A stretch of DNA of 64,000 nucleotides, from NCBI RefSeq assembly GCF_030142075.1, contig NZ_CP126241.1, forward strand, positions 2,418,001 through 2,482,000, in the 5' to 3' direction. The stretch is from Arthrobacter sp. zg-Y20 (GTDB lineage Bacteria > Actinomycetota > Actinomycetes > Actinomycetales > Micrococcaceae). Below, one piece after another: positions 1-64,000 of this stretch (its first letter is position 1; each line of letters starts with the position of its first letter). The translations under genes and the position numbers were made by a program. Under the pieces are notes generated by a model. That model ran no database searches. It saw only the letters and a list, made by a program, of their open reading frames with translations, and had not been told where the DNA came from.

Positions 1-312
1 GGCTACACCCTCATCCGCCGCGAGTACATGACGGCCATCGGTCCCGTGGACATCCTGGCCCGCGATTCCTCCGGTGCCACGGTGGCCGTGGAGCTCAAGC
101 GCCGCGGCGACATCGACGGCGTCGAGCAGCTGACCCGCTACCTTGAACTGCTCAACCGGGATCCGCTGCTGGCTCCGGTCAAGGGGATCTTCGCCGCCCA
201 GCAGATCAAGCCGCAGGCCCGGGTGCTGGCCGAAGACCGGGGCATCTCCTGCCTGACCCTGGACTACGATGCCATGCGCGGAGTGGATGACCGGGACTCC
301 CGTCTTTTCTGA
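1..312 (+). CDS. nucS: Endonuclease NucS, C-terminal part (5' end outside window)
   Basis: Only the last 103 codons are present; the frame is open to base 1. The visible part is the RecB-like nuclease domain of NucS/EndoMS, which cuts both strands at DNA mismatches and provides non-canonical mismatch repair in actinobacteria lacking MutS/MutL. The PD-(D/E)xK-type core is visible: Asp in GPVDILARD, then [10 protein letters not shown] carrying the Glu-x-Lys pair, followed by the helix [13 protein letters not shown]. The C-terminal sequence [10 protein letters not shown] and a short basic/acidic tail also fit the family. nagA follows about 50 bases downstream on the same strand but appears to have its own promoter. 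Family call is by recognition of these motifs; the N-terminal DNA-binding domain cannot be checked here. Confidence 0.88.
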
Positions 313-353
313 GCCTGCAGTTGCGCTGCTGCCCCGCCGGCTCAGGGCATGCC

Positions 354-359
354 TAGAAT
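354..359 (+). promoter_or_regulatory. -10 hexamer (TAGAAT) directly ahead of nagA
   Basis: TAGAAT lies 6 bases before the nagA ATG. With a normal 6-7 base distance from -10 to transcription start, the transcript would begin at the start codon, so nagA is probably leaderless. There is no Shine-Dalgarno sequence between the hexamer and ATG. No convincing -35 is seen at 16-18 bases upstream. Confidence 0.45.
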
Positions 360-365
360 CGGTGC

Positions 366-1616
366 ATGACTCCTACTGCGCCTTCCGCCACCCGCGGCTA
401 TCTCCGGGGCACCGTCCTCACTCCCGACGAGCCGGTTTCCGACGGCGTGCTGGCCTTCGAGGGCGACCGGATTGTGTATGCCGGACCAGCGTCCGGATTT
501 GATGACGCCGGGTGGCCGGACCCGGTGGCGGTCCCCCCTGGTGCGCTGATCATTCCCGGCCTCGTGGACCTGCACTGCCACGGCGCCCTGGGCTCCGACT
601 TCGCCACCGCCGGCCCCGACGGGATCCGGCAGGCGGTATCCTTCCTGCACGCCTCGGGGACCACTTCCCTGCTGGCCAGCATGGTCACCGGATCCCGCCA
701 GTCCCTCCTGGCGGCCGCGGAGCGGCTGGGCGCCCTGGCCCGCGAGGGGCTCATTGCGGGCATCCACGCCGAGGGGCCCTTCCTCTCGCCGGTGCGCCGG
801 GGTGCGCAGGACCCCGAGTACCTGCTCGCTCCCGATCCGGATTTCGTGGATGCGCTGGTAGAGGCTTCCGACAGTGAGCTGGTGACCATGACCTACGCTC
901 CGGAGCTTCCAGGGGCCGAGGACCTGGTGGACCGGCTCATCCTGCGGGGCGTCACCCCCTCCCTGGGCCACACCGACGCCGACGACGCCACCGCCGCGGC
1001 GTCGCTTGCGTGGGCCCGTGACGAGATGGACGAGGCCGGGTTTGACGGCTACGCACCCCGCCCCACCGTGACGCACCTGTTCAACGGAATGCCGCCGCTC
1101 CACCACCGCTCCCCCGGGCCTGCCACTGCCTGCCTGCGGGCCGCACGGAAGGGCGACGCCGTGGTCGAGGTAATTGCCGACGGCGTGCACATGGACCCGG
1201 CCATGGTGCGGACCGTCTTCGAGCTGGCAGGCGCCGGCAACATAGCCCTGGTCAGTGATGCCATTGCAGCTACCGGTCTGCAGGACGGCAGCTACCGGCT
1301 GGGCAACCTGGCCGTGGAAGTCCGTGCCGGTACCGCCCGCCTGGCCGGGGGTGGATCAATTGCCGGCGGCACGGCCACCCTGCTGCAGTGCCTGCAGCGG
1401 ACCGTGGCTGCGGGCGTGCCGCTGCACGACGCCGTGCGCGCCGCAGCCGAGGTGCCTGCCGACGTGCTCCGGCTGGCGGACGAGGTTGGCGCACTTCGCC
1501 GGGGACTGCGCGCCGACGCACTGGTGCTTACACCCGATCTTCAGCTGCACGCGGTGCTGCGGCTCGGCTCCTGGCTGGACGCCCCGGAAACTCCGAAAAC
1601 TGGGAAAAATAGTTGA
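366..1616 (+). CDS. nagA: N-acetylglucosamine-6-phosphate deacetylase
   Basis: 416 residues, full length for the family. The enzyme deacetylates GlcNAc-6-phosphate to glucosamine-6-phosphate in cytoplasmic amino-sugar and cell-wall recycling. It is an amidohydrolase-fold protein: the metal-site motif DLHCHGALGSDF is near residue 75, followed by GIHAEGPFLSP (about residue 136, metal-binding Glu), SLGHTDAD (about 200), THLFNGMPPLHHR (about 237) and the catalytic Asp in LVSDAIAATG (about 298). The C-terminus (ADEVGALRRGLRADALVLTPDLQL) is the usual closing strand segment of the composite beta-domain. The ATG start is set by the adjacent -10 hexamer. It stands alone here; no nagB or sugar transporter is adjacent. 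Confidence 0.93.
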   Translation: MTPTAPSATRGYLRGTVLTPDEPVSDGVLAFEGDRIVYAGPASGFDDAGWPDPVAVPPGALIIPGLVDLHCHGALGSDFATAGPDGIRQAVSFLHASGTTSLLASMVTGSRQSLLAAAERLGALAREGLIAGIHAEGPFLSPVRRGAQDPEYLLAPDPDFVDALVEASDSELVTMTYAPELPGAEDLVDRLILRGVTPSLGHTDADDATAAASLAWARDEMDEAGFDGYAPRPTVTHLFNGMPPLHHRSPGPATACLRAARKGDAVVEVIADGVHMDPAMVRTVFELAGAGNIALVSDAIAATGLQDGSYRLGNLAVEVRAGTARLAGGGSIAGGTATLLQCLQRTVAAGVPLHDAVRAAAEVPADVLRLADEVGALRRGLRADALVLTPDLQLHAVLRLGSWLDAPETPKTGKNS

Positions 1617-1635
1617 AAATATTTCGTTTCCGGCA

Positions 1636-1824
1636 TTGACCCCGGAAATCGGTTATGCCACTCTATTACCAAGTCTTTGTGTAGGTGTATTTCATGCTCG
1701 CAAGACCGTTGCGAGCGAGAAGCTCCTCAAGGAACTGCTGAACGGCAAGAACTTGGGCTTTCTTGCTTCAGTAACATAACCCGGCACGAAGCGTGCAGGT
1801 AAGTTCCATTTATGAGGAGAAACA
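1636..1824 (+). promoter_or_regulatory. Promoter region and long 5' leader of the cold-shock gene
   Basis: About 208 bases separate nagA from the cold-shock gene and hold no ORF. A possible -35 TTGACC is at 1636-1641, with TATTAC/TCTATT-like -10 candidates near 1662-1669; the spacing is loose. The remaining 150 or so bases would form a long leader, as is typical of cspA-type mRNAs whose leader folds differently at low temperature. The end of the leader has a strong ribosome site, GAGGAGAAACA, just before ATG 1825. Leader function is inferred from the family, not shown by the sequence. Confidence 0.35.
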
Positions 1825-2028
1825 ATGGCTCAGGGTACCGTCAAATGGTTTAACGCCGAAAAGGGCTTCGGCTTCATCACCCCGGACGACTCCGACGGCG
1901 ACGTCTTCGTCCACTACTCCGAAATCCAGACCAACGGATTCAAGACCCTCGACGAGAACCAGCGCGTTTCCTTTGAAATCGGCCAGGGCGCCAAGGGCCC
2001 CCAGGCCACCGGCGTCACCGCCCTCTAA
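1825..2028 (+). CDS. cspA: Cold-shock protein, CspA family
   Basis: 67 residues, the standard size of a single cold-shock domain. These proteins bind single-stranded RNA/DNA and act as RNA chaperones. RNP1 (KGFGFITPD, residues about 13-21) and RNP2 (DVFVHYSEI, about 28-36) are intact, with the aromatic residues that stack on nucleobases. The N-terminal [17 protein letters not shown] is the classic opening. Start is fixed by the GAGGAG ribosome site. A 46-bp palindromic terminator follows 33 bases after the stop. Which of several possible Csp paralogues of the genome this is cannot be told here. Confidence 0.95.
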
Positions 2029-2061
2029 GGACCGCGTCCCCTTCGGGACAACAGTTTTGCA

Positions 2062-2107
2062 GAAAACGTAAAAGCCCCCGGCAGCTGCCGGGGGCTTTTA
2101 CGTTTTC
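2062..2107. terminator. Bidirectional terminator, 46-bp perfect palindrome
   Basis: The sequence is a perfect inverted repeat with no unpaired spacer, centred between 2084 and 2085. Each arm reads GAAAACGTAAAAGCCCCCGG plus CAG. A GC core is flanked by A-runs on one side and T-runs on the other on both strands. It lies between convergent cspA (+) and murA (-), so it can end transcription from both sides. Confidence 0.9.
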
Positions 2108-2120
2108 GAGGATTCGTCCT

Positions 2121-3386
2121 TTATCCGCGGCGGCGCACCACATTGGCGCCCAGGCCGCGAAGGTTTTCCATAAAGTTCTCATAGCCGCGGTCGATATGCT
2201 CCACGCCGCGCACCTCGGTAGTTCCGTCTGCCGCAAGACCGGCAATAACCAGCGCAGCTCCGGCACGAATGTCATTGGCGACAACCGGCGCAGCGGAAAG
2301 CATCGGCACGCCCTGGATAAGGGCGTGGTGGCCGTCCAGCCGGACCACTGCCCCCAACCGGGCCAATTCCGACGTAAAGCCCCAGCGCGCTTCAAACACA
2401 TTCTCCGTCACCATTCCCGAACCGGCTGACACCGCGTTCAGGGCCACCACAAACGGTTGCAGATCGGTGGGGAAACCCGGATAAGGCAGGGTCGATACAT
2501 TGATCGGTTCCGGCGTGGCCGGACCCTTCACGGAGAACCAGTCCTCCCCCGTGCTGACCTCGCAGCCGGCCTGGACCAGTTTGTCCAGCACCACGGCCAG
2601 AGCCGATGCATCTGCGGACCGTACTTCGATTTCGCCCCCGGTGATCGCCGCCGCAAACGCCCACGTTCCGGCAACAATCCGGTCCGGCACGGTGCGGTGG
2701 ACCACAGGATGCAGTGCGTCGACGCCCTCGATGACCAGCGTGTTGGTACCCACGCCGGTGATCCGGGCACCCATCGCATTGAGCATCTGCGCAATGTCAC
2801 TGATCTCCGGTTCGCGCGCAGCGTTGTCGATCACCGTGCGTCCGCGGGCCAGGGTGGCTGCCATCATCAGGTTTTCCGTGGCACCCACGCTGGGGAAGTC
2901 CAGGATGTGAGCCGCGCCATGCAGGCCTTCCGGCACCGACGCCACCAGGTAGCCGTGGTCTATCCCGATCGAGGCGCCCATCAGCTCGAGTCCGGAACGG
3001 TGCATGTCCAGTCCGCGGGAACCGATGGCGTCGCCGCCGGGCAACGCCACCTCGGCGCGCCGGCACCGGGCCACCAGCGGGCCAAGTACGGAAATGGAGG
3101 CCCGCATGGCACGGACCAGGTCATAGTCGGCCTGGTGGCCCAGCTCCCGGGGCACATCCACCGCCACGGACGCGGCGTCGACGTCGTAGTCCACTGTGCA
3201 GCCCAGCCGGCGCAGCAATTCGGCCATGATCCAGACGTCCTGGATGTTGGGCACGTTGGTGATGACCGACCGCCCCTGCGCGAGCAGGGTTGCGGCCATC
3301 AATTTCAGGACGCTGTTCTTCGCGCCGGGAACAGTGACGGCGCCGCGCAGGGTGGACGGACCGGTAACAACAATGACGTCTTCCAT
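2121..3386 (-). CDS. murA: UDP-N-acetylglucosamine 1-carboxyvinyltransferase
   Basis: 421 residues. Transfers enolpyruvate from PEP to UDP-GlcNAc, the first committed step of peptidoglycan synthesis, in the cytoplasm. The N-terminus [18 protein letters not shown] carries the Lys-Asn substrate-binding pair (K23, N24). The catalytic loop reads [15 protein letters not shown]: the position that is Cys115 in E. coli is Asp119 here. MurA enzymes with Asp at this site, as in Mycobacterium tuberculosis, are active but do not form the fosfomycin adduct. The C-terminal IPA-fold half ([11 protein letters not shown], then [19 protein letters not shown]) is complete. It lies downstream of the ATP synthase operon on the same strand but behind a hairpin and with its own -10, so it is probably a separate unit. 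Confidence 0.95.
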
Positions 3387-3392
3387 TACTCC

Positions 3393-3398
3393 ATTCTA
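3393..3398 (-). promoter_or_regulatory. -10 hexamer (TAGAAT) directly ahead of murA
   Basis: On the minus strand TAGAAT is followed by GGAGTA and then the murA ATG, a 6-base gap. This is the same arrangement as at nagA. The GGAG in the gap is only two bases from ATG, too close for a usual ribosome site, so a leaderless transcript is the simpler reading. Confidence 0.45.
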
Positions 3399-3447
3399 GG
3401 TGGAGCCGGCGCACCGTCCGGGCCGCCAACAGTGCCCGGACAGCACA

Positions 3448-3475
3448 AAAGGCACAGGGGAATCCCTGTGCCTTT
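3448..3475 (-). terminator. Terminator after the atp/DUF2550 unit
   Basis: A 12-bp perfect stem, AAAGGCACAGGG / CCCTGTGCCTTT, with a 4-base loop. On the minus strand the 3' arm ends in CTTTTG, a short T-run. It lies 27 bases after the DUF2550 stop codon, at the end of the operon that starts near 11.9 kb. Confidence 0.75.
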
Positions 3476-3501
3476 GATGCTTGGGCTTTGGCCGGCCGGT
3501 G

Positions 3502-3930
3502 CTACCGCCAGGTGCCGATGCCAACTACGGGGCCGGCTTCGATCCAGGACGACAGTCCGGTGTAGGCCTCATAGTTCATGGCCACCAGGACAGCGCTGCC
3601 CTCGTAATTCAGCCGTACCACTACGGCGCCCGGCTGGATGCGTGCGCGCTCGGCCTCGGTGGGTTCGCGCCAGCCGCCCATTTCCAGCGAACTGCGCAGG
3701 AAACGGTAGGGCGGGCGCGGACTCAGTGATACGAGCCGCAGCCACTCCAAGTGGGTGTCCGTATAACGGCAAACCCCCATCCGCCACCCGCCGGGCGGGA
3801 AGCAGATGGAGGCATCAAGAGTCCCCAGGGTGCGCCGCAGCTGACTGCGGCGCACCCAGAAAAGCAGTACTGCGAGGACAAGCAGCCCGAACAGGGCAGC
3901 CAGCGCAATGAACACGTAAGAACCGTCCAT
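3502..3930 (-). CDS. DUF2550 family membrane-anchored protein
   Basis: 142 residues. One N-terminal transmembrane helix (about residues 5-25, YVFIALAALFGLLVLAVLLFW) followed by RRSQLRR and a soluble domain with GGWRMGVCRYTDTHLEWLRLVSLSPRP. This fits DUF2550, a short actinobacterial protein usually encoded directly behind atpC, as here (9 bases after atpC). Its function is unknown; the constant position suggests a link with membrane energetics or merely shared transcription. The arrangement predicts the soluble part on the cytoplasmic side by the positive-inside rule. Confidence 0.8.
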   Translation of the reverse strand: MDGSYVFIALAALFGLLVLAVLLFWVRRSQLRRTLGTLDASICFPPGGWRMGVCRYTDTHLEWLRLVSLSPRPPYRFLRSSLEMGGWREPTEAERARIQPGAVVVRLNYEGSAVLVAMNYEAYTGLSSWIEAGPVVGIGTWR

Positions 3931-3939
3931 TGGTGGGGG

Positions 3940-4233
3940 TCAGCGGATCCCGGCGGTTGCTTCGTTGGTCACCTTCGCATTGTCGGCCACAATGACCACG
4001 CGGTTGTTGTCCACGGAGAAGAAACCACCGTCGACGCTCACCTCAATGCGGGAGCCGGAAACCGGCTCAATGGCCAGTCCACCCTCAGCAAGGATAGCCA
4101 GCACCGGCGAGTGGCCGGGAAGGATCCCGATCTCGCCGTCGCTGGTGCGGGCCTTGACCATCTTCGCCGCACCGGACCACACGAAGTGGTCGGCTGCGAC
4201 AATCTCAACCTGGAGTTCAGCAGTGTCCGCCAT
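3940..4233 (-). CDS. atpC: ATP synthase F1, epsilon subunit
   Basis: 97 residues from ATG 4233, reading MADTAELQVEIVAADHFVWSG. This is the short actinobacterial form: the beta-sandwich domain is present (GEIGILPGHSPVLAIL; FSVDNNRVVIVADNA), but the usual C-terminal two-helix inhibitory hairpin is largely absent. A longer reading from 4272 would add 13 residues unlike the family and would overlap atpD, so the inner ATG is preferred. It lies 5 bases after atpD. Epsilon couples rotation of gamma and the c-ring and modulates ATP hydrolysis. Confidence 0.9.
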   Translation of the reverse strand: MADTAELQVEIVAADHFVWSGAAKMVKARTSDGEIGILPGHSPVLAILAEGGLAIEPVSGSRIEVSVDGGFFSVDNNRVVIVADNAKVTNEATAGIR

Positions 4234-4238
4234 GGGGC

Positions 4239-5720
<1,482 letters not shown>

Positions 5721-5782
5721 TTAGATGGCGTGTGGACTAAGTTTTGTTTTGCGTTGGAGCTTCTTGCGGCGGTTGCTGCTGG

Positions 5783-6676
5783 TTAGGACGCGCTGAGCGC
5801 GTCTGCTCCGGCGACAATCTCCGAAAGCTCCTGGGTGATTTCAGCCTGACGGGCGTTGTTGCGAAGTCGCGTGTACTTCTTGATCAGGTCCGTGGCGTTA
5901 TCCCCTGCGGCCTTCATGGCGCGCTGGCGGGCGGCAAGCTCGGAAGCTGCGGCCTGGAGCATGGCTGCGAAGATGCGCGACTCGATGTAGCGCGGCAGCA
6001 GTGCGTCCAGGACCTTTTCCGGCTCGGGCTCGTATTCGTAGAGAGGCAGGAACTCAGCGGTTGACTGGGCTTCTTCCTCTACTACCTCCAGCGGCAGCAG
6101 TCGGATGACCGCAGGTTCCTGAATAACCATGGACTTGAAGCGCGTGTACACGATGTGGATTTCGTCCACGCCGCCGTCTTCGTAGGCCGTATTGAAGTCA
6201 TCGAGGAGTGCCTTGCCGATTTCTCGGGCTGTTTCGAACTCGGGTGCGTCGGTACCGCCGGTCCAAACCCGTTCCACGGAACGGTTGCGGAAGTCGTAGT
6301 ACGCCTGCGCCTTGCGTCCGACAAGGTAGGTCTTAACTTCCTTGCCCTCTTCACGGAGCAATTCATTAAGTGCTTCGCCCTGCTTGAGGACACCGGCGGA
6401 GTATGATCCGGCAAGACCGCGGTCGGAGGTCATGATGACCACGGCTGCGCGCCGGATCTGCTCCGGTTCGGTGGTCAGCGGATGATCGATCTCCGACTGG
6501 GATGCCACAGCAGAAACGGCACGGGTGATCGCATTGGAGTAAGGCAGTGACGCAGCCACACGGGTGCGCGCCTTTCCAATGCGAGAGGCAGCAATCAGCT
6601 CCATCGCCTTGAAGATCTTCTGCATCGACGTGGTCGACGCGATCTTCTGGCGGTAGACCCGAATTTGGGCTCCCAT
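5783..6676 (-). CDS. atpG: ATP synthase F1, gamma subunit
   Basis: 297 residues; central rotor shaft linking F1 catalysis with the c-ring. The N-terminal coiled-coil helix ([36 protein letters not shown]) and the C-terminal helix ([48 protein letters not shown]) form the antiparallel shaft and are typical. In between lies the Rossmann-like globular domain with [14 protein letters not shown]. The stop is followed by a normal gap before atpD; the start has GAAAGGAAA upstream. Confidence 0.96.
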
Positions 6677-6774
6677 ACTTTTCCTTTCAGTTCCTAGCGT
6701 TCGAACTAGGGGCTAAGGCAAGGGCCAAGGGTCCGCTGCCGGGCGGTGTGCCCGGCAGCGGAGGTCCAAAGCCG

Positions 6775-8412
6775 TTAGCGCTTCTGCTTGACGATCTTTT
6801 CCTGGTCTACGGCTTCCCCGTCCAAGGCGGAGGTTTCTTCGTGGCCGGCGGCAACCATGCGGTTGTCACCTTCGCCGAAGAAGCCCTGCTTGAAGTTGGT
6901 GATGAGGGTCTTCATCTCATCAACCGTGGAGTCCTCGAGCTTGTTCGTCTCGGCCAGGACGGTCATGACGGACGAGGAGTGGCGTACGTGCTCCAGGAAC
7001 TCGGCCTCGAAGCGGCGGACGTCCTCAACGGGAACGTCGTCCAGGTAGCCGTTGGTGCCCATCCAGATCGATACGACCTGGTCTTCCACCGGGTACGGGG
7101 CGTACTGGCCCTGCTTGAGCAGTTCCATCAGGCGTGCGCCGCGGGTCAGCTGCTGGCGGGAAGCCGCATCCAGGTCCGAAGCGAACATGGCGAATGCCTG
7201 CATGTCGCGGTACTGGGCCAGTTCCAGCTTCAACGTACCGGAGACCTTCTTCATGGCCTTCTGCTGTGCGGCGCCACCAACACGCGACACGGAGATACCG
7301 ACGTCGACGGCGGGGCGCTGGTTGGCGTTGAAGAGGTCCGACTGGAGGAAGATCTGGCCGTCAGTGATGGAGATGACGTTGGTCGGGATGTAGGCCGAGA
7401 CGTCATTTGCCTTGGTCTCGATGATCGGCAGGCCGGTCATCGAGCCTGCACCGAGCTCGTCGGAGAGCTTGGCACAACGCTCCAGCAGGCGGGAGTGCAA
7501 GTAGAAGACGTCGCCCGGGTAGGCTTCGCGTCCCGGCGGACGGCGCAGCAGCAGCGACACGGCGCGGTAGGCTTCGGCCTGCTTGGAGAGATCATCAAAG
7601 ATGATCAGGACGTGCTTGCCGCCGTACATCCAGTGCTGGCCGATGGCCGAACCGGCGTACGGTGCCAGGTACTTGAAGCCGGCCGGGTCGGATGCCGGAG
7701 AGGCCACAATGGTGGTGTACTCCATGGCGCCCTTGTCTTCCAGCGTGCGCTTGATTTCAGCGACGGTGGAAGCCTTCTGACCGATGGCGACGTAGATGCA
7801 GCGAACCTGCTTCTGCACGTCGCCGGAGTCCCAGTTGGCCTTCTGGTTCAGGATGGTGTCCACGGCAATGGCGGTCTTACCCGTCTTGCGGTCACCAATG
7901 ATCAGCTGGCGCTGTCCGCGGCCGATCGGGATCATGGCGTCGATTGCCTTGAGGCCGGTCTGGAGCGGCTCATGGACCGACTTGCGCTGGGTAACGCCCG
8001 GTGCCTGGAGTTCCAGGGCACGGCGTGCCTCGGCCTGGATCGGGCCCAGGTCATCCATGGGCTCGCCCAGCGGGTCGACAACGCGGCCCAGGAAGGCATC
8101 GCCTACGGGTACGGACAGGACTTCACCGGTGCGGTGAACTTCCTGGCCTTCTTCGATACCGGCAAAGTCGCCAAGTACAACGACACCGATTTCACGGGTG
8201 TCAAGGTTCTGGGCCAGGCCCAGCGTGCCGTCCTCGAACCGAAGCAGCTCATTCGCCATAACGGAGGGCAGGCCCTCCACACGGGCAATGCCGTCGCTGG
8301 CGGTGGTTACGCGGCCAACTTCAACGCGCTCTGCGTTTCCGGGTTCGTAGGACGCCGCGAATTCATTCAACGCATTACGGACGTCGTCGGCGTTGATGGT
8401 CAATTCGGCCAT
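6775..8412 (-). CDS. atpA: ATP synthase F1, alpha subunit
   Basis: 545 residues from ATG 8412 ([22 protein letters not shown]). Non-catalytic nucleotide-binding subunit alternating with beta. P-loop GDRKTGKTA near residues 169-177; the Arg finger lies in [11 protein letters not shown] about residue 365. An upstream in-frame start at 8478 would add 22 residues ([13 protein letters not shown]) foreign to the family, while AGGAGA lies ahead of 8412. Both the N-terminal delta-binding segment and the C-terminal domain are complete. The C-terminal extension ends in a charged tail ([17 protein letters not shown]) typical of actinobacterial alpha subunits. Confidence 0.96.
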
Positions 8413-8511
8413 CTGCAGTCCCTGCTCTCCTATGTTGTGATCATCGCTTGAAAGCCGATGACCGTGATTGGTACTCAATTGTTTCTCCGGCCGTTTCCGG
8501 CCGTGACGTGA

Positions 8512-9326
8512 CTAGACAGCGAGCTTTCGGCGAAGTTCAGTCAGGCGTGTTGCAACGGTGGAATCAACTACTTCATCCCCCACTGTGACACGGATGCCGC
8601 CCAGAATCGCCGGGTCCACGTTGACGTTGATCTTCAGCTCGCGGCCATACAGTCCGTTGAGAGAGGACTGCAGACGCTTCTGCTGTTCCTGCGTCAGCGG
8701 ACGGCTGGACTGCACTTCGGCAATCCACCGCTGCTGCCGGGCAGCTACCAGTTCCATGAAGCGGGTGACCAGTGCCGAGGGCCGCAGGCCGCGCGGGGCG
8801 GTCACTGCCTGCCTGATCAGCACCTTTGCTTCAGCGCCCGCGCCCGGTACCAGCTTCAGCGCCAGTTCGGAACGCGCTGCGGCCGAAGCCTGCGGTTCCT
8901 GCAGGGCACGCTGCACCTCATGGTTGGCTGCAACGGCCTGGTTGAAGCGGAACAGTTCGCTTTCCAGGGCCTCGAGCCCGGCCAGGCCGGGACCCTTGTT
9001 TTCCGCTACAGCGGAAACAACCGTTGCACCCAGGGTTTCCAGGGCATCGCCGAGGTCACGCGCAGTGCGCCACCGCGACTCCACCAGAGAAGCAACAAGC
9101 TGCTCGGCGCTGGTCGAAACCTTGCCGCCTACCAGCTTCGAGACCAGGGCTGCCTTGGCGGAGGCTTCACGAGCCGGATCCGTCAGTGCGCGGACCAGAC
9201 CGGCGTCGCTGTCCAGCAGGCCAAGAATTCCAAAGAGTTCCTCTGCCAGGGACGCAGTGGCGCCGGGAAGCATGCCTTCCAGCTTCGTCTGTGCCGCGGC
9301 CAGGGACTCGCTCGATATACCTGCCA

Positions 9327-9327
<1 letters not shown>
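8512..9327 (-). CDS. atpH: ATP synthase F1, delta subunit
   Basis: 271 residues, longer than the about 180 residues of E. coli delta, as is usual in actinobacteria. The C-terminal half carries the OSCP/delta signature: EVQSSRPLTQEQQKRLQSSLNGLYGRELKINVNVDPAILGGIRVTVGDEVVDSTV. It is part of the peripheral stalk joining F1 to subunit b. Its ATG shares one base with the TAA of atpF, so the two are translationally coupled. The N-terminal extension relative to E. coli has an all-helical composition. Confidence 0.94.
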
Positions 9328-9890
<563 letters not shown>

Positions 9891-9919
9891 CTACTTGGTT
9901 AGGAAAATACGCGCTGAAG

Positions 9920-10138
9920 TTAGCTGAGGACGAACGCGAAAACCAGACCAAGGATAGCCAGTGCTTCAGTCAGTGCCAGGCCCAGGAAGGCGATGGGCTG
10001 CAGGACGCGCTGGGCTTCCGGCTGACGGGCTACACCGTTGATGTAGGCAGCGAAGACCAGACCCACGCCGATGGCGCCGCCGATGGCGGACAGACCGTAG
10101 CCGACGAGGTTGATGTTGCCGTTGATTTCACCAATCAT
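9920..10138 (-). CDS. atpE: ATP synthase Fo, subunit c
   Basis: 72 residues from ATG 10138, the proton-carrying ring subunit. Two membrane helices (about 8-33 and 47-70) are joined by the polar loop ARQP (37-40), which contacts gamma/epsilon. The proton-binding carboxylate is Glu58 in [10 protein letters not shown]. No Na+-binding signature is evident, so H+ coupling is expected. A longer reading from a TTG at 10156 would place the ribosome site AAAGGAAC inside the coding region, so the inner ATG is preferred. Confidence 0.96.
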
Positions 10139-10211
10139 TTGGCTTGTTCCTTTCAAGATGCCCCGGAGGGCAGGTTGTGTGGTTCAGGGGTTTCCCCCGG
10201 AGAGGGGAGGT

Positions 10212-11015
10212 TTAGTGTTCCTCGGCGATTGAGCCTTGGATGTAGATCGCGGTCAGCAGGGTAAAGACGTAGGCCTGCAGGACCTGGATCAAGACTTCGA
10301 ACAGGAACATAGCGACGCCGCCGATCAGGGTGAGAGCACCCAGCGGCTTCAGCAGTCCCTCAGCCTCGAGCAGCAGGAACGAGGTTCCGGCACCCGCCAG
10401 CATGATGATGAGGTGGCCCGACAGCATGGTTGCGAAGAGTCGCAGGCTGTGCGTGATCGGACGGACCAGGAAGGTGGAGATGATTTCGATCAGCACCACG
10501 AGGGGCAGGATGGCAATCGGCACGCCGGACGGAACCGTGGCGTACTTGAAGTAGGCAATGCCGTGCTTCTTGATGCCGAGGATGATCCAGGTGAAGTACA
10601 CGATGCCGGCCAGGGCGTAAGCCGTGCCCACGTGGGACGTGGTCGGCAGCTGCGCCAGCGGGATGCTGCCCCAGAGGTTGTTGATCAGGATGAAGAAGAA
10701 GAGCGAGAACAGCAGCGGGGTGAAGGCCTTGAAGTCCTTTTCACCGATGATGTCCCGGCCGATCGAGTTGCGAACGAAGTTGTAGCTCCACTCGCCCAGG
10801 AACTGCAGCCGGCCCGGGACCATCTGGCCCTTTCGGGCAGCGGCTACGAAGAACCATCCGAGAATGAGGACGGAAAGGAGGATAAGCAGCATCTGCTTAC
10901 CAAATCCTTCTCCACTTTCGGCGCCCCAGGGAAGGATCTCAGGGAGGTGCATGTCTTCGAGGGTGGGTGGAACGAATCCCTCGTCATTGGAGGCGGGAAG
11001 CGCAAGCGCGATCAA
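10212..11015 (-). CDS. atpB: ATP synthase Fo, subunit a
   Basis: 267 residues, integral membrane stator subunit that forms the proton half-channels. The essential Arg lies in LVRPITHSLRLFATMLSGHLIIML (helix 4). Several hydrophobic helices follow through EVLIQVLQAYVFTLLTAIYIQGS. The start codon is TTG at 11015; it is chosen because AGAGAGGAAA sits 4 bases upstream on the minus strand. An inner ATG (MHLPEILPWG) is possible but would lose the ribosome site. First of the eight core subunit genes. Confidence 0.93.
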   Translation of the reverse strand: MIALALPASNDEGFVPPTLEDMHLPEILPWGAESGEGFGKQMLLILLSVLILGWFFVAAARKGQMVPGRLQFLGEWSYNFVRNSIGRDIIGEKDFKAFTPLLFSLFFFILINNLWGSIPLAQLPTTSHVGTAYALAGIVYFTWIILGIKKHGIAYFKYATVPSGVPIAILPLVVLIEIISTFLVRPITHSLRLFATMLSGHLIIMLAGAGTSFLLLEAEGLLKPLGALTLIGGVAMFLFEVLIQVLQAYVFTLLTAIYIQGSIAEEH

Positions 11016-11100
11016 CGCGTTTCCTCTCTGCTGTGTCCATCGTTGGGCATATCATTGGCGGGCACGCGCGAGGTGCGCCCTCTAAACAGGTTTTGTGAAA

Positions 11101-11376
11101 TCAATTCGATTTATCCGTATCCGGCTGTTTTCCACCCTTGGCGGGTCGGTCCGCATCCGTGGCCTGCCTGTGCGCGGCGGCCACATAGTAGCCGCTGACC
11201 GCGCCCAGAACGATACCGGCCGGTAAAATCCAGCGAGTTCCCAGGAGACTATCCAGGCTCCACCCTATCAAACCCAAGGCGATGATTCCCGCCAGCACAT
11301 ACTGCAGTGCTGCGCGGCGCCTGGACGCGGGAGCTTGGAAGGCTGCGGGGGTAACTGCGGGCTTTTTCTCAGGCAT
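11101..11376 (-). CDS. AtpZ/AtpI-like small membrane protein
   Basis: 91 residues. Polar N-terminus (MPEKKPAVTPAAFQAPASRRRA), then two hydrophobic helices (about 24-44 and 50-66: ALQYVLAGIIALGLIGWSLDSLL, WILPAGIVLGAVSGYYVAAA) and a charged tail. The two-helix hairpin with GxxLG fits the AtpZ/I group, which is linked to c-ring assembly or Mg2+ supply in other bacteria. It overlaps the preceding gene by 8 bases and precedes atpB by 85 bases. Confidence 0.7.
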   Translation of the reverse strand: MPEKKPAVTPAAFQAPASRRRAALQYVLAGIIALGLIGWSLDSLLGTRWILPAGIVLGAVSGYYVAAAHRQATDADRPAKGGKQPDTDKSN

Positions 11377-11851
11377 TCGAAGCTCCTTCGCTGGAAAGTT
11401 CCGCTGCTTCGGTAAAGATCAGGTGCCGGGTTGCTGCAAAGGCACGGATCTCCGTTGCCTGCCACAGAACCACGGCGCCGACAGCACTCAACGCAAACCA
11501 TTCACGGTGCAGCCATTCCGGCGTACCCAATCCGAAAAGAATGACGGCGAAACCCACAACTTTTATGGCATAGGTAACTACGAACATTCCAATTGCGCCC
11601 GAAGGATTCCTCCGGCCGACAAAATGCCCAACCAAGAGGCTGATGCCGAAGAAGGCCGCAATGAGGAACCATCCGAGCACAGAACTTGCCGCAGCGTATC
11701 CGTCCGCAAACACTGCCGCCGAGGCCGCAGCCAGCACGGCTGCGCCGCCGGTGACGGCAAGGGCCCGACCGAGGATCCCCAGCCAGGGGGCCTTCGTTGG
11801 CCCGGACGGGGTCAGGAACCCGCTGGTGCGGGAACCGTCTGTGGATCTCAT
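11369..11851 (-). CDS. Membrane protein at head of atp operon (AtpI-like)
   Basis: 160 residues with four predicted membrane helices (about 26-49, 54-76, 84-104 and 116-135). It has no clear motif; its size, topology and position at the head of the operon, overlapping the AtpZ-like gene, fit the poorly conserved ATP synthase protein I of actinobacteria. ATG 11851 has weak ribosome signals. Assignment rests mainly on context. Confidence 0.6.
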   Translation of the reverse strand: MRSTDGSRTSGFLTPSGPTKAPWLGILGRALAVTGGAAVLAAASAAVFADGYAAASSVLGWFLIAAFFGISLLVGHFVGRRNPSGAIGMFVVTYAIKVVGFAVILFGLGTPEWLHREWFALSAVGAVVLWQATEIRAFAATRHLIFTEAAELSSEGASNA

Positions 11852-11926
11852 GTGTGGGCAGTCTTCCTTGCCTGGATGGTTCGCCTGGATACTTCTGGAA
11901 AAGGCGCGGGCTACCGCGACCCTTGA

Positions 11927-11932
11927 ATTCTA
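11927..11932 (-). promoter_or_regulatory. Candidate -10 of the ATP synthase operon
   Basis: On the minus strand TGTAGAATTC contains TAGAAT preceded by TG, an extended -10-like arrangement, about 75 bases before the first gene of the atp unit (ATG 11851). No strong -35 is visible. The 148-base gap between the WbpL-like gene and the atp unit also contains a GC-rich stretch (11947-11970) that may fold, so the atp unit could have its own promoter rather than relying on read-through. Confidence 0.3.
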
Positions 11933-11999
11933 CAGTACATAGAAGAAGCCCCCGGCCCGGCCGCGGCGCAGGCAGCCTCCATCCGGACCGCCTGCGCGG

Positions 12000-12995
12000 C
12001 TACTGGGCGTAGCGCCGCACGAAGAGTGCCGGCGAAGCGAGGTAGAACACCACCACGGCGACGGCGAAGAGGACTCCGGCCAACGTGGCGCCGGCCCCCG
12101 CGCCCGCTGTGAACAGGCCTGCCAGGCCCACCACCAGGGTGCAACCGGTCACCAGCAGGGACACCTGGACATGGCTCAGTCCGGCGTCGGTCAGCCGCTG
12201 GTACACATGCTGGCGGTGCGCCGTGTACCACCGCTCTCCCCTGCGCACCCGGCGCAGGAGCGTTGAAAACGTGTCCGCCAGGTACACCAGGAGCGGGAAC
12301 AGCAGGTACTCCACGTAAACGCCGGCAAGAAAAGCAGCCACAGCGGTACCCGCAACGGAAGCGCCCAGCAGATAGCTTCCGACGTCCCCCAGGAACACCT
12401 GTCCCCTGCCGAGGTTCCACGGCAGGAAAGCGGCAAACGCAGCAGCCGTGACGGCACCGGCAACAGTCAGCCAGACATGGTCCGACAGCACGCCGCTGAT
12501 GGAATAAAGCACTCCCACCACCAGTCCGTGCAGGCCGGAAATGCCGTTGATGCCGTCCATGAAGTTGGCCACGTTGATGTAGGCCGCAATGGCCACCCCG
12601 CCCACCGGCACCCACCACCAGCTCTGCTCCATGGTCCAAGCCAATGCAGCGGTGCCCGCCAGCCCGATAACCAGCTGGCTGCCGGCACGAGTCCGGACGG
12701 ATACACCGCGCCAGTCTTCAATCCAGCCAAGCAGCGAGGCCAGGCCGATGACCGCAATGAGGATGGCGACAATGGACCGGTCAACGGACACGAGTCCGGT
12801 AGCCAGGGACAGCACCAGCCCCGCCAGGACACCGGCAGCGACCGTCAGGCCCACACCGCGGATCACCACGGTGGTGTGGGAGGACCGCTCGTTTGGAACA
12901 TCCAGGACGCCCAGCCGGCGCAGCAGCGGGATAAAAACAAAGGGCAGCAGCAGGCTTATCAGGAACGCCGCCGCCGTGCACACGGCCAGCAGCAT
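12000..12995 (-). CDS. Polyprenol-phosphate sugar-1-phosphate transferase, WbpL/WecA type
   Basis: 331 residues with about ten membrane helices. Member of the MraY/WecA family that moves a sugar-1-phosphate from a UDP-sugar to undecaprenyl (decaprenyl) phosphate and so begins a lipid-linked glycan. Motifs: DVPNERSSHTTVVIRGVG near residue 32, NVANFMDGINGISGLHG (catalytic Asp region), FLGDVGSYLLG and the HRQHVYQRL histidine motif near 260. The PNERSSH opening is like WbpL, which uses N-acetylated 6-deoxy sugars, more than like MraY. Its ATG shares one base with the stop of the dehydratase gene ahead of it. In mycobacteria the wecA (rfe) gene holds the equivalent place before the atp operon. Confidence 0.85.
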   Translation of the reverse strand: MLLAVCTAAAFLISLLLPFVFIPLLRRLGVLDVPNERSSHTTVVIRGVGLTVAAGVLAGLVLSLATGLVSVDRSIVAILIAVIGLASLLGWIEDWRGVSVRTRAGSQLVIGLAGTAALAWTMEQSWWWVPVGGVAIAAYINVANFMDGINGISGLHGLVVGVLYSISGVLSDHVWLTVAGAVTAAAFAAFLPWNLGRGQVFLGDVGSYLLGASVAGTAVAAFLAGVYVEYLLFPLLVYLADTFSTLLRRVRRGERWYTAHRQHVYQRLTDAGLSHVQVSLLVTGCTLVVGLAGLFTAGAGAGATLAGVLFAVAVVVFYLASPALFVRRYAQ

Positions 12996-14959
12996 CAGCC
13001 GGTCCGCCGTTCACGGTAGGCGTCGCCGCCGTCCAGTTCGCCGCCGTCCAGTTCGCCGCCGTGCAGTTCGCGGCCGTCCACGGGGGAATCCGTTCCCTCG
13101 GGGCTGGCCCCGGAAAGCCGTACTACCCCGGCCCCACCCTCAACAGCGGGCGCGCCGGCAATCCCGCAGCGCCGCAGCCAGTCGGCCAGATCCAGGTCCT
13201 CGGGATTGAGGACCGCCACGGACGCGTGGGAGATCTTGGGGTGGAACGGCCGTGAATCCTCTTCACCGGACCCCACCAGGATTTCGTGCATTTTTTCACC
13301 CTGGCGCAGGCCGGTGAACACAATATCGATGTCCTTGCCGGACATGGCGATCATGCGGCGGGCAACGTCGAGGATCTTCACCGGTTCGCCCATGTCCAGG
13401 ATCATGACCTCACCGCCGCGGCCGATTGCCCCGGCTTGGATCACCAACTGGCAAGCCTCGGGAATGGTCATAAAGAAGCGGGTGACCTCGGGGTCCGTAA
13501 CGGTCAACGGACCGCCTTGGCGGATCTGCTCGCTGAAGAGGGGAAGCATGGACCCCCGGCTGCCAATGACGTTGCCGAACCGCACCGACACGTACTGCTC
13601 GCCGGTGGCCTGCGCCATCCAAGCGGTCAGCTTCTCGGCTACCCGCTTGGAGTGCCCCAGTACGGTGGTGGGGTTGGCTGCCTTGTCAGTGGAGATGTTC
13701 ACGAAGTGGCGCACGCCCGCCTTGCGGGCAGCGGCCAGCACGTTTGAGGTGCCCAGCACATTGGTTTTCCATGCTTCCTGCGGGTACTGCTCCAGCAGCG
13801 AAACGTGCTTGAGGGCGGCGGCATGGAAAACGACGTCGGGACGGCGCTCGGCAAAGATGCGCTCCAGTGCCTGCGGATCCCGGATATCGGCCAAAACCGT
13901 GTCCCTGCCGTCCAGCAGCCCGCGTCCGGTGATGGAAAGCTGGGTGAGCTGCAGCCCGGTCTCATCCCGGTCCACCATGATCAGCTCCCCCGGATTGAAC
14001 GCGGTGATCTGGCGGCACAGTTCGGAGCCGATGGACCCGCCGGCACCGGTGACCAGCACCTTCTTGCCGGACAGGTAGCCGGCCACCTCCTCAACGCGGA
14101 TGTCCACGGGCCGGCGGCCAATCAGGTCCTCCACCGCGACGTCGCGGAATTCCGTGAGACCGGCGCCCTCGCCTTTGGACAGCATGTCCTTGAGCGGAGG
14201 CAGGACAAGTACGCGCAGGTCCAGGCCCTCTGCACGGTCCGAAATCTCGCGCACCTGTTTGGCTTCGACGTCGGCAATGGCAACAATCAGCACGGTGGCG
14301 CGGGTGCGGTGCACCACCTCGGCAAGGTCGGTGAGTTTGCCCAGGACCGGGACAGTCGCCAGCCGCAGGTGCTTCTTGGCGGGGTCGTCGTCAATCAGGC
14401 CCACCGGGTAATACGGGGATCCGGGATCCTTCATCATCCGGGACACGAGGGAACCGCCCAGGAACCCGGCACCGTAGATCAGCGTGCGCTGGGCCTCTTC
14501 GCCCGGACGGGCCCGGCTCTCCACGTACATCCGCTTCACGTAGCGGATGGCCGCCATGAACAGGCAGGCGAACGGGAAGGCGATCATTCCGGTGCTTCGC
14601 GGGATGTCGATCACCAGGCCGAACAGGGCACTGGCAAGGACCAGGATGGCGGAGACTATGAGCGTCACCACGGCCAGCAGGCGCATCTCGTGGAAGCTGC
14701 CGAAGCTGTAGCGCCCGCGGTAGAGGGCGAAGGAATACCCGACGATCAGCTGGGTCAGGACTGCCACGCCGCAGAACACGGCCAGTCCCCCCGGATTGAT
14801 CTGCTCAACCGTCAGCTCGTACCGCAGCACAAGCGCCAGGACGATGGATACGATCCAGGCCAGGGAATCCAGCATGTACTGCGACCACAGCCACAGGACA
14901 GGTTTTTCCTCCCTTGGAAGGCTGGCGGTCTCCGTAGGTTTTTGCCTCATGGTCCTCAA
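12995..14959 (-). CDS. Membrane nucleotide-sugar 4,6-dehydratase (WbpM/PglF/CapD type)
   Basis: 654 residues. Four N-terminal membrane helices (about 20-130), a CoA-binding-like Rossmann domain (TLIYGAGFLGGSLVSRMM, about 160), then the catalytic short-chain dehydrogenase domain starting at KKVLVTGAGGSIGSELCRQI (about 300). The active-site region reads NISTDKAANPTTVLGHSKRVAEKL: the usual Tyr of YxxxK is Leu, where well-studied PglF/WbpM members have Met, and the Lys is kept. Expected to convert UDP-GlcNAc to the 4-keto-6-deoxy sugar at the inner membrane face. The C-terminus ends in a short repeat-encoded tail (ELHGGELDGGELDGGD). It overlaps the transferase gene by one base. Confidence 0.88.
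   Translation of the reverse strand: MRTMRQKPTETASLPREEKPVLWLWSQYMLDSLAWIVSIVLALVLRYELTVEQINPGGLAVFCGVAVLTQLIVGYSFALYRGRYSFGSFHEMRLLAVVTLIVSAILVLASALFGLVIDIPRSTGMIAFPFACLFMAAIRYVKRMYVESRARPGEEAQRTLIYGAGFLGGSLVSRMMKDPGSPYYPVGLIDDDPAKKHLRLATVPVLGKLTDLAEVVHRTRATVLIVAIADVEAKQVREISDRAEGLDLRVLVLPPLKDMLSKGEGAGLTEFRDVAVEDLIGRRPVDIRVEEVAGYLSGKKVLVTGAGGSIGSELCRQITAFNPGELIMVDRDETGLQLTQLSITGRGLLDGRDTVLADIRDPQALERIFAERRPDVVFHAAALKHVSLLEQYPQEAWKTNVLGTSNVLAAARKAGVRHFVNISTDKAANPTTVLGHSKRVAEKLTAWMAQATGEQYVSVRFGNVIGSRGSMLPLFSEQIRQGGPLTVTDPEVTRFFMTIPEACQLVIQAGAIGRGGEVMILDMGEPVKILDVARRMIAMSGKDIDIVFTGLRQGEKMHEILVGSGEEDSRPFHPKISHASVAVLNPEDLDLADWLRRCGIAGAPAVEGGAGVVRLSGASPEGTDSPVDGRELHGGELDGGELDGGDAYRERRTG
13028..13080. 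repeat. 15-bp tandem repeat in the 3' end of the dehydratase gene
   Basis: GCCGTCCAGTTCGCC occurs twice exactly (13028-13042, 13043-13057), then once with two changes (13058-13072), then in part. It is in frame and encodes (H/D)GGEL-type units in the C-terminal tail, so copy number can change without breaking the frame. Confidence 0.85.
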
Positions 14960-15018
14960 CGGGTAGGTACCCGGCTCTCTTCTCGGTGGTGCGAAGAACA
15001 GGTGGAAGAATCCGGTGT

Positions 15019-15036
15019 AATAGACTGGAATCTATT
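15019..15036. promoter_or_regulatory. Inverted repeat with overlapping divergent -10 hexamers
   Basis: AATAGACTGGAATCTATT is a 6-6-6 inverted repeat in the 162-base gap between the divergent dehydratase and glycosyltransferase genes. It contains TAGACT on the plus strand and TAGATT on the minus strand, each a plausible -10. It may be a shared operator or simply back-to-back promoters. The two start codons lie 60 and 86 bases away. Confidence 0.4.
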
Positions 15037-15121
15037 CAGCATACTAACTGCACACCCTGTTCTGTTCCGGCCCTGCTGTTTAGACGGGGCCGTTCCTGCG
15101 GGTGGCTGCGAAAGGATCATC

Positions 15122-16021
15122 TTGCCGGACTCCGTTGCCGTAGCAGCAGTCACCTTCGACCGTCCCGATGACGTCAAGACACTCCTCGGTGCACTCGCTG
15201 CCCAGACTGCCAACATCACATCCGTGGCCCTGGTGGACTCCGGCAAGAGCCCGGTTGCCGAGATTGCCGAAAGCTCTGCGGCACCTGTGAACTACATCCG
15301 TTCGAACACCAACCTGGGCGGGGCCGGGGGCTTCTCCCTGGCCATTCTTTCAGCCATGGCCTCCGGTGCCGAGTGGATCTGGATCATGGACGACGACGCC
15401 CATCCCGAGGACCCTCAGTGCCTCGCCGTGCTCCTCGCCGCCGCACAGGAACGCGGGCTCGACGTCGTCCTGCCGCTGGTGGTGGCCCCAGGCGCCCCGG
15501 ACACCCTCTCCTTCCACTTCCGACTGGACGGGAAACTGACCCACGACCGCGCCGCAGTCGCCGCCCGGGGGTTCCTGCCCAACGTGGGCCACTTCTTCAA
15601 CGGCGCGCTGATCCGGGCCGATGTGTTCTACCGGGTGGGCCTGCCGGACCTGCGCCTGTTCATCCGCGGCGACGAGACGGACTTCATGATCAGGCTGCGC
15701 CGCGCCGGCGTCGCTTTCGGCACCGTCACCACAGCAGCCCTGACGCATCCCGCCGCATGGTCGGAGGTGCAGCCCGTGCTGGGAGACCGGATGCATGTCC
15801 TGGTCCCGGATACGCCGTTCAAACAGTTCTACTTCTACCGCAACCGGGGCCACCTCACCCGGCGTTACGGCCGGGTCAAGTCCTTCGTGGCCGACGCCGC
15901 CGGTTACCCGATCCACTTCGCCCGCACGAAAGACCCCAAGGGCTTCGTCCGCTGGCTGCGCGCCTACGCCGCCGGGATGAGCGGGCGCCGCTTCGGACCG
16001 CCGTCGGACTTCGGGTTCTAG
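15122..16021 (+). CDS. Glycosyltransferase family 2, GlfT1-like
   Basis: 299 residues from a TTG start that has GAAAGGA five bases upstream. GT-A fold: VAAVTFDRPDDVKTLLGAL opens the nucleotide-binding domain, RSNTNLGGAGGFSLAI and WIWIMDDDAHPED (about residue 83) give the metal-binding DDD, and DLRLFIRGDETDFMIRLRRAG carries the acceptor/base region. NLGGAGG plus DDD resembles the galactofuranosyl/rhamnosyl transferases of the GlfT1 group, which build cell-wall glycans on polyprenol carriers. The cognate sugar is not determinable from sequence. It is the first gene of a four-gene plus-strand run; the next gene starts 2 bases after its stop. Confidence 0.82.
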   Translation: MPDSVAVAAVTFDRPDDVKTLLGALAAQTANITSVALVDSGKSPVAEIAESSAAPVNYIRSNTNLGGAGGFSLAILSAMASGAEWIWIMDDDAHPEDPQCLAVLLAAAQERGLDVVLPLVVAPGAPDTLSFHFRLDGKLTHDRAAVAARGFLPNVGHFFNGALIRADVFYRVGLPDLRLFIRGDETDFMIRLRRAGVAFGTVTTAALTHPAAWSEVQPVLGDRMHVLVPDTPFKQFYFYRNRGHLTRRYGRVKSFVADAAGYPIHFARTKDPKGFVRWLRAYAAGMSGRRFGPPSDFGF

Positions 16022-16023
16022 CA

Positions 16024-16995
16024 ATGGCGAAGCCTGCCGGTGAAGCCGAGCTGACAATTGTCATCACCACCTTCAACCGCGCCGGTTACCTTTCCGGGCT
16101 GTTGGAAAGCATCAAGGCGCTTGATCCCGCTCCGGCCGCCGTGGTGGTGGTGGACAATGCCAGCACCGACAATACGCCCGAGGTCCTCGAAGCGGCCCGC
16201 AAGGGCTTCCCGGTTCCGCTGACCGTCCTCCGGCTGGAGACCAACACCGGCGGCGCCGGCGGATTCGCGGCCGGAACGGAAGCCGCGCAGGCCGACGGCG
16301 CAGGCTGGCTGTGGCTGATGGACGACGACGTCGAGGTACTGCCCGGCGCCGTGGCTGCGCTGCGCAAATGGACCGGCAGCTACGACTGCATCCACGGCCG
16401 TCGGCTTGACGGCTCCGGTGCTCCGTTCTTCTGGCAGCACCGCTTTGTGCCCTTCCTCGGCGTGCACGTCCCCGTACGGGGCAACGTTTTCCGCGACTCG
16501 CCCGTGTTCGAAACCAATCTGGGCTGCTTCGAGGGAATGCTCATCAGCGCTGAGCAGGTGCGCCGCATCGGCCTGCCGGACGCCCGCTACTTCATCAACG
16601 GCGATGACCTGATCTACGGCTGGCTGGCCTCCCTCGACCGGCCGGTGGCGTACGTCAACGATTTCGTGATCCGCAAGGTGCGCGCCCAGAAGCAGATTGA
16701 TCTGGGCATCCGGCACCTCAACGATTCCAGCGACCTGGGCCGGTTCACGTCCATGCGCAACCGAGGCCACACGGCCCGCTACCTGCAGGTCCACGGACGG
16801 TACAACCGTGCCGGCTTTGCCCTGGGCACCGTCCTGACCGCAGGCAAGGAAATACTGCGGCTGGTCGCCGTGGAGCGCACACTGCACGGCGCCGGCCGCC
16901 TATGGGCTGGCTGGCGCGAAGCCCGGCGCATCCTGCAGGACCGTTCCTGGTCCCCCATGCCTCCCCTGCCCGCCACCCGAAAGCAACAGGTTTGA
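16024..16995 (+). CDS. Glycosyltransferase family 2, GlfT1-like (second copy)
   Basis: 323 residues. Same architecture as the preceding gene and probably an ancient duplicate: TIVITTFNRAGYLSGLLESI, VVDNASTDNTPEVL, RLETNTGGAGGFAAGTEAA and WLWLMDDDVEVLPGA, then FINGDDLIYGWLASL. The C-terminal part has the helix-rich region RFTSMRNRGHTARYL seen in GlfT-type enzymes. ATG 16024 lies 2 bases after the upstream stop. The two genes together suggest successive addition of two sugars to one acceptor. Confidence 0.84.
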   Translation: MAKPAGEAELTIVITTFNRAGYLSGLLESIKALDPAPAAVVVVDNASTDNTPEVLEAARKGFPVPLTVLRLETNTGGAGGFAAGTEAAQADGAGWLWLMDDDVEVLPGAVAALRKWTGSYDCIHGRRLDGSGAPFFWQHRFVPFLGVHVPVRGNVFRDSPVFETNLGCFEGMLISAEQVRRIGLPDARYFINGDDLIYGWLASLDRPVAYVNDFVIRKVRAQKQIDLGIRHLNDSSDLGRFTSMRNRGHTARYLQVHGRYNRAGFALGTVLTAGKEILRLVAVERTLHGAGRLWAGWREARRILQDRSWSPMPPLPATRKQQV

Positions 16996-17966
16996 GCTCC
17001 GCATCCACATCATCAGTTCCCGCACCGCACTCCCCGGTCTGGGCCGTTGTCGGCGCCACCGGATTCATCGGTTCAGCCATCCGCTCCGAGCTGGCCGCCC
17101 GTGGTATTGAGGTCCGCAGTGTCCGTGCACCTCGACTGCACGCCGACGGCACGGACCTGCAGGCACTGAAGGACCGGGCTGCCGGCCTGGACACCGAACG
17201 GGCTTCGCTCACCGCCGGGCTGGCCGGCGCCGACGTCGTTATCAACGCTGCCGGGCTGGCGACTCCAGGTGCCGGGGATTCCCCCGAACTGCGCGGCGCC
17301 AATGCGCTGCTGCCGCTGCTGATCGCCGACGCGGCCGACGCCGCCGGGGTCCGGCGGTTTGTGCACCTGAGCAGCGCCGCTGTGCAGGGTCACCGCCCGT
17401 TCCTGGATGAAAGCAGCCACGTCGAACCGTTCTCGGCCTATTCCCGGTCCAAGGCCCTGGGTGAACAGGCCCTCTCGGCGCGTACCGCCGGCAGTTGCAG
17501 CGTAACCACCGTCCGCGCCACTTCGGTGCAGGGCCCCGGCCGCGCCACCACCGCCAAGCTGGCCCGGCTGGCCGCCTCGCCGCTGGCCTCCGTGGCCTCG
17601 CCAGGCACGGCACCGAGTCCGGTGAGCTCCGTGGATTCCCTCGTCGACTTTGTCCTGAGGGTAGCCGGACACCGCGGACCCGTGCCGGCGGTAGTACTGC
17701 AGCCGTGGGAGCAGGCTTCCGTATCTTCGGTCCTGGAGGCGGCCGGCGGACGCCGGCCGGCCCGCCTGCCGGCCTGGTTCTGCCGGGCTGTGCTGCGCCT
17801 GGGCTACGGGCTGTCCTCGCTGGCCGGTGAACGCCTGCACGGCCCGCTGCGCCGCGTGGAGATGATGTGGTTCGGGCAGCGGCAGGAGCCGGGCTGGGCC
17901 GAAGAAACCAACAACGTTCCCCGCCCCCGGGTGCAGGACGTGCTGCAGGAGGCATCCCACGGGTGA
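16992..17966 (+). CDS. NAD-dependent epimerase/reductase (extended SDR)
   Basis: 324 residues from TTG 16992, which overlaps the TGA of the preceding gene as TTGA. Rossmann motif VVGATGFIGSAIRSEL near residue 20; active-site Ser in VHLSSAAVQG and the YSRSK Tyr-Lys pair near 150. It fits nucleotide-sugar 4-epimerases or 4-reductases. Given the dehydratase 2 kb away, a role in reducing or epimerising the 4-keto-6-deoxy sugar (as WbpV/WbpK do for QuiNAc/FucNAc) is an inference. The C-terminal third (about 220-324) is less typical. Confidence 0.72.
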   Translation: MSSASTSSVPAPHSPVWAVVGATGFIGSAIRSELAARGIEVRSVRAPRLHADGTDLQALKDRAAGLDTERASLTAGLAGADVVINAAGLATPGAGDSPELRGANALLPLLIADAADAAGVRRFVHLSSAAVQGHRPFLDESSHVEPFSAYSRSKALGEQALSARTAGSCSVTTVRATSVQGPGRATTAKLARLAASPLASVASPGTAPSPVSSVDSLVDFVLRVAGHRGPVPAVVLQPWEQASVSSVLEAAGGRRPARLPAWFCRAVLRLGYGLSSLAGERLHGPLRRVEMMWFGQRQEPGWAEETNNVPRPRVQDVLQEASHG

Positions 17967-18036
17967 ATCGGCGGCCAAGCACCCGGAACCGGACCTAAGC
18001 CGGATAGGGTGGGTGGATGCTGATGAAAGCCACCCC

Positions 18037-18819
18037 ATGATCGAGATCCTGAACCCGGACGAACTGGCCCGCGCCAGGGTCACCGGACGCCTGGTTGCGG
18101 ACATCCTGCAAGCCCTGAAGGCGCGGACGAAAGTCGGCACGAACCTGCTGGACATTGACCGGTGGGCAGCGGAAATGATTGCCGCCGCGGGAGCGCGCTC
18201 CTGCTATGTCGACTACGCGCCGTCATTCGGCCGCGGCCCGTTCGGCCACTACATCTGCACCGGGGTCAACGATGCAGTGCTGCACGGCCTCCCCTACGAC
18301 TATTCGCTGGCCGAGGGCGACCTGCTGAAACTGGACTTCGCCATCACCAAGGATGGGATGGCAGCCGATTCGGCCATCAGCTTCATTGTGGGCGAAACCC
18401 GCCCGCCCGAAAGCGTCGCACTGATCCGCGCCACGGAACAGGCACTGGACGCAGCCATTGCCGCTGCCGTGCCCGGTGCCCGGATCGGCGACATCTCCGC
18501 CGCCATCGCGTCGGTGCTTGGCGCCGCCGGGTATCCGGTCAATACCGAATTCGGGGGCCACGGCATCGGCACCACCATGCACCAGGACCCACACGTTCCC
18601 AATGCCGGGCGTGCGGGCCGCGGGTACAAGCTGCGGCCGGGGCTGATGCTGGCCCTGGAACCGTGGGTCATGGCGGACACGGCGCAACTGGTGACCGACG
18701 CCGACGGATGGACGCTGCGCAGCGCCACCGGCTGCCGGACCGCGCACAGCGAGCACACTGTAGCCATTACCGACGGCGGCGCAGAAATCCTCACGCTGCC
18801 GTCCGGCGGACGGGCTTAG
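18037..18819 (+). CDS. map: Methionine aminopeptidase, type I
   Basis: 260 residues. Removes the N-terminal Met from nascent proteins. All metal ligands are visible: Asp100 and Asp111 (LKLDFAITKDGMAADSAISF), His175 (FGGHGIGTTMH), Glu208 (LALEPW) and Glu239 (HSEHTVAIT), plus His84 (VLHGLP) of the substrate site. ATG 18037 has GAAAG seven bases upstream; a GTG at 18013 would add eight residues. It lies 70 bases after the epimerase gene and its 3' end overlaps the stop of tsaC on the other strand by four bases. Confidence 0.93.
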   Translation: MIEILNPDELARARVTGRLVADILQALKARTKVGTNLLDIDRWAAEMIAAAGARSCYVDYAPSFGRGPFGHYICTGVNDAVLHGLPYDYSLAEGDLLKLDFAITKDGMAADSAISFIVGETRPPESVALIRATEQALDAAIAAAVPGARIGDISAAIASVLGAAGYPVNTEFGGHGIGTTMHQDPHVPNAGRAGRGYKLRPGLMLALEPWVMADTAQLVTDADGWTLRSATGCRTAHSEHTVAITDGGAEILTLPSGGRA

Positions 18820-19586
18820 CCCTGCTCTTTGACCAGTGACGGTGCCGTGCCGCCGTGCGCCTCAGCAGTACCAGCAGCGGTATCGGCGGCCGCATCTTCG
18901 GCAGCAGCTTCTTCAGCAGGCGGCTCTTCGCCCAGACCCAGAATCCCGGGAACCACTTCCCGCAGGGCTTCCAGGCTGACGGCGCCCTGCCGCACAACAC
19001 GCATGGGCTCGCTGGTGGCGTCCACAATGGTCGAGGGCACGCCGTCGCTCCCGGCAACCGGGCGGTGCCCCGCTTCCAGGTAGACCTCCACCGACTCAGC
19101 CAGCATTGCCTGCGCCTCGGCAGCGTTCTGCGCGGCGGGCGAGCCGGTCCGGTTAGCCGAGGACACGGCCAGGGGGCCGGTGACTCCCAGCAGCTCCAGG
19201 GCGATGCGGTCATCGGGCATCCGCAGGGCGACCGTGCCCATGGTGTCGCCCAGGTCCCAGGACAGGGAAGGCTGGGCGTGGCAGATCAAGGTCAACCCGC
19301 CGGGCCAGAAGGTACGGGCCAGGTTGCGGGCGTCTTCGGGGATGTCCGTGGCCAGTCCGTCCATGGTCTGCATCCGGGGAATCAGCACGGGCGGCGGCAT
19401 GCTGCGGCCGCGGCCCTTGGCTGCAAGCAGCGTGGCTACGGCCTGGGGCGAGAACGCGTCGGCGCCGATCCCGTAGACCGTATCGGTGGGAAGGACCACG
19501 CAGGCCTTGGCAGCGATCGCCCGCTGCGCGGCAGCCAGGCCCTCGCTGAGTTCCTCTGGATTGGTGCAGTCATAACTGGTGCTCAC
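18816..19586 (-). CDS. tsaC: L-threonylcarbamoyladenylate synthase (Sua5/YwlC/TsaC)
   Basis: 256 residues from GTG 19586. Makes threonylcarbamoyl-AMP from threonine, bicarbonate and ATP for the t6A37 modification of ANN-decoding tRNAs. The signature LPTDTVYGIGADAFSP (about residues 32-47) is followed by KGRGRSMPPPVLIP, with the usual KxR...PP pattern, and SANRTGSPAAQNAAEA. The last about 45 residues are an Ala/Glu-rich acidic tail (EEPPAEEAAAEDAAADTAAGTAEA) not needed for the fold. GTGA overlap with the prmC stop shows translational coupling. Confidence 0.93.
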   Translation of the reverse strand: MSTSYDCTNPEELSEGLAAAQRAIAAKACVVLPTDTVYGIGADAFSPQAVATLLAAKGRGRSMPPPVLIPRMQTMDGLATDIPEDARNLARTFWPGGLTLICHAQPSLSWDLGDTMGTVALRMPDDRIALELLGVTGPLAVSSANRTGSPAAQNAAEAQAMLAESVEVYLEAGHRPVAGSDGVPSTIVDATSEPMRVVRQGAVSLEALREVVPGILGLGEEPPAEEAAAEDAAADTAAGTAEAHGGTAPSLVKEQG

Positions 19587-20524
19587 GGCAACATTCTTTC
19601 GGTAGGGGATGCCATAGGTTCTGGTTCGGCGGCCGCACGCCGGATGGCCGACGTCGCCCGCGGGCGTCCATTGAGGTCGGGGTGGGAACGCACGTCCGTC
19701 CACGCGGGATCGGCCGCAAGCCGGCGGGCAATGTCATGGGCCTGCACTTCGGCATGCTCCATTACGAAATAGCCGCCGGGAACGAGCAGCCGCGCCGCAG
19801 TACGGGCGGCCGCCATGGGCAGTTCCATCCCGTCCGCTCCCCCGCCGTACAGGGCCATGGCCGGATCATGCTCGGCGGCTTCCGGCTCGTTGGGTACGGC
19901 GTCGGCGGGAATGTACGGCGGGTTGGATACCACCACGTCAAAGGAGCCGTTGTGGCCCGGCAGCGCATCGCGCAGGTCGCCCTGGACCAGCCGAACACCC
20001 AGCGGTGCCAGGTTCCGCTCGGCCCAGGCAAACGCCAGCGGGCTGAGCTCGACGGCGTGGACCTCGGCGCCGGGCACCTCGGAGGCCACCGCCGCGGCGA
20101 TGGCACCGGAGCCCGTGCCCAGGTCCACCACCTTGGCACCAGCGGCGCGGCGGGCGGCATCGATGGCCAACTGCGCCACGGTCTCCGTCTCGGGGCGGGG
20201 CACAAAGACCCCGGGCCCCACGGCCAGTTCCAGATAGCGGAAGTGGGCCTTTCCGGTGATGTGCTGCAATGGCACCCGTGCGGCACGCTCAGCCACGAGG
20301 TCGGCGTAGCCGGCCGGTGTGGGAGCATCCGTAAAGGCCAAGGCACGCACACGGCCGGCGGTCTTGCCCAGCAGGTGCGCGGCAAGCAGTTCAGCATCCA
20401 CCCGGGGCGACGGGACCCCCGCGGCTGCCAGCACCGCCGCGGCGGCCCGCAGGGCTTCGGCCAGTAGGGGTTCGGCGCCGTCCCGGGTGTCCGGCACGGG
20501 CTGAGGCTGGTTAGCTTTCGTCAC
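19583..20524 (-). CDS. prmC: Peptide chain release factor N5-glutamine methyltransferase
   Basis: 313 residues from GTG 20524. Methylates the Gln of the GGQ motif in release factors. The helical N-terminal domain is followed by [15 protein letters not shown], the SAM-binding [28 protein letters not shown] and the catalytic NPPYI near residue 200. The start overlaps prfA by 14 bases; an ATG at 20551 is also open. Its substrate, RF1, is encoded directly upstream in the same unit, as in most bacteria. Confidence 0.93.
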
Positions 20525-21590
20525 CGATGGCGTCCAGACGGGCCTGTTCATCCATTTCGATGGCGGCCTGCACCACGGCCTCCAGCTCACCGTTCAGCAC
20601 GGTGTCCAGGTTGTAGGCCTTGTAGCCGGTGCGGTGATCCACAATCCGGTTTTCCGGATAGTTGTAGGTACGGATGCGCTCGGAGCGGTCCATGGTGCGG
20701 ATCTGCGACTTCCGGATGTCCGAGTTGGCGGCGTCGATCTTCTCCTGCTCGTGCGCCAGGATGCGGGAGCGGAGCACGCGCATGGCTGCTTCACGGTTCT
20801 GCAGCTGCGACTTCTCGTTCTGCATGGCCACCACAATGCCGGTGGGCAGGTGGGTGATGCGCACGGCGGAGTCGGTGGTGTTCACCGACTGGCCGCCCGG
20901 GCCGGAGGAGCGGTAGACGTCGATCTTCAGGTCGTTCTGGTTGATCTCGACCTCTTCGGGCTCATCCACTTCCGGCAGCACCAGCACGCCGGCGGCCGAG
21001 GTGTGGATCCGGCCCTGCGACTCGGTGACGGGAACGCGCTGGACGCGGTGGACACCGCCTTCATACTTCAGGCGGGCGTAGACACCCTCGGCCGGGTCGT
21101 TGGAGTTCCCCTTGATGGCCATGGATACATCCTTGTAGCCGCCGAGGTCCGACTCGGTGGCGGAGATGATCTCGGTGCGCCAGCCGCGGTGCTCGGCGTA
21201 GCGGGTGTACATGCGCAGCAGGTCGCCGGCGAAGAGAGCAGCTTCGTCGCCGCCCTCACCGCCCTTGACCTCGATGATGACGTCGCGGCCGTCATTGGGG
21301 TCACGCGGAATCAGCAGGCGGCGCAGCTTTTCCTGGGCGTCGGCCAGCTGGTCCTTCAGGACGGGAACCTCGGCGGCGAACTCCGGATCCTCATCCGCCA
21401 TCTCGGATGCTGCGGCCAGATCGTCCTCGAGTCCGTGCCACCGGTTGTAGGCATCCACGATCCGGCTCAGCTCGGCGTAGCGGCGGCCCAGCCGGCGGGC
21501 CAGGCCCTGGTCCGCGTGCACTGCCGGATCGGAGAGGCGCAGCTGGAGTTCTGCGTGCTCATCCAACAGACCCTGAATGGACTCAAACAT
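20511..21590 (-). CDS. prfA: Peptide chain release factor 1
   Basis: 359 residues from ATG 21590 (AGAGGAA nine bases upstream). Recognises UAA and UAG. The recognition motif is PVT (in [18 protein letters not shown]; PxT type of RF1), and the catalytic [10 protein letters not shown] lies near residue 232. A longer frame from 21623 would include the ribosome site. The gene sits between rho and prmC; the 157 bases between it and rho contain no rpmE gene, unlike the mycobacterial order rho-rpmE-prfA. Confidence 0.96.
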
Positions 21591-21747
21591 GTTTTCGGTT
21601 CCTCTTTCGACTGTGTTTCCCACAGGCAGTTTATCGGCCTGCAGGGGATCCCGTGCTCCGGTGGCTGCACCGGGTTAACGGACAAGCCGCCCAGGCCCGG
21701 GCCCCGGCTGGTGCCGGGACCCGAGCATGAGCGGCTCGATAAGGCAG

Positions 21748-23994
21748 CTAGTCGTCCTTGCTGCCCAGGGTGGTTTTCTGGATCTGCATCAGGAATTCCA
21801 CGTTGGACTGCGTTTCCTTGATCTTGCCGGTCAGCAGTTCCAGCGCCTGCTGGGTATCCAGGCCGGAGAGGACGCGGCGCAGCTTCCACATGATCTTGAC
21901 TTCATCAGGAGACAGCAGGTTCTCTTCGCGGCGGGTACCCGAGGCGTTGACATCAACGGCCGGGAAGATGCGCTTGTCCGCAAGGTTGCGGGACAGACGC
22001 AGTTCCATATTGCCGGTTCCCTTGAACTCTTCGAAGATGACCTCGTCCATCTTGGAGCCGGTCTCCACCAGGGCCGTGGCCAGGATGGTCAATGACCCGC
22101 CGTTTTCGATGTTGCGGGCAGCACCGAAGAAACGCTTGGGCGGGTACAGGGCGGAGGAGTCCACGCCGCCGGAGAGGATACGGCCCGACGCCGGAGCGGC
22201 CAGGTTGTAGGCACGGCCCAGGCGGGTCATGGAGTCCAGCAGCACAACAACGTCGTTGCCCATTTCCACCAGGCGCTTGGCGCGCTCAATGGCGAGCTCT
22301 GCCACGGTGGTGTGGTCATCGGCGGGACGGTCGAAGGTGGAGGCGATGACCTCACCCTTCACCGTGCGCTGCATATCGGTGACTTCTTCGGGACGTTCGT
22401 CAACCAGGACCATCATCAGGTGGACTTCAGGGTTGTTGATGGTGATCGCGTTGGCGATGGACTGCAGGATGAGCGTCTTGCCGGCCTTCGGCGGCGAGAC
22501 GATCAGGCCGCGCTGGCCCTTGCCGATCGGTGCCACGAGGTCGATGACGCGCGGGCCGATCACCTTGGCGGAAGTCTCGAGGCGCAGGCGCTCGGAGGGG
22601 TACAGCGGAACCAGCTTGGAGAAGTCCACGCGGTCCTTGTTGTCCTCGGCGGGCTTGCCGTTGACCGAGGTCAGGCGCACCAGTGCGTTGAACTTCTGAC
22701 GCTGGTTGCCGCCCTGGTTTTCACCTTCGCGGGGAGCGCGGATGGCGCCAACCACGGCGTCGCCCTTGCGCAGGTTGTACTTCTTGACCTGGGCCAGGGA
22801 AACGTACACGTCGTTCGGGCCCGGGAGGTAGCCGGAGGTACGCACGAAGGCGTAGTTTTCCAGCACATCCAGGATGCCGGCGACGGGCAGCAGCACGTCG
22901 TCCTCAGTGACCTCGACGTCGTCAACCTCGGGGTTCTGGTTGCGGTTGCGGCGGCGTTCGTTGCGGTCGCGGAAACGGTCGTTGCGGTCGCCGCGGTCGT
23001 TGCGGTCATTCCGGTTGCGGTTGCGGCGGTTGCGGCCGCGTCCGTTCTCTTCGTTGTCATCGCGGTTGTTGTCGCGGTCGCGGTTGTTCTCGCGGTTGCC
23101 GTTGTTGTCACGGTTGCCGTTGTTGTCACGGTTGCCGTTGTTGTCACGGCTGCCGTTCTCACGGTTGTTGTCGCGGTTCTCGCGGTTGCCGTTGTCGCGG
23201 TTTTCGCGGTTGCCGTTCTCGCGGTTTTCGCGGTTGCCGTTCTCGCGGTTTTCGCGGTTGCCGTTTTCGCGGTTGTTGTCGCGGTCGCGGGTGCGGCGTT
23301 CGCGGCGCTCTCCGCGCTCGTCGTCGGAGCGGGTCTCAGCGTTATTGGAAGATCCGTTGCTGGAAGCTCCGTTGCCCTCGGCCCGCTTCTCGCCTGCATC
23401 CGGTGCCTCCGCACCGTTGGAGGAAGCACCGTTGGAGGAGGCACCGTTGGAGGAGGCGTTGGTCTCACCGCTGTCGCTGCGGCGGTTGCGCGTGCGGCGG
23501 TTGCCGCGCTCACGCTGGTTCTCGTCGCGGGCCGGACGGCCGTTGTCGGCTGCTTCGGTGGTTTCAGCCTGCTGGGGTGCCTGCTGGGCCGGTGCCTCTG
23601 CCGGAGCTTCGGCCGGTGCGGAGGTGACTACACCGTCACTGGCGGCACGCCGGTTGCGGTTCCGGGTACGTGCCGGGCGCTCAGCGGCCTGCTCCTGTGC
23701 AGCGGGAGCCGAAGCTTCCGGTGCGGTCACGGCACCCTTGGCAGCGTCATCGCCGGCCCGGGATTCGCGCACGGGGCGGTCGGCCACTGCACCGCCGCGC
23801 TGGTGGTTGGAAATGGCCGTAACCAAGTCCCCCTTGCGCATCCGGGAGCCGCCGGTGATGCCGAGCTGGCCGGCAAGTGCCTGGAGCTGTGCGAGCTTAA
23901 GGCCTGCAAGGCCTGCACTCTTTGAAGTGTTCTCGCCGGCGGAGCCGGCGGATACGGATTCCACGCCTGCAGTCAGGCTGGTGGTGTCTGTCAC
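21748..23994 (-). CDS. rho: Transcription termination factor Rho with long disordered insertion
   Basis: 748 residues from GTG 23994 (GGAAGGA ribosome site). RNA-dependent hexameric helicase that terminates transcription. The N-terminal helix-extension-helix (LAGLKLAQLQALAGQLGITGGSRMRKGDLVTAI) is followed by about 250 residues rich in Ala/Pro, then Arg/Asn/Asp/Glu with RENGNRENRENG-type repeats (about 235-305). Then comes the RNA-binding cold-shock-like domain from about 363 (GILDVLENYAFVRTSGYLPGPNDVYVSL) and the ATPase with P-loop PPKAGKT near 500 and Q/R-loop region. Insertions like this are known in Micrococcus luteus and other high-GC actinobacterial Rho proteins, where they add RNA affinity. 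Confidence 0.96.
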   Translation of the reverse strand: MTDTTSLTAGVESVSAGSAGENTSKSAGLAGLKLAQLQALAGQLGITGGSRMRKGDLVTAISNHQRGGAVADRPVRESRAGDDAAKGAVTAPEASAPAAQEQAAERPARTRNRNRRAASDGVVTSAPAEAPAEAPAQQAPQQAETTEAADNGRPARDENQRERGNRRTRNRRSDSGETNASSNGASSNGASSNGAEAPDAGEKRAEGNGASSNGSSNNAETRSDDERGERRERRTRDRDNNRENGNRENRENGNRENRENGNRENRDNGNRENRDNNRENGSRDNNGNRDNNGNRDNNGNRENNRDRDNNRDDNEENGRGRNRRNRNRNDRNDRGDRNDRFRDRNERRRNRNQNPEVDDVEVTEDDVLLPVAGILDVLENYAFVRTSGYLPGPNDVYVSLAQVKKYNLRKGDAVVGAIRAPREGENQGGNQRQKFNALVRLTSVNGKPAEDNKDRVDFSKLVPLYPSERLRLETSAKVIGPRVIDLVAPIGKGQRGLIVSPPKAGKTLILQSIANAITINNPEVHLMMVLVDERPEEVTDMQRTVKGEVIASTFDRPADDHTTVAELAIERAKRLVEMGNDVVVLLDSMTRLGRAYNLAAPASGRILSGGVDSSALYPPKRFFGAARNIENGGSLTILATALVETGSKMDEVIFEEFKGTGNMELRLSRNLADKRIFPAVDVNASGTRREENLLSPDEVKIMWKLRRVLSGLDTQQALELLTGKIKETQSNVEFLMQIQKTTLGSKDD
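23094..23275. repeat. Tandem repeats inside the Rho insertion
   Basis: Three exact 18-bp units GGTTGCCGTTGTTGTCAC lie at 23094-23147, then variants, then 24-bp units built from GGTTGCCGTTCTCGCGG and TTTTCGC through about 23275. All periods are multiples of three, so the coding frame is kept. They encode NRDNNG and NRENRENG units on the minus strand. Confidence 0.9.
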
Positions 23995-24359
23995 GAAGGA
24001 TCCTTCCCCCTCGTCGGGCGGTCCGGCGCATTGCCGGCCGCGGTGATTGGCCCTGGGCCCATGGTCAGACATTGGGCCAGGGTTCGCCTGCTTCCGGCAA
24101 GGGCCGGAGAAGGGCGAATCTGCTGGGTGCCTTTTAAGAAGAATCCACGCGGAGTTTGGCCAGCGTTGCTGCCGAACACGCGGCATTCAGTGGGACGCGC
24201 CGCTTCTTGGCGGTTCCGGATGAAGGCTACACCGAAGACTGTGCCTCCGCTGGTCAGGCAATTGAATCGACAACCAGCCGGTACGGGTGCAACTGCACCT
24301 GACGGCGGCAAGGTGTTTTCAACGAAAGCCCGGGGCGGCCCAACAAATCTGTTACCCAG

Positions 24360-24388
24360 GTCATATTTGAAACCCAGATCACAATCCA
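24360..24388 (-). promoter_or_regulatory. Candidate promoter of rho
   Basis: On the minus strand TGGATT and TATGAC are separated by 17 bases. Transcription from here would give a leader of about 355 bases before the rho GTG. Bases 23995-24423 contain no credible gene; an open frame there has no family features. Long leaders that allow Rho to end its own transcript early are known in other bacteria; this is the likely use of the gap, but it is an inference. Confidence 0.3.
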
Positions 24389-24423
24389 GATGGACGGCCG
24401 TGCCGGCGGGAGCACTAGAACGG

Positions 24424-25419
24424 TTAGTACCGCTGGTGCACTTCCACTCTAGCACCATCTCGCTGAACGCCAAGACTGAGAACACGCCACTTTTCGCGGC
24501 TTCCTGCGGCAAGCAGATGTTCCGTGATGAGTCCCTCCGCTTCGCGCGCCTCCGCAACCCCGGCGGCCAGGCACAGCACCGTGGGGCCGGCCCCGGAGAT
24601 CACAGCTGCGAAGCCAGCTGCGCGCAGGGACGCCATCAATTCCGCGCTGGGGAGCATGGCCGGGGCCCGGAACGACTGGTGCAGTTCGTCGCGGGTTCCC
24701 TCCAGCAGCAGTGACGGGTCATGGGTCAGGGCGTGGACCAGCAGGGCAGCACGCCCTGAGTTTGCTGCGGCAATGCGGTGCGGAACGCTGGCGGGCAGCA
24801 GCCCGCGGGCGCTTGCGGTGGACAGTTCAGTGGCCGGAATGGCTGCCACCGGCACAACGTCCGGGTGCACCGACGCACGGGCGGAACGGAAGCGTCCGCC
24901 CGTTTCCCAGGAGATCGCGAGGTCGCCGGCCAGGGCCGGCGCCACATTGTCCGGATGGCCTTCCAGCGCCGAGCAGGCGTGCAGCAGGCCCGCGGCATCC
25001 AACCGCGCCTCCGCGGGAAGCAGGGTGTTGGCAGCCAGCACGCCGGACACGATCGCCGACGCCGAGGAGCCCAGGCCGCGTCCGTGCGGAATGGCGTTAG
25101 CTGCGCTCAGGTGCAGCCCCGGAGCCGTGTATCCGGCGGCGGCCAGGGTGGAGAGCAGGGCCCGGACCACCAGGTGGGAGGAATCCAGCGGCACGTTTCC
25201 GGCGCCCTCCCCCGCCACTTCGACGAGGATGCCCTCCTCCTCGACCGTGCGGACCCGTACGGTGTCATGGAGGCCCAGGGCCAGGCCCAGGGAGTCGAAC
25301 CCCGGACCGAGGTTGGCGCTGGTCGCCGGCACCCTGACGCTGATGTCCTGGCCCGGAGTCACCGGCCGGGACGGCGTCCGGGCACCGGCGAGACCGGCAC
25401 CGGGCAGCTCCACCTGCAC
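24424..25419 (-). CDS. thrB: Homoserine kinase
   Basis: 331 residues from GTG 25419, nine bases after the thrC stop. GHMP-kinase family: VPATSANLGPGFDSLGLAL (about 30-48), the ATP-binding PHGRGLGSSASAIVSG (111-126) and the C-terminal AVISGAGPTVLCLA. It phosphorylates homoserine to O-phosphohomoserine, the substrate of ThrC. The frame is open further upstream into thrC, but those residues are out-of-frame thrC sequence. Last gene of hom-thrC-thrB. Confidence 0.93.
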   Translation of the reverse strand: MQVELPGAGLAGARTPSRPVTPGQDISVRVPATSANLGPGFDSLGLALGLHDTVRVRTVEEEGILVEVAGEGAGNVPLDSSHLVVRALLSTLAAAGYTAPGLHLSAANAIPHGRGLGSSASAIVSGVLAANTLLPAEARLDAAGLLHACSALEGHPDNVAPALAGDLAISWETGGRFRSARASVHPDVVPVAAIPATELSTASARGLLPASVPHRIAAANSGRAALLVHALTHDPSLLLEGTRDELHQSFRAPAMLPSAELMASLRAAGFAAVISGAGPTVLCLAAGVAEAREAEGLITEHLLAAGSREKWRVLSLGVQRDGARVEVHQRY

Positions 25420-25427
25420 GCGCGTAC

Positions 25428-26555
25428 CTACTTTCCGGAGGCTGCCGGGGCAGCCGCTTCCAGGCCCAGCGCGGCGGCCACGCTGACGACGTCGAAATCC
25501 ACCTTGGTGGGCTCGACGTCGGAACCGTCTGCGGTGCGCAGGGCCCACTGCGGGTCCTTCAGGCCGTGCCCGGTAACCGTAATGACGATGGTTTTGCCGG
25601 CGGGAACTTCGCCAGCGGCGTGCTTCTTGAGCAGCCCTGCCACACCCGCAGCAGAGGCCGGTTCCACAAACACGCCTTCGCGTGCGGAAAGCCAGCGGTG
25701 CGCTTCCAGGATTTCGGTGTCGGTGACGGCCTCGATCAGCCCGCCGGATTCATCGCGTGCGGCAATGGCTGCATCCCAGGACGCCGGGTTGCCGATCCGG
25801 ATGGCGGTGGCAATGGTGTCGGGATCGCTGACCGGGTGCCCCTTCACCAGGGGCGAAGCGCCCTCGGCCTGGAATCCCCACATGTGCGGCGTCTTGCTGG
25901 CCACCGGCGCGAGTTCCTCGCCGGCAACGTTCGTGTAAGGCGCGGCGTACTCGGAGTAACCCTTCCAATACGCGGTGATGTTCCCGGCGTTGCCCACCGG
26001 CAGCAGATGGTAGTCCGGGGCGTCCCCAAGCGCGTCCACCACTTCGAAGGACGCGGTTTTCTGGCCTTCGATGCGTGCCGGGTTTACCGAGTTCACCAGG
26101 AACACCGGGTAGGCCTCGGCGAGCTTGCGCGCCACTTCCAGGCAGTTGTCGAAGTTGCCGCGCACCTGCAGCAGCTGCGCGCCGTGGGCAATGGCCTGGC
26201 TGAGCTTGCCCATGGAAATCTTGCCGTCCGGGACCAGCACGGCACAGGTGATGCCGGCCTGCGTGGCGTAGGCGGCGGCCGAGGCGCTGGTGTTGCCCGT
26301 GGAGGCGCACACCACGGCCTTGGCACCGGATTCAACGGCGGCGGTCATGGCCATGGTCATCCCGCGGTCCTTGAACGAGCCGGTGGGATTCATCCCTTCA
26401 ACCTTGAGGTAGACCGTGGATCCGGTCAGCTCCGAGAGGGCCTTGGCATGAACCAGCGGCGTGCCGCCTTCACCCAGGGTGATGACTTCGGTGCTGTCGG
26501 TGACCGGCAGCCGGTCGGCGTATTCGCGGACAACGCCGCTCCATTGGTGAGCCAC
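25428..26555 (-). CDS. thrC: Threonine synthase
   Basis: 375 residues from GTG 26555 with AAGGAG eight bases upstream. PLP enzyme of fold type II that turns O-phosphohomoserine into threonine. The PLP lysine is K62 in [11 protein letters not shown]; the phosphate-binding Gly-rich loop is [17 protein letters not shown] (about 185), and [13 protein letters not shown] near 340. It begins three bases after hom and has the length of the short, actinobacterial type. Confidence 0.95.
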
Positions 26556-26558
26556 GGC

Positions 26559-27854
26559 TCAAACTCCTTCTACCCGCAGGACGGATTTAACGTTCGTGAT
26601 GACGTCAAGGTCCTTGATGGCCTCAACGGTGGCCGCCAGGGCGGCCTCGGAAGCACGGTGCGTGACGAAACGCAGTTCGGCGCTGGCCCCTTCACCGTGG
26701 ATGGTCTGGCGCATGGTCTCAATGGAGACGCCGTGTTCGGAGAAAACCCGGGCGACGGCGGCCAGCACGCCCGGCTGGTCCGCCACCTCCAGGCCAATGG
26801 AGTAGCTGGTGGTGACTTTCTGAAGCGGCAGTGCCGGCAGGTGTCCGGAAGGCCGGCCGGCGGGAACGGGTCCGCCCAGGACCAGCCGCCGTGCCGCCGT
26901 CACCACATCACCCATCACGGCCGATGCAGTGGGTGCGCCGCCGGCGCCCTGGCCGTAGAACATCAGTTCCCCGGCGTTCTCGGCCTCGACGAACACGGCG
27001 TTGAAGGCTCCGTGCACGGCGGCCAGCGGATGACGGCGCGGCAGCAGGGTGGGATGCACCCGTACGCTCACGCCCTCGGTGCCGTCATCGTCGGCGAACC
27101 TTTCGGCGATGGCCAGCAACTTGATGACGAACCCGGCGTCCTGCGCCGCACTGATGTCTTCGGCCGTCACGGAGCTGATGCCCTCGCAGGACACGGCGGA
27201 AAGGTCAAAGCCGGTGTGGAAGGCCAGGGAGGCAAGGATGGCACCCTTCGCGGCAGCGTCATGCCCCTCCACATCGGCGGTGGGATCCGCCTCCGCGTAC
27301 CCGAGCCGCTGGGCGTCGGCCAGCGCGTCGGCGAACTGCGCGCCGGTGGAATCCATGGCGTCCAGGATGTAGTTGGTGGTGCCGTTGACAATTCCCATCA
27401 CCTTGGTGATCCGGTCCCCGGCCAGGCTGTCCCGGATGGGGCGCAGGATCGGGATGGCTCCGGCCACTGCCGCTTCATAGGAGAGCTGGACGCCGGCGGC
27501 GTCGGCCTTCTCGTACAGCGCAGCGCCGTCCGCGGCGAGCAGGGCCTTGTTGCCGGTGACCACGGCGGCGCCGTTGCCCAGGGCGTGCATAATCAGGGTG
27601 CGGGCCGGCTCGATCCCGCCTATCAACTCGATCACGATGTCCGCGCCAGCCACCAGTGTCTCGGCGTCGGTGGTGAACAGGTCCGCGGGCAGCTCCACGT
27701 CGCGGGACGCGTCCGGGTTGCGGACGGCAATGCCGGCCAGCTCCAGCCGGGCGCCGAGGCGGGCGGTGAGGTCGGCCGCGTCATCGATGAGGATCCGGGC
27801 GACCTGCGATCCCACGTTTCCGCATCCCAGCAGGGCCACTTTCAGGGTCTTCAT
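26559..27854 (-). CDS. hom: Homoserine dehydrogenase
   Basis: 431 residues from ATG 27854. NAD(P)-dependent reduction of aspartate semialdehyde to homoserine. The Rossmann motif VALLGCGNVG is at residues 6-15; the catalytic domain has LGYAEADPTADVEGHDAAAKGAIL with the Asp-Lys pair. A C-terminal ACT domain (SIGLEVADQPGVLAAVARVFSEHGVSIETMRQ, from about 350) is present and is the usual site for threonine feedback. A TTG four codons upstream overlaps the GAGGAG ribosome site and is less likely. lysA ends 24 bases upstream. Confidence 0.95.
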   Translation of the reverse strand: MKTLKVALLGCGNVGSQVARILIDDAADLTARLGARLELAGIAVRNPDASRDVELPADLFTTDAETLVAGADIVIELIGGIEPARTLIMHALGNGAAVVTGNKALLAADGAALYEKADAAGVQLSYEAAVAGAIPILRPIRDSLAGDRITKVMGIVNGTTNYILDAMDSTGAQFADALADAQRLGYAEADPTADVEGHDAAAKGAILASLAFHTGFDLSAVSCEGISSVTAEDISAAQDAGFVIKLLAIAERFADDDGTEGVSVRVHPTLLPRRHPLAAVHGAFNAVFVEAENAGELMFYGQGAGGAPTASAVMGDVVTAARRLVLGGPVPAGRPSGHLPALPLQKVTTSYSIGLEVADQPGVLAAVARVFSEHGVSIETMRQTIHGEGASAELRFVTHRASEAALAATVEAIKDLDVITNVKSVLRVEGV

Positions 27855-27878
27855 GGTGCGTGCCAACTCCTCTAACGG

Positions 27879-29303
27879 TTAGGAAACGTCGCGTGCCAAC
27901 AGGTCGTCCTCGGTTTCGCCGCGGACAATCAGGCGGGCGGTGCCGTTCCGCACGGCGACTACGGGCGGACGGGCAATGTAGTTGTAGTTGCTCGAAAGCA
28001 CCCAGCAGTAGGCGCCGGTGCCGGGAACGGCCAGCAGGTCCCCGGCCGTGACGTCCCCGGGCAGGTAGGCATCCCGGACCACTATGTCCCCGCTCTCGCA
28101 GTGTTTACCAACCACGCGCGACATAACCGCGTCATCTTTGGAGGCCCGCGAGGCCAGCACGGCGGAGTAGTCGGCGCCGTACAGCACCGGGCGGGCGTTG
28201 TCGCTCATCCCGCCGTCCACGCTGACATAGCGACGCGGCGAGGTGCCGCCGCCGTTCGTGTCCACCCGGACGGTCTTGGTGGTGCCGGTGCGGTACAGCG
28301 TGAACGTGCTCGGGCCCACGATGGCGCGGCCGGGCTCAATCGAGATCCGCGGCACGGCCAGGCCCAGTTCGGCGCAGGTACTGCCGACGACGGCGGCCAT
28401 GGCGTTGGCGATCTCGGCCGGCGGCCGCGGGGCGTCGGCCTCGGTGTAGGCGATGCCGTAGCCGCCGCCCAGGTCCAGCTCCGCCAGTTCGACGCCGTAC
28501 CCCTCCTTCACCTCGGCCAGGAAGCCGAGCAGCCGGCGGGCAGCCAGCTCGAAGCCGGCGGATTCGAAGATCTGCGAGCCAATGTGGCAGTGCACGCCCA
28601 CCAGGTTCACGCCGTCGTGCTTCAGCGCGTTTTCCACGGCGGCCATAGCCGGGGAGCGCCCGTCCAAGTCCGGATCCGCGACCATCGACAGGCCGAACTT
28701 CTGGTCCTCGTGGGCGGTGGCAATGAACTCGTGGGTGGACGCGTGCACTCCCGGGGTCAGGCGCAGCATCACGTTGGCGCGCTCGCCCCGGGAGGCTGCG
28801 AGGTTCCCCAGCAGCTCCAGTTCGCCCAGGCTGTCCACCACGATGCGTCCCAGCTCCATGTCCAGGGCGCGGGTCATTTCAGCCACGGACTTGTTGTTGC
28901 CGTGCAGGCCCAGCTGGCTGCCGTGCAGTCCGGCGCGGCGGGCCACCGCCAGCTCGCCGCCGGAGCAGGTGTCCAGGCGCAGGCCTTCCGAGGAGACCCA
29001 GCGGGCCACCTCGGTGCACAGGAAGGACTTGCCTGCGTAGTAGACGTCCACTCCCCCGCACAGGCCGGCGAACGCGGCGTCGAAGGAGTCCTTGAAGTCC
29101 CGGGCGCGCGCACGGAAGTCATCCTCGGACATCACGAACACCGGGGTGCCGAACTCCCCGGCAATCCGGCTGACCGGGATTCCGGAAATTTCCAGCTCGC
29201 CGCTATCCCCCCGGGCGACGTCGCGTGCCCACATCTGCGGACGCAGGGCATTCGGGTCCTCCGGGTGGCTGAGCCAGGCGGGGGCCAGGGGTGAAGCAGT
29301 CAT
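27879..29303 (-). CDS. lysA: Diaminopimelate decarboxylase
   Basis: 474 residues. PLP enzyme (alanine-racemase-like barrel) making L-lysine from meso-diaminopimelate. The PLP lysine is K92 in VDVYYAGKSFLC; phosphate loop ELDLGGGYGIAY (about 272); EPGRAIVGPS (about 322); the active-site Cys of the partner subunit in KHCESGDIVVRD (about 400). It starts three bases after argS, and hom follows 24 bases later, so argS-lysA-hom-thrC-thrB read as one unit covering aspartate-family amino acids. Confidence 0.96.
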   Translation of the reverse strand: MTASPLAPAWLSHPEDPNALRPQMWARDVARGDSGELEISGIPVSRIAGEFGTPVFVMSEDDFRARARDFKDSFDAAFAGLCGGVDVYYAGKSFLCTEVARWVSSEGLRLDTCSGGELAVARRAGLHGSQLGLHGNNKSVAEMTRALDMELGRIVVDSLGELELLGNLAASRGERANVMLRLTPGVHASTHEFIATAHEDQKFGLSMVADPDLDGRSPAMAAVENALKHDGVNLVGVHCHIGSQIFESAGFELAARRLLGFLAEVKEGYGVELAELDLGGGYGIAYTEADAPRPPAEIANAMAAVVGSTCAELGLAVPRISIEPGRAIVGPSTFTLYRTGTTKTVRVDTNGGGTSPRRYVSVDGGMSDNARPVLYGADYSAVLASRASKDDAVMSRVVGKHCESGDIVVRDAYLPGDVTAGDLLAVPGTGAYCWVLSSNYNYIARPPVVAVRNGTARLIVRGETEDDLLARDVS

Positions 29304-29306
29304 GAG

Positions 29307-30956
29307 TTACATCCGTTCGGGTGCGGATACTCCCAGCAGGCCCAGGCCGTTGGCCAGGACCTGGCGTGCGGCGAGATTCAGCCACAGCCGGGTGCGGTTG
29401 GTATCGGTGATTTCCTCGTCGCCCTGCGGCGCAATGCGGCAGGCGTCGTACCAGCGGTGGTACGTGCCGGCGATGACCTCGAGGTGGCGGGCCACGCGGT
29501 GCGGCTCGCGGAAGGCGCTGGCCTGGGCGACGACGCCGGGGTACTGGCCCAGCGCGGCGAGCAGGGCGCTTTCGGTGGGGTGGTTCAGCAGCGAGGCATC
29601 GAAAGCGGAATCGTCGACGCCGGCCGCCTCGGCATTGCGGGCCAGGGCATGTGTGCGGGCGTGGGCGTACTGGACGTAGAACACGGGGTTCTCGTTGCTG
29701 CGCTTGGTCAGCAGGTCCAGGTCCACGTCAATGTTGGAGTCGGCGGAGAAGCGGGCCAGGGTGTAGCGGGCAGCGTCCACGCCCACGGCCTCCACCAGGT
29801 CCTCGAGCGTGACTACCGTGCCTGCGCGCTTGGACATGCGCACCGGCTTGCCGTCCTTGACCAGGTTCACCATCTGGCCGATCAGGACCTCCACGCACTC
29901 CGGGTCGTGGCCCAGGGCTGCGGCGGCGGCCTTCAGGCGTGCCACGTAGCCGTGGTGGTCCGCGCCGAGCATGTAGACATTCAAGTCGAAGCCGCGCTCG
30001 CGCTTGTTGTGGATGTAGGCGATGTCGCCGGCAATGTAGGCGGCGTTGCCGTCCGACTTGATGACCACGCGGTCCTTGTCATCACCGAACTCGCTGGAGT
30101 TCAGCCACCAGGCGCCGTCCTTTTCGTACAGGTTGCCCGAGCCCTTCAGCTGCTCGAGGAGCTTGTCCACCTGTCCGTTTTCGTGCAGGGAGTCCTCGTG
30201 GAAGTAGACGTCGAAGTCGACGCCGAAGTTGTGCAGTGACTCCTTGATGTCACCGAACATGAAGTCCACGCCCACGGCACGGAAACGCTCCTGCGCCTCG
30301 GCGTCGGGCAGTTCCATGATGCCGGGCTCGGCGGCGAGCACGCGGTTGGCGATGTCCTCGATGTAGGCGCCGGCGTAACCGTCTTCGGGTGCCGGTTCAC
30401 CCTTGGCGGAAGCCAGCAGGGACCGGGCGAAGCGGTCAATCTGTGCGCCGTGGTCATTGAAGTAGTACTCGCGGGTCACGTCTGCGCCCTGGGATTCGAA
30501 GACCCGGGCCAGGGCGTCGCCCACGGCGGCCCAGCGGGTGCCGCCCAGGTGGATGGGGCCCGTGGGGTTGGCGGAGACGAACTCGAGGTTGATCCGCGTG
30601 CCCTTGAGGATTTCGGACGTGCCGTAGGCGGGCCCGGCGTCGACAATTGCCTTGGCCAGTTCACCGGCGGCGCCGGCGTCGAGGGTGATGTTCAGGAAGC
30701 CGGGGCCGGCAATGTCCACCTTGGCCACGCCGGTGATCTTCTCCAGCCGGCCCTTCAGGATTTCCGCGAACTGACGGGGATTCATGCCGGCCTGCTTGGA
30801 CAGCTGCAGGGCAATGTTGGTGGCCCAGTCACCGTGGTCCCGGTTCTTCGGGCGCTCCACCCGGACCTCCCCGGGCAGCTCGACGCTGAAGTCACCGGCA
30901 TCGATGGCGTCTTGGAGGCAGGCAGTTACGGCGGAGGAAAGTTCTTCAGGAGTCAC
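29307..30956 (-). CDS. argS: Arginyl-tRNA synthetase
   Basis: 549 residues, class I. N-terminal additional domain, then the HIGH-type motif in [22 protein letters not shown] (about 130) and the KMSKS-equivalent [12 protein letters not shown] (about 370). The C-terminal anticodon-binding domain with DALRBD features ends in [30 protein letters not shown]. The GTG start has no Shine-Dalgarno sequence but a TATGCT hexamer 7 bases upstream, so the transcript is probably leaderless. Location before lysA is common in actinobacteria. Confidence 0.95.
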
Positions 30957-30963
30957 CGGTTAA

Positions 30964-30969
30964 GCATAG
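30964..30969 (-). promoter_or_regulatory. -10 hexamer (TATGCT) directly ahead of argS
   Basis: On the minus strand TATGCT is followed by seven bases and the argS GTG. No ribosome site lies between. Suggests a leaderless transcript for the argS-lysA-hom-thrC-thrB unit. No good -35 match is seen. Confidence 0.4.
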
Positions 30970-31162
30970 CCGGGTGCGGCACTGGCCTCGTTGTGTATGA
31001 CAGGCCTTACCCAGCGAACGCCCAGCGCCGGGGGTAATGATGCGGTGTAATAAAGGGGAAAGTGGATGCGATGTAATGAAGGGGAAGGCGTTTGCCGGCT
31101 CCTTGCAGCCGTGGCCTGGCAGTCTTCCCCTAATCCCCGGAACCCCAATAACGAGGAGAACC

Positions 31163-31645
31163 GTGAACCGAGCGAGCAAGTCCCTGTTGTGTGCCGCCGC
31201 CAGCCTGTCCCTGCTCTCTGCCGCCGGATGCGCAGCGGGCGAAGACAGTGAAAGCGCGGACGCTGCCGAAGCACCGGCCAGCCCGTCCGCCAGCCAGTCC
31301 GCTGCCCCGTCCCCCGCCGCCACGGCGGATGCGTCCGCTTCCGGCGCTTACGCGGACGGCGAGTATTCCGGCACCGGAAGCTACATCCCGCCGTCGGGCA
31401 CCTCCGAAGACGTGGATGTGACGCTGCGGCTGGAAAACAATGTGGTGACCGAACTGGAAGTGAAGACTTCACAGAAGAATCCCACCTCCAAGCAGTACCA
31501 GCGCGAATTCACCTCCAACGTGCAGGAGCAGGTGGTGGGCAAGAACATTGATGAGCTCGATGTGCACAAGGTGGCCGGATCCTCGCTGACCAGTGAAGGC
31601 TTCAACCGCGCACTGGATGCGATCCGCTCCGTGGCGGGATCCTAG
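31163..31645 (+). CDS. FMN-binding-domain lipoprotein
   Basis: 160 residues from GTG 31163 (GAGGAGAA ribosome site). Signal peptide with lipobox LSAAGC; Cys23 would be lipidated, anchoring the protein outside the membrane. A Ser/Ala/Pro-rich linker (about 24-62) leads to a small domain (YADGEYSGTGSYIPPSGTSEDVDVTLRLENNVVTELEV) like the FMN_bind domain of NqrC/RnfG. AGSSLTS (138-144) matches the NqrC-type flavin-attachment pattern GAT-x-TS, with Ser141 in place of Thr. ApbE transfers FMN to such residues, and apbE is the next gene. Likely an extracytoplasmic one-flavin electron carrier; the attachment at Ser141 is inferred from alignment by eye. Confidence 0.75.
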   Translation: MNRASKSLLCAAASLSLLSAAGCAAGEDSESADAAEAPASPSASQSAAPSPAATADASASGAYADGEYSGTGSYIPPSGTSEDVDVTLRLENNVVTELEVKTSQKNPTSKQYQREFTSNVQEQVVGKNIDELDVHKVAGSSLTSEGFNRALDAIRSVAGS

Positions 31646-31654
31646 GTACCGCCG

Positions 31655-32566
31655 ATGCATACCGTGGGCTTCCAGGCGATCGGCACGGCGTGGACGCTGT
31701 CCACGCCGGATCCCCTGGAAGCCTCCGTGCAGGCTGCCGTTGCGGAGCTGGTCCAGGACTATGACCGGACCTGGTCCCGCTTCCGCAGCGACTCCACGGT
31801 GGCGCGGATGGCCGACGGTGCCGGCAGTTTTGAGCTGCCCGGGTCCGCTGCCGGGCTGCTGCGTCTTTTCGACGCCCTGAACCGGCTCACCGACGGCGCA
31901 GTGAATCCCCTCGTCGGGCGTTCCCTGGAGGTTTTGGGGTACGACGCCGCGTACAGCTTCCGTGTCTGGGGACCGTCCCTGCCGGCAGCGGCGTGGGCGG
32001 AAACCGTGTCCTGGACCGAGGCTCAGGGCGGTTCCGGGGCGGGCGGTTCCGGGGCGGGCGGTTCCGGGGCGGGCGTGACGGTGCGCACTTCCGCTCCGGT
32101 GACATTCGATATTGGTGCCGCCGGAAAGGGGCAGCTGGTGGACCTGGTCTGCGGCGTGCTGGAGTCCGCCGGCGTCCGCCGTTATGTGGTGGACGCAGGC
32201 TCGGACCTTCGCCACGCCGGTGCCGAGCCGCTCCGGGTGGCCCTGGAACATCCGTATGACCCGGCGCGGGCCATCGGCGTGCTGACCCTGGCCGACCGGG
32301 CGCTGTGCGCATCCGCAGTCAACCGCCGCCGATGGGGCGAAGGCCTGCACCATGTCCTGGACGCGCGGACCGGCGCTCCCGTGGACGCAGTGGCAGCCAC
32401 CTGGGCCGTAGCCGCAGACGCCATGACCGCCGACGGGCTGGCCACTGCCCTGTTTTTCGCCGATCCGCAGACCCTCGCGGCCGTGTTCGACTTTGACTAT
32501 GTCCGGATGTTTACCGACGGCCGGGCCGACTATTCCCCTGCAATGGCTGGAGTCCTGTTCCCATGA
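31655..32566 (+). CDS. apbE: FAD:protein FMN transferase (ApbE family)
   Basis: 303 residues. Motifs of ApbE are present: AIGTAWTL at the start, SRFRSDSTVARM (41-52), FDIGAAGKGQLVD (151-163), HHVLDARTGAPV (232-243) and ADAMTADGLATALFF (254-268), with Asp/Thr of the Mg2+ site. The enzyme covalently attaches FMN to Thr/Ser of carrier proteins. There is no signal peptide or lipobox, although most ApbE proteins act outside the membrane. A GGSGA repeat (residues about 125-140) interrupts the domain between strands. It ends in an ATGA overlap with the next gene, so the three genes are coupled. Confidence 0.86.
   Translation: MHTVGFQAIGTAWTLSTPDPLEASVQAAVAELVQDYDRTWSRFRSDSTVARMADGAGSFELPGSAAGLLRLFDALNRLTDGAVNPLVGRSLEVLGYDAAYSFRVWGPSLPAAAWAETVSWTEAQGGSGAGGSGAGGSGAGVTVRTSAPVTFDIGAAGKGQLVDLVCGVLESAGVRRYVVDAGSDLRHAGAEPLRVALEHPYDPARAIGVLTLADRALCASAVNRRRWGEGLHHVLDARTGAPVDAVAATWAVAADAMTADGLATALFFADPQTLAAVFDFDYVRMFTDGRADYSPAMAGVLFP
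32026..32070. repeat. Three exact 15-bp repeats in apbE
   Basis: GGGCGGTTCCGGGGC occurs three times head to tail. In the apbE frame it adds three Gly/Ser/Ala-rich five-residue units, a flexible linker that can vary in length without frameshift. Confidence 0.93.
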
Positions 32567-34113
32567 GCGTCAACGCACCGGCTGCCCCGCGCACCCTGAA
32601 CACCTTTCTGGGCCGCTGGACCATGTACCGGCTCACCGTTTGGTTGCTGCTGGCCTGTGTTGCCTGGTCTTTTGTGCTCTCCTTTGCCGGGGTGCTCTTT
32701 TATACTCCGGCTGAGCTGGGGGCCACGCTGCTGACCGCCGTAGCGTCCACCCTGGTCACCAGCAGGGTGGCCGGGCTGCTGTTGCGCACCCGTCCGCTGA
32801 CGGATTCCTCGCTGATCACCGGACTGCTGCTGTACTTCCTGTTCTGGCCGGGCACCGGGGGCGCGGAGTTGGGCACAGTGGCCCTTGCCGGTGCTGCAGC
32901 GACTGCGTCCAAATACGTGCTGGCCGTCCGGCGCCGGCACATCTTCAACCCGGCAGCGGCCGGCGCGTTTGTGGTTGCCCTGACCGGATTGGGAGGTGCG
33001 GCCTGGTGGGTGGCCACCCCGTGGATGCTGGTAGCCGTGCTGCCTGCCTCCCTGCTGGTCCTGTACCGGAACCGTCTGCTGCCGATGGCCGGAGTGTTTG
33101 CGCTGACCGCCGTGGTGGTCCTTGTGTTCCGGTTTATGGCAAACGGAGAATCTGCCGCCGATGCCCTGGTCACGGTCGCCGGCTCTTATCCGCTGGTCTT
33201 CCTGGCCGGTTTTATGCTTACCGAACCGCTGACCCTGCCCCCGCTGCGCGCTCAGCGGCTGGCGGAGGGCGTCGTCGTCGGCGTCCTTTTTGCCGTGCCG
33301 CTGTCCTTGGGCCCCGTCGCCATGTCCCCCGAACTGGCCCTGCTGGTGGGCAACGCGCTCGCCTTTGTGCTGGGACAGCGCGGCGCCGTGCGGCTGCGCC
33401 TGCAGGCCACGCGGGAGCTCACCCCGACCGCCCGTGAAGTCGTGTTCGAACCGTCCCGTCCGGTCCGGTTCCGTGCCGGCCAATACCTGGAGCTCGCGGT
33501 CAAGCACTTCGAGCCCGATTCCCGCGGGTCGCGGCGGATCTTCAGCATCACCACGGCACCGGACGAACCAGGCACGGTGGCTGTGGGGCTGCGGGTGGCG
33601 GCAGAGGCCGGCAGCAGCTTCAAGACTGCGCTGATGAAAATGCGTCCCGGCGCAGAAGTGACGGCGACAGCCGTGGCCGGAGACTTCCTGCTGCCCCGGG
33701 ATCCGGCCAAGCCCGTACTGATGATTGCTTCCGGTATCGGCATTACGCCGTTTATCAGCCAGTTGCGCGCGGTACGCGGCGAAGGACATGGCGGAACGGC
33801 ACGGGCGCAGACGGCAAGGGACATTGTCCTGGTTTATGCCGCGTCCGATGCTGCCGAACTGGCCTACGCTGACGAGCTGCGGGAATTCGGGATCCGGGTG
33901 CTGGTGTGCACCCCGGCTGATCCCGAAATCCCGGAGTGGACATGGCTTGGTGCCGGCCTTCCGGACGCCGCAGTGCTGCGGCAGGAAGTTCCCGATATCG
34001 CCTCCCGGGCGGTGTACGTTTCGGGTTCGCCCCGGGCTGTGGCGGCCGCCCGCAAGGCGGTCCGCAGCGCGGGAGGGCGGCGAATCCGGACCGATCCGTT
34101 CCTGGGGTACTAG
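32563..34113 (+). CDS. NqrB/RnfD-like membrane domain fused to FAD/NAD(P) reductase domain
   Basis: 516 residues in two halves. Residues 20-270 hold about eight membrane helices, with RRRHIFNPAAAGAFVVAL (about 123-140) as in the NqrB/RnfD family and a FMLTEPLT segment (217-224) recalling the FMxTDP region of that family. Residues about 275-516 are a ferredoxin-NADP-reductase-like domain: FRAGQYLELAV and RRIFSITTAP bind FAD, and IASGIGITPF (388-397) binds the NAD(P) side. It would take electrons from cytoplasmic NAD(P)H, pass them through the membrane and hand them to the FMN lipoprotein. Overlaps apbE by four bases. Substrate and physiological acceptor are unknown. Confidence 0.78.
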   Translation: MSVNAPAAPRTLNTFLGRWTMYRLTVWLLLACVAWSFVLSFAGVLFYTPAELGATLLTAVASTLVTSRVAGLLLRTRPLTDSSLITGLLLYFLFWPGTGGAELGTVALAGAAATASKYVLAVRRRHIFNPAAAGAFVVALTGLGGAAWWVATPWMLVAVLPASLLVLYRNRLLPMAGVFALTAVVVLVFRFMANGESAADALVTVAGSYPLVFLAGFMLTEPLTLPPLRAQRLAEGVVVGVLFAVPLSLGPVAMSPELALLVGNALAFVLGQRGAVRLRLQATRELTPTAREVVFEPSRPVRFRAGQYLELAVKHFEPDSRGSRRIFSITTAPDEPGTVAVGLRVAAEAGSSFKTALMKMRPGAEVTATAVAGDFLLPRDPAKPVLMIASGIGITPFISQLRAVRGEGHGGTARAQTARDIVLVYAASDAAELAYADELREFGIRVLVCTPADPEIPEWTWLGAGLPDAAVLRQEVPDIASRAVYVSGSPRAVAAARKAVRSAGGRRIRTDPFLGY

Positions 34114-34145
34114 TCCCGGGCGTTCCCCCGGTGTCCATTCCCTGG

Positions 34146-35780
34146 TTAAAAAGGTGGCGGTGTCACCAGGGTGGACGCCTGTCCCGGCTCGGGTCGGACA
34201 CGAGCCAGTTCCAGGAAGGGTTCGGTTCGGTAGACCCGTCCCGTGGGTGAGGTCCATTCCATCACTCCCGGTTCCGGTTGCCGGGCCTTCCAGAATCCCA
34301 GGGTTTTGAACCGGTGATGCCGCCGGCATAAATGGGCGAGGTTGCCATGGTCCGTAGGGCCTCCGTCCGCCCAGTCGGTGGTGTGGTCGATTTCCGTGAC
34401 CGCGGTGCTGACCCGGCAGCCGGGGAACCGGCAGGTTCCGTCCCTGGCACGTAGCCATCGGGCCAGTCCGGCGGGGACTTTCCGGCGCCTGCCCACGCCG
34501 AGGATTTCCCCGGTGTCCGGGTCCTGGACGAGTCCGGTCCAGCGGGTGGCGTGGCGGGACAGCCTGCGGGCTGCTTCGGCGCTGATCGGGCCGTAGCCAT
34601 GCAGCTCGGCCGGGTCTTCATTGGCTCCAAACAGTGTTTCGGCGTTGATCAGGACCATGATTTCCGCCCGGGGGAGGATGCCAAAAGACTCGGCGTCATA
34701 GTCATCAGAGTCGGCACCTCCAGGTGCACTGCCAGCCCCGCGTGATTCACGGCTCGGGCCAATGTCGGCGGCTTTCCCGCCGCCGCCCGCACGGTCAGAC
34801 CGCACTGGGGTGCGCTCTGGGGCAGCACCAGTACGCGGTGAACCGGGGCCACCCATAAGCAGCTGGGCCAGGATGTCGGCACGAAGTTGGTCCGCGGTCC
34901 GTGTATCCCCATCACTCTGCTCACCCCGGGCTGCAGTGCTCAGGGCTGTGTAGATCTGCTGGGCTTCGGCGGCACGCAGATGCGCGGACAGGCAGGACAT
35001 CCCGTCTTCTTCCCGGTGCAAATTCACCCGGCGCTTCTCGAACGCACTTTGATGCTTCAGCGGAATGGTCTGCGGGTACTTGGTCTCGCGCAGCCGGCGG
35101 GCTTTGGCGGCGAACTGGGCGCTGGTTCGTCCCTCTGCGGCTTTCAACAGGTTTGCTTCAAACTTAGGCAGCTCGGCGGCAGGAACAGTTTCGCACTGGT
35201 CCAGAAGTACCTGAGCATGCCTGTAACCGAGGCTCCCGTCCTGCAGCGCTTCCAGCGTGGCGGTGTGGGTGTCCGTGAGGAGGCCGGCTTCGAACATCAG
35301 CCGCTGGGCGGTGCCGTGCGGTATCTGCAGGAGGGCGGCACACTCCGCTGCCGCCAGTGTGAACGCCATCCCGGGTTCCACCCGGCCGGTCGCGCCGGCA
35401 TAATCCTCCCGGAAGAGGGTTTCCATCCGGTTCAACGCCCGGGCCTGCTGCGCCTGCGCCCACGCGATCAGGTGCGCGACCCGGACCAGGACTTCCCCGG
35501 TGGCTTGGTCGTCAAAGGATTCGAGGTTCTGCAGAGCCAGGGTTCCGCTGAAACCATCCGGAAAATCAGTGCCGGTTCCGCAGGAACGCCCACCCGCGCC
35601 GCCGTCGTCAGTGCCGGCGCCCGAGGCCGCTCGAAACACCGCTAGTGAGCACTTCTGACCGGGACCGTCCCCGGTATCAGCCCCGTCTTCAGCGGCCCGG
35701 TGTCCAGTTCCTGTTTGTTCAGTTTTCTGTCCGGTTACCGGCCGGGCATTCCCGATCTGGTCCATGCTTAAGGCTTTCAT
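34146..35780 (-). CDS. DUF222 / HNH endonuclease family protein
   Basis: 544 residues. Long N-terminal DUF222 (13E12 repeat) helical region (about 60-400) and a C-terminal HNH nuclease domain: DGTCRFPGCRVSTAVTEIDHTTDWADGGPTDHGNLAHLCRRHHRFK, with two Cys, the Asp-His pair, Asn and the closing HxxH. Such genes occur in many copies in actinobacterial genomes; their biological role is not settled. ATG 35780 is used; an ATG at 35765 is equally open. Convergent with the flavoprotein gene, 32 bases apart. The low-complexity polar N-terminus is poorly conserved in the family. Confidence 0.88.
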   Translation of the reverse strand: MKALSMDQIGNARPVTGQKTEQTGTGHRAAEDGADTGDGPGQKCSLAVFRAASGAGTDDGGAGGRSCGTGTDFPDGFSGTLALQNLESFDDQATGEVLVRVAHLIAWAQAQQARALNRMETLFREDYAGATGRVEPGMAFTLAAAECAALLQIPHGTAQRLMFEAGLLTDTHTATLEALQDGSLGYRHAQVLLDQCETVPAAELPKFEANLLKAAEGRTSAQFAAKARRLRETKYPQTIPLKHQSAFEKRRVNLHREEDGMSCLSAHLRAAEAQQIYTALSTAARGEQSDGDTRTADQLRADILAQLLMGGPGSPRTGAAPERTPVRSDRAGGGGKAADIGPSRESRGAGSAPGGADSDDYDAESFGILPRAEIMVLINAETLFGANEDPAELHGYGPISAEAARRLSRHATRWTGLVQDPDTGEILGVGRRRKVPAGLARWLRARDGTCRFPGCRVSTAVTEIDHTTDWADGGPTDHGNLAHLCRRHHRFKTLGFWKARQPEPGVMEWTSPTGRVYRTEPFLELARVRPEPGQASTLVTPPPF

Positions 35781-36031
35781 CCGGCACTGACATTTCCGGG
35801 CAAAAACCGGCCGAAACGGACACGTTGAAGCACTTCAAATACCCGTCTTTACAGCGCCACTACGTACGTCCGGGAAACCGCCGATATGCATCTGCGCTCC
35901 CAACCAACAGCGTTCAATTCCCGAGCATGGGATCCCGCGAATCCGTGCGGATCCGGCAGGGTTTTCCCGCACCGGCCGAAACCTGCTAAGCTTCTTGAGT
36001 CCCACAGGACGTCCGGTTTACCGGTGTCCTT

Positions 36032-36104
36032 GCCCTCGTAGCTCAGGGGATAGAGCGGTTGCCTCCGGAGCAACAGGCCGTAGGTTCGAATCCTATCGAG
36101 GGCA
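36032..36104 (+). tRNA. tRNA-Arg, anticodon CCG
   Basis: 73 bases forming a full cloverleaf: acceptor GCCCTCG / CGAGGGC with discriminator A, D-stem GCTC / GAGC, anticodon stem GTTGC / GCAAC with loop CTCCGGA (anticodon CCG), variable AGGCC and T-arm GTAGG-TTCGAAT-CCTAT. CCA is not encoded. Reads CGG arginine codons. A terminator hairpin follows 15 bases downstream. Confidence 0.97.
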
Positions 36105-36119
36105 CTTTGAGACACACGG

Positions 36120-36154
36120 AAGAACCCCGCAGCTCCATGCTGCGGGGTTCTTTT
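36120..36154 (+). terminator. Terminator after tRNA-Arg
   Basis: Stem AAGAACCCCGCAGC / GCTGCGGGGTTCTT with a 5-base loop TCCAT, followed by TTGCTTTG. Located 15 bases after the tRNA. It also faces the DUF6176-like gene from the minus strand (A-rich side), so it may serve both. Confidence 0.88.
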
Positions 36155-36201
36155 GCTTTGCACCCCTCTTGCGCCACGTCCCGATCGCACGCCCCGATGC
36201 G

Positions 36202-36678
36202 CTAATCGATGCTTTCTCCCGGCTGCGCATCGGACAGCGGGATACCCGCCTGCTCGACGGCGGCCCGCACCGCAGGCGGAGCCAGGAAAAAACGCGGCTG
36301 CAGCTCTTCCCAGCCCTGATGCTTGGTTTTCTTCCCGAACTCGAGATGCGCCTGGTCCAGCGGGTTGTCTGGAACAAGTCCGGGGCTTGCCTCCCCCATC
36401 ATTTGGAAGTGGTACATCCACCACGACCCGTCAGCCTCCTGGTTGAGGAACGTCGCCTCAACAGCCATGAGTTCCCGGTCCAAGGTGGCGAGACACTCCT
36501 CATACCGCTCGTGGAGCATGGCCATCCAGTCATCGAAGGACGATTCCCGCCCGTCCAGCAGTTTCGCGCGGCTCAGTTCCATCCGCATTCCCGGCGGGAC
36601 CGACGCCGGCATGGGCCAACCCGGAAAGTCCGGACCGGCAGGCTGAAACGGGATAGGAGCGTAGTTCTGTTCCTGCAT
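36202..36678 (-). CDS. DUF6176-like small protein
   Basis: 158 residues from ATG 36678. The core MELSRAKLLDGRESSFDDWMAMLHERYEECLATLDRELMAVEATFLNQEADGSWWMYHFQMM resembles DUF6176, a ferredoxin-like fold of about 100 residues with unknown function. It is soluble, with no signal peptide. The ATG has no ribosome site; TACAGT lies six bases upstream on the minus strand, again a possible leaderless start. The frame is open further upstream but that part is Arg-rich and unlike protein. Family recognition is moderate. Confidence 0.6.
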   Translation of the reverse strand: MQEQNYAPIPFQPAGPDFPGWPMPASVPPGMRMELSRAKLLDGRESSFDDWMAMLHERYEECLATLDRELMAVEATFLNQEADGSWWMYHFQMMGEASPGLVPDNPLDQAHLEFGKKTKHQGWEELQPRFFLAPPAVRAAVEQAGIPLSDAQPGESID

Positions 36679-36797
36679 GCCGCCACTGTAAGGCCGGCAC
36701 CAGCGTTTTCCCGAAACCGGAATCATGCGGGCCGCGCAAAACAATTCCGCCAAAAACCTTGCGCTCTGCAGACCTTCCCGGGTTATGGTGTTCGCAC

Positions 36798-36815
36798 ATA
36801 CCAACCGGTCGGTTC
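36798..36815. promoter_or_regulatory. TetR operator candidate, site 1 (tetR promoter)
   Basis: ATACCAACCGGTCGGTTC, an imperfect inverted repeat close to the palindrome ATACCGACCGGTCGGTAT. It lies 55 bases before the tetR ATG, downstream of TTGCGC...TTATGG promoter-like elements (36763-36787). Two related sites occur at 37586 and 43773. Confidence 0.6.
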
Positions 36816-36869
36816 TGAACTCTCCGCCGCCGGACCCCGAATACCCGCGAGAAACCCGGACCCGCTGCA

Positions 36870-37448
36870 ATGAAAACCATGAACATCAAAGAAGAGTTGG
36901 CACGGACCTCCGTGGAGCTCTTCGCGCGGCAGGGCTACGCCAAAACCAGCGTCCAGCAGATTGTGGACGCTGCAGGAGTAACCAAGGGGGCGCTGTATCA
37001 CTACTTCAATTCCAAGGATGACCTGCTCTTCGACATTTACGACCGCATCCTGACCCTGCAGCACGAGCACCTGACCGAGATCATCGGGCGGGGGCTGCCC
37101 GCTGCGGAAACCCTGCGGCTGGTGTGCGAGGACCTGATTCGGACCTCCATTGACTGGATCCGGGAGGGGACAGTCTTCTTCCGTTCGCAGCACATGCTGA
37201 GCGAAGACCGATTGGAAGAGGTGCAGCGGCGGCGGCGCGAGTTCAACAAGGCCTTCACCCGCATCCTGGTCCGAGGCCAGGAGGATGGAGTGTTCCGCAC
37301 CGACATCCCCATTCCGGTACTCGCAGCAAACTTTTTCTCAGATCCGCACTACCTCTCCTACTGGTACTCCCCCGGCGGGGCCATCAGCCGCGAAACGGCA
37401 GCAGCCCAACTGACCGACCTTTACCTGGCGGGCCTGCAGGCAAAGTAG
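36870..37448 (+). CDS. TetR family transcriptional regulator
   Basis: 192 residues. N-terminal helix-turn-helix (IKEELARTSVELFARQGYAKTSVQQIVDAAGVTKGALYHYFNSKDDLLFDIYDRI, 5-60) with the typical TKGALYHYF recognition helix. The C-terminal ligand domain is of the TetR_C type seen in regulators of acyl-CoA or fatty-acid/amino-acid breakdown (SIDWIREGTVFFRSQ..., about 90-190). It sits between two inverted repeats and 125 bases ahead of livG, so it probably represses itself and the transporter. The ligand is not known; an acyl-CoA fits the fabG/maoC genes that carry the same site. Confidence 0.88.
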   Translation: MKTMNIKEELARTSVELFARQGYAKTSVQQIVDAAGVTKGALYHYFNSKDDLLFDIYDRILTLQHEHLTEIIGRGLPAAETLRLVCEDLIRTSIDWIREGTVFFRSQHMLSEDRLEEVQRRRREFNKAFTRILVRGQEDGVFRTDIPIPVLAANFFSDPHYLSYWYSPGGAISRETAAAQLTDLYLAGLQAK

Positions 37449-37451
37449 CCG

Positions 37452-37508
37452 AAGCCAGCACCACCAGCACCACTGCACCTCCAGCACCTCCAGCACCACC
37501 GCACCTCC
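37452..37508 (+). promoter_or_regulatory. C/A-rich, G-poor repeat stretch between tetR and livG
   Basis: A run of CCAGCACC/CACCTCCAG units in which C is by far the commonest base and G is rare on the plus strand. It lies between the tetR stop and livG. RNA of this kind is the preferred loading type for Rho. No stable hairpin follows. Role in attenuation is a hypothesis. Confidence 0.3.
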
Positions 37509-37572
37509 TTCCCTACCGCAACACACGCGCCACCACAGCACGCAAGGTAAGAGCAGAGACGATGGAGTACTC

Positions 37573-38358
37573 ATGCAGGAGCAACATACCGACCGGTCGG
37601 AACCGCCGCGTCTGCAGCTCAACGGGATCACCGTCCGGTTCGGCGGCCTGTCCGCCCTGGACTCGGTGTCCCTGGATATTCCGGCCGGCGCGGTCGTGGG
37701 GGTGATGGGACCCAACGGTGCCGGCAAAACCACCCTCTTCAATGTCATCTGCGGAGTTTTCCCGCCAACCGGGGGCAGCCTGGCTCTGGACGGCCGGGAT
37801 TTCCACCCCCGTCCGCACCGGCTTACCCGCCACGGCGTGGCACGCACCCTGCAGGGTTTGGGCCTGTTCCCGGGGCTGACCGTGCTGCAGAACGTGATGG
37901 CGGGACTCGCTGCTGAATCCCGCCGCGGAGCGGACCTGCTGGCCCTGCCCGGCGCCGTCCGGCAGGAGGATCAATTCAGGGACCGTGCGCTGGCCGCGCT
38001 CGCTGCCCTCGACGTCGCCGGCTATTGTGCAGCGCTGCCGGACACCCTGCCCTACGGCATCCGGAAGAAGGTGGCCCTGGCCCGGGCGCTGGTGAGCGAA
38101 CCGCGGCTGCTGCTGCTGGATGAACCCGCCGGCGGGCTGGCCCACGAAGACATCGAGGAACTCGCGTCGCTGATCCGCACCATGCCGGGCAACGGCTGCT
38201 CGGTGGTGCTCGTGGAACACCACGTTGACCTGGTGATGGACGTCTGCGACCGGATCGCGGTGCTGGACTTCGGCAGGCTGATCGCAGAAGGAACACCGGC
38301 AGAAATCGGTGCGGACCCTGCTGTCGCCGATGCCTATCTGGGGGTGGACGTCGCATGA
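37573..38358 (+). CDS. livG: ABC transporter ATP-binding protein, LivG type
   Basis: 261 residues from ATG 37573 (GGAG five bases upstream). Walker A GPNGAGKTT (46-54), LSGGQ-equivalent LPYGIRKKVALARAL, Walker B LLLLDEPAGGL and switch His in VLVEHHVDLVMDVCD. LivG-like ATPase of the branched-chain amino-acid/amide (HAAT) uptake family. The TetR site 2 lies inside its first codons. It overlaps livF by four bases. Substrate may be a branched-chain or acyl/aromatic acid rather than Leu/Ile/Val. Confidence 0.88.
   Translation: MQEQHTDRSEPPRLQLNGITVRFGGLSALDSVSLDIPAGAVVGVMGPNGAGKTTLFNVICGVFPPTGGSLALDGRDFHPRPHRLTRHGVARTLQGLGLFPGLTVLQNVMAGLAAESRRGADLLALPGAVRQEDQFRDRALAALAALDVAGYCAALPDTLPYGIRKKVALARALVSEPRLLLLDEPAGGLAHEDIEELASLIRTMPGNGCSVVLVEHHVDLVMDVCDRIAVLDFGRLIAEGTPAEIGADPAVADAYLGVDVA
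37586..37603. promoter_or_regulatory. TetR operator candidate, site 2 (start of livG)
   Basis: ATACCGACCGGTCGGAAC, 13 bases inside the livG coding start. One side matches the palindrome ATACCGACCGGTCGGTAT exactly. A repressor bound here would block elongation or an initiating polymerase just upstream. Confidence 0.6.
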
Positions 38359-39071
38359 GCGGCGGACTGGTCCTGGAGGGCGTGAATGCCGGCTACGGCG
38401 CCGTCCGGGTCCTGCACGACGTCGGGCTCACGGTGGAAGAGGGTTCCATCACCGCGGTGGTGGGAGCCAACGGCGCAGGAAAAACCACGCTGCTGCGGAC
38501 CGTCACCGGCCAGCTGCGGCCGTGGGCCGGCAGCATCCGGCTGGGCGGCAAAGACCTCACCCGCGTCCCGGTGGAGGCCATGGTGCGGCAGGGAGTAGCG
38601 CTCGTTCCCGAAGGCCGCGGCGTGATTACCGAACTCACGGTGGATGAGAACCTGCGCCTGGGCGGGCTGTGGCGGCGCGACCGCAAGGCGGCAGCCGCTG
38701 TCCTGGCGGAGATGTACACACTGTTCGAGCCCCTGGCCCGCCGCCGGAAAGCCCCCGGGCACCAGCTCTCCGGCGGCGAGCGCCAGATGCTTGCCCTCGG
38801 CCGGGCACTGATGGCCGCACCATCGCTGCTGCTGCTGGATGAACCGTCCCTCGGGTTGGCGCCGAAGGTAACCGCCCAGATCCTGGGCATGCTCCGCAGC
38901 CTCCGGGACGACACCGGGCTGACCGTACTCCTGATTGAACAGAACGTCCGCAGCGCCCTGGCCGTCGCGGACCACGGCATCATCCTCAACCTGGGCCGAA
39001 TCGTCGCAGCACGGCCCGCAGCCGAGCTGGCCGCCGACACCGGCCTCCGCCACACCTATCTGGGGTTCTAA
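38355..39071 (+). CDS. livF: ABC transporter ATP-binding protein, LivF type
   Basis: 238 residues. Walker A GANGAGKTT (37-45), signature LSGGERQMLALGRAL, Walker B LLLLDEPSLGLAP and switch region VLLIEQNVRSALAVADHG. Second ATPase of the HAAT uptake complex; it pairs with LivG. Its start overlaps livG (ATGA) and its stop overlaps livH by one base, so the operon is tightly coupled. Confidence 0.93.
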   Translation: MSGGLVLEGVNAGYGAVRVLHDVGLTVEEGSITAVVGANGAGKTTLLRTVTGQLRPWAGSIRLGGKDLTRVPVEAMVRQGVALVPEGRGVITELTVDENLRLGGLWRRDRKAAAAVLAEMYTLFEPLARRRKAPGHQLSGGERQMLALGRALMAAPSLLLLDEPSLGLAPKVTAQILGMLRSLRDDTGLTVLLIEQNVRSALAVADHGIILNLGRIVAARPAAELAADTGLRHTYLGF

Positions 39072-39949
39072 TGGACAGATTCCTTTTCCTCACCTTCGAC
39101 GGACTGGCACGGGGTGCTGTCCTGGCGGCCTTTGCCCTCTCCCTGGTCCTCATCTGGCGAGCGGCGCGGATCGTGAACTTTGCCCAGGGCGCCATGGCAG
39201 TGGCCGCCACATACATCGCCTTCACCGTCACCGCGCTGACCGGCAACTACTGGGCCGGCCTGGCGGCGGCGCTCGCTGCCGGTTTCCTCATCGGAGCCCT
39301 GGTGGAACGCGGCGTCATGCGCTTCGTGGGTAACTCCTCGCCCTTGAACCCGGTCATCGCCGGGCTGGGACTGCTGCTGGTGATCCAGGCGGTCCTGGGC
39401 ATGGTCTTCGGCAACAGCTACCGGACCATGACAACGCCGTTCAGTTCCAACCCCGTGGAAATCTTCGGCATCACCGCGGTCTCCTCCTACGACCTGTTCG
39501 TGTTCGCCTGCATTGCCCTGCTGGTGGGAGCCCTGGTGCTGCTCTTCACCAAAACACCTCTGGGGCTGCGGCTGCGTGCTTCAGCCTTTGCGCCGGACCT
39601 CGCCCGGCTGCTGGGGGTGCGGACATCCCGGATGCTCACCCTCGGGTGGGCTCTGTCCTCGGCCCTGGGTGCGCTCGCCGCACTGCTGGTAATCCCTACC
39701 GAACTGGGATTGAACCCGCACGCGGCCGACACGGTTTTTGTGTACGCCTTCACCGTGGCCGTCATCGGCGGACTGGATTCGCCCGCCGGCGCCGTCATCG
39801 GCGGACTGGCCGTGGGTGTCCTGCTCAGCTGGGTAAGCGGCTACCTGGGCGCCACCCTGGCCCCCGTCGCCGTCCTGGTCCTGCTGCTGGCCGTACTGCT
39901 TGTCCGGCCCGGCGGCATTTTCGCAATGACCAAGGAGCGAACCGTATGA
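39071..39949 (+). CDS. livH: Branched-chain-type ABC transporter permease LivH
   Basis: 292 residues, about eight membrane helices. Typical LivH features: ARIVNFAQGAMAVAATYIAF near residue 35, GLGLLLVIQAVLGMVFG and VAVIGGLDSPAGAVIGGLAVGVLLSW near 235, the EAA-like loop region. Pairs with LivM as a heterodimeric permease in the cytoplasmic membrane. Confidence 0.93.
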   Translation: MDRFLFLTFDGLARGAVLAAFALSLVLIWRAARIVNFAQGAMAVAATYIAFTVTALTGNYWAGLAAALAAGFLIGALVERGVMRFVGNSSPLNPVIAGLGLLLVIQAVLGMVFGNSYRTMTTPFSSNPVEIFGITAVSSYDLFVFACIALLVGALVLLFTKTPLGLRLRASAFAPDLARLLGVRTSRMLTLGWALSSALGALAALLVIPTELGLNPHAADTVFVYAFTVAVIGGLDSPAGAVIGGLAVGVLLSWVSGYLGATLAPVAVLVLLLAVLLVRPGGIFAMTKERTV

Positions 39950-41073
39950 GCGTCCTTCTGCGTTACTTCGTTGCCGCCGCCGCGGCCGTCTTCCTAATCG
40001 GCCTGACGTTCATCATCCCGTCCTTCACCTCCTACCAGCTGGCGACGGCGTGCGCCTACCTGTGCGGGATCGCCGGGCTGACCCTGCTGACCGGAGCCGG
40101 CGGGCAGCTCTCCCTCGGCCAGGCGGCCCTGATGGCCGCCGGTGCCTACACTTACGCGCTGACCGCCAATGCGCTGGACGACGCCGGGGTGGAGGGTCCG
40201 CTGCTGCTCGTCGTGCCGCTGGTCGCGGCCGTGGCCGGTGCAGGTGTCCTGGGCCTGGTGATCGGCTTGGCCGCCGGGCGGCTGCACGGGCCCTATCTGG
40301 CCGGTTTCACCATGGCTTTGGTGGTCGCGCTGCCCGCAGTAACCAGCACGTTTTCCTCCGTGCTGGGCGGAGACCAGGGACTGTGGGTCACGGTTCAGAA
40401 GCGTCCGGCAGCCCTGCGCGGGACCGTGTCCACGGAGGCCTGGCAGGCCTGGCTCGCCGTCGTCTGCGCCGTGGCGGTCATGGCGGTGCTGGCCAACCTG
40501 CTCCGCGGGCGCTTCGGCCGTGAACTGCGTGCCGTGCGGGACAACCCCGTGGCAGCTGCGCTGGCCGGGATCAACCCGGCCCGCACCAAGGTGGCTGCCT
40601 TTGTGATCAGCTCGGCTGCGGCGGGCATGGGCGGCGGCCTGCTGGCCTACACCACGCAAAGCGCCAGCCCCGGAGCCTACTCGCTGGTGTTCTCACTGTT
40701 CCTGTTGATGGCCGCCGTGGTCGGCGGCATCGGCTCGCTCACCGGAGCGGTCTGGGGTGCGGTGCTCCTGGTGGCCCTGCCCCACCTGATCGGCACGGCC
40801 ACCTCGCGGTTGGCACTGCCCACGGATTTGGCGCAGCGCCTGGACGGCAATCTCTCCGTAGCCATCTTCGGGCTCGTCCTGGTTCTGGTGGTGCTGCTCG
40901 CTCCGCAGGGCATCCAGGGCCTGCTTGTGAAGCTTTGGCACCGGACCGGTTTCAAACATTCCGCATCCCCCGTCCGGTCCGCGGCGCCTGCGTCCGCCCC
41001 GCGTCCGGCCTCCCCGCCTCTTCCGATCCGGCACCAGCCGGCGGAGCAACCCGCAACCCAGAAAGGTCAATGA
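39946..41073 (+). CDS. livM: Branched-chain-type ABC transporter permease LivM
   Basis: 375 residues from ATG 39946, overlapping livH by ATGA. About nine helices with GAGGQLSLGQAALMAAGAYTYAL (about 50) and GGIGSLTGAVWGAVLLVALP (about 262), plus the LRAVRDNPVAAALAGINPARTKVAAFVISSAAAGMGGGLLA signature. The C-terminal about 45 residues are Ala/Pro-rich and polar (RSAAPASAPRPASPPLPIR), an extension beyond the last helix that other LivM proteins lack or vary. Confidence 0.9.
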   Translation: MSVLLRYFVAAAAAVFLIGLTFIIPSFTSYQLATACAYLCGIAGLTLLTGAGGQLSLGQAALMAAGAYTYALTANALDDAGVEGPLLLVVPLVAAVAGAGVLGLVIGLAAGRLHGPYLAGFTMALVVALPAVTSTFSSVLGGDQGLWVTVQKRPAALRGTVSTEAWQAWLAVVCAVAVMAVLANLLRGRFGRELRAVRDNPVAAALAGINPARTKVAAFVISSAAAGMGGGLLAYTTQSASPGAYSLVFSLFLLMAAVVGGIGSLTGAVWGAVLLVALPHLIGTATSRLALPTDLAQRLDGNLSVAIFGLVLVLVVLLAPQGIQGLLVKLWHRTGFKHSASPVRSAAPASAPRPASPPLPIRHQPAEQPATQKGQ

Positions 41074-42350
41074 TGACTCGTTCCCCGCTCCGCATAGGTG
41101 CCGCCGTCCTGGCAGCAGCAGCCCTTGGTCTATCCTCATGTGCTTCGCCTGAGGAAGGCTCCGACCCGGCTGCCGAAGACGTTCCCGGCATCACGGACAC
41201 CACCGTCACGGTGGGCACCCATCAGCCGCTGACCGGCCCCGCGGCTGCCGGCTATTCCACCATCTCCCCGGCCACCCAGGCCTACTTCGACTATGTGAAC
41301 GACAACGGCGGCGTCAACGGCCGGACCATCGAATACATCGCGAAAGATGACGGCTACAACCCGGCCAACACGCAGTCCGCGGTGCGGGAAATGGTGCTCC
41401 AGGACGAGGTGTTTGCCCTGGTGGGCGGACTGGGCACGCCGCCGCACAGCGCCGTCCTGGACTTCGTCAACGACAACGAGGTGCCGGACCTCTTTGTCGC
41501 TTCCGGTTCCCCCACCTGGGACCAGCCCGACGAGTACCCCTACACCTACGGCTTCATGGTGGACTACCCCACCGAGTCCCGGATCCTGGCCACCTATGCC
41601 CAGGAGGAGTTCCCGGACAAGACCTATTGCTTCTTCGGCCAGGACGATGACTTCGGCGACGAGTTCAAAGCCGGCCTGGAAGCGGTGCTGGGTTCCGACG
41701 GGCTGGCCTCTGCCCAGGTCTATTCCACGGCCAATACCGACATTGCCGCCCAGATCAGCGCCATGAAGGAAGCCGGCTGCGAGGTCAATTTCATGGCCAC
41801 GATCAACGGCTTCAGCGCCCAGGCCGTGGGAACCGCTGCCAAGCTGGGCTACTTCCCGCAGTGGATGGCCTCCTCTGCCGGAGGAGACTACAACACCCTG
41901 TCCGGCTATCTGGGTGAAAACACGAACAAGCTGCTGCAGGGGTTCGTCAGCGCCAACTACCTTCCCGCCTATTCGGAAACCGAGGATGACTGGATCAAGA
42001 AGTTCCGGGAAATCAACGAGGAGTACAACGCCGGCGCCGCCTTCGACGGGAACACCGTCTTCGGAATGTCCATCGGTTACCTGTTCGTGGAAGCCCTGAA
42101 GGAGGCCGGAGAGAATCCCACCCGCGAATCCCTGCTTGAGGCACTGGAATCCGGCAATGTCACCGGCAACGGCCTGGTGCCCCTGGGCTTCAGCGGGGAC
42201 AGCCACCGCGGCTACACCGGAGCCATGCTGACCCGGGTGGATAACGGGGTGCAGTCCTACTTCGGCACCGCGTACACGGTCGACGGCGACGACGTCCAGG
42301 AATACACCGGGGAACGCAGCGCTATGCCCGCCAACGGGCTGCCGGACTAG
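41070..42350 (+). CDS. livK: Branched-chain-type substrate-binding lipoprotein
   Basis: 426 residues from ATG 41070 (GAAAGG upstream; overlaps livM by four bases). Signal peptide and lipobox LGLSSC, Cys24 lipidated. Periplasmic-binding fold type I: TVTVGTHQPLTGPAAAGYSTISPATQAYFDYVNDNGGVNGRTIEY, then FALVGGLGTPPHSAV and CYFFGQDDDFGDEFKAG. It binds the solute and presents it to LivHM. The pocket sequence differs from LivJ/LivK of E. coli; substrate cannot be read. A strong terminator follows. Confidence 0.9.
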   Translation: MMTRSPLRIGAAVLAAAALGLSSCASPEEGSDPAAEDVPGITDTTVTVGTHQPLTGPAAAGYSTISPATQAYFDYVNDNGGVNGRTIEYIAKDDGYNPANTQSAVREMVLQDEVFALVGGLGTPPHSAVLDFVNDNEVPDLFVASGSPTWDQPDEYPYTYGFMVDYPTESRILATYAQEEFPDKTYCFFGQDDDFGDEFKAGLEAVLGSDGLASAQVYSTANTDIAAQISAMKEAGCEVNFMATINGFSAQAVGTAAKLGYFPQWMASSAGGDYNTLSGYLGENTNKLLQGFVSANYLPAYSETEDDWIKKFREINEEYNAGAAFDGNTVFGMSIGYLFVEALKEAGENPTRESLLEALESGNVTGNGLVPLGFSGDSHRGYTGAMLTRVDNGVQSYFGTAYTVDGDDVQEYTGERSAMPANGLPD

Positions 42351-42381
42351 GCCCGCCGGGCATCCCGCCTAAACCCGAAAC

Positions 42382-42416
42382 AAAGGAGGGCCCGTTCGCA
42401 AACGGGCCCTCCTTTG
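42382..42416. terminator. Bidirectional terminator between livK and maoC
   Basis: Stem CAAAGGAGGGCCCGTT / AACGGGCCCTCCTTTG with loop CGC (approximate), A-run on one side and T-run on the other. It separates the convergent livK and maoC genes and can serve both. Confidence 0.88.
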
Positions 42417-42419
42417 TGG

Positions 42420-42468
42420 TTACTCCAGCACGCTTTCTTACTCCAGCACGCTTTCTTACTCGAGCACG
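42420..42468. repeat. 18-bp tandem repeat of the maoC 3' end
   Basis: TTACTCCAGCACGCTTTC occurs twice (42420-42437, 42438-42455), followed by TTACTCGAGCACG, which is the real end of maoC. Read on the minus strand, the terminal GTGCTCGAG-TAA has been copied twice downstream as GTGCTGGAG-TAA. Confidence 0.85.
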
Positions 42469-42908
42469 TAGAGCGAGATCGACTCGGCCACTGCGGCCGG
42501 CTTGTCCACGCCCTCAATCTCCACGGTCACCAGCAGTTTCACCCGCACGCCACGGTCCACCTGCTCCACCGAGGCAATTTCGGAGCGTGCCCGCACCCGG
42601 CTGCCCACCGGCACCGGGTGCGGGAAACGGACCCTGTCCAGGCCGTAGTTCACGCCCATCACCATGCCGTCCACCCGGAACCGGCCGGAGGCGAGCGCCG
42701 GCAGCAGGGCCAGGCTGAGGTAGCCGTGGGCAATGGTGCTGCCGAAGGGGCCATCGGCGGCTCGCTCGGGATCCACATGGATCCACTGGTGGTCATCCGT
42801 GGCATCGGCAAACATATTGATGCGTTCCTGGTCGATGGTGATCCAGTCGCTGGTTTCCATGTGTCCCTCTGCAGCGGACAGCTCCGCAACGGATCCGAAG
42901 TGTGCCAC
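42456..42908 (-). CDS. MaoC-like (R)-specific hydratase
   Basis: 150 residues from GTG 42908, two bases after the fabG stop. Hot-dog fold hydratase: FADATDDHQWIHVDPERAADGPFGSTIAHGYLSLALLP (33-70) holds the catalytic Asp and His. It hydrates enoyl-CoA or a similar thioester to the (R)-3-hydroxyacyl form. An ATG at residue 17 is also possible. Paired with a 3-oxoacyl reductase, it would interconvert enoyl-, 3-hydroxy- and 3-oxoacyl thioesters. Confidence 0.85.
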   Translation of the reverse strand: MAHFGSVAELSAAEGHMETSDWITIDQERINMFADATDDHQWIHVDPERAADGPFGSTIAHGYLSLALLPALASGRFRVDGMVMGVNYGLDRVRFPHPVPVGSRVRARSEIASVEQVDRGVRVKLLVTVEIEGVDKPAAVAESISLYVLE

Positions 42909-42910
42909 CG

Positions 42911-43684
42911 CTAGTCCTTGGGTCCGCCGGCGACGTACAGCACCTGGCCGGAGACGAAGGAGGCTTCCGCACGGGCGAAGAACGACGCGGCAGCAGCTAT
43001 GTCCTCCGGGGTACCTGCCCGGCCCACCGGTATCTCCTTGGCGGCGTGCGCCATGAAGTCCTCGAACGGCACCCCCACGCGCTCCGCCGTCGCCCTGGTC
43101 ATGTCGGTTTCGATGAATCCGGGGGCAATCGCGTTCACGGTGACGCCGTAGCGGCCGAGCTCGATGGCCAGCGTCTTGGTGAAGCCCTGGATGCCGGCTT
43201 TGGCGGCGGCATAGTTGGCCTGGCCCCGGTTGCCGAGGGCGGAGGTGGAGGAGAGGTTGATGATCCGTCCCCACTCCTCCGTCACCTGGTGGGCCTGCAC
43301 CGCGCGGCTCATCAGGAACGCGCCGCGCAGGTGCACCCCCATAACGGCGTCCCAGTCCGTCTCGCTCATCTTGAACAGCAGGTTGTCGCGCAGGATGCCG
43401 GCGTTGTTCACCAGGATGGTGGACGGGCCCAGTTCCGCGGCGATCCGGGCCACGGCCTGTTCGACGGCGGCGGCATCGGACACGTCCGCGCCGATGCCGA
43501 GGGCTTCTCCCCCGGCGTGGCGGATGGCTTCGACGGTCCGCGCGGTGTCTTCCTCCCGGAGGTCGATGACCGCTACGGCATGGCCGTCCGCGGCCAGCCG
43601 GGCGGCAACGGCTGCGCCGATTCCCCGGCCGGCACCGGTAACTACGGCTACACGTCGGGTGGAGCTTACTGGTGTTTCAGACAT
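42911..43684 (-). CDS. 3-oxoacyl-[ACP/CoA] reductase-like SDR (FabG family)
   Basis: 257 residues from ATG 43684 (AAGGAGA three bases upstream). Classical SDR: VVTGAGRGIG (14-23), NNAG (93-96), catalytic Ser146, Tyr158 and Lys162 in the INLSSTSALGNRGQANYAAAKAG block, then NAIAPGFIETDMT. FabG/PhaB-like reduction of 3-oxoacyl thioesters with NAD(P)H. Followed by maoC two bases downstream. A TetR-type site lies 89 bases upstream. Confidence 0.88.
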   Translation of the reverse strand: MSETPVSSTRRVAVVTGAGRGIGAAVAARLAADGHAVAVIDLREEDTARTVEAIRHAGGEALGIGADVSDAAAVEQAVARIAAELGPSTILVNNAGILRDNLLFKMSETDWDAVMGVHLRGAFLMSRAVQAHQVTEEWGRIINLSSTSALGNRGQANYAAAKAGIQGFTKTLAIELGRYGVTVNAIAPGFIETDMTRATAERVGVPFEDFMAHAAKEIPVGRAGTPEDIAAAASFFARAEASFVSGQVLYVAGGPKD

Positions 43685-43730
43685 GGCTCTCCTTGGTTGC
43701 CGTCCGTGCCTCAGTGCGCGGACCGGCGTG

Positions 43731-43762
43731 GCGGGTGTGGCAATGTGCGGGTGTGGCAATGT
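43731..43762. repeat. 16-bp direct repeat upstream of fabG
   Basis: GCGGGTGTGGCAATGT is duplicated head to tail in the leader of the fabG-maoC unit, between the TetR-type site 3 and the start codon. No function is evident. Confidence 0.85.
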
Positions 43763-43772
43763 GGGGCCGACA

Positions 43773-43790
43773 ATACCGACCAGCCGGTAT
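43773..43790. promoter_or_regulatory. TetR operator candidate, site 3 (fabG-maoC promoter)
   Basis: ATACCGACCAGCCGGTAT, with perfect outer arms ATACCG / CGGTAT. Same outline as sites 1 and 2 at tetR and livG. Lies in the 180-base gap upstream of fabG. Confidence 0.6.
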
Positions 43791-43864
43791 GCAACGCAAT
43801 GGTGGTCCGCAGCCTGGCGGCGCCGCGCCGCGGCGGATAGAGCTGCGCTGCGCAATGGCAGGCC

Positions 43865-44839
43865 TTACCCGGCCGCCGCAGCACTCCGGCCCCGGAAGGT
43901 CCGGCGGTAGGCTGCGGGGCTGACGCCCAGTCCGCGGCGGAAATGGTGGCGCAGCAGCTCGGCCTGTCCAAAACCGGTGGCCCTGGCCACTTCATCAATG
44001 CCCAGGTCTGTATCCTCCAGCAGTTCCTGGGCCCGCAGCACCCGCTGGCGGGTGAGCCAGGCGGCCGGCGTGGAACCGGTCTCGGCCTTGAACCGGCGTG
44101 CGAAAGTCCGCTCGGACATGCTGGCCCGGGCTGCCAGGTCCTTCACTGTGTGCTCCTGGCCCAGGTTTTCTCCCATCCAGACCAGCATCTCTTCGAGTGT
44201 CTCGCAGGCCGCGGCCGGAACCTGCCGGGCGATGAACTGGACCTGGCCGCCGTCGCGGTGCGGCGGGACCACCATGTCCCGCGCGATGGCGGCGGCGACG
44301 CCTGCCCCCAGCTCTCCCCGCACCAGGTGCAGGGCGGCGTCGATGGCCGCCGCGGTCCCGGCACTGGTGAGGATGTTTCCGTCCTGGACGTAGAGCACGT
44401 CCTCATCCACCTCACACTGCGGAAACCGTTCCGCGAGTGCACGCGAGTACATCCAGTGCGTGGTGGCCCTGCGGCCGTCCAGGAGCCCGGCTTCGGCCAG
44501 CACGAAGGCGGCGGAGCAAACGCTCATCACCCATGCACCGCGCTCATGGGCAGCCCGGAGCGCCGCCGTCACGGATTCCGGCACACGGTTTCCGGTCCCC
44601 TCGGAGGGTGCCATCACCACCAGGTCCGCCCGGTCCGCGGCCTCCAAGCCGTGCTCAACGTTCATGCTGAATCCGGCCTTGGTGCGGACCGGTCCCGGCA
44701 CCGGCGTGCACACGGTGAAGTCAAAGGCGGGCACACCTCCGGGCCGCTCCGTCCGGTCGATGCCGAAGACCTCGGCCAGCACCCCGAGCTCGAACACCGC
44801 CAGTCCGTCCAGCACGATCACCGCCACCGCTTTCAGCAT
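43865..44839 (-). CDS. GlxA-type transcriptional regulator (DJ-1/PfpI + AraC)
   Basis: 324 residues. N-terminal DJ-1/PfpI-like domain (about 1-180) with VMAPSEGTG and Cys108 in WVMSVCSAAFVLAEAG, and a C-terminal AraC-type double helix-turn-helix (TVKDLAARASMSERTFARRFKAETGSTPAAWLTRQRVLRAQELLEDTDLGIDEVARATGFGQAELLRHHFRRGLGVSPAAYRRTF). Regulators of this kind control amine/choline/glycine or similar catabolic genes; the target here is not visible. It is divergent from a small plus-strand ORF. Confidence 0.92.
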   Translation of the reverse strand: MLKAVAVIVLDGLAVFELGVLAEVFGIDRTERPGGVPAFDFTVCTPVPGPVRTKAGFSMNVEHGLEAADRADLVVMAPSEGTGNRVPESVTAALRAAHERGAWVMSVCSAAFVLAEAGLLDGRRATTHWMYSRALAERFPQCEVDEDVLYVQDGNILTSAGTAAAIDAALHLVRGELGAGVAAAIARDMVVPPHRDGGQVQFIARQVPAAACETLEEMLVWMGENLGQEHTVKDLAARASMSERTFARRFKAETGSTPAAWLTRQRVLRAQELLEDTDLGIDEVARATGFGQAELLRHHFRRGLGVSPAAYRRTFRGRSAAAAG

Positions 44840-44920
44840 GCGGCCAGTATGGCAGTTTCTTCACGCTAATGGTCCTTTCTGCCACTTATTTTTCCGGGAG
44901 GACCGCCGCAGGCTGGGGGT

Positions 44921-45124
44921 ATGGAATTTTTGTCAGCATTGGTCATTGTGTTCCTCCTGGCGGCGGGATTTGCCGCGCTCCTCACTGCGACAGTCCGTGC
45001 CGTGCGCACCGACGGAACCGGGCACCTTCCCCCGCTCACCACGGAGGGCAGCGATGATGTGCCGCCGGCGTCCGGCTTCGATGCCGTGCGCGGCTACCAG
45101 CAGCTGTACGGTCATCGGCACTAG
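44921..45124 (+). CDS. Small membrane protein, hypothetical
   Basis: 67 residues. One N-terminal transmembrane helix (SALVIVFLLAAGFAALLTATVRAV, about 5-28) and a polar tail (TDGTGHLPPLTTEGSDDVPPASGFDAVRGYQQLYGHRH). The ATG is preceded by a G-rich stretch, weak as a ribosome site. No family recognised. The compact membrane-anchor-plus-tail design is common in actinobacteria, and codon use fits, so it is likely a gene but unproven. Confidence 0.45.
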   Translation: MEFLSALVIVFLLAAGFAALLTATVRAVRTDGTGHLPPLTTEGSDDVPPASGFDAVRGYQQLYGHRH

Positions 45125-45193
45125 GGTGCCGCAGCAGCGGCGCCGGGTAGCCGCCGCACCCGCGGCATGTCCGGGAGCAGCCGATTCGGTTGG

Positions 45194-45790
45194 TCAGCGC
45201 AGGCCGTTGGCGTACAGGTCCCGCAGCAGCGCAATCTCGGCCAGGTGGTGGATCATCTCCCGGTTGATGTGCAGCACCAGCGCGGACATCGGCTCCTGCG
45301 CCCAGCGGCCCTCCGCCTCACCGGCCGGAGCGGCCAGCTCCCCGGGGCTGAGCGCCGACACCGCGGTAATCCAGGCTGCGTAGTACCCGTCCAGCAGTTC
45401 GAGGGCCTCCTGAGCGGTACCGGGATAGTCGAAGTCCTCATAGCTCACCGGCCGGCCGCCGAAATGGGCGGCGTTCCGCATGCCCAGGACAGCGACGAGC
45501 AGATGCGCCACCCGCCAGGCGATGGTGGTGACCGGCGCCGGCTCCGGCTCGGGAAAGGCAAAGTCCATGGTGAAGTCTCCGCTCCCGCCCTGCACCGGAG
45601 CCATGCTGGTACCGCGCGGGCGCACGTTCCAGCATCCGGGCACCGGTTCCCAGAAGTACTCGGCGTCAGTGAGGCCGGCAAGCCGGGGGCGGGCCTGGTT
45701 CTCCCAGTGCCACGCGAGCTGCCCGGCCAGCTCGGCCGCCGGCACGCGTTGCTGTTCCACTCGGTTCTCCTGCTGCTGGTCCTGCGTCAT
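45194..45790 (-). CDS. DinB-like metal-dependent protein
   Basis: 198 residues. DinB/YfiT four-helix bundle with the His triad spread through IAWRVAHLLVAVLGMRNAAHFGG (about 90-112) and HINREMIHHLAEIALLRDL (about 172-190). DinB family members are thiol transferases or unknown hydrolases (bacillithiol/mycothiol S-transferase superfamily). The YEDFDYPGTAQEAL segment is typical. It is divergent from the WYL regulator, 90 bases apart, so probably under its control. Confidence 0.85.
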   Translation of the reverse strand: MTQDQQQENRVEQQRVPAAELAGQLAWHWENQARPRLAGLTDAEYFWEPVPGCWNVRPRGTSMAPVQGGSGDFTMDFAFPEPEPAPVTTIAWRVAHLLVAVLGMRNAAHFGGRPVSYEDFDYPGTAQEALELLDGYYAAWITAVSALSPGELAAPAGEAEGRWAQEPMSALVLHINREMIHHLAEIALLRDLYANGLR

Positions 45791-45845
45791 GGCTGCGCCT
45801 TTCCTTGGGGATTCGTACGGAAGTTTTCCCAGCCTAGAAACAGAT

Positions 45846-45864
45846 CAGGACAGCTTTTGACCTG
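45846..45864. promoter_or_regulatory. Inverted repeat between dinB-like and WYL genes
   Basis: CAGGACAGCTTTTGACCTG has imperfect inverted arms (CAGG.C / G.CCTG) and overlaps TTGACC, a possible -35 for the WYL gene. Located in the 90-base divergent gap; candidate binding site for the WYL regulator. Confidence 0.35.
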
Positions 45865-45880
45865 AATTCGGCGTAGCTTG

Positions 45881-46864
45881 ATGTCCATGTTGGAAACCTC
45901 AGCACGGCTGCTGCAACTGCTGTCCCTGCTGCAGCTGCGCCGCGAATGGACCGGGTCCGCCCTGGCGGAGAGGCTGTCCATCACCGAACGCACCGTGCGC
46001 AGGGACATCGGCAAGCTGCGCACGCTGGGCTATCCCATTTCGGCATCCCCGGGTATCGCCGGCGGCTACCAGCTGGGAGCCGGCGCACAGCTGCCCCCGC
46101 TGCTGCTCGACGACGACGAAGCGCTCGCCGTCGCCCTCGGGCTGACGGCGGTGGCCACCGGACCCGTGACCGGCATCGGCGAAGCCTCCGTTCGGGCACT
46201 GGCGAAGCTGGAGCATGTGCTGCCCGGCCGCCTGCGGCCCAAGTTCTCCGCGCTGCGCCAATCGGTCTCCACCCTGTCCGGGCCGCCCGGCGGGGTGGAC
46301 CCCGGCATCCTTACCGCTTTTTCCGCCGGGATCACCGAGCACCGGGTTGTTTCCTTCCGGTACACCGGCGCCGACGGCGGATCCGCCCGCCGCATGGTGG
46401 AGCCCTACCGGCTGGTCAGCACCGGGCGGCGCTGGTATGCCGTGGCCTGGGACCTGGAGCGCTGCGACTGGCGGACCTTCCGGGTGGACCGCTGCGACAG
46501 CACGCCGGCCCAGCGGGAACGCTTTACGCCCCGTCCACTGCCGGCCCGGGACCTTGCCGCCTACGTGCAGGAATCCATTACCCGCAACCCGTACCGCTAC
46601 ACCGTGGTGGTGCGCCTGGCCGCACCGCTGGCCATGGTCGCCGAACGCGTGCCGCCGGATGTCGCCAACCTCAGCGCGGACGGGCCGGGGCACACCATCC
46701 TGCGCGGCGGCTGGGATTCACTGGACCTGCCGTTGATCAACCTCACGGCCTGGGGTGTGCCTTTCGAGATCCTCGAGCCGCCCGAGATGCGCGAGCGTGC
46801 CCGCCGCGCCGTCGCCCTGCTGCAGCACGCCGTCGAAATCCCGCCCACGGCGGAATCTCCCTAA
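45881..46864 (+). CDS. WYL-domain transcriptional regulator
   Basis: 327 residues. N-terminal winged helix (ETSARLLQLLSLLQLRREWTGSALAERLSITERTVRRDIGKLRTLGYPISAS, about 3-55) of the DeoR-like HTH_11 type, then a WYL domain (about 135-210; RMVEPYRLVSTGRRWYAVAWDLERCDWRTFRVDRC) and a WCX-like C-terminal extension. WYL regulators often sense nucleic acids or small ligands and act on the neighbouring divergent gene. Starts ATG 45881 or 45887. Confidence 0.9.
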   Translation: MSMLETSARLLQLLSLLQLRREWTGSALAERLSITERTVRRDIGKLRTLGYPISASPGIAGGYQLGAGAQLPPLLLDDDEALAVALGLTAVATGPVTGIGEASVRALAKLEHVLPGRLRPKFSALRQSVSTLSGPPGGVDPGILTAFSAGITEHRVVSFRYTGADGGSARRMVEPYRLVSTGRRWYAVAWDLERCDWRTFRVDRCDSTPAQRERFTPRPLPARDLAAYVQESITRNPYRYTVVVRLAAPLAMVAERVPPDVANLSADGPGHTILRGGWDSLDLPLINLTAWGVPFEILEPPEMRERARRAVALLQHAVEIPPTAESP

Positions 46865-46883
46865 GCGGCCCGAGCCAAGCCAC

Positions 46884-46889
46884 TAGACT
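46884..46889 (+). promoter_or_regulatory. -10 hexamer (TAGACT) ahead of hrpA
   Basis: CACTAGACTGG places TAGACT nine bases before the hrpA ATG, so the transcript would start within two or three bases of the start codon. The same 11-base context recurs ahead of kgd at 60619-60629. Confidence 0.4.
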
Positions 46890-46898
46890 GGTGGCAAC

Positions 46899-49800
46899 AT
46901 GGCACTGACAATTTCCTACCCCGCCCAGCTGCCCGTTTCGGAGCGCCGCGAAGACATCATGGCTGCCATCGCGGCCAACCAAGTCACCGTTATTGCCGGT
47001 GAAACCGGGTCCGGTAAAACCACCCAGATCCCCAAGATGTGCCTGGAACTGGGACTGGCGGAAAAGGGCCTGATCGGCCACACCCAGCCGCGCCGCCTTG
47101 CCGCGCGAACCGTGGCCGAGCGCATCGCGTCCGAGCTCGACGTCGAAATCGGCGACGAAGTGGGCTTCCAGGTCCGGTTTACCGGCGAGACCAGCCGCAA
47201 GACCAAGGTCAAGCTGATGACCGACGGTATCCTGCTGGCCGAAATCCAGCACGATCCGAAGCTGAAGAAGTACAGCACCATCATCATTGACGAGGCGCAC
47301 GAGCGCAGCCTCAACATCGACTTCATCCTCGGCTACCTGCGCCGGCTGCTGCCCGAACGCCCGGACCTGAAGGTGATCATCACCTCGGCCACCATTGATC
47401 CGCAGCGCTTCGCGGAGCACTTCGCCCTGGACGGCAAGCCGGCGCCCATCATCGAAGTGTCGGGCCGCACCTTCCCGGTGGAAATCCGCTACCGTCCGCT
47501 GAACCAGCCCGCGGACGGCGGCAGCGACGACGACGGCCCCGAAGACGAACTCGAAGAGGACCGCGACCCGGTGGACGCGGTGTGCGACGCAGTGGACGAA
47601 CTTTCCCGCGAAGCGCCCGGCGACGTCCTCGTGTTCTTCTCCGGCGAGCGCGAAATCCGCGACGCCGCCGACGCCCTGCGTTCCTCGGTGGCACGCAACC
47701 CCCGGCTGGCGAACACCGAGATCCTGCCGCTGTACGCCCGCCTCTCCCTGGCCGAGCAGCACAAGGTCTTCTCCCCCGGCCGCAACCGCCGGATCGTGCT
47801 GGCCACCAACGTCGCCGAGACGTCCTTGACCGTGCCGGGCATCAAATACGTGGTGGACACCGGCACCGCCCGCATTTCGCGCTACTCGCACCGCACCAAG
47901 GTCCAGCGGCTGCCCATCGAACGCATCTCCCAGGCCTCGGCGAACCAGCGCTCCGGGCGCTGCGGCCGTGTTTCGGACGGCATCGCCATCCGCCTGTACT
48001 CGCAGGAGGACTTCGAGTCCCGGCCCGAGTTCACCGACCCGGAAATCCTGCGCACCAACCTCGCCGCCGTCATCCTGCAGATGGCCGCCATGGGCGTGGC
48101 CAAGGGCCCCAAGGATGTATCCGACTTCCCGTTCGTCCAGCCGCCGGATTCCAAGGCCGTCAACGACGGCGCGGTGCTGCTGCGCGAACTCGGTGCCCTG
48201 CATCCCAAGGGCGGCATCACCCCGGTGGGCCGCAAGCTCTCCCAGCTGCCGGTGGATCCGCGGCTGGGCCGGATGATCGTTGAAGCGGGCCAGCGCGGCT
48301 GCGCCAAGGAACTCATGGTCCTGACCGCCGCCCTGACCATCCAGGATCCGCGCGAGCGGCCCTCCAAGGACGATCCGGCCCGCGCCCAGAAGGCCGCGGA
48401 AATGCACAAGCGGTTCGTAGACGAGAAATCGGACTTCACCGGCTACCTGAACCTGTGGCGCTACGTCCAGGAAAAGCAGAAGGAGCTGTCCTCCTCCGCC
48501 TTCCGGCGGCTGTGCAAGAACGAGTTCCTGAACTTCCTGCGCATCCGCGAATGGCAGGACCTGTTTGCGCAGCTGCGCCAGCTGGCCAAGCCGCTGGGCA
48601 TCACCCTGTCCCCGGACCCGGTGGACCCGGTGGGCCGGCATAAGGAAATCCATATGTCGCTGCTGGCCGGGCTGCTCAGCCACATCGGCCTCTATGACCA
48701 GCGCAAGCGCGAATACGCCGGCGCCCGGGGTACCCGCTTCGCGGTGTTCCCCGGTTCGGCCCTGTTCAAGAAGTCCCCGGACTGGGTGATGGCGGCCGAA
48801 CTGGTGGAGACCTCCCGGCTGTGGGCGCGGGTGGCGGCGTCGTTTGATCCGCTCTGGGCCGAGGAAGTGGCGCCGCACCTGGTCAAGCGCACCTACAGCG
48901 AGCCGCACTGGTCCAAGAGCCGCGGCGCGGTAATGGCCTATGAGAAGGTCACCCTGTACGGCGTTCCCGTGGTGCCCCAGCGAAGCATCAACTACGGCCG
49001 GATCGATCCGGTGCTCTCCCGCGAGATGTTCATCCGCCACGCCCTGGTGGAGGGCGACTGGCGCACGCACCACAAGTTCTTCCACCGCAACCAGGCCTTG
49101 CTGGCCGAAGTGGAGGAACTGGAGAACCGGGTCCGCCGCCGCGGCCTGCGCGTGGATGACGAGACCCTCTTCGAGTTCTACGACGAGCGCGTGGGCGCCG
49201 ACGTCGTCTCCGAGCGGCATTTCGACAAGTGGTGGAAGTCCGCCCGGCACGAGAACCCCGCCCTGCTGGACTTTGACCCGGACGCCCTGCGCACCGACAA
49301 CGCCGAGGGGCTGGACGAGAACGACTTCCCCAAGTCCTTCTTCTACGGTTCCTTCGAGCTGCCGCTGACCTACGAGTTCACGCCCGGCGTGCCCGGCGCC
49401 AACGACGGTGTCACGGTGGAAGTGCCGGTCCTGTTCCTGAACCAGCTCACGCCCGGACCCTTCGCGTGGCAGATCCCGGGGCTGCGCGCCGAACTCATCA
49501 CCGCCCTGATCAAGTCCCTGCCCAAGGCGGTGCGGAAGAACTTCGTTCCTGCGCCCGACGTCGCCCGCTCGGCTGCCGCTGCGCTGGCCGCGGACTTCGA
49601 CCCTGCCTCTGATGAGCTGGAGCCGTCCCTGGAACTGGTGCTGCGCCGGCTCAAGGGCTCCATCATTCCGCCCGGTTCCTGGAACTGGGACGCGGTGCCG
49701 GCGCATCTGCGGATGACCTTCACCGTGGTGGATTCCGCCGGACGCGTGCTGGACGAAGGCAAGGACCTTGCGGCACTGCAGGAGGCCCTGGCCCCGGCCA

Positions 49801-50828
49801 CCCGGCGCGCCATTGCCGAGTCACTGGGCGCCACGCCGTCGACCGTTCAGCCGCGCGGACCCAAGGGCGCCAAGGGGTCCAACGGGTCCAACGGGTCCAA
49901 CGGGTCCAACGGCAAGGCCCCAGCTACTGCGAACGGCAGCGGTTCCTCCTCCTCCGTGGCGGAGCGGACCGGACTGACCGAGTGGAGCATCGGCACCCTG
50001 GAGAAGCAGGTCCAGCGGCTGGTGGCCGGCCACACCGTGACCGGTTATCCGGCGCTGGTGGATGAAGGCAGCACGGCCGGCGTGCGGATCTTCCAGAGCC
50101 CGGGTGAACAGCGCACGGCAATGCGCGCCGGAGTCATCCGGCTGCTGGTGCTGCGGGTACCCAGCCCGGCTAAATACGTACTGGAGCACCTGAGCAACAC
50201 CGAGAAGCTGACCTTCAGCCAAAATCCGCACGGCAGTGTGGCTGCGCTGATCGAGGACTGCACGCTGGCCGCAGTGGACAAGCTCACCCCGGAGGTGCTG
50301 CCCTGGACCCGCGCGGAATTCGATGCACTTTATGAAACCGTTCGGGCTGAACTGATCGACACCGTCTTTACCGTCACCGCCATTGTGGAGAAGATCCTCG
50401 CCAGCACCAGGCGGATCACGAAGGCGCTCAAGGGCACCACTTCGCTGTCCCTGATCAGCGCCCTGAACGACATCCGGGCACAGCTGGACGCCCTGGTGTA
50501 TCCGGGGTTCGTGGCCCGAACGGGCTACGCCCAGCTGATGCACCTGCCCCGCTATCTGGCCGGCATTGAGCGGCGCCTGGAGAAGCTGCCCGGCAACGTG
50601 CAGCGCGACGGGCTGTCCATGGCAGTGGTCCAGCGTCTGGAGGATGAGTACGACGACGCCGTGGCGGCGCTGGCGCCCGGCCGCGGCACTCCCCCGGAAC
50701 TTGCCGAGGTGCGCTGGATGATCGAGGAACTGCGGATCAGCTTCTTTGCCCAGGAACTGGGCACGGCCCGGACCGTTTCGGAGAAACGGATCCGGACCGC
50801 ACTGAACTCGGCGCTGGCTCCGGCCTGA
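46899..50828 (+). CDS. hrpA: ATP-dependent RNA helicase HrpA
   Basis: 1309 residues, DEAH-box helicase. Motif I GETGSGKTTQIP (about 34-45), motif II IIDEAHERS (about 128), motif III TSATID, motif VI QRSGRCGR (about 350), then helicase-associated (HA2) and OB-fold domains and the long C-terminal DUF3418 domain typical of HrpA. Roles in E. coli include rescue of stalled ribosomes. An (SNG)4 linker (about 992-1004) splits the C-terminal region. A GC-rich hairpin follows the stop. Confidence 0.95.
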   Translation: MALTISYPAQLPVSERREDIMAAIAANQVTVIAGETGSGKTTQIPKMCLELGLAEKGLIGHTQPRRLAARTVAERIASELDVEIGDEVGFQVRFTGETSRKTKVKLMTDGILLAEIQHDPKLKKYSTIIIDEAHERSLNIDFILGYLRRLLPERPDLKVIITSATIDPQRFAEHFALDGKPAPIIEVSGRTFPVEIRYRPLNQPADGGSDDDGPEDELEEDRDPVDAVCDAVDELSREAPGDVLVFFSGEREIRDAADALRSSVARNPRLANTEILPLYARLSLAEQHKVFSPGRNRRIVLATNVAETSLTVPGIKYVVDTGTARISRYSHRTKVQRLPIERISQASANQRSGRCGRVSDGIAIRLYSQEDFESRPEFTDPEILRTNLAAVILQMAAMGVAKGPKDVSDFPFVQPPDSKAVNDGAVLLRELGALHPKGGITPVGRKLSQLPVDPRLGRMIVEAGQRGCAKELMVLTAALTIQDPRERPSKDDPARAQKAAEMHKRFVDEKSDFTGYLNLWRYVQEKQKELSSSAFRRLCKNEFLNFLRIREWQDLFAQLRQLAKPLGITLSPDPVDPVGRHKEIHMSLLAGLLSHIGLYDQRKREYAGARGTRFAVFPGSALFKKSPDWVMAAELVETSRLWARVAASFDPLWAEEVAPHLVKRTYSEPHWSKSRGAVMAYEKVTLYGVPVVPQRSINYGRIDPVLSREMFIRHALVEGDWRTHHKFFHRNQALLAEVEELENRVRRRGLRVDDETLFEFYDERVGADVVSERHFDKWWKSARHENPALLDFDPDALRTDNAEGLDENDFPKSFFYGSFELPLTYEFTPGVPGANDGVTVEVPVLFLNQLTPGPFAWQIPGLRAELITALIKSLPKAVRKNFVPAPDVARSAAAALAADFDPASDELEPSLELVLRRLKGSIIPPGSWNWDAVPAHLRMTFTVVDSAGRVLDEGKDLAALQEALAPATRRAIAESLGATPSTVQPRGPKGAKGSNGSNGSNGSNGKAPATANGSGSSSSVAERTGLTEWSIGTLEKQVQRLVAGHTVTGYPALVDEGSTAGVRIFQSPGEQRTAMRAGVIRLLVLRVPSPAKYVLEHLSNTEKLTFSQNPHGSVAALIEDCTLAAVDKLTPEVLPWTRAEFDALYETVRAELIDTVFTVTAIVEKILASTRRITKALKGTTSLSLISALNDIRAQLDALVYPGFVARTGYAQLMHLPRYLAGIERRLEKLPGNVQRDGLSMAVVQRLEDEYDDAVAALAPGRGTPPELAEVRWMIEELRISFFAQELGTARTVSEKRIRTALNSALAPA
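49875..49910. repeat. Four exact 9-bp repeats in hrpA
   Basis: GGGTCCAAC repeated four times, encoding Gly-Ser-Asn units in a flexible linker. Frame-preserving microsatellite. Confidence 0.93.
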
Positions 50829-50862
50829 GGCACCCGCCCGGCCGATTCACCGGCCGGGTGCC
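50829..50862. terminator. Hairpin after hrpA
   Basis: GC-rich stem GGCACCCG..CCGG / CCGGCCGGGTGCC with one bulge, immediately after the hrpA stop and facing the convergent surface-protein gene. No T-run, so termination strength is uncertain. Confidence 0.5.
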
Positions 50863-50885
50863 CCAACGGAGCCAGTTGCTTCGTG

Positions 50886-52217
50886 CTAGCTCTCCCTGCG
50901 GCGTGCTGACAGCAGCAACACCGACCCGGCGGCTAGGACGAGTAACGCGGTTCCCGTGACCCACATGCCTTCTGCACCGGTAGAGGCAAGTCCGGATTCA
51001 GGAACGCGCTGGGCAGGATTTGCCTGGATACGCACCCCTGAACCGGGAGTCGCAGCACCCTGGCCTGTGGTGGTGGGCGTGACTCTTGGCGGTATGCCAT
51101 TGCCGGCGCCGGCGGGCGGAGCCAGAGGTGCAGTGACCGGCAACTCCGGCAGCGTGGTGTCGCCAGGCAGACCGGGCGTACCCGCCGACGGGCTACCGGA
51201 AGGCTGATCCGATGCCGGACCCGACGGGGCGTCCGTCGGAGTGCCGGTCGGCGAGTCCGTCGGAGTGCCGGTCGGCGAGGCCGTCGGGTGCGACGTGGGA
51301 GTCCCCGTAGGCGAGGCCGTAGGCGAGGCCGTCGGAGTGCCGGTCGGCGAGGCCGTCGGATGGGCCGTGGGAGTACCCGTCGGCGAATCCGTCGGATGGG
51401 CCGTGGGAGTACCCGTCGGCGGATCCGACGGTTCATCCGGGGTATCTGACGGCGGCAGCGCCGGGCAAACCTGGGGCGGGTCTGTGGGCTCTCCCGTAGG
51501 CGGATCAGTAGGACTGTCCGTTGGCGGAACCGTCGGCTCATCCGTCGGCGGAACCGTCGGACCATCCGTCGGCGGAACCGTCGGACCATCCGTAGGCGGC
51601 CCAGTCGGCTCATCCGTAGGCGGCCCAGTCGGCTCATCCGTAGGCGGCCCAGTCGGCTCAACCGTTGGCGGAACCGTCGGCTCAACCGTTGGCGGAACCG
51701 TCGGTTCAACCGTAGGCTCACAGTCCGGAATTACCCATATGTTATTGAGGCTTTCGTTCCAGACATCCAGGAGGTCAACGGCCGGGAAATTCGGGTAAGT
51801 GATTGTCTCCGGCCAGGTAAAGGGGGCGACATGCTGAATGTTGTACTCAGCAAGCGCCCAATCCTGCCCGCAGATCCCAGGGGGCAGTAAGTCCCATACG
51901 CCCGAAAACGTCCCATAGCCCGGTTGCGAGTCCAGGAGGGTTTGCGGGCCTGAATTACCCCAGTCCGCAATACCGTCCGGATCGACTTTCCGATAGAGGT
52001 AAAGCCCGCGCTCAATAGTCTGGTCATAATCTGGGTCAACCAGCTGTAGTTCAGGGACCACCACGGTTTCGCCGGGGTCTGCGACGGCCGGTCCACCCAT
52101 CGCAATGAACCAGCCGGCCATGACGGCAATACCGGTCACCAAGGCTGTTCTGTATCCCCGGCGCCGCTTGTTGCGCATTCCGTTCGTTGTCCTGAGTTCT
52201 TCGTTTTCGAGGTTCCG
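50886..52217 (-). CDS. LAxTG-anchored Pro/Thr-repeat surface protein
   Basis: 443 residues from ATG 52217 (a GTG at 52232 and an ATG at 52178 are also open). The signal peptide is RNKRRRGYRTALVTGIAVMAGWFIA...AVA, followed by a domain of about 130 residues with no recognised family (VVVPELQLVDPDYDQTIERGLYLYRKVDPDG...). Then about 160 residues of PTVPPT/PTGPPTDEPT and PTGTPTAHPTASPT-type repeats, a Pro-rich stalk, and a cell-wall sorting signal: LASTG (410-414), a hydrophobic helix and RRRES. LAxTG is the class E sortase motif of high-GC actinobacteria. The stalk would hold the N-terminal domain away from the wall. No sortase gene is in the window. Confidence 0.85.
   Translation of the reverse strand, partial: RNLENEELRTTNGMRNKRRRGYRTALVTGIAVMAGWFIAMGGPAVADPGETVVVPELQLVDPDYDQTIERGLYLYRKVDPDGIADWGNSGPQTLLDSQPGYGTFSGVWDLLPPGICGQDWALAEYNIQHVAPFTWPETITYPNFPAVDLLDVWNESLNNIWVIPDCEPTVEPTVPPTVEPTVPPTVEPTGPPTDEPTGPPTDEPTGPPTDGPTVPPTDGPTVPPTDEPTVPPTDSPTDPPTGEPTDPPQVCPALPPSDTPDEPSDPPTGTPTAHPTDSPTGTPTAHPTASPTGTPTASPTASPTGTPTSHPTASPTGTPTDSPTGTPTDAPSGPASDQPSGSPSAGTPGLPGDTTLPELPVTAPLAPPAGAGNGIPPRVTPTTTGQGAATPGSGVRIQANPAQRVPESGLASTGAEGMWVTGTALLVLAAGSVLLLSARRRES
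51233..51720. repeat. Proline/threonine-coding tandem repeats of the surface protein
   Basis: Two blocks: about 51233-51425, with units built on GTCGGAGTGCCGGTCGGCGA, and 51480-51720, with 24-bp units such as GGCGGCCCAGTCGGCTCATC and GGCGGAACCGTCGGCTCA. Three or more adjacent units are identical (for example 51598-51660). All periods are multiples of three. Confidence 0.9.
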
Positions 52218-52383
52218 CATTGTCCTTCTCACTCATCCGATAAACGCCAGCAGGCGCCATCTTTGATGAGTGATTACAGACTGACCACAGTAATTAAATA
52301 CCTGAATTCAATACCTGTTCCGGTAAAACAGTGATTCCGTTAATTGTGATACAGGGACCGGATTCAAGAGTCTGAAACCGAAA

Positions 52384-52420
52384 ACGGTCCGGTTCGTTTC
52401 GGGGAAACGAACCGGACCGT
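52384..52420 (-). terminator. Strong hairpin terminator after HIT gene
   Basis: Perfect 17-bp stem with a 3-base loop, from ACGGTCCGGTTCGTTTC to its complement. On the minus strand it is followed by TTTTCGGTTT. Lies 30 bases after the HIT stop. The remainder of 52233-52450 shows no gene. Confidence 0.85.
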
Positions 52421-52450
52421 GCCGGAGGCTGCATTTGAACCGGTGCCAGG

Positions 52451-52879
52451 TTAGGCCTCGGGAACGAACTCCCCGTAGCCTGCGTTCCGGAGTCCCTGGC
52501 GCAGCTTCTGGGCGTTGGCCTCCATTCGCTCCGGATCCGGGTTGGACTCGGCCCGGCTGAAGTCGAAGTCCTCCATCGAGTTGGCCGGCCAGACGTGCAG
52601 GTGCAGGTGGTCCACCTCGAACCCGGCAACGGTCAGCCCGGCCCGCTCGGAACCGAACACCTCCACCTGTGCAGCGCCGATGGCCCGGGCAACGGTGATG
52701 AGCTTCTGCATCAGCTCCGCCGGTGCGTCCGTCCACTTATTGATCTCCTGCCGCGGAACCACCAATACGTGGCCGTCGCTGAGCGGACCGATGCTCAGGA
52801 ACGCCACCACCTCGTCGTCCTTCCAGACGAAACGGCCGGGAATCTCCCCATTGATGATTCGCGTGAACAGGGTGGGCAT
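52451..52879 (-). CDS. HIT family hydrolase
   Basis: 142 residues from ATG 52879 (AAGGAGAA ribosome site). The histidine triad is HLHLHVWP (H91, H93, H95). LFTRIINGEIPGRFVWKDDEVVAFLSIGPLSDGHVLVVPR is the typical N-terminal half. HIT proteins hydrolyse or transfer nucleotides bound to amines or phosphates (Hint-like or FHIT-like). Role here unspecified. A longer reading from 52963 lacks a ribosome site. Confidence 0.92.
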   Translation of the reverse strand: MPTLFTRIINGEIPGRFVWKDDEVVAFLSIGPLSDGHVLVVPRQEINKWTDAPAELMQKLITVARAIGAAQVEVFGSERAGLTVAGFEVDHLHLHVWPANSMEDFDFSRAESNPDPERMEANAQKLRQGLRNAGYGEFVPEA

Positions 52880-52972
52880 GGGTTCTCCTTCAGGGTGCTC
52901 CGTGCGGTCGACGGCGGGCAGGGGTGCCCGGAACGGCGGCGGGACGGGTCGGCCGGTAAACATGATTCGACG

Positions 52973-53839
52973 CTACCCCTTTTCGTGCGGCTCTTCAGCA
53001 CGGCCGGGTTCGGATCCGGTAGCCACCGGCGCGCCGGGAGTGTTGGACCACTGCGACCAGGATCCCGGATACAGTGCCGCGGGGATCCCTGCCTGTGCCA
53101 GGGCGGCGACTTCGTGGGAGGCGAAGATGCCGGAGCCGCAGTAAGCCGTCACCGGCGCCTCGGGACGTACGCCCAGTGCCTCGAACGCGCTGCGCAGTTC
53201 AGCCGGGCTGCGGAAGGTGCCGTCCGGTGCCAGGTTGTCGGTGGAAGGACGGTTCACAGCGCCGGGAATGTGCCCGGCGCGGGGATCCACCGGTTCGGTA
53301 TCGCCCCGGTAGCGTTCCGGCGCCCGCGCGTCGATCAGGGTCCCGGCCGCGGCCAGGCCTTCCACGTCCTCCAGGCCGGCCACGGGCATGTTCCCCCAGG
53401 ACAACTCCGCAGTTCCCTTCTGCACGGTGACCGGACCGGTCTCCAGCGGCAGGCCGGCGGCCCGCCAGGCCCCCAGCCCGCCGTCGAGCAGGCGTACGTC
53501 CTCCCACCCCGCGTGCCGCAGCAGCCACCAGGCGCGGGCGGCCGCCGTGCCGGCGGCGTCGTCATAGGCCACCACCGTGTCGCCGGGATTCAGACCCCAG
53601 CTGCGCGCGGCGTCGGCGAACGACGCCGGATCCGGCAGCGGGTGCCGGCCCTCTGCAGGGACCGCCGGTGCGGACAGTTCGGTATCCATGTCCACATAGA
53701 CCGCTCCCGGCAGGTGTTCCTGCAGGTACTTTTCCCGCCCGTCGCTGGCGCCCAGCACCCACCGCACGTCCAGCAGCACCGGCGGGCGGTCCGATTCCAG
53801 TGCCTGTGCCAGATCCGGTACGGAAATCAGGACATCCAC
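52973..53839 (-). CDS. sseA: Thiosulfate/3-mercaptopyruvate sulfurtransferase (two rhodanese domains)
   Basis: 288 residues from GTG 53839. Two tandem rhodanese domains: the N-terminal one is catalytically dead (no Cys), the C-terminal one has the active loop CGSGIFASH with Cys234. The linker SWGNMPVAGLEDVEGLAAAGTLIDARAPERYRGDTEPVDPRAGHIPGAVNRP is typical. The loop CGSG is nearer to mercaptopyruvate than to thiosulfate enzymes. The GTG overlaps the stop of the metallo-hydrolase gene by one base. Confidence 0.92.
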   Translation of the reverse strand: MDVLISVPDLAQALESDRPPVLLDVRWVLGASDGREKYLQEHLPGAVYVDMDTELSAPAVPAEGRHPLPDPASFADAARSWGLNPGDTVVAYDDAAGTAAARAWWLLRHAGWEDVRLLDGGLGAWRAAGLPLETGPVTVQKGTAELSWGNMPVAGLEDVEGLAAAGTLIDARAPERYRGDTEPVDPRAGHIPGAVNRPSTDNLAPDGTFRSPAELRSAFEALGVRPEAPVTAYCGSGIFASHEVAALAQAGIPAALYPGSWSQWSNTPGAPVATGSEPGRAEEPHEKG

Positions 53840-54495
53840 TACAGCTCCACGCTTTCACCGGCGGACAGGTGCCGGTACTCGGTCCCGTAGGTCTTGCCGA
53901 ACCGGGTGACGTGGCCTTCAACCATGCCCAGCCCGGTCTCATTCAGCAGTGCGTCGTGAATGGGATACGCCCGCTCGGCACCGGTGGCGATGACGAAATC
54001 GAGTACCTCACCCAGCTTGGACCAGGGCGCGTGGACGGGCACCAGCACGGTGCGGGGGCGCAGGCCGTTCGGGACCACTAAGGAGTCTCCGGGGTGGTAG
54101 ACCCTGCCTTCGACGAGGTAGCCGATGTTGGCCACCATGGGGATCAGCGGATGGATCAGGGCATGCTGGCCGCCGAAGGTCTGGATGCCGAAACCGGCAA
54201 TGGTGAACGCCGTGTTGGGCTGCACCTCATGGATCCGGGCGGCGAGGTCAGGTGCGTCGGCACGCAGCAGGTCGGCCAGGGACTGGGGGGCGAAAAGCTC
54301 CAAGCCGGGCTGCTGCTGCATTTGCGCGAACACCCGAGTGCGGTCCAGATGGTCCGCGTGCTCATGGGTAACCAGGATGGCGTGGGCGCCGTCCAGCGCC
54401 TCGTCAACCTCGGAAAACGTGCCGGGGTCCAGCACCAGGACGTTGCCGCCTTGTTCGAAACGGACACAGGAGTGCGTGTACTTCGTCATTTTCAT
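53839..54495 (-). CDS. Metallo-beta-lactamase-fold hydrolase (UlaG-like)
   Basis: 218 residues. Metal-binding THEHADHLD (H44, H46, D48, H49), later His residues in GGQHALIHPLIP and a GDSLV site Asp. The fold and length match the UlaG/YcbX-like group of general metal-dependent hydrolases. It is coupled by a one-base overlap to the rhodanese gene, so a link with sulfur transfer is possible (as in persulfide dioxygenase plus rhodanese pairs), but the protein is not of the ETHE1 type. Confidence 0.85.
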   Translation of the reverse strand: MKMTKYTHSCVRFEQGGNVLVLDPGTFSEVDEALDGAHAILVTHEHADHLDRTRVFAQMQQQPGLELFAPQSLADLLRADAPDLAARIHEVQPNTAFTIAGFGIQTFGGQHALIHPLIPMVANIGYLVEGRVYHPGDSLVVPNGLRPRTVLVPVHAPWSKLGEVLDFVIATGAERAYPIHDALLNETGLGMVEGHVTRFGKTYGTEYRHLSAGESVEL

Positions 54496-54596
54496 AGCGC
54501 CACCCTACTCCGGCGGGATGCGGGCGGGCAGGACGCTGCCGCAGGCCGGCTGATAATCTAGGGGTTCGCCCGACCAATACGCCTGGAGGAACCGCC

Positions 54597-55040
54597 GTGT
54601 CACCAGAGACATCCCGGACGTCCAAGCGGGCACCGGAAACGCGTGTGACCCGCCAGCGCCTGGCAGTGGGCCGCACCTTGGACGAACTGGACGACTTTGT
54701 CAGCACCCAGGAACTTTTCCGGTTGCTGCAGGAGCGCGGTGAACGGATTTCGCTGGCCACCGCCTACCGGATCCTGCAGTCCATGGCTGACGAGAATCTG
54801 GTGGATGTCCTGCGCACGGGCGACGGCGAGGCGCTGTACCGGCGCTGCGCCGTCGGACACCATCATCACCATTTGGTCTGCCGCGAGTGCGGCAAGGCGG
54901 TGGAGGTGGAAGCACCGGCCGTCGAAAGCTGGGCGGCAGGGCTGGGCGCCAGGCACGGGTTCACCGAGGTGGCCCACACCGTTGAAGTCTTCGGGCTGTG
55001 CCCCGAATGCAGCGCCGCCAAAGCAACCCCGTCACCCTAG
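54597..55040 (+). CDS. zur: Zinc uptake regulator, Fur family
   Basis: 147 residues from GTG 54597 (CTGGAGGAA upstream). Fur fold: winged helix RVTRQRLAVGRTLDELDDFVSTQELFRLLQERGERISLATAYRILQSM, dimer domain with HHHHHLVCRECG (88-99) and CPEC (135-138), two CxxC pairs for structural zinc. Adjacency to znuCBA-type genes on the other strand points to zinc rather than iron. It would repress the transporter when zinc is plentiful. Confidence 0.92.
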   Translation: MSPETSRTSKRAPETRVTRQRLAVGRTLDELDDFVSTQELFRLLQERGERISLATAYRILQSMADENLVDVLRTGDGEALYRRCAVGHHHHHLVCRECGKAVEVEAPAVESWAAGLGARHGFTEVAHTVEVFGLCPECSAAKATPSP

Positions 55041-55073
55041 GTTCCGGCAGCCGGCCCAGGTTCGGGGTAACCC

Positions 55074-55958
55074 TTAGGCCCCGGCGGTGGCCGTGTTCCG
55101 GCTCAGTTCACGCCGGGAACCGCTGCGGACGCGCCGGATAATCCGGCACACCAGGTAGATCACGAAGGACACCGTGGTGACGTACGGGCTGATCGGAATC
55201 CGGCCGCCCAGGGCCAGCAGGATGCCGCCCACCGACGAGACCAGCGCAAAGGCCACGCTGAGGAACACCACCAGCCGCGGCGAGGAAGTCACCAGCAGTG
55301 CCGCAGCCGCAGGCGTGATCAGCAGCGAAAGCACCAGCAGCGCCCCCACCACCTGGATGGACAGGGCTACGGCCAGGCCCAGCAGGAACATAAAGACAAT
55401 CGACAGCACCCGGACCGGCACGCCGCGTGCCTCAGCCAGGTCCGGATCGGCGCTGGCGAAGGTCAACGGCCGCCAGATGAAGAGCAGGGCTGCCACCACC
55501 ACGGCCGCCACGCCGGCCAGCAGGTTCAGCTGGACGGCGTCCACCGCGACTATCTGCCCGGTCAGCAGGCCGAACTTGTTGGCGGAGCGCCCTTCATAAA
55601 GGCCCAGGAACAGGATGCCCAGGCCCAGTCCGAAGGGCATGATCACCCCGATGATCGAATTCCGGTCCCGGGCCCGCAAGCCCATCACGGCAAGCAGGAC
55701 GGCGGCGGCAACGGACCCGGCCAGGGAGCCGACCACCACGTTGGCCCCGATCAGCAGGGCGAAGGACGCGCCGGCGAAGGAGAGTTCGGCAATGCCGTGC
55801 ACCGCAAAGGCGAGGTCGCGCATCAGCACGAAGGTGCCGATCAATCCGCCGACCAGCCCCAGGATGGCTGCGGCCCAGATGGAGTTCTGCACCAAGGGCA
55901 ACAGCTCGCCGTAGTCGCTGAAGTCAAAAACGGCGTCGAAGAAGCTACGCAGGTCCAA
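55074..55958 (-). CDS. znuB: Zinc/manganese ABC transporter permease (ZnuB type)
   Basis: 294 residues from TTG 55958 (GAGGGGGA upstream). ABC-3 family membrane protein with about eight helices: IGTFVLMRDLAFAVHGIAELSFAGASFALLIGANVVVG is the conserved start, then NSIIGVIMPFGLGLGILFLGLY and QVVGALLVLSLLITPAAAALL. Overlaps the ATPase gene by 14 bases. A longer reading would run through the ATPase 3' end in another frame and has no family match. Confidence 0.9.
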   Translation of the reverse strand: MDLRSFFDAVFDFSDYGELLPLVQNSIWAAAILGLVGGLIGTFVLMRDLAFAVHGIAELSFAGASFALLIGANVVVGSLAGSVAAAVLLAVMGLRARDRNSIIGVIMPFGLGLGILFLGLYEGRSANKFGLLTGQIVAVDAVQLNLLAGVAAVVVAALLFIWRPLTFASADPDLAEARGVPVRVLSIVFMFLLGLAVALSIQVVGALLVLSLLITPAAAALLVTSSPRLVVFLSVAFALVSSVGGILLALGGRIPISPYVTTVSFVIYLVCRIIRRVRSGSRRELSRNTATAGA

Positions 55959-56769
55959 GGTCCCCCTCGCTTTCTCCGTGGTGGTGGGTGGTGGCGTCCG
56001 GAATGCCCAGGACCACAATGCGGCCATGGCTGCGCAGCACTTCAACCCGGCTGCCGTACATTTCGGACAGGACGTCGCTGCGCAGCACCTCGGCAGGCGT
56101 GCCGGTGCGGAACTGGCCGCCCGCGAGGTACAGCACCCGGTCCACGTATTCGATCACCGGGTTGATCTCATGGGTCACAAACACAACGGCGGAACCGTCG
56201 TCGTGGCAGCGCTGCTCAATCAGCGAGCTGATCGCCTGCTGGTGATGCAGGTCCAGGGACAGCAGCGGCTCGTCGCAGAGCAGCAGGTCCGGGTTGGTAG
56301 CCAGCGCCTGGGCGGCACGCAGCCGCTGCAGCTCACCCCCGGACAGCTGTCCCACGGGTTCATCGGCGTAGGAGGTGGCCCCCACCTGCTCGAGCAGCCG
56401 GTCCACCCGGCGCCGCACCGGTGCCCGGCGCAGGCGCAGGCCCCAGCGGTCGCCGTCGACGCCGAGCCCCACCAGGTCCCGGCCGCGCAGCGGCGTGCCG
56501 GTGCTGAAGGACTTCTGCTGCGGTATGTAGCCGATGTCCTTGCTGCCGCGGTGCACGTTGCGGCCGTTGATGGTCACGGTGCCGCCGGTGAGGGGCTGCA
56601 GCCCCAGCAGGACCTTCAGGAAACTGGTCTTTCCGGAGCCGTTGGGCCCCAGCACGGCCAGGAACTCCCCCGCGTTGATGTCCAGGTCCAGGTTCTTCCA
56701 CAACGTGCGGCCGCCGAAGGAGAGACCGGCATCGCGCAGCCTGACCACCGGCTCTGCGGGAGGCTTCAC
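55945..56769 (-). CDS. znuC: Zinc/manganese ABC transporter ATP-binding protein (ZnuC type)
   Basis: 274 residues from GTG 56769, sharing GTGA with the stop of znuA. Walker A GPNGSGKTS (about 41-49), signature LSGGELQRLRAAQAL, Walker B LLLCDEPLLSLDL and switch His in VFVTHEINPV. The last about 25 residues contain HHHGE, a short metal-binding tail. Middle gene of znuA-znuC-znuB. Confidence 0.92.
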   Translation of the reverse strand: MKPPAEPVVRLRDAGLSFGGRTLWKNLDLDINAGEFLAVLGPNGSGKTSFLKVLLGLQPLTGGTVTINGRNVHRGSKDIGYIPQQKSFSTGTPLRGRDLVGLGVDGDRWGLRLRRAPVRRRVDRLLEQVGATSYADEPVGQLSGGELQRLRAAQALATNPDLLLCDEPLLSLDLHHQQAISSLIEQRCHDDGSAVVFVTHEINPVIEYVDRVLYLAGGQFRTGTPAEVLRSDVLSEMYGSRVEVLRSHGRIVVLGIPDATTHHHGESEGDLGPA

Positions 56770-57719
56770 TGCAGCACCCTTTCCATGGCGGCTGTGTTGG
56801 CGGTCATCCATTGCAGGTAGTCCTGCCCTTCGGGCAGGGTTTCAGTGAAGTCCAGCACCGGCACGTCCGCATCCTGCGCGGCTTCACGGACCGCTTCGGT
56901 CTGGGATGTGGAGGTCTGTTCGTTGTAGCCCAGGAAAGCGATTCCGCCGCCGGTGACCAGATCCTGCATTTGACTCAGGATCCGCGGCGGTACATCGGAG
57001 CCTTCCTCGACGGCTTCGGTGAAGTCCGACGGCGTCACGTTGTGCAATCCGGCTTCCTCCACCAGATAGTCCGGCACCGGCTCGGTCAAGGCGACGTCGC
57101 GTCCCCCGGCGGTTTCCCGAAGGGCAGCCAGGGAGGCGTTGATCTTCTCGATGCCAGCATTGAAGTCCGCGGCGTTGCTGCGGAAGGTTTCGGCGGCACC
57201 GGCGTCCAGGCCGGCCAGGCGTTCCGCGGCGGCCTCGGCCAGCAGGCCCATGGCTTCGGGGCTGTACCAGACGTGCTCGTTGAACGAACCGTGGTTGTGC
57301 CCGGCGTGGTCTTCGGCATGATCTTCCCCGGCATGTCCATCCCCACCGGAGTCCTCAAGGCCGGAGATTTCCACAGCGTTGAGGATGTCCTCCGCGGGGA
57401 TTCCCTCATCCTCCGCGAGTTTTTCCATAAAGCTGTCATAGCCGCCGCCGTTCAGCACCACCAGATCGGCCTTGGACACGGCCAGGCGGTCCCGTGCAGT
57501 GGCTTCGTAGGAATGCGGGTCCTGGCTCGGCCGGTCAATCAGCGCTGTCACTTCCACGTTTTCGCCGCCCACCAGGCTCAGGATGTTGCCGTATACGTCC
57601 GTGGACGCCACCACGTTCACTACGTCGTCGTTAGCATCTTCCGGTTCCCCGCTGCCGGAGCAGCCGGCCAACGCCAGAGCGCCGGCCATGAGGGCCAGAC
57701 GGGCGGGGATGCGGCGCAT
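56766..57719 (-). CDS. znuA: Zinc-binding lipoprotein of ABC transporter (ZnuA type)
   Basis: 317 residues from ATG 57719. Lipobox LALAGC, Cys20. Cluster A-I solute-binding protein: VVNVVASTDVYGNILSLVGG, RPSQDPHSYEATARD (His69 ligand), a His/Asp-rich loop GHAGEDHAEDHAGHNHG (129-144) that is the mark of zinc-specific members, NEHVWYSP (His149 ligand) and the C-terminal FLGYNEQTSTSQTEAVREA. A candidate Zur site lies about 80 bases upstream. Confidence 0.93.
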   Translation of the reverse strand: MRRIPARLALMAGALALAGCSGSGEPEDANDDVVNVVASTDVYGNILSLVGGENVEVTALIDRPSQDPHSYEATARDRLAVSKADLVVLNGGGYDSFMEKLAEDEGIPAEDILNAVEISGLEDSGGDGHAGEDHAEDHAGHNHGSFNEHVWYSPEAMGLLAEAAAERLAGLDAGAAETFRSNAADFNAGIEKINASLAALRETAGGRDVALTEPVPDYLVEEAGLHNVTPSDFTEAVEEGSDVPPRILSQMQDLVTGGGIAFLGYNEQTSTSQTEAVREAAQDADVPVLDFTETLPEGQDYLQWMTANTAAMERVLQ

Positions 57720-57797
57720 AAGGGGGTGTGCTCCTGATAGGCGTGGGTAAGGTAGCGCGCCCGGCCGGCGCCGGATCCTTCCCAGCATAACCTAAAC

Positions 57798-57810
57798 GCG
57801 AATCGTTCGC
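57798..57810. promoter_or_regulatory. Candidate Zur operator upstream of znuA
   Basis: GCGAATCGTTCGC, a 5-3-5 perfect inverted repeat. It lies in the znuA promoter region, about 80 bases before the start codon; a TTATGC -10-like element follows on the minus strand. Zur is encoded next to this operon. Whether this exact motif is the Zur site in this lineage is inferred. Confidence 0.45.
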
Positions 57811-57840
57811 ATCTAGATTATGCCGGGCCGGCGCATTCAG

Positions 57841-58905
57841 TTACAGGCTTTCACCCGTCCGCCGGAACCCCTGCGCCTGGGTGGCATCCCGGATCTCTCC
57901 AATGAGCTGTTCGATGATGTCCTCCAGGAACAGCACGCCCCGGGTGGTTCCCTCCCGGTCCAGCACGCGGGCCAGGTGGGAGCCGGTGCGCTGCATTACG
58001 GCCAGCGCATCTTCGATTTCGTCATCCAGGCGCAGGTTGGCCAGGGTGCGGACCTTGTTCTCCGTGATCGGCCGTTCATAGGCTTCCAACGGAATCGACA
58101 TGATGTCCTTCAAGTGCATGTAGCCGGTCAGGTTTCCCGCTTCGTCCACCAGGACAAAGCGCGAGAACCCGGTCCGGCCCACCGCCCGCTCGAATTCGGC
58201 AGGAGTGGAATCGGTCCGCAGCGTCACCAGTTCCTCCAGCGGCACCATGACCGTGCCGGCGGTCTGCCCGGAGAATTCCAGTGCCCCGGAAATGATGCCG
58301 GAATTATCGGCAACAGTCCCCAGCTTGGTGGACTCTTCGACGATGGACTGCATTTCCTCCAGCGTGAACGCCGAGGCCACTTCGTCCTTGGGCGTGATGC
58401 CCATCAGCCGCAGGGCATGGTTGGCCAGCCAGTTCAGCGTGCCGATGACGGGCCGCACCAGCTTCGAGATGAACACCAGCGGCGGTGCCAGCAGGAGCAC
58501 GGCCCGGTCCGCCACGGACACCGAGATGTTCTTGGGGACCATCTCACCGATGGTTACGTGCAGGAAGGTGACCGCCAGCAACGCCACCAGGAAACCTGCG
58601 CCGTCGGCCGCCTCTACCGGCAGTCCCACCGCTTCCAGCGGCACGGACAGCAGGTGGTGGATGGCCGGCTCGGCCACGGACAGGATCAGCAGCGAGCAGA
58701 CGGTGATGCCAAGCTGGGCGCAGGCAAGCATCAGCGAGACGTGCTCCATGGCCCACAGCGTGGTTTTGGCCCGCTTGCTGCCAGCCTCGGCATACGGCTC
58801 GATCTGGCTGCGGCGCGCGGACATCACGGCAAACTCGCCGCCTACAAAGAAGGCGTTGCCCAGCAGCAGGACCACGAGCCAGAAAATTCCTGCCAGGTCA
58901 CTCAT
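57841..58905 (-). CDS. CNNM/CBS-domain membrane protein (short form)
   Basis: 354 residues. N-terminal DUF21/CNNM domain with three to four membrane helices (LAGIFWLVVLLLGNAFFVGGEFAVMSARRSQIEPYA ... LLAVTFLHVTIGEMVPKNISVSVADRAVLLL), then two CBS domains (about 210-340). The CorC_HlyC C-terminal domain is missing. CNNM proteins move or sense Mg2+ or Co2+. Its ATG overlaps the stop of the longer paralogue by four bases; the pair probably works together. Confidence 0.9.
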   Translation of the reverse strand: MSDLAGIFWLVVLLLGNAFFVGGEFAVMSARRSQIEPYAEAGSKRAKTTLWAMEHVSLMLACAQLGITVCSLLILSVAEPAIHHLLSVPLEAVGLPVEAADGAGFLVALLAVTFLHVTIGEMVPKNISVSVADRAVLLLAPPLVFISKLVRPVIGTLNWLANHALRLMGITPKDEVASAFTLEEMQSIVEESTKLGTVADNSGIISGALEFSGQTAGTVMVPLEELVTLRTDSTPAEFERAVGRTGFSRFVLVDEAGNLTGYMHLKDIMSIPLEAYERPITENKVRTLANLRLDDEIEDALAVMQRTGSHLARVLDREGTTRGVLFLEDIIEQLIGEIRDATQAQGFRRTGESL

Positions 58906-60275
58906 CGGATGCCTTCCCTGCGTGCCGGCCGTTCTGCAGCGGCAGCGTCCTCGTCCTCCACATGGGATTCATCCTGTTCTTCGTCCTGCGGAATGAAGCT
59001 CACCCGGTCAATGCGCCGGCCGTCCATCCGTTCCACTTCCAACAGGCCGCCGGGTACCGGAACGCGGTCCCCGGCCCGGGCAATGCGGCCCAGTTCAGCC
59101 ATGATGTAGCCGCCCACAGTTTCATAGCCGGCTTCGTCGGGCATCCGCAGCAGCGGCACCAGTGCCGATACTTCGTCGGGACGCATGATTCCGGGGAAGT
59201 ACCAGGCGCCGGAAGCGCTCTGCAGTACGCCGGGCTTGGCCTTGTCATGCTCGTCGGACACCTCGCCGACAATTTCCTCGACCAGGTCCTCGAGCGTGGC
59301 AACGCCGGCGGTTCCGCCGTATTCATCAAGGACGACGGCGAGCTGCAGGTTCGCGTTGCGCAGTTCCGAGAGCAGGGAATCCAGGTGCACCGTTTCCGGC
59401 ACCCGCAGGACCTCGCTCATGATCGCCGCCGCAGGGAGCGTGGCCCGCCGGCTGCGGGGTACGGCCACAGCCTTCTTTACATGTACGACGCCGCGGATAT
59501 CGTCCGGGGAGTCCCCCAGCACCGGGAACCGCGAGTAGCCGGTCCGGCGCGCAGCTTCGATGACGTCGGCCACCGGCTGTTCGGCGTCGATCGTCTCCAG
59601 CCTGATGCGCGGGGTCATCACGTCGGCCGCTGTGCGGCCGGCAAAGGAGAACGTGCGGGAAAGGAACGCTGCGGTGTCCTTGTCCAGGGTGCCCATTTCC
59701 GCCGACCGCCGCGCCATGGACGAAAGTTCGGACGGGGTCCGGGCGCCGGAGACCTCTTCCTTGGCCTCAAGGCCGAAGAGGTGCAGGATGCGGTTGGCAA
59801 AACCGTTCAGCAGCAGGACGGCAGGCTTGAACACCACGGTGAAGGCCAACTGCGGCCGGGCCAGCGCCTTGCCGATGCGGAAGGGCATGGCAATAGACAT
59901 GTTCTTGGGGATCAGTTCACCCAGCAGCATGGAGAGGAACGTTGCCAGGATCATGGCAACGGTGACCGAGACGGAGGCCACGGCCACGGGCGGCAGTCCG
60001 ACGGCCGTCAACGGTGTTTCCAACAGCCGGCCCACCGAGGGCTCCATAACGAAACCCGTCAGGAGGGTGGTCATGGTGATGCCCAGTTGGCAGCTTGAAA
60101 GCTGGGTGGAAAGCGTGGTCAGGCAGCGCAGCAGCGGTTCGGCTGCCTTGTCACCGTTTTCCACTGCGCGGCGGACGGAGGGCTGGTCCAAAGCCACCAG
60201 GGCGAATTCCACTGCGACGAAGAAGCCCGTGCCAAGAATAAGCAGCAGGCCGAACAGCAAATACAGCCATTCCAT
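58902..60275 (-). CDS. CNNM/CBS/CorC_HlyC membrane protein (long form)
   Basis: 457 residues. Same DUF21 N-terminal domain (MEWLYLLFGLLLILGTGFFVAVEFALVALDQPSVRRAV, then LLGELIPKNMSIAMPFRIG), two CBS domains (about 210-330; DEYGGTAGVATLEDLVEEIVGEV closes the pair) and a C-terminal CorC_HlyC domain (about 350-430). The acidic/Glu-rich end varies. First gene of the pair; 468 bases separate it from divergent kgd. Confidence 0.92.
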   Translation of the reverse strand: MEWLYLLFGLLLILGTGFFVAVEFALVALDQPSVRRAVENGDKAAEPLLRCLTTLSTQLSSCQLGITMTTLLTGFVMEPSVGRLLETPLTAVGLPPVAVASVSVTVAMILATFLSMLLGELIPKNMSIAMPFRIGKALARPQLAFTVVFKPAVLLLNGFANRILHLFGLEAKEEVSGARTPSELSSMARRSAEMGTLDKDTAAFLSRTFSFAGRTAADVMTPRIRLETIDAEQPVADVIEAARRTGYSRFPVLGDSPDDIRGVVHVKKAVAVPRSRRATLPAAAIMSEVLRVPETVHLDSLLSELRNANLQLAVVLDEYGGTAGVATLEDLVEEIVGEVSDEHDKAKPGVLQSASGAWYFPGIMRPDEVSALVPLLRMPDEAGYETVGGYIMAELGRIARAGDRVPVPGGLLEVERMDGRRIDRVSFIPQDEEQDESHVEDEDAAAAERPARREGIR

Positions 60276-60743
60276 GTCAGGCCACCGCCATTAAAGAAAG
60301 GGGTGAGTGCGGTGCAGCGAAACGTTCAGACGGAGGGTGGTCGACTGCAGCCGAACTGGAAGGCTCCGAAGAAGCGGCAGGCGAATGCTGGGGTGAACGT
60401 GTGCGGGCTTTGCCGGCTCGGGGCGCACCGGCTGCGGCAACCGCAGTCCGGGACGCAGGCCGGCGCCTAGAGAAACTGTCCATAGGAAAGCCAGTTTACA
60501 GGTTTGCGCCGCCCCCGCCACAGCCGCTTCCGGAGGCTGCGCCATACCCTTCCCGGGCTGATCGGCAGGCAAGGCGTTCATGCAACAGTGCGGGATTGGC
60601 CACATCTTCGAATATGTCACTAGACTGGCATGAAGTCTCGGTCACTGCGCACCGGGCCGCACCAGCAAGTCTTGAGGCGGAACCGCTCAGATTTCATGGT
60701 GCCATCAGGGCAAACGGCAACTCATGGAAGAGGCGTATATCTA
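60276..60743. promoter_or_regulatory. Divergent gap between CNNM gene and kgd
   Basis: 468 bases without a credible gene. TAGACT at 60621-60626, in the context CACTAGACTGG also found at hrpA, is a candidate -10 for kgd; TTGGCC lies 19 bases upstream of it (60596-60601), a rather long spacing. It would give a leader of about 110 bases. A short minus-strand frame at 60277-60483 is Ser/Pro/Ala-rich with no features and is not called. Confidence 0.35.
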
Positions 60744-63700
60744 GTGCCAGACCAATCCAACCACCGCCTGCCGGAGGAATTCGGGGGCAACGAGTGGCTT
60801 GTCGATGAACTGTACGAACAGTATTTGTCGAACAAGGATTCCGTTGACAAGAAGTGGTGGAGCATTTTCGAATCCTTCAAAGCTGAAGACGCCAAGTCAG
60901 GCAATGGTTCAAATGGCTCCAACGGCTCCGGTGCACCGTCAGAGCTCGGTGCCCACCCGGTAACCCGGCAGCTGCCGGCCGTACGGGCAGAGTCGACCGC
61001 CCCCAACGCACCCAAGGCATCCGGCGAGTCCCCCGCTGCAACGCAGCAGTCGGGCAAGCCGCCGGTGGCAAAGGAACCCGCCAAGGCCGCTACCCCGGCT
61101 GAGGCCCCCAAGGCCGAAGCTCCCAAGGCTGCCCCCATCCCCGCACAGCTGCCCAAGACCCAGCCCAGCGATGCCGCCACCGAAGAGGACAAAGTCACCG
61201 TCCTGCGCGGACCGGCCAAGGCCATTGCCACCAACATGGACCTGAGCCTGACCGTTCCCACGGCCACCACGGTGCGGGCCATTCCCGCCAAGCTGCTGAT
61301 CGACAACCGCATCGTCATCAACAGCCACCTGGAGCGTGCCCGCGGCGGCAAGGTCTCCTTCACTCATCTGCTCGGCTACGCCATTATCCGTGCCGCCGCC
61401 CAGTTCCCGTCCATGAACGTGCACTACGACGAAGTGGACGGCAAGCCCGTTGCCGTCCAGCCGGCACACGTGAATTTCGGCCTGGCCATCGACATGCCCA
61501 AGCCGGACGGCACCCGCCTGCTGGTGGTACCGAACATCAAGAAGGCCGAAACCCTGAACTTCTCGGAGTTCTGGCACGCCTATGAGGACCTGGTCAAGCG
61601 GGCCCGCGCAGGCAAGCTCGGCGCCGACGACTACCGCGGCACCACCATATCGCTGACCAACCCGGGCGGCATCGGCACCGTGCATTCTGTGCCCCGCCTC
61701 TCCAAGGGCCAGGCCGCCATCATCGGCGCCGGCGCCCTCGAGTACCCGGCGGAGTTCCAGGGCGCAAACGAGAAGATCCTCGCCCGCAACGCCATCAGCA
61801 AGGTCATCACCCTGACCTCCACCTATGACCACCGCGTCATCCAGGGTGCCGGCAGCGGCGAGTTCCTGCGCATCATCCACCAGCTGCTGCTGGGCGAGCA
61901 GGGTTTCTACGATGAGATCTTCGAATCCCTGCGCATCCCGTACGAACCGGTCCGCTGGAGCCCCGACATCCAGGTCAACCCTGACGAGCAGATCAACAAG
62001 GTTGCCCGGATCCAGCAGCTGATTCACGCCTACCGGGTCCGCGGCCACCTGATGGCCGACACCAACCCGCTGGAATACGTGCAGCGCCGCCATGCGGACC
62101 TGGACGTCCTCAACCACGGCCTGACGCTCTGGGACCTGGACCGCGAGTGGCCCACGGGCGGCTTCGGCGGCAAGCCGATGCTGAAACTGCGCAAGATCCT
62201 CGGCGTCCTGCGCGATGCGTACTGCCGCACCGCGGGCATCGAGTACATGCACATCCAGGACCCCGAAGAGCGCCAGTGGTTCCAGGACCGCCTGGAAACC
62301 AAGTACACCAAGCCCACCCGCGAAGAGCAGCTGCGTATCCTGAGCAAGCTCAACGCTGCGGAAGCCTTCGAAACCTTCCTGCAGACCAAGTTCGTGGGCC
62401 AGAAGCGCTTCTCGCTGGAAGGTGGCGAATCCCTGATTCCGCTGCTCGATGCGGTGATTTCCGGTGCCGCCGACGACGGCCTCGAAGAGGTCGGCATCGG
62501 CATGGCCCACCGCGGGCGCCTCAACGTGCTGACCAACATTGCGGGCAAGACCTACGCCCAGGTCTTCCGTGAATTCGAAGGCACACAGGATCCGCGCAGC
62601 GTCCAGGGTTCCGGCGACGTGAAGTACCACCTCGGCACCGAGGGCACCTTCACCTCCGACAACGGAAACCAGACCAAGGTCTACCTCGCAGCCAACCCCT
62701 CCCACCTCGAAGCCGGCGACTCGGTGCTCGAAGGCATTGTCCGCGCCAAGCAGGACCGCCTGGATAAGGGCGACGAATTCCCCGTCCTGCCGATCCTCGT
62801 GCACGGCGATGCGGCCTTCGCAGGGCAGGGCGTGGTGGCGGAAACGCTGAACCTCTCCCAGCTGCGCGGCTACCGCACCGGCGGCACCATCCACGTGGTG
62901 GTCAACAACCAGGTGGGCTTCACCACCTCCCCCACCTCCTCCCGCTCCTCGGTCTACTCCACCGACGTCGCGAAGATGGTCCAGGCGCCCATCTTCCACG
63001 TCAACGGAGACGACCCCGAAGCAGTGGTCCGCGTGGGCCAGCTGGCGTATGAATACCGCCAGCGCTTCCACAAGGACGTTGTCATCGACATGGTCTGCTA
63101 CCGCCGGCGCGGACACAACGAAGGCGACGACCCTTCGATGACCCAGCCGATGATGTACAGCCTGATCGAGGCCAAGCGTTCGGTACGCAAGCTCTACACC
63201 GAGTCCCTGATCGGCCGCGGCGATATCAGCCAGGACGAGGCCGAGCAGGCCCTGCGCGACTACCAGGGCCGCCTCGAGCGGGTCTTCGCTGAAACGCATG
63301 CCGCTCAAACCTCGCCCATCCCCGTGATCACCAAGGACACGGAAGCCATTTCCGACCTGGAGCGTCCTGCCGCCCAGCAGGAAGGCACCACGATCATCAA
63401 GCCGGCCAGCACCGCGGTTTCCCCCGAGGTCCTGGCACACATCGGCAAGGCCCACGTGGCTGTGCCGGAAGGCTTCACCGTCCACCCGAAGCTGAAGTCA
63501 CTGCTGGAGAAGCGCGAGCAGATGTCCCGCGAAGGCAACATCGACTGGGGCTTCGCAGAGATTGCGGCCTTCGGCTCGCTGCTGATGGAAGGCGTCCCCG
63601 TACGCCTTGCCGGCCAGGACTCCCGCCGCGGCACCTTCACCCAGCGCCACGCCGTCTTCCACGACCGGGCCACCGGCGAGGAATGGATGCCGCTGGCGGA

Positions 63701-64000
63701 GCTGGACCCGAACCAGGCGAAGCTGTGGATCTATGACTCCCTGCTTTCCGAATTCGCGGCCATGGGCTTCGAATACGGCTACTCGGTGGAACGCCCGGAC
63801 GCCCTGGTGCTCTGGGAGGCGCAGTTCGGCGACTTCGTCAACGGTGCCCAGACCATCATCGATGAGTTCATCTCCTCCGCCGAGCAGAAGTGGGGCCAGC
63901 GTTCCTCGCTGGTGCTGATGCTCCCGCACGGTTACGAGGGCCAGGGTCCGGACCACTCGTCCGCCCGTATTGAGCGTTTCCTGCAGATGTGCGCGGAAGA
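60744..64000 (+). CDS. kgd: Multifunctional 2-oxoglutarate dehydrogenase/decarboxylase Kgd (3' end outside window)
   Basis: 1085 codons are visible from GTG 60744 (GGAAGAGG upstream). This is the actinobacterial fusion of a succinyltransferase-like domain and the thiamine-dependent E1 domain. A short N-terminal helix ([24 protein letters not shown]) recruits E2; then a linker with [10 protein letters not shown] and Ala/Pro/Lys repeats (about 55-145). The acyltransferase domain has the catalytic His-Arg in [13 protein letters not shown] (about 363). E1 motifs follow: [11 protein letters not shown] (about 588), [20 protein letters not shown] (about 690) and [11 protein letters not shown]. The C-terminal part is cut by the window end. 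Confidence 0.95.

Follow-up and report, generated by a model that had tools for sequence, protein, structure and literature searches.

Among flavinylation-associated gene clusters, the class named NQR/RNF-like (Meheust et al. 2021, PMC8238504) is defined, in the available portion of that paper, by the presence in the cluster of one or more signal or lipidation sites, with a C-terminal NAD-binding domain (PF00175) as part of the definition, and Actinobacteria are given as a main home of these systems. In the available part of PMC11334425, which models the class, the membrane half is reported to be without the threonine that carries covalent FMN. The cassette described here belongs to this already published system as those portions set it out: it combines an exported FMN_bind subunit, an ApbE, and a single membrane protein in which an NqrB/RnfD-like N half is joined to a PF00175 C half. 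An earlier note on this DNA had spoken of a little-described system, which is half right, the design being that of a named class. The member studied here is unlike the typical form in that it falls under the Pfam cut-offs for both FMN_bind and PF03116, shows GSSL instead of the SGA[ST] motif, and comes with an ApbE that lacks a signal peptide.

The window, by which we mean the whole stretch of 64,000 nucleotides from Arthrobacter sp. zg-Y20 that was analysed, holds a lipoprotein gene, apbE and an NqrB/RnfD-reductase fusion gene on the forward strand at 31163-34113 (Table 1). All three genes of the set claimed by the earlier note are present at these coordinates, as is the ATGA overlap that it had read, in which the fusion start (32563) and the apbE stop (32566) have letters in common. 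The lipoprotein bears a lipobox pattern and lies adjacent to ApbE, PF00175 is found in the fusion, and the N half of the fusion is recognised through its relatives, the window protein alone remaining under the PF03116 cut-off. Searches of the one-contig genome for ApbE, FMN_bind and PF03116 each found a single place, in every case inside the cassette.

Table 1. Features of the flavin cassette, with positions in the window
Feature	Position	Strand	Remark
Ribosome-binding site region AACGAGGAGAACC	31150..31162	+	precedes GTG 31163
Lipoprotein with FMN_bind-like domain	31163..31645	+	Cys23 in lipobox; AGSSLTS contains Ser141, the predicted FMN acceptor
ApbE-family FAD:protein FMN transferase, no signal peptide	31655..32566	+	Pfam ApbE 6e-40
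NqrB/RnfD-like membrane half of fusion	32563..33378	+	profile match to RnfD; boundary approximate
Reductase half of fusion, cytosolic and FAD/NAD(P)-binding	33379..34113	+	PF00175 27.8 bits

Of the 97 distinct loci in a gene-neighbourhood survey, which the earlier note had proposed, 94 have lipoprotein, apbE and fusion in this order and on the same strand, with no proteins identical between loci (loci L108 and L111 duplicated L003 and L005 and were dropped), and this conservation of order and strand argues that the cassette is not a chance arrangement. The apbE/fusion overlap of 4 nt recurred in 67 of the 94 ordered loci. At L087 and L138 phmmer detected neither lipoprotein nor apbE, and at L137 no lipoprotein; a later profile search recovered a weak ApbE beside L137 and L138. 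In alignment A2, the row of L002 is shortened at the N-terminus through the choice of start. Within the window's family, the cassette was present in 67 of 245 sampled genomes, two of these being incomplete matches.

The fusion (32563-34113) encodes a protein of 516 residues, the N half of which gave no Pfam match in hmmscan at E<=1. When the genome was searched at E<=10 this half was the sole PF03116-like place, scoring 16 bits where the cut-off is 27.7, and PF03116 was matched at E<=0.01 by 10 of 43 aligned fusions. A profile of the 43 N halves had one match in the PDB at E<=1, namely RnfD (8ahx_D, E 1.2e-4), and compared with E. coli RsxD it gave a P of 2.4e-4 as against 0.65 for the control RsxE, with hhalign's own probability for the RsxD match standing at 44%. 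On the NqrB/RnfD profile check, which the earlier note had set beforehand as refuting, the window's N half alone fails Pfam, while its relatives match both PF03116 (10/43) and RnfD. Because relatives match, we regard the family placement of the membrane half as settled, and that of the lipoprotein (see below) as probable. Our own reading of the hydropathy of the alignment gives ~10 transmembrane helices for the membrane half, and eleven appear in a low-confidence structure model of the fusion (mean pLDDT 56.6, built from 7 sequences).

The match to 8ahx_D consists of two blocks, the first of them weak (7.2 bits), and RnfD residues 144-219, a stretch which we take to carry FMN-Thr, face only ~6 positions of the fusion profile. 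This missing counterpart in the membrane half, in which the fusion is unlike Rnf, was not remarked in the earlier note.

The C half of the fusion scored 27.8 bits against PF00175, above the cut-off of 22, which bears out the FAD/NAD(P) reductase half claimed before; the same family was found in 34 of the 43 aligned fusions, and the half also matches chains of flavin reductase, flavohemoprotein, ferredoxin-NADP reductase and NqrF. The cassette thus resembles Rnf and Na+-Nqr in its RnfD/NqrB-like membrane half, in an FMN_bind domain as in RnfG/NqrC, and in an NqrF-like reductase half. It differs from them in that no ferredoxin domain was found in the window fusion, that electron flow is predicted to be one-way, and that the genome has no second PF03116-like place, so that a PF03116 search yields no separate RnfD/NqrB for a complete Rnf or Nqr.

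The lipoprotein gene, with a Shine-Dalgarno-like GAGGAG just 5' of its GTG start and a TAG stop, encodes 160 residues. Both landmarks reported for it earlier were confirmed: the pattern-based lipobox LSAAGC ends at Cys23, and AGSSLTS begins at residue 138, making its second Ser Ser141. In 40 aligned lipoproteins C23, S140, S141 and L142 are invariant, and SSL(T/S) occurs in 94/94 cassette lipoproteins, two of which read GGSSLTS. On the FMN_bind profile check the window protein alone stayed under the cut-off of 22, at 17.4 bits in hmmscan and 18.5 bits in the genome search, while 30 of the 40 aligned relatives matched at E<=0.01. A PDB profile search of the lipoproteins placed two LpqN chains on top, through signal and linker only, followed by the FMN domain 8p2a (E 0.034); in this weak match the flavinylated position in SGAT falls opposite the second Ser of SSL(T/S), and so it does in RsxG, a comparison that is not significant (P 0.24).

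The motif deviates from Dxx[ST]GA[ST], with His135, Ala138 and Ser140 replacing the usual D, S/T and A. This departure and the FMN_bind score under the cut-off are what one would expect if GSS were a degenerate relic, the lipoprotein carrying no flavin and ApbE serving another protein. We judge this very unlikely, given the invariance of S140 and S141, the presence of SSL in every cassette lipoprotein, the conserved gene order, and a search of the genome at E<=1 for FMN_bind, the one ApbE substrate family looked for, which found no second FMN_bind-like place.

Tat export of the lipoprotein was considered as a ready answer and rejected, since the apparent Arg-Arg codons preceding GTG 31163 are the ribosome-binding site (AGGAGA) and, though in frame, stand before the start; judged by eye, there is no conserved upstream start for the gene. 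Among 92 n-regions (L106 and L153, where the lipoprotein is cut by the end of the retrieved stretch, were excluded from the signal counts), Arg-Arg occurred in 14, RK in 28, KK in 9 and KR in 3, and 38 had no adjacent basic pair; the window's own n-region, NRASK, falls by eye among these 38.

The second gene encodes an ApbE of 303 residues (Pfam ApbE 137.9 bits, cut-off 25.6), in agreement with the FMN transferase claimed for it. S220, H233 and D260 are invariant in 27 aligned ApbEs and aligned with Ser, His and Asp of E. coli ApbE, the conserved triad described in the available portion of PMC12052999. The ApbE profile matched 27/27 cassette ApbEs. The window ApbE has no signal peptide, its start codon standing directly at the domain, and an in-frame TAG (31643-31645) lies four codons 5' of the ATG. 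Signal peptides were likewise not seen in 93/93 cassette ApbEs analysed, and the room from the lipoprotein stop to the beginning of the ApbE domain was <=34 codons in 90 of these 93 loci (L083, with a misplaced ApbE start, and L137, with a partial ApbE and no lipoprotein, were excluded from the room and hydropathy counts). The most hydrophobic 12 of the first 50 residues averaged 1.03 in the window ApbE, 2.04 in the window lipoprotein and 2.68 in E. coli ApbE. That an ApbE without a signal peptide accompanies an exported lipoprotein as its predicted substrate was not remarked in the earlier note.

Since ApbE lacks an export signal, the simplest place for the FMN-Ser bond to form would be the cytosol, with export of the lipoprotein following. 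Flavinylation outside the cell, as the textbook model has it, by an ApbE exported along some unrecognised path appears unlikely to us. Listeria extracellular electron transfer (PplA, FmnB), in which a flavinylated surface protein likewise takes electrons across the membrane, uses different membrane partners. Flavinylation by Listeria FmnB takes place outside the cytosol (PMC9973259, in part). In favour of an ApbE acting outside, the available portion of a review (PMC12052999) has ApbE typically membrane-anchored and periplasmic, with a truncated ApbE expressed in the cytosol failing to rescue a knock-out, but the same portion records signal-less ApbEs elsewhere, e.g., in Klebsiella, and the cassette ApbEs offer neither a signal-like segment nor, in nearly all loci, more than the short room given above. 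A class-wide sample of 50 ApbEs also argues against outside action, as no signal peptide was read in it, with one borderline case. On the location of ApbE in the NQR/RNF-like class, no statement was found in the available portions of PMC8238504 and PMC11334425.

Attachment in the cytosol might extend further. Multi-FMN proteins of a kind that we infer to be Streptomyces-type (e.g., SaFMN3, PMC10339131) are like the cassette in placing an exported FMN protein beside an ApbE without visible signal; they differ in having the canonical SGATYTS in one to three copies per protein, and an N-terminal anchor after Arg-Arg with no lipobox. We tentatively suggest, at somewhat less than an even chance, that in Actinomycetes generally signal-less ApbEs attach FMN inside the cell, and that export follows by Tat where the twin-arginine anchor is kept, as in the Streptomyces-type loci, or, for the cassette lipoproteins, by Sec with the flavin in place or by a relaxed Tat signal.

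We consider it quite probable that the cassette encodes an NQR/RNF-like system of the kind already published, a minimal NAD(P)H oxidoreductase that spans the membrane and delivers electrons to a flavin lipoprotein at the surface, with cofactors, direction and donor all being ones that we infer. The cytosolic half of the fusion would pass electrons from NAD(P)H to FAD, from which they would reach a non-covalent flavin in the NqrB/RnfD-like half, then FMN bound by a phosphoester to Ser141 of the membrane-anchored lipoprotein, and finally an outside acceptor, the flow being one way. ApbE would have made the FMN-Ser bond from FAD, in the cytosol and ahead of lipoprotein export. The opposite flow, in which an outside donor would reduce NAD(P)+ through the bridge, seems extremely improbable: reductase domains of this family are reversible in principle, but no donor gene was recognised among the recurrent neighbours scanned. 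The published inference is also one of outward flow (PMC8238504, in part), and the anatomy and the electron bridge proposed in the earlier note hold as a reading and agree with the published model in the available portions of PMC8238504 and PMC11334425, the membrane half passing the Pfam check through relatives only.

The neighbouring genes were also considered as pointers to the acceptor, a route that was rejected; ten representatives of recurrent groups yielded only unrelated families (helicase, M4 peptidase, WYL regulator, MFS, ABC, AraC-type regulator, FtsX and histidine kinase, eight matches) or no Pfam match (two). Among clustered flanking ORFs, a divergent upstream ORF recurs in 61 loci and is argS-like by eye in the window. 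A role in extracellular iron reduction for assimilation, rather than in general electron disposal, is in our view rather doubtful. Consensus sites of DtxR, Rex, Zur, Fur, LexA and NrdR were scanned for, and those of DtxR alone were taken further: DtxR-like sites (<=5 mismatches) lay 5' of 5/92 lipoprotein genes, where whole loci predict 0.38, a weak and composition-prone excess that was set aside and in which two of the five come from close relatives, and the window's own upstream region has no such site within 5 mismatches. VIT1 is present in 6/127 published clusters (PMC8238504, in part); it was found in 79 of the 80 cassette genomes searched (of 91), but none lay beside the cassette among the matches listed, the nearest of these being ~11 kb away, in G114. 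No iron-uptake family appeared among the ten neighbour representatives.

The cassette would connect cytosolic NAD(P)H with the cell surface by a compact route, one found repeatedly in the window's family. In the window it would probably escape a census based on Pfam, because two of its proteins fall under the FMN_bind and PF03116 cut-offs. That PF03116 is matched by only 10/43 relatives, even at E<=0.01, suggests that members are missed by definitions built on Pfam, such as the one behind the 127 clusters counted in the available portion of PMC8238504; these clusters come from a different genome set and are not directly comparable with the counts here. If true, flavinylation before export in Actinomycetes generally would reverse the sequence of steps assumed for surface proteins that carry flavin, and, if ApbE is cytosolic, it raises the directly testable question of how a protein with a covalently bound flavin gets across the membrane.

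The three reading frames that the earlier note had placed here are present at those positions, including the overlap between the last two, and Ser141, the predicted FMN acceptor of the lipoprotein, is the second Ser of AGSSLTS as proposed. A tandem repeat within apbE gives a variable loop of the protein an additional GSGAG-type repeat, which is absent from the other 26 aligned ApbEs.

Features of the cassette and its downstream flank (window positions)
Feature	Position	Strand	Remarks
Lipoprotein gene	31163-31645		GTG start, TAG stop; GAGGAG upstream of start
ApbE gene	31655-32566		
Fusion gene	32563-34113		ATGA overlap with ApbE gene (32563 versus 32566)
Repeat within apbE	32026-32075		perfect 15-bp tandem repeat, 3.3 copies
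ORF downstream of cassette	34146-35780	minus	544 aa; HNH-type (13E12-like) by eye only

Relatives spanning the membrane half of the fusion were found in 67 of 245 family genomes (with incomplete matches in genomes G114 and G144), including 17 of 17 of the genus, in 28 of 394 class genomes at E<=1e-30, and in 8 of 396 in the phylum sample, one with an in-frame stop; among relatives with a name, five belong to Arthrobacter and one to Actinomyces. Ninety-nine loci were examined, 97 once duplicates were removed, and no two of these share an identical protein. The order lipoprotein, apbE, fusion on one strand recurs in 94 of the 97, and in two of the 94 (L106 and L153) the lipoprotein gene lies ~2.6 kb upstream of apbE rather than adjoining it. 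At L045/L107 (genome G541), the fusion relative has an in-frame stop and the lipoprotein and apbE matches are strong. Four loci from low-GC phylum members (L043, L044, L137, and L138; genomes G602 and G336) have the fusion and a weak ApbE match, and a profile search found no lipoprotein there; stand-alone reductase-like ORFs of ~230-275 aa occur in several genomes related to these two. At L087 (G028), the fusion is full-length, and neither a lipoprotein nor an apbE gene was found in the 9-kb stretch retrieved.

Pfam profiles supported the earlier domain assignments in part. The window's proteins gave clear matches to ApbE (137.9 bits) and, for the fusion's C half, to PF00175 (27.8 bits), whereas FMN_bind in the lipoprotein scored 17.4 bits, under the cut-off of 22, and the membrane half had no match at E<=1 (hmmscan). 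Throughout the genome (3.53 Mb, one contig), ApbE, FMN_bind-like (18.5 bits), and PF03116-like (16 bits versus a cut-off of 27.7) sequences each occur in one place, within the cassette. From the 97 fusions, 94 lipoproteins, and 95 ApbEs, subsets of 43, 40, and 27, respectively, were hand-picked for spread and aligned; FMN_bind was matched by 30/40 lipoproteins, PF03116 by 10/43 fusions, PF00175 by 34/43 fusions, and the ApbE family by 27/27 ApbEs. The motif SSL(T/S) is present in all 94 lipoproteins, preceded by AG, SG, AS, or GG, and S140, S141, and L142 are invariant across the 40 aligned. This motif deviates from the Dxx[ST]GA[ST] described as usual for flavin attachment (PMC12052999). Ser141 falls on the flavin-bearing position both in a weak match of the lipoprotein profile to the FMN domain of 8p2a (E 0.034), ahead of which rank two LpqN matches covering signal and linker only, and in a non-significant match to RsxG.

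A profile of 43 N halves gave a single match at E<=1 among PDB sequences, RnfD of 8ahx (E 1.2e-4), so that the proposed NqrB/RnfD likeness is supported through the relatives, the window protein alone scoring under the Pfam cut-off (16 versus 27.7 bits). The match comprises two blocks (7.2 and 22.7 bits) and skips RnfD residues 144-219, where RnfD presumably bears its covalently attached FMN. Against E. coli RsxD, the comparison gave P 2.4e-4 over fusion residues 160-265 (hhalign probability 44%), versus P 0.65 for RsxE. Approximately ten transmembrane helices were read from alignment hydropathy; an AlphaFold model of the fusion, built from 7 sequences, was poor (pLDDT 56.6, pTM 0.43). The NQR/RNF-like class was defined by Meheust et al. 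2021 (PMC8238504), where 127 clusters are counted and electrons are inferred to move one way, outward from NAD(P)H; PMC11334425 models a Ktedonobacter member and reports the covalent FMN site of RnfD as absent from the class. Membership of the window cassette in this class is well confirmed, and as a system type it is of an ordinary, already published kind.

NAD(P)H would most likely hand its electrons to FAD in the fusion's C half, after which they would pass to a non-covalent flavin in the membrane half, to the FMN on the lipoprotein, and finally to an outside acceptor. No acceptor gene was recognized among recurrent cassette neighbors (Pfam scan of representatives), and VIT1, the family considered under an iron-reduction reading, was not seen beside the cassette among the matches listed, covering 80 of 91 genomes. 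Regulator motifs upstream of the lipoprotein genes were uninformative.

Most ApbEs seem secreted according to a review that names cytosolic exceptions (PMC12052999), and PMC10339131 regards the secretion signals that it predicts as consistent with flavin transferases being located outside the cell; in the passages of open-licence papers searched, no statement on signal-less ApbE in Actinobacteria was found. In the window, the TAG that ends the lipoprotein gene is in frame with ApbE, four codons 5' of the ApbE ATG, and the ApbE N-terminus therefore cannot be longer. From lipoprotein stop to the first conserved ApbE residues there are <=34 codons in 90 of 93 cassette ApbEs, usually 6-13. This missing room for a signal is a stronger argument than hydropathy, measured as the most hydrophobic 12 residues within the first 50: the 93 ApbEs have a maximum of 1.64 (median 0.67) and values for 92 cassette lipoproteins run between 1.52 and 2.70 (median 2.07), ranges that overlap, with 6/93 ApbEs reaching the lowest lipoprotein value, 2/92 lipoproteins not exceeding the ApbE maximum, and 26/92 lipoproteins below the 1.9 line applied. 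The ApbE of E. coli has a lipoprotein signal and scores 2.68. Beyond the cassette, ApbEs class-wide (L160-L210; matches in 140/246 genomes) also look signal-less in a sample of 50, comprising 30 best-match loci and 20 hand-picked places: 49 score <=1.35, and L205, at 1.89, is borderline, its hydrophobic stretch preceding the likely start codon. This class-wide statement depends on a crude measure, hydropathy, and on reading.

On the substrate side, 92 of 94 cassette lipoproteins have a lipobox, the N-terminus of the other two lying beyond the retrieved stretch; 14/92 have an Arg-Arg pair and 38/92 are without an adjacent basic pair. In contrast, in 11 putatively Streptomyces-like loci (L213-L223), Arg-Arg precedes the anchor in 15/15 FMN-motif proteins with a readable N-terminus. 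The same holds for two of three in L224-L226, the third having an incomplete N-terminus; no FMN-motif protein was found in L227-L232. Arg-Arg directly before the N-terminal anchor in L213-L226 could be a Tat signal, and such pairs appear common before ordinary anchors too. The cassette is a useful pointer to the question of where flavin gets attached.
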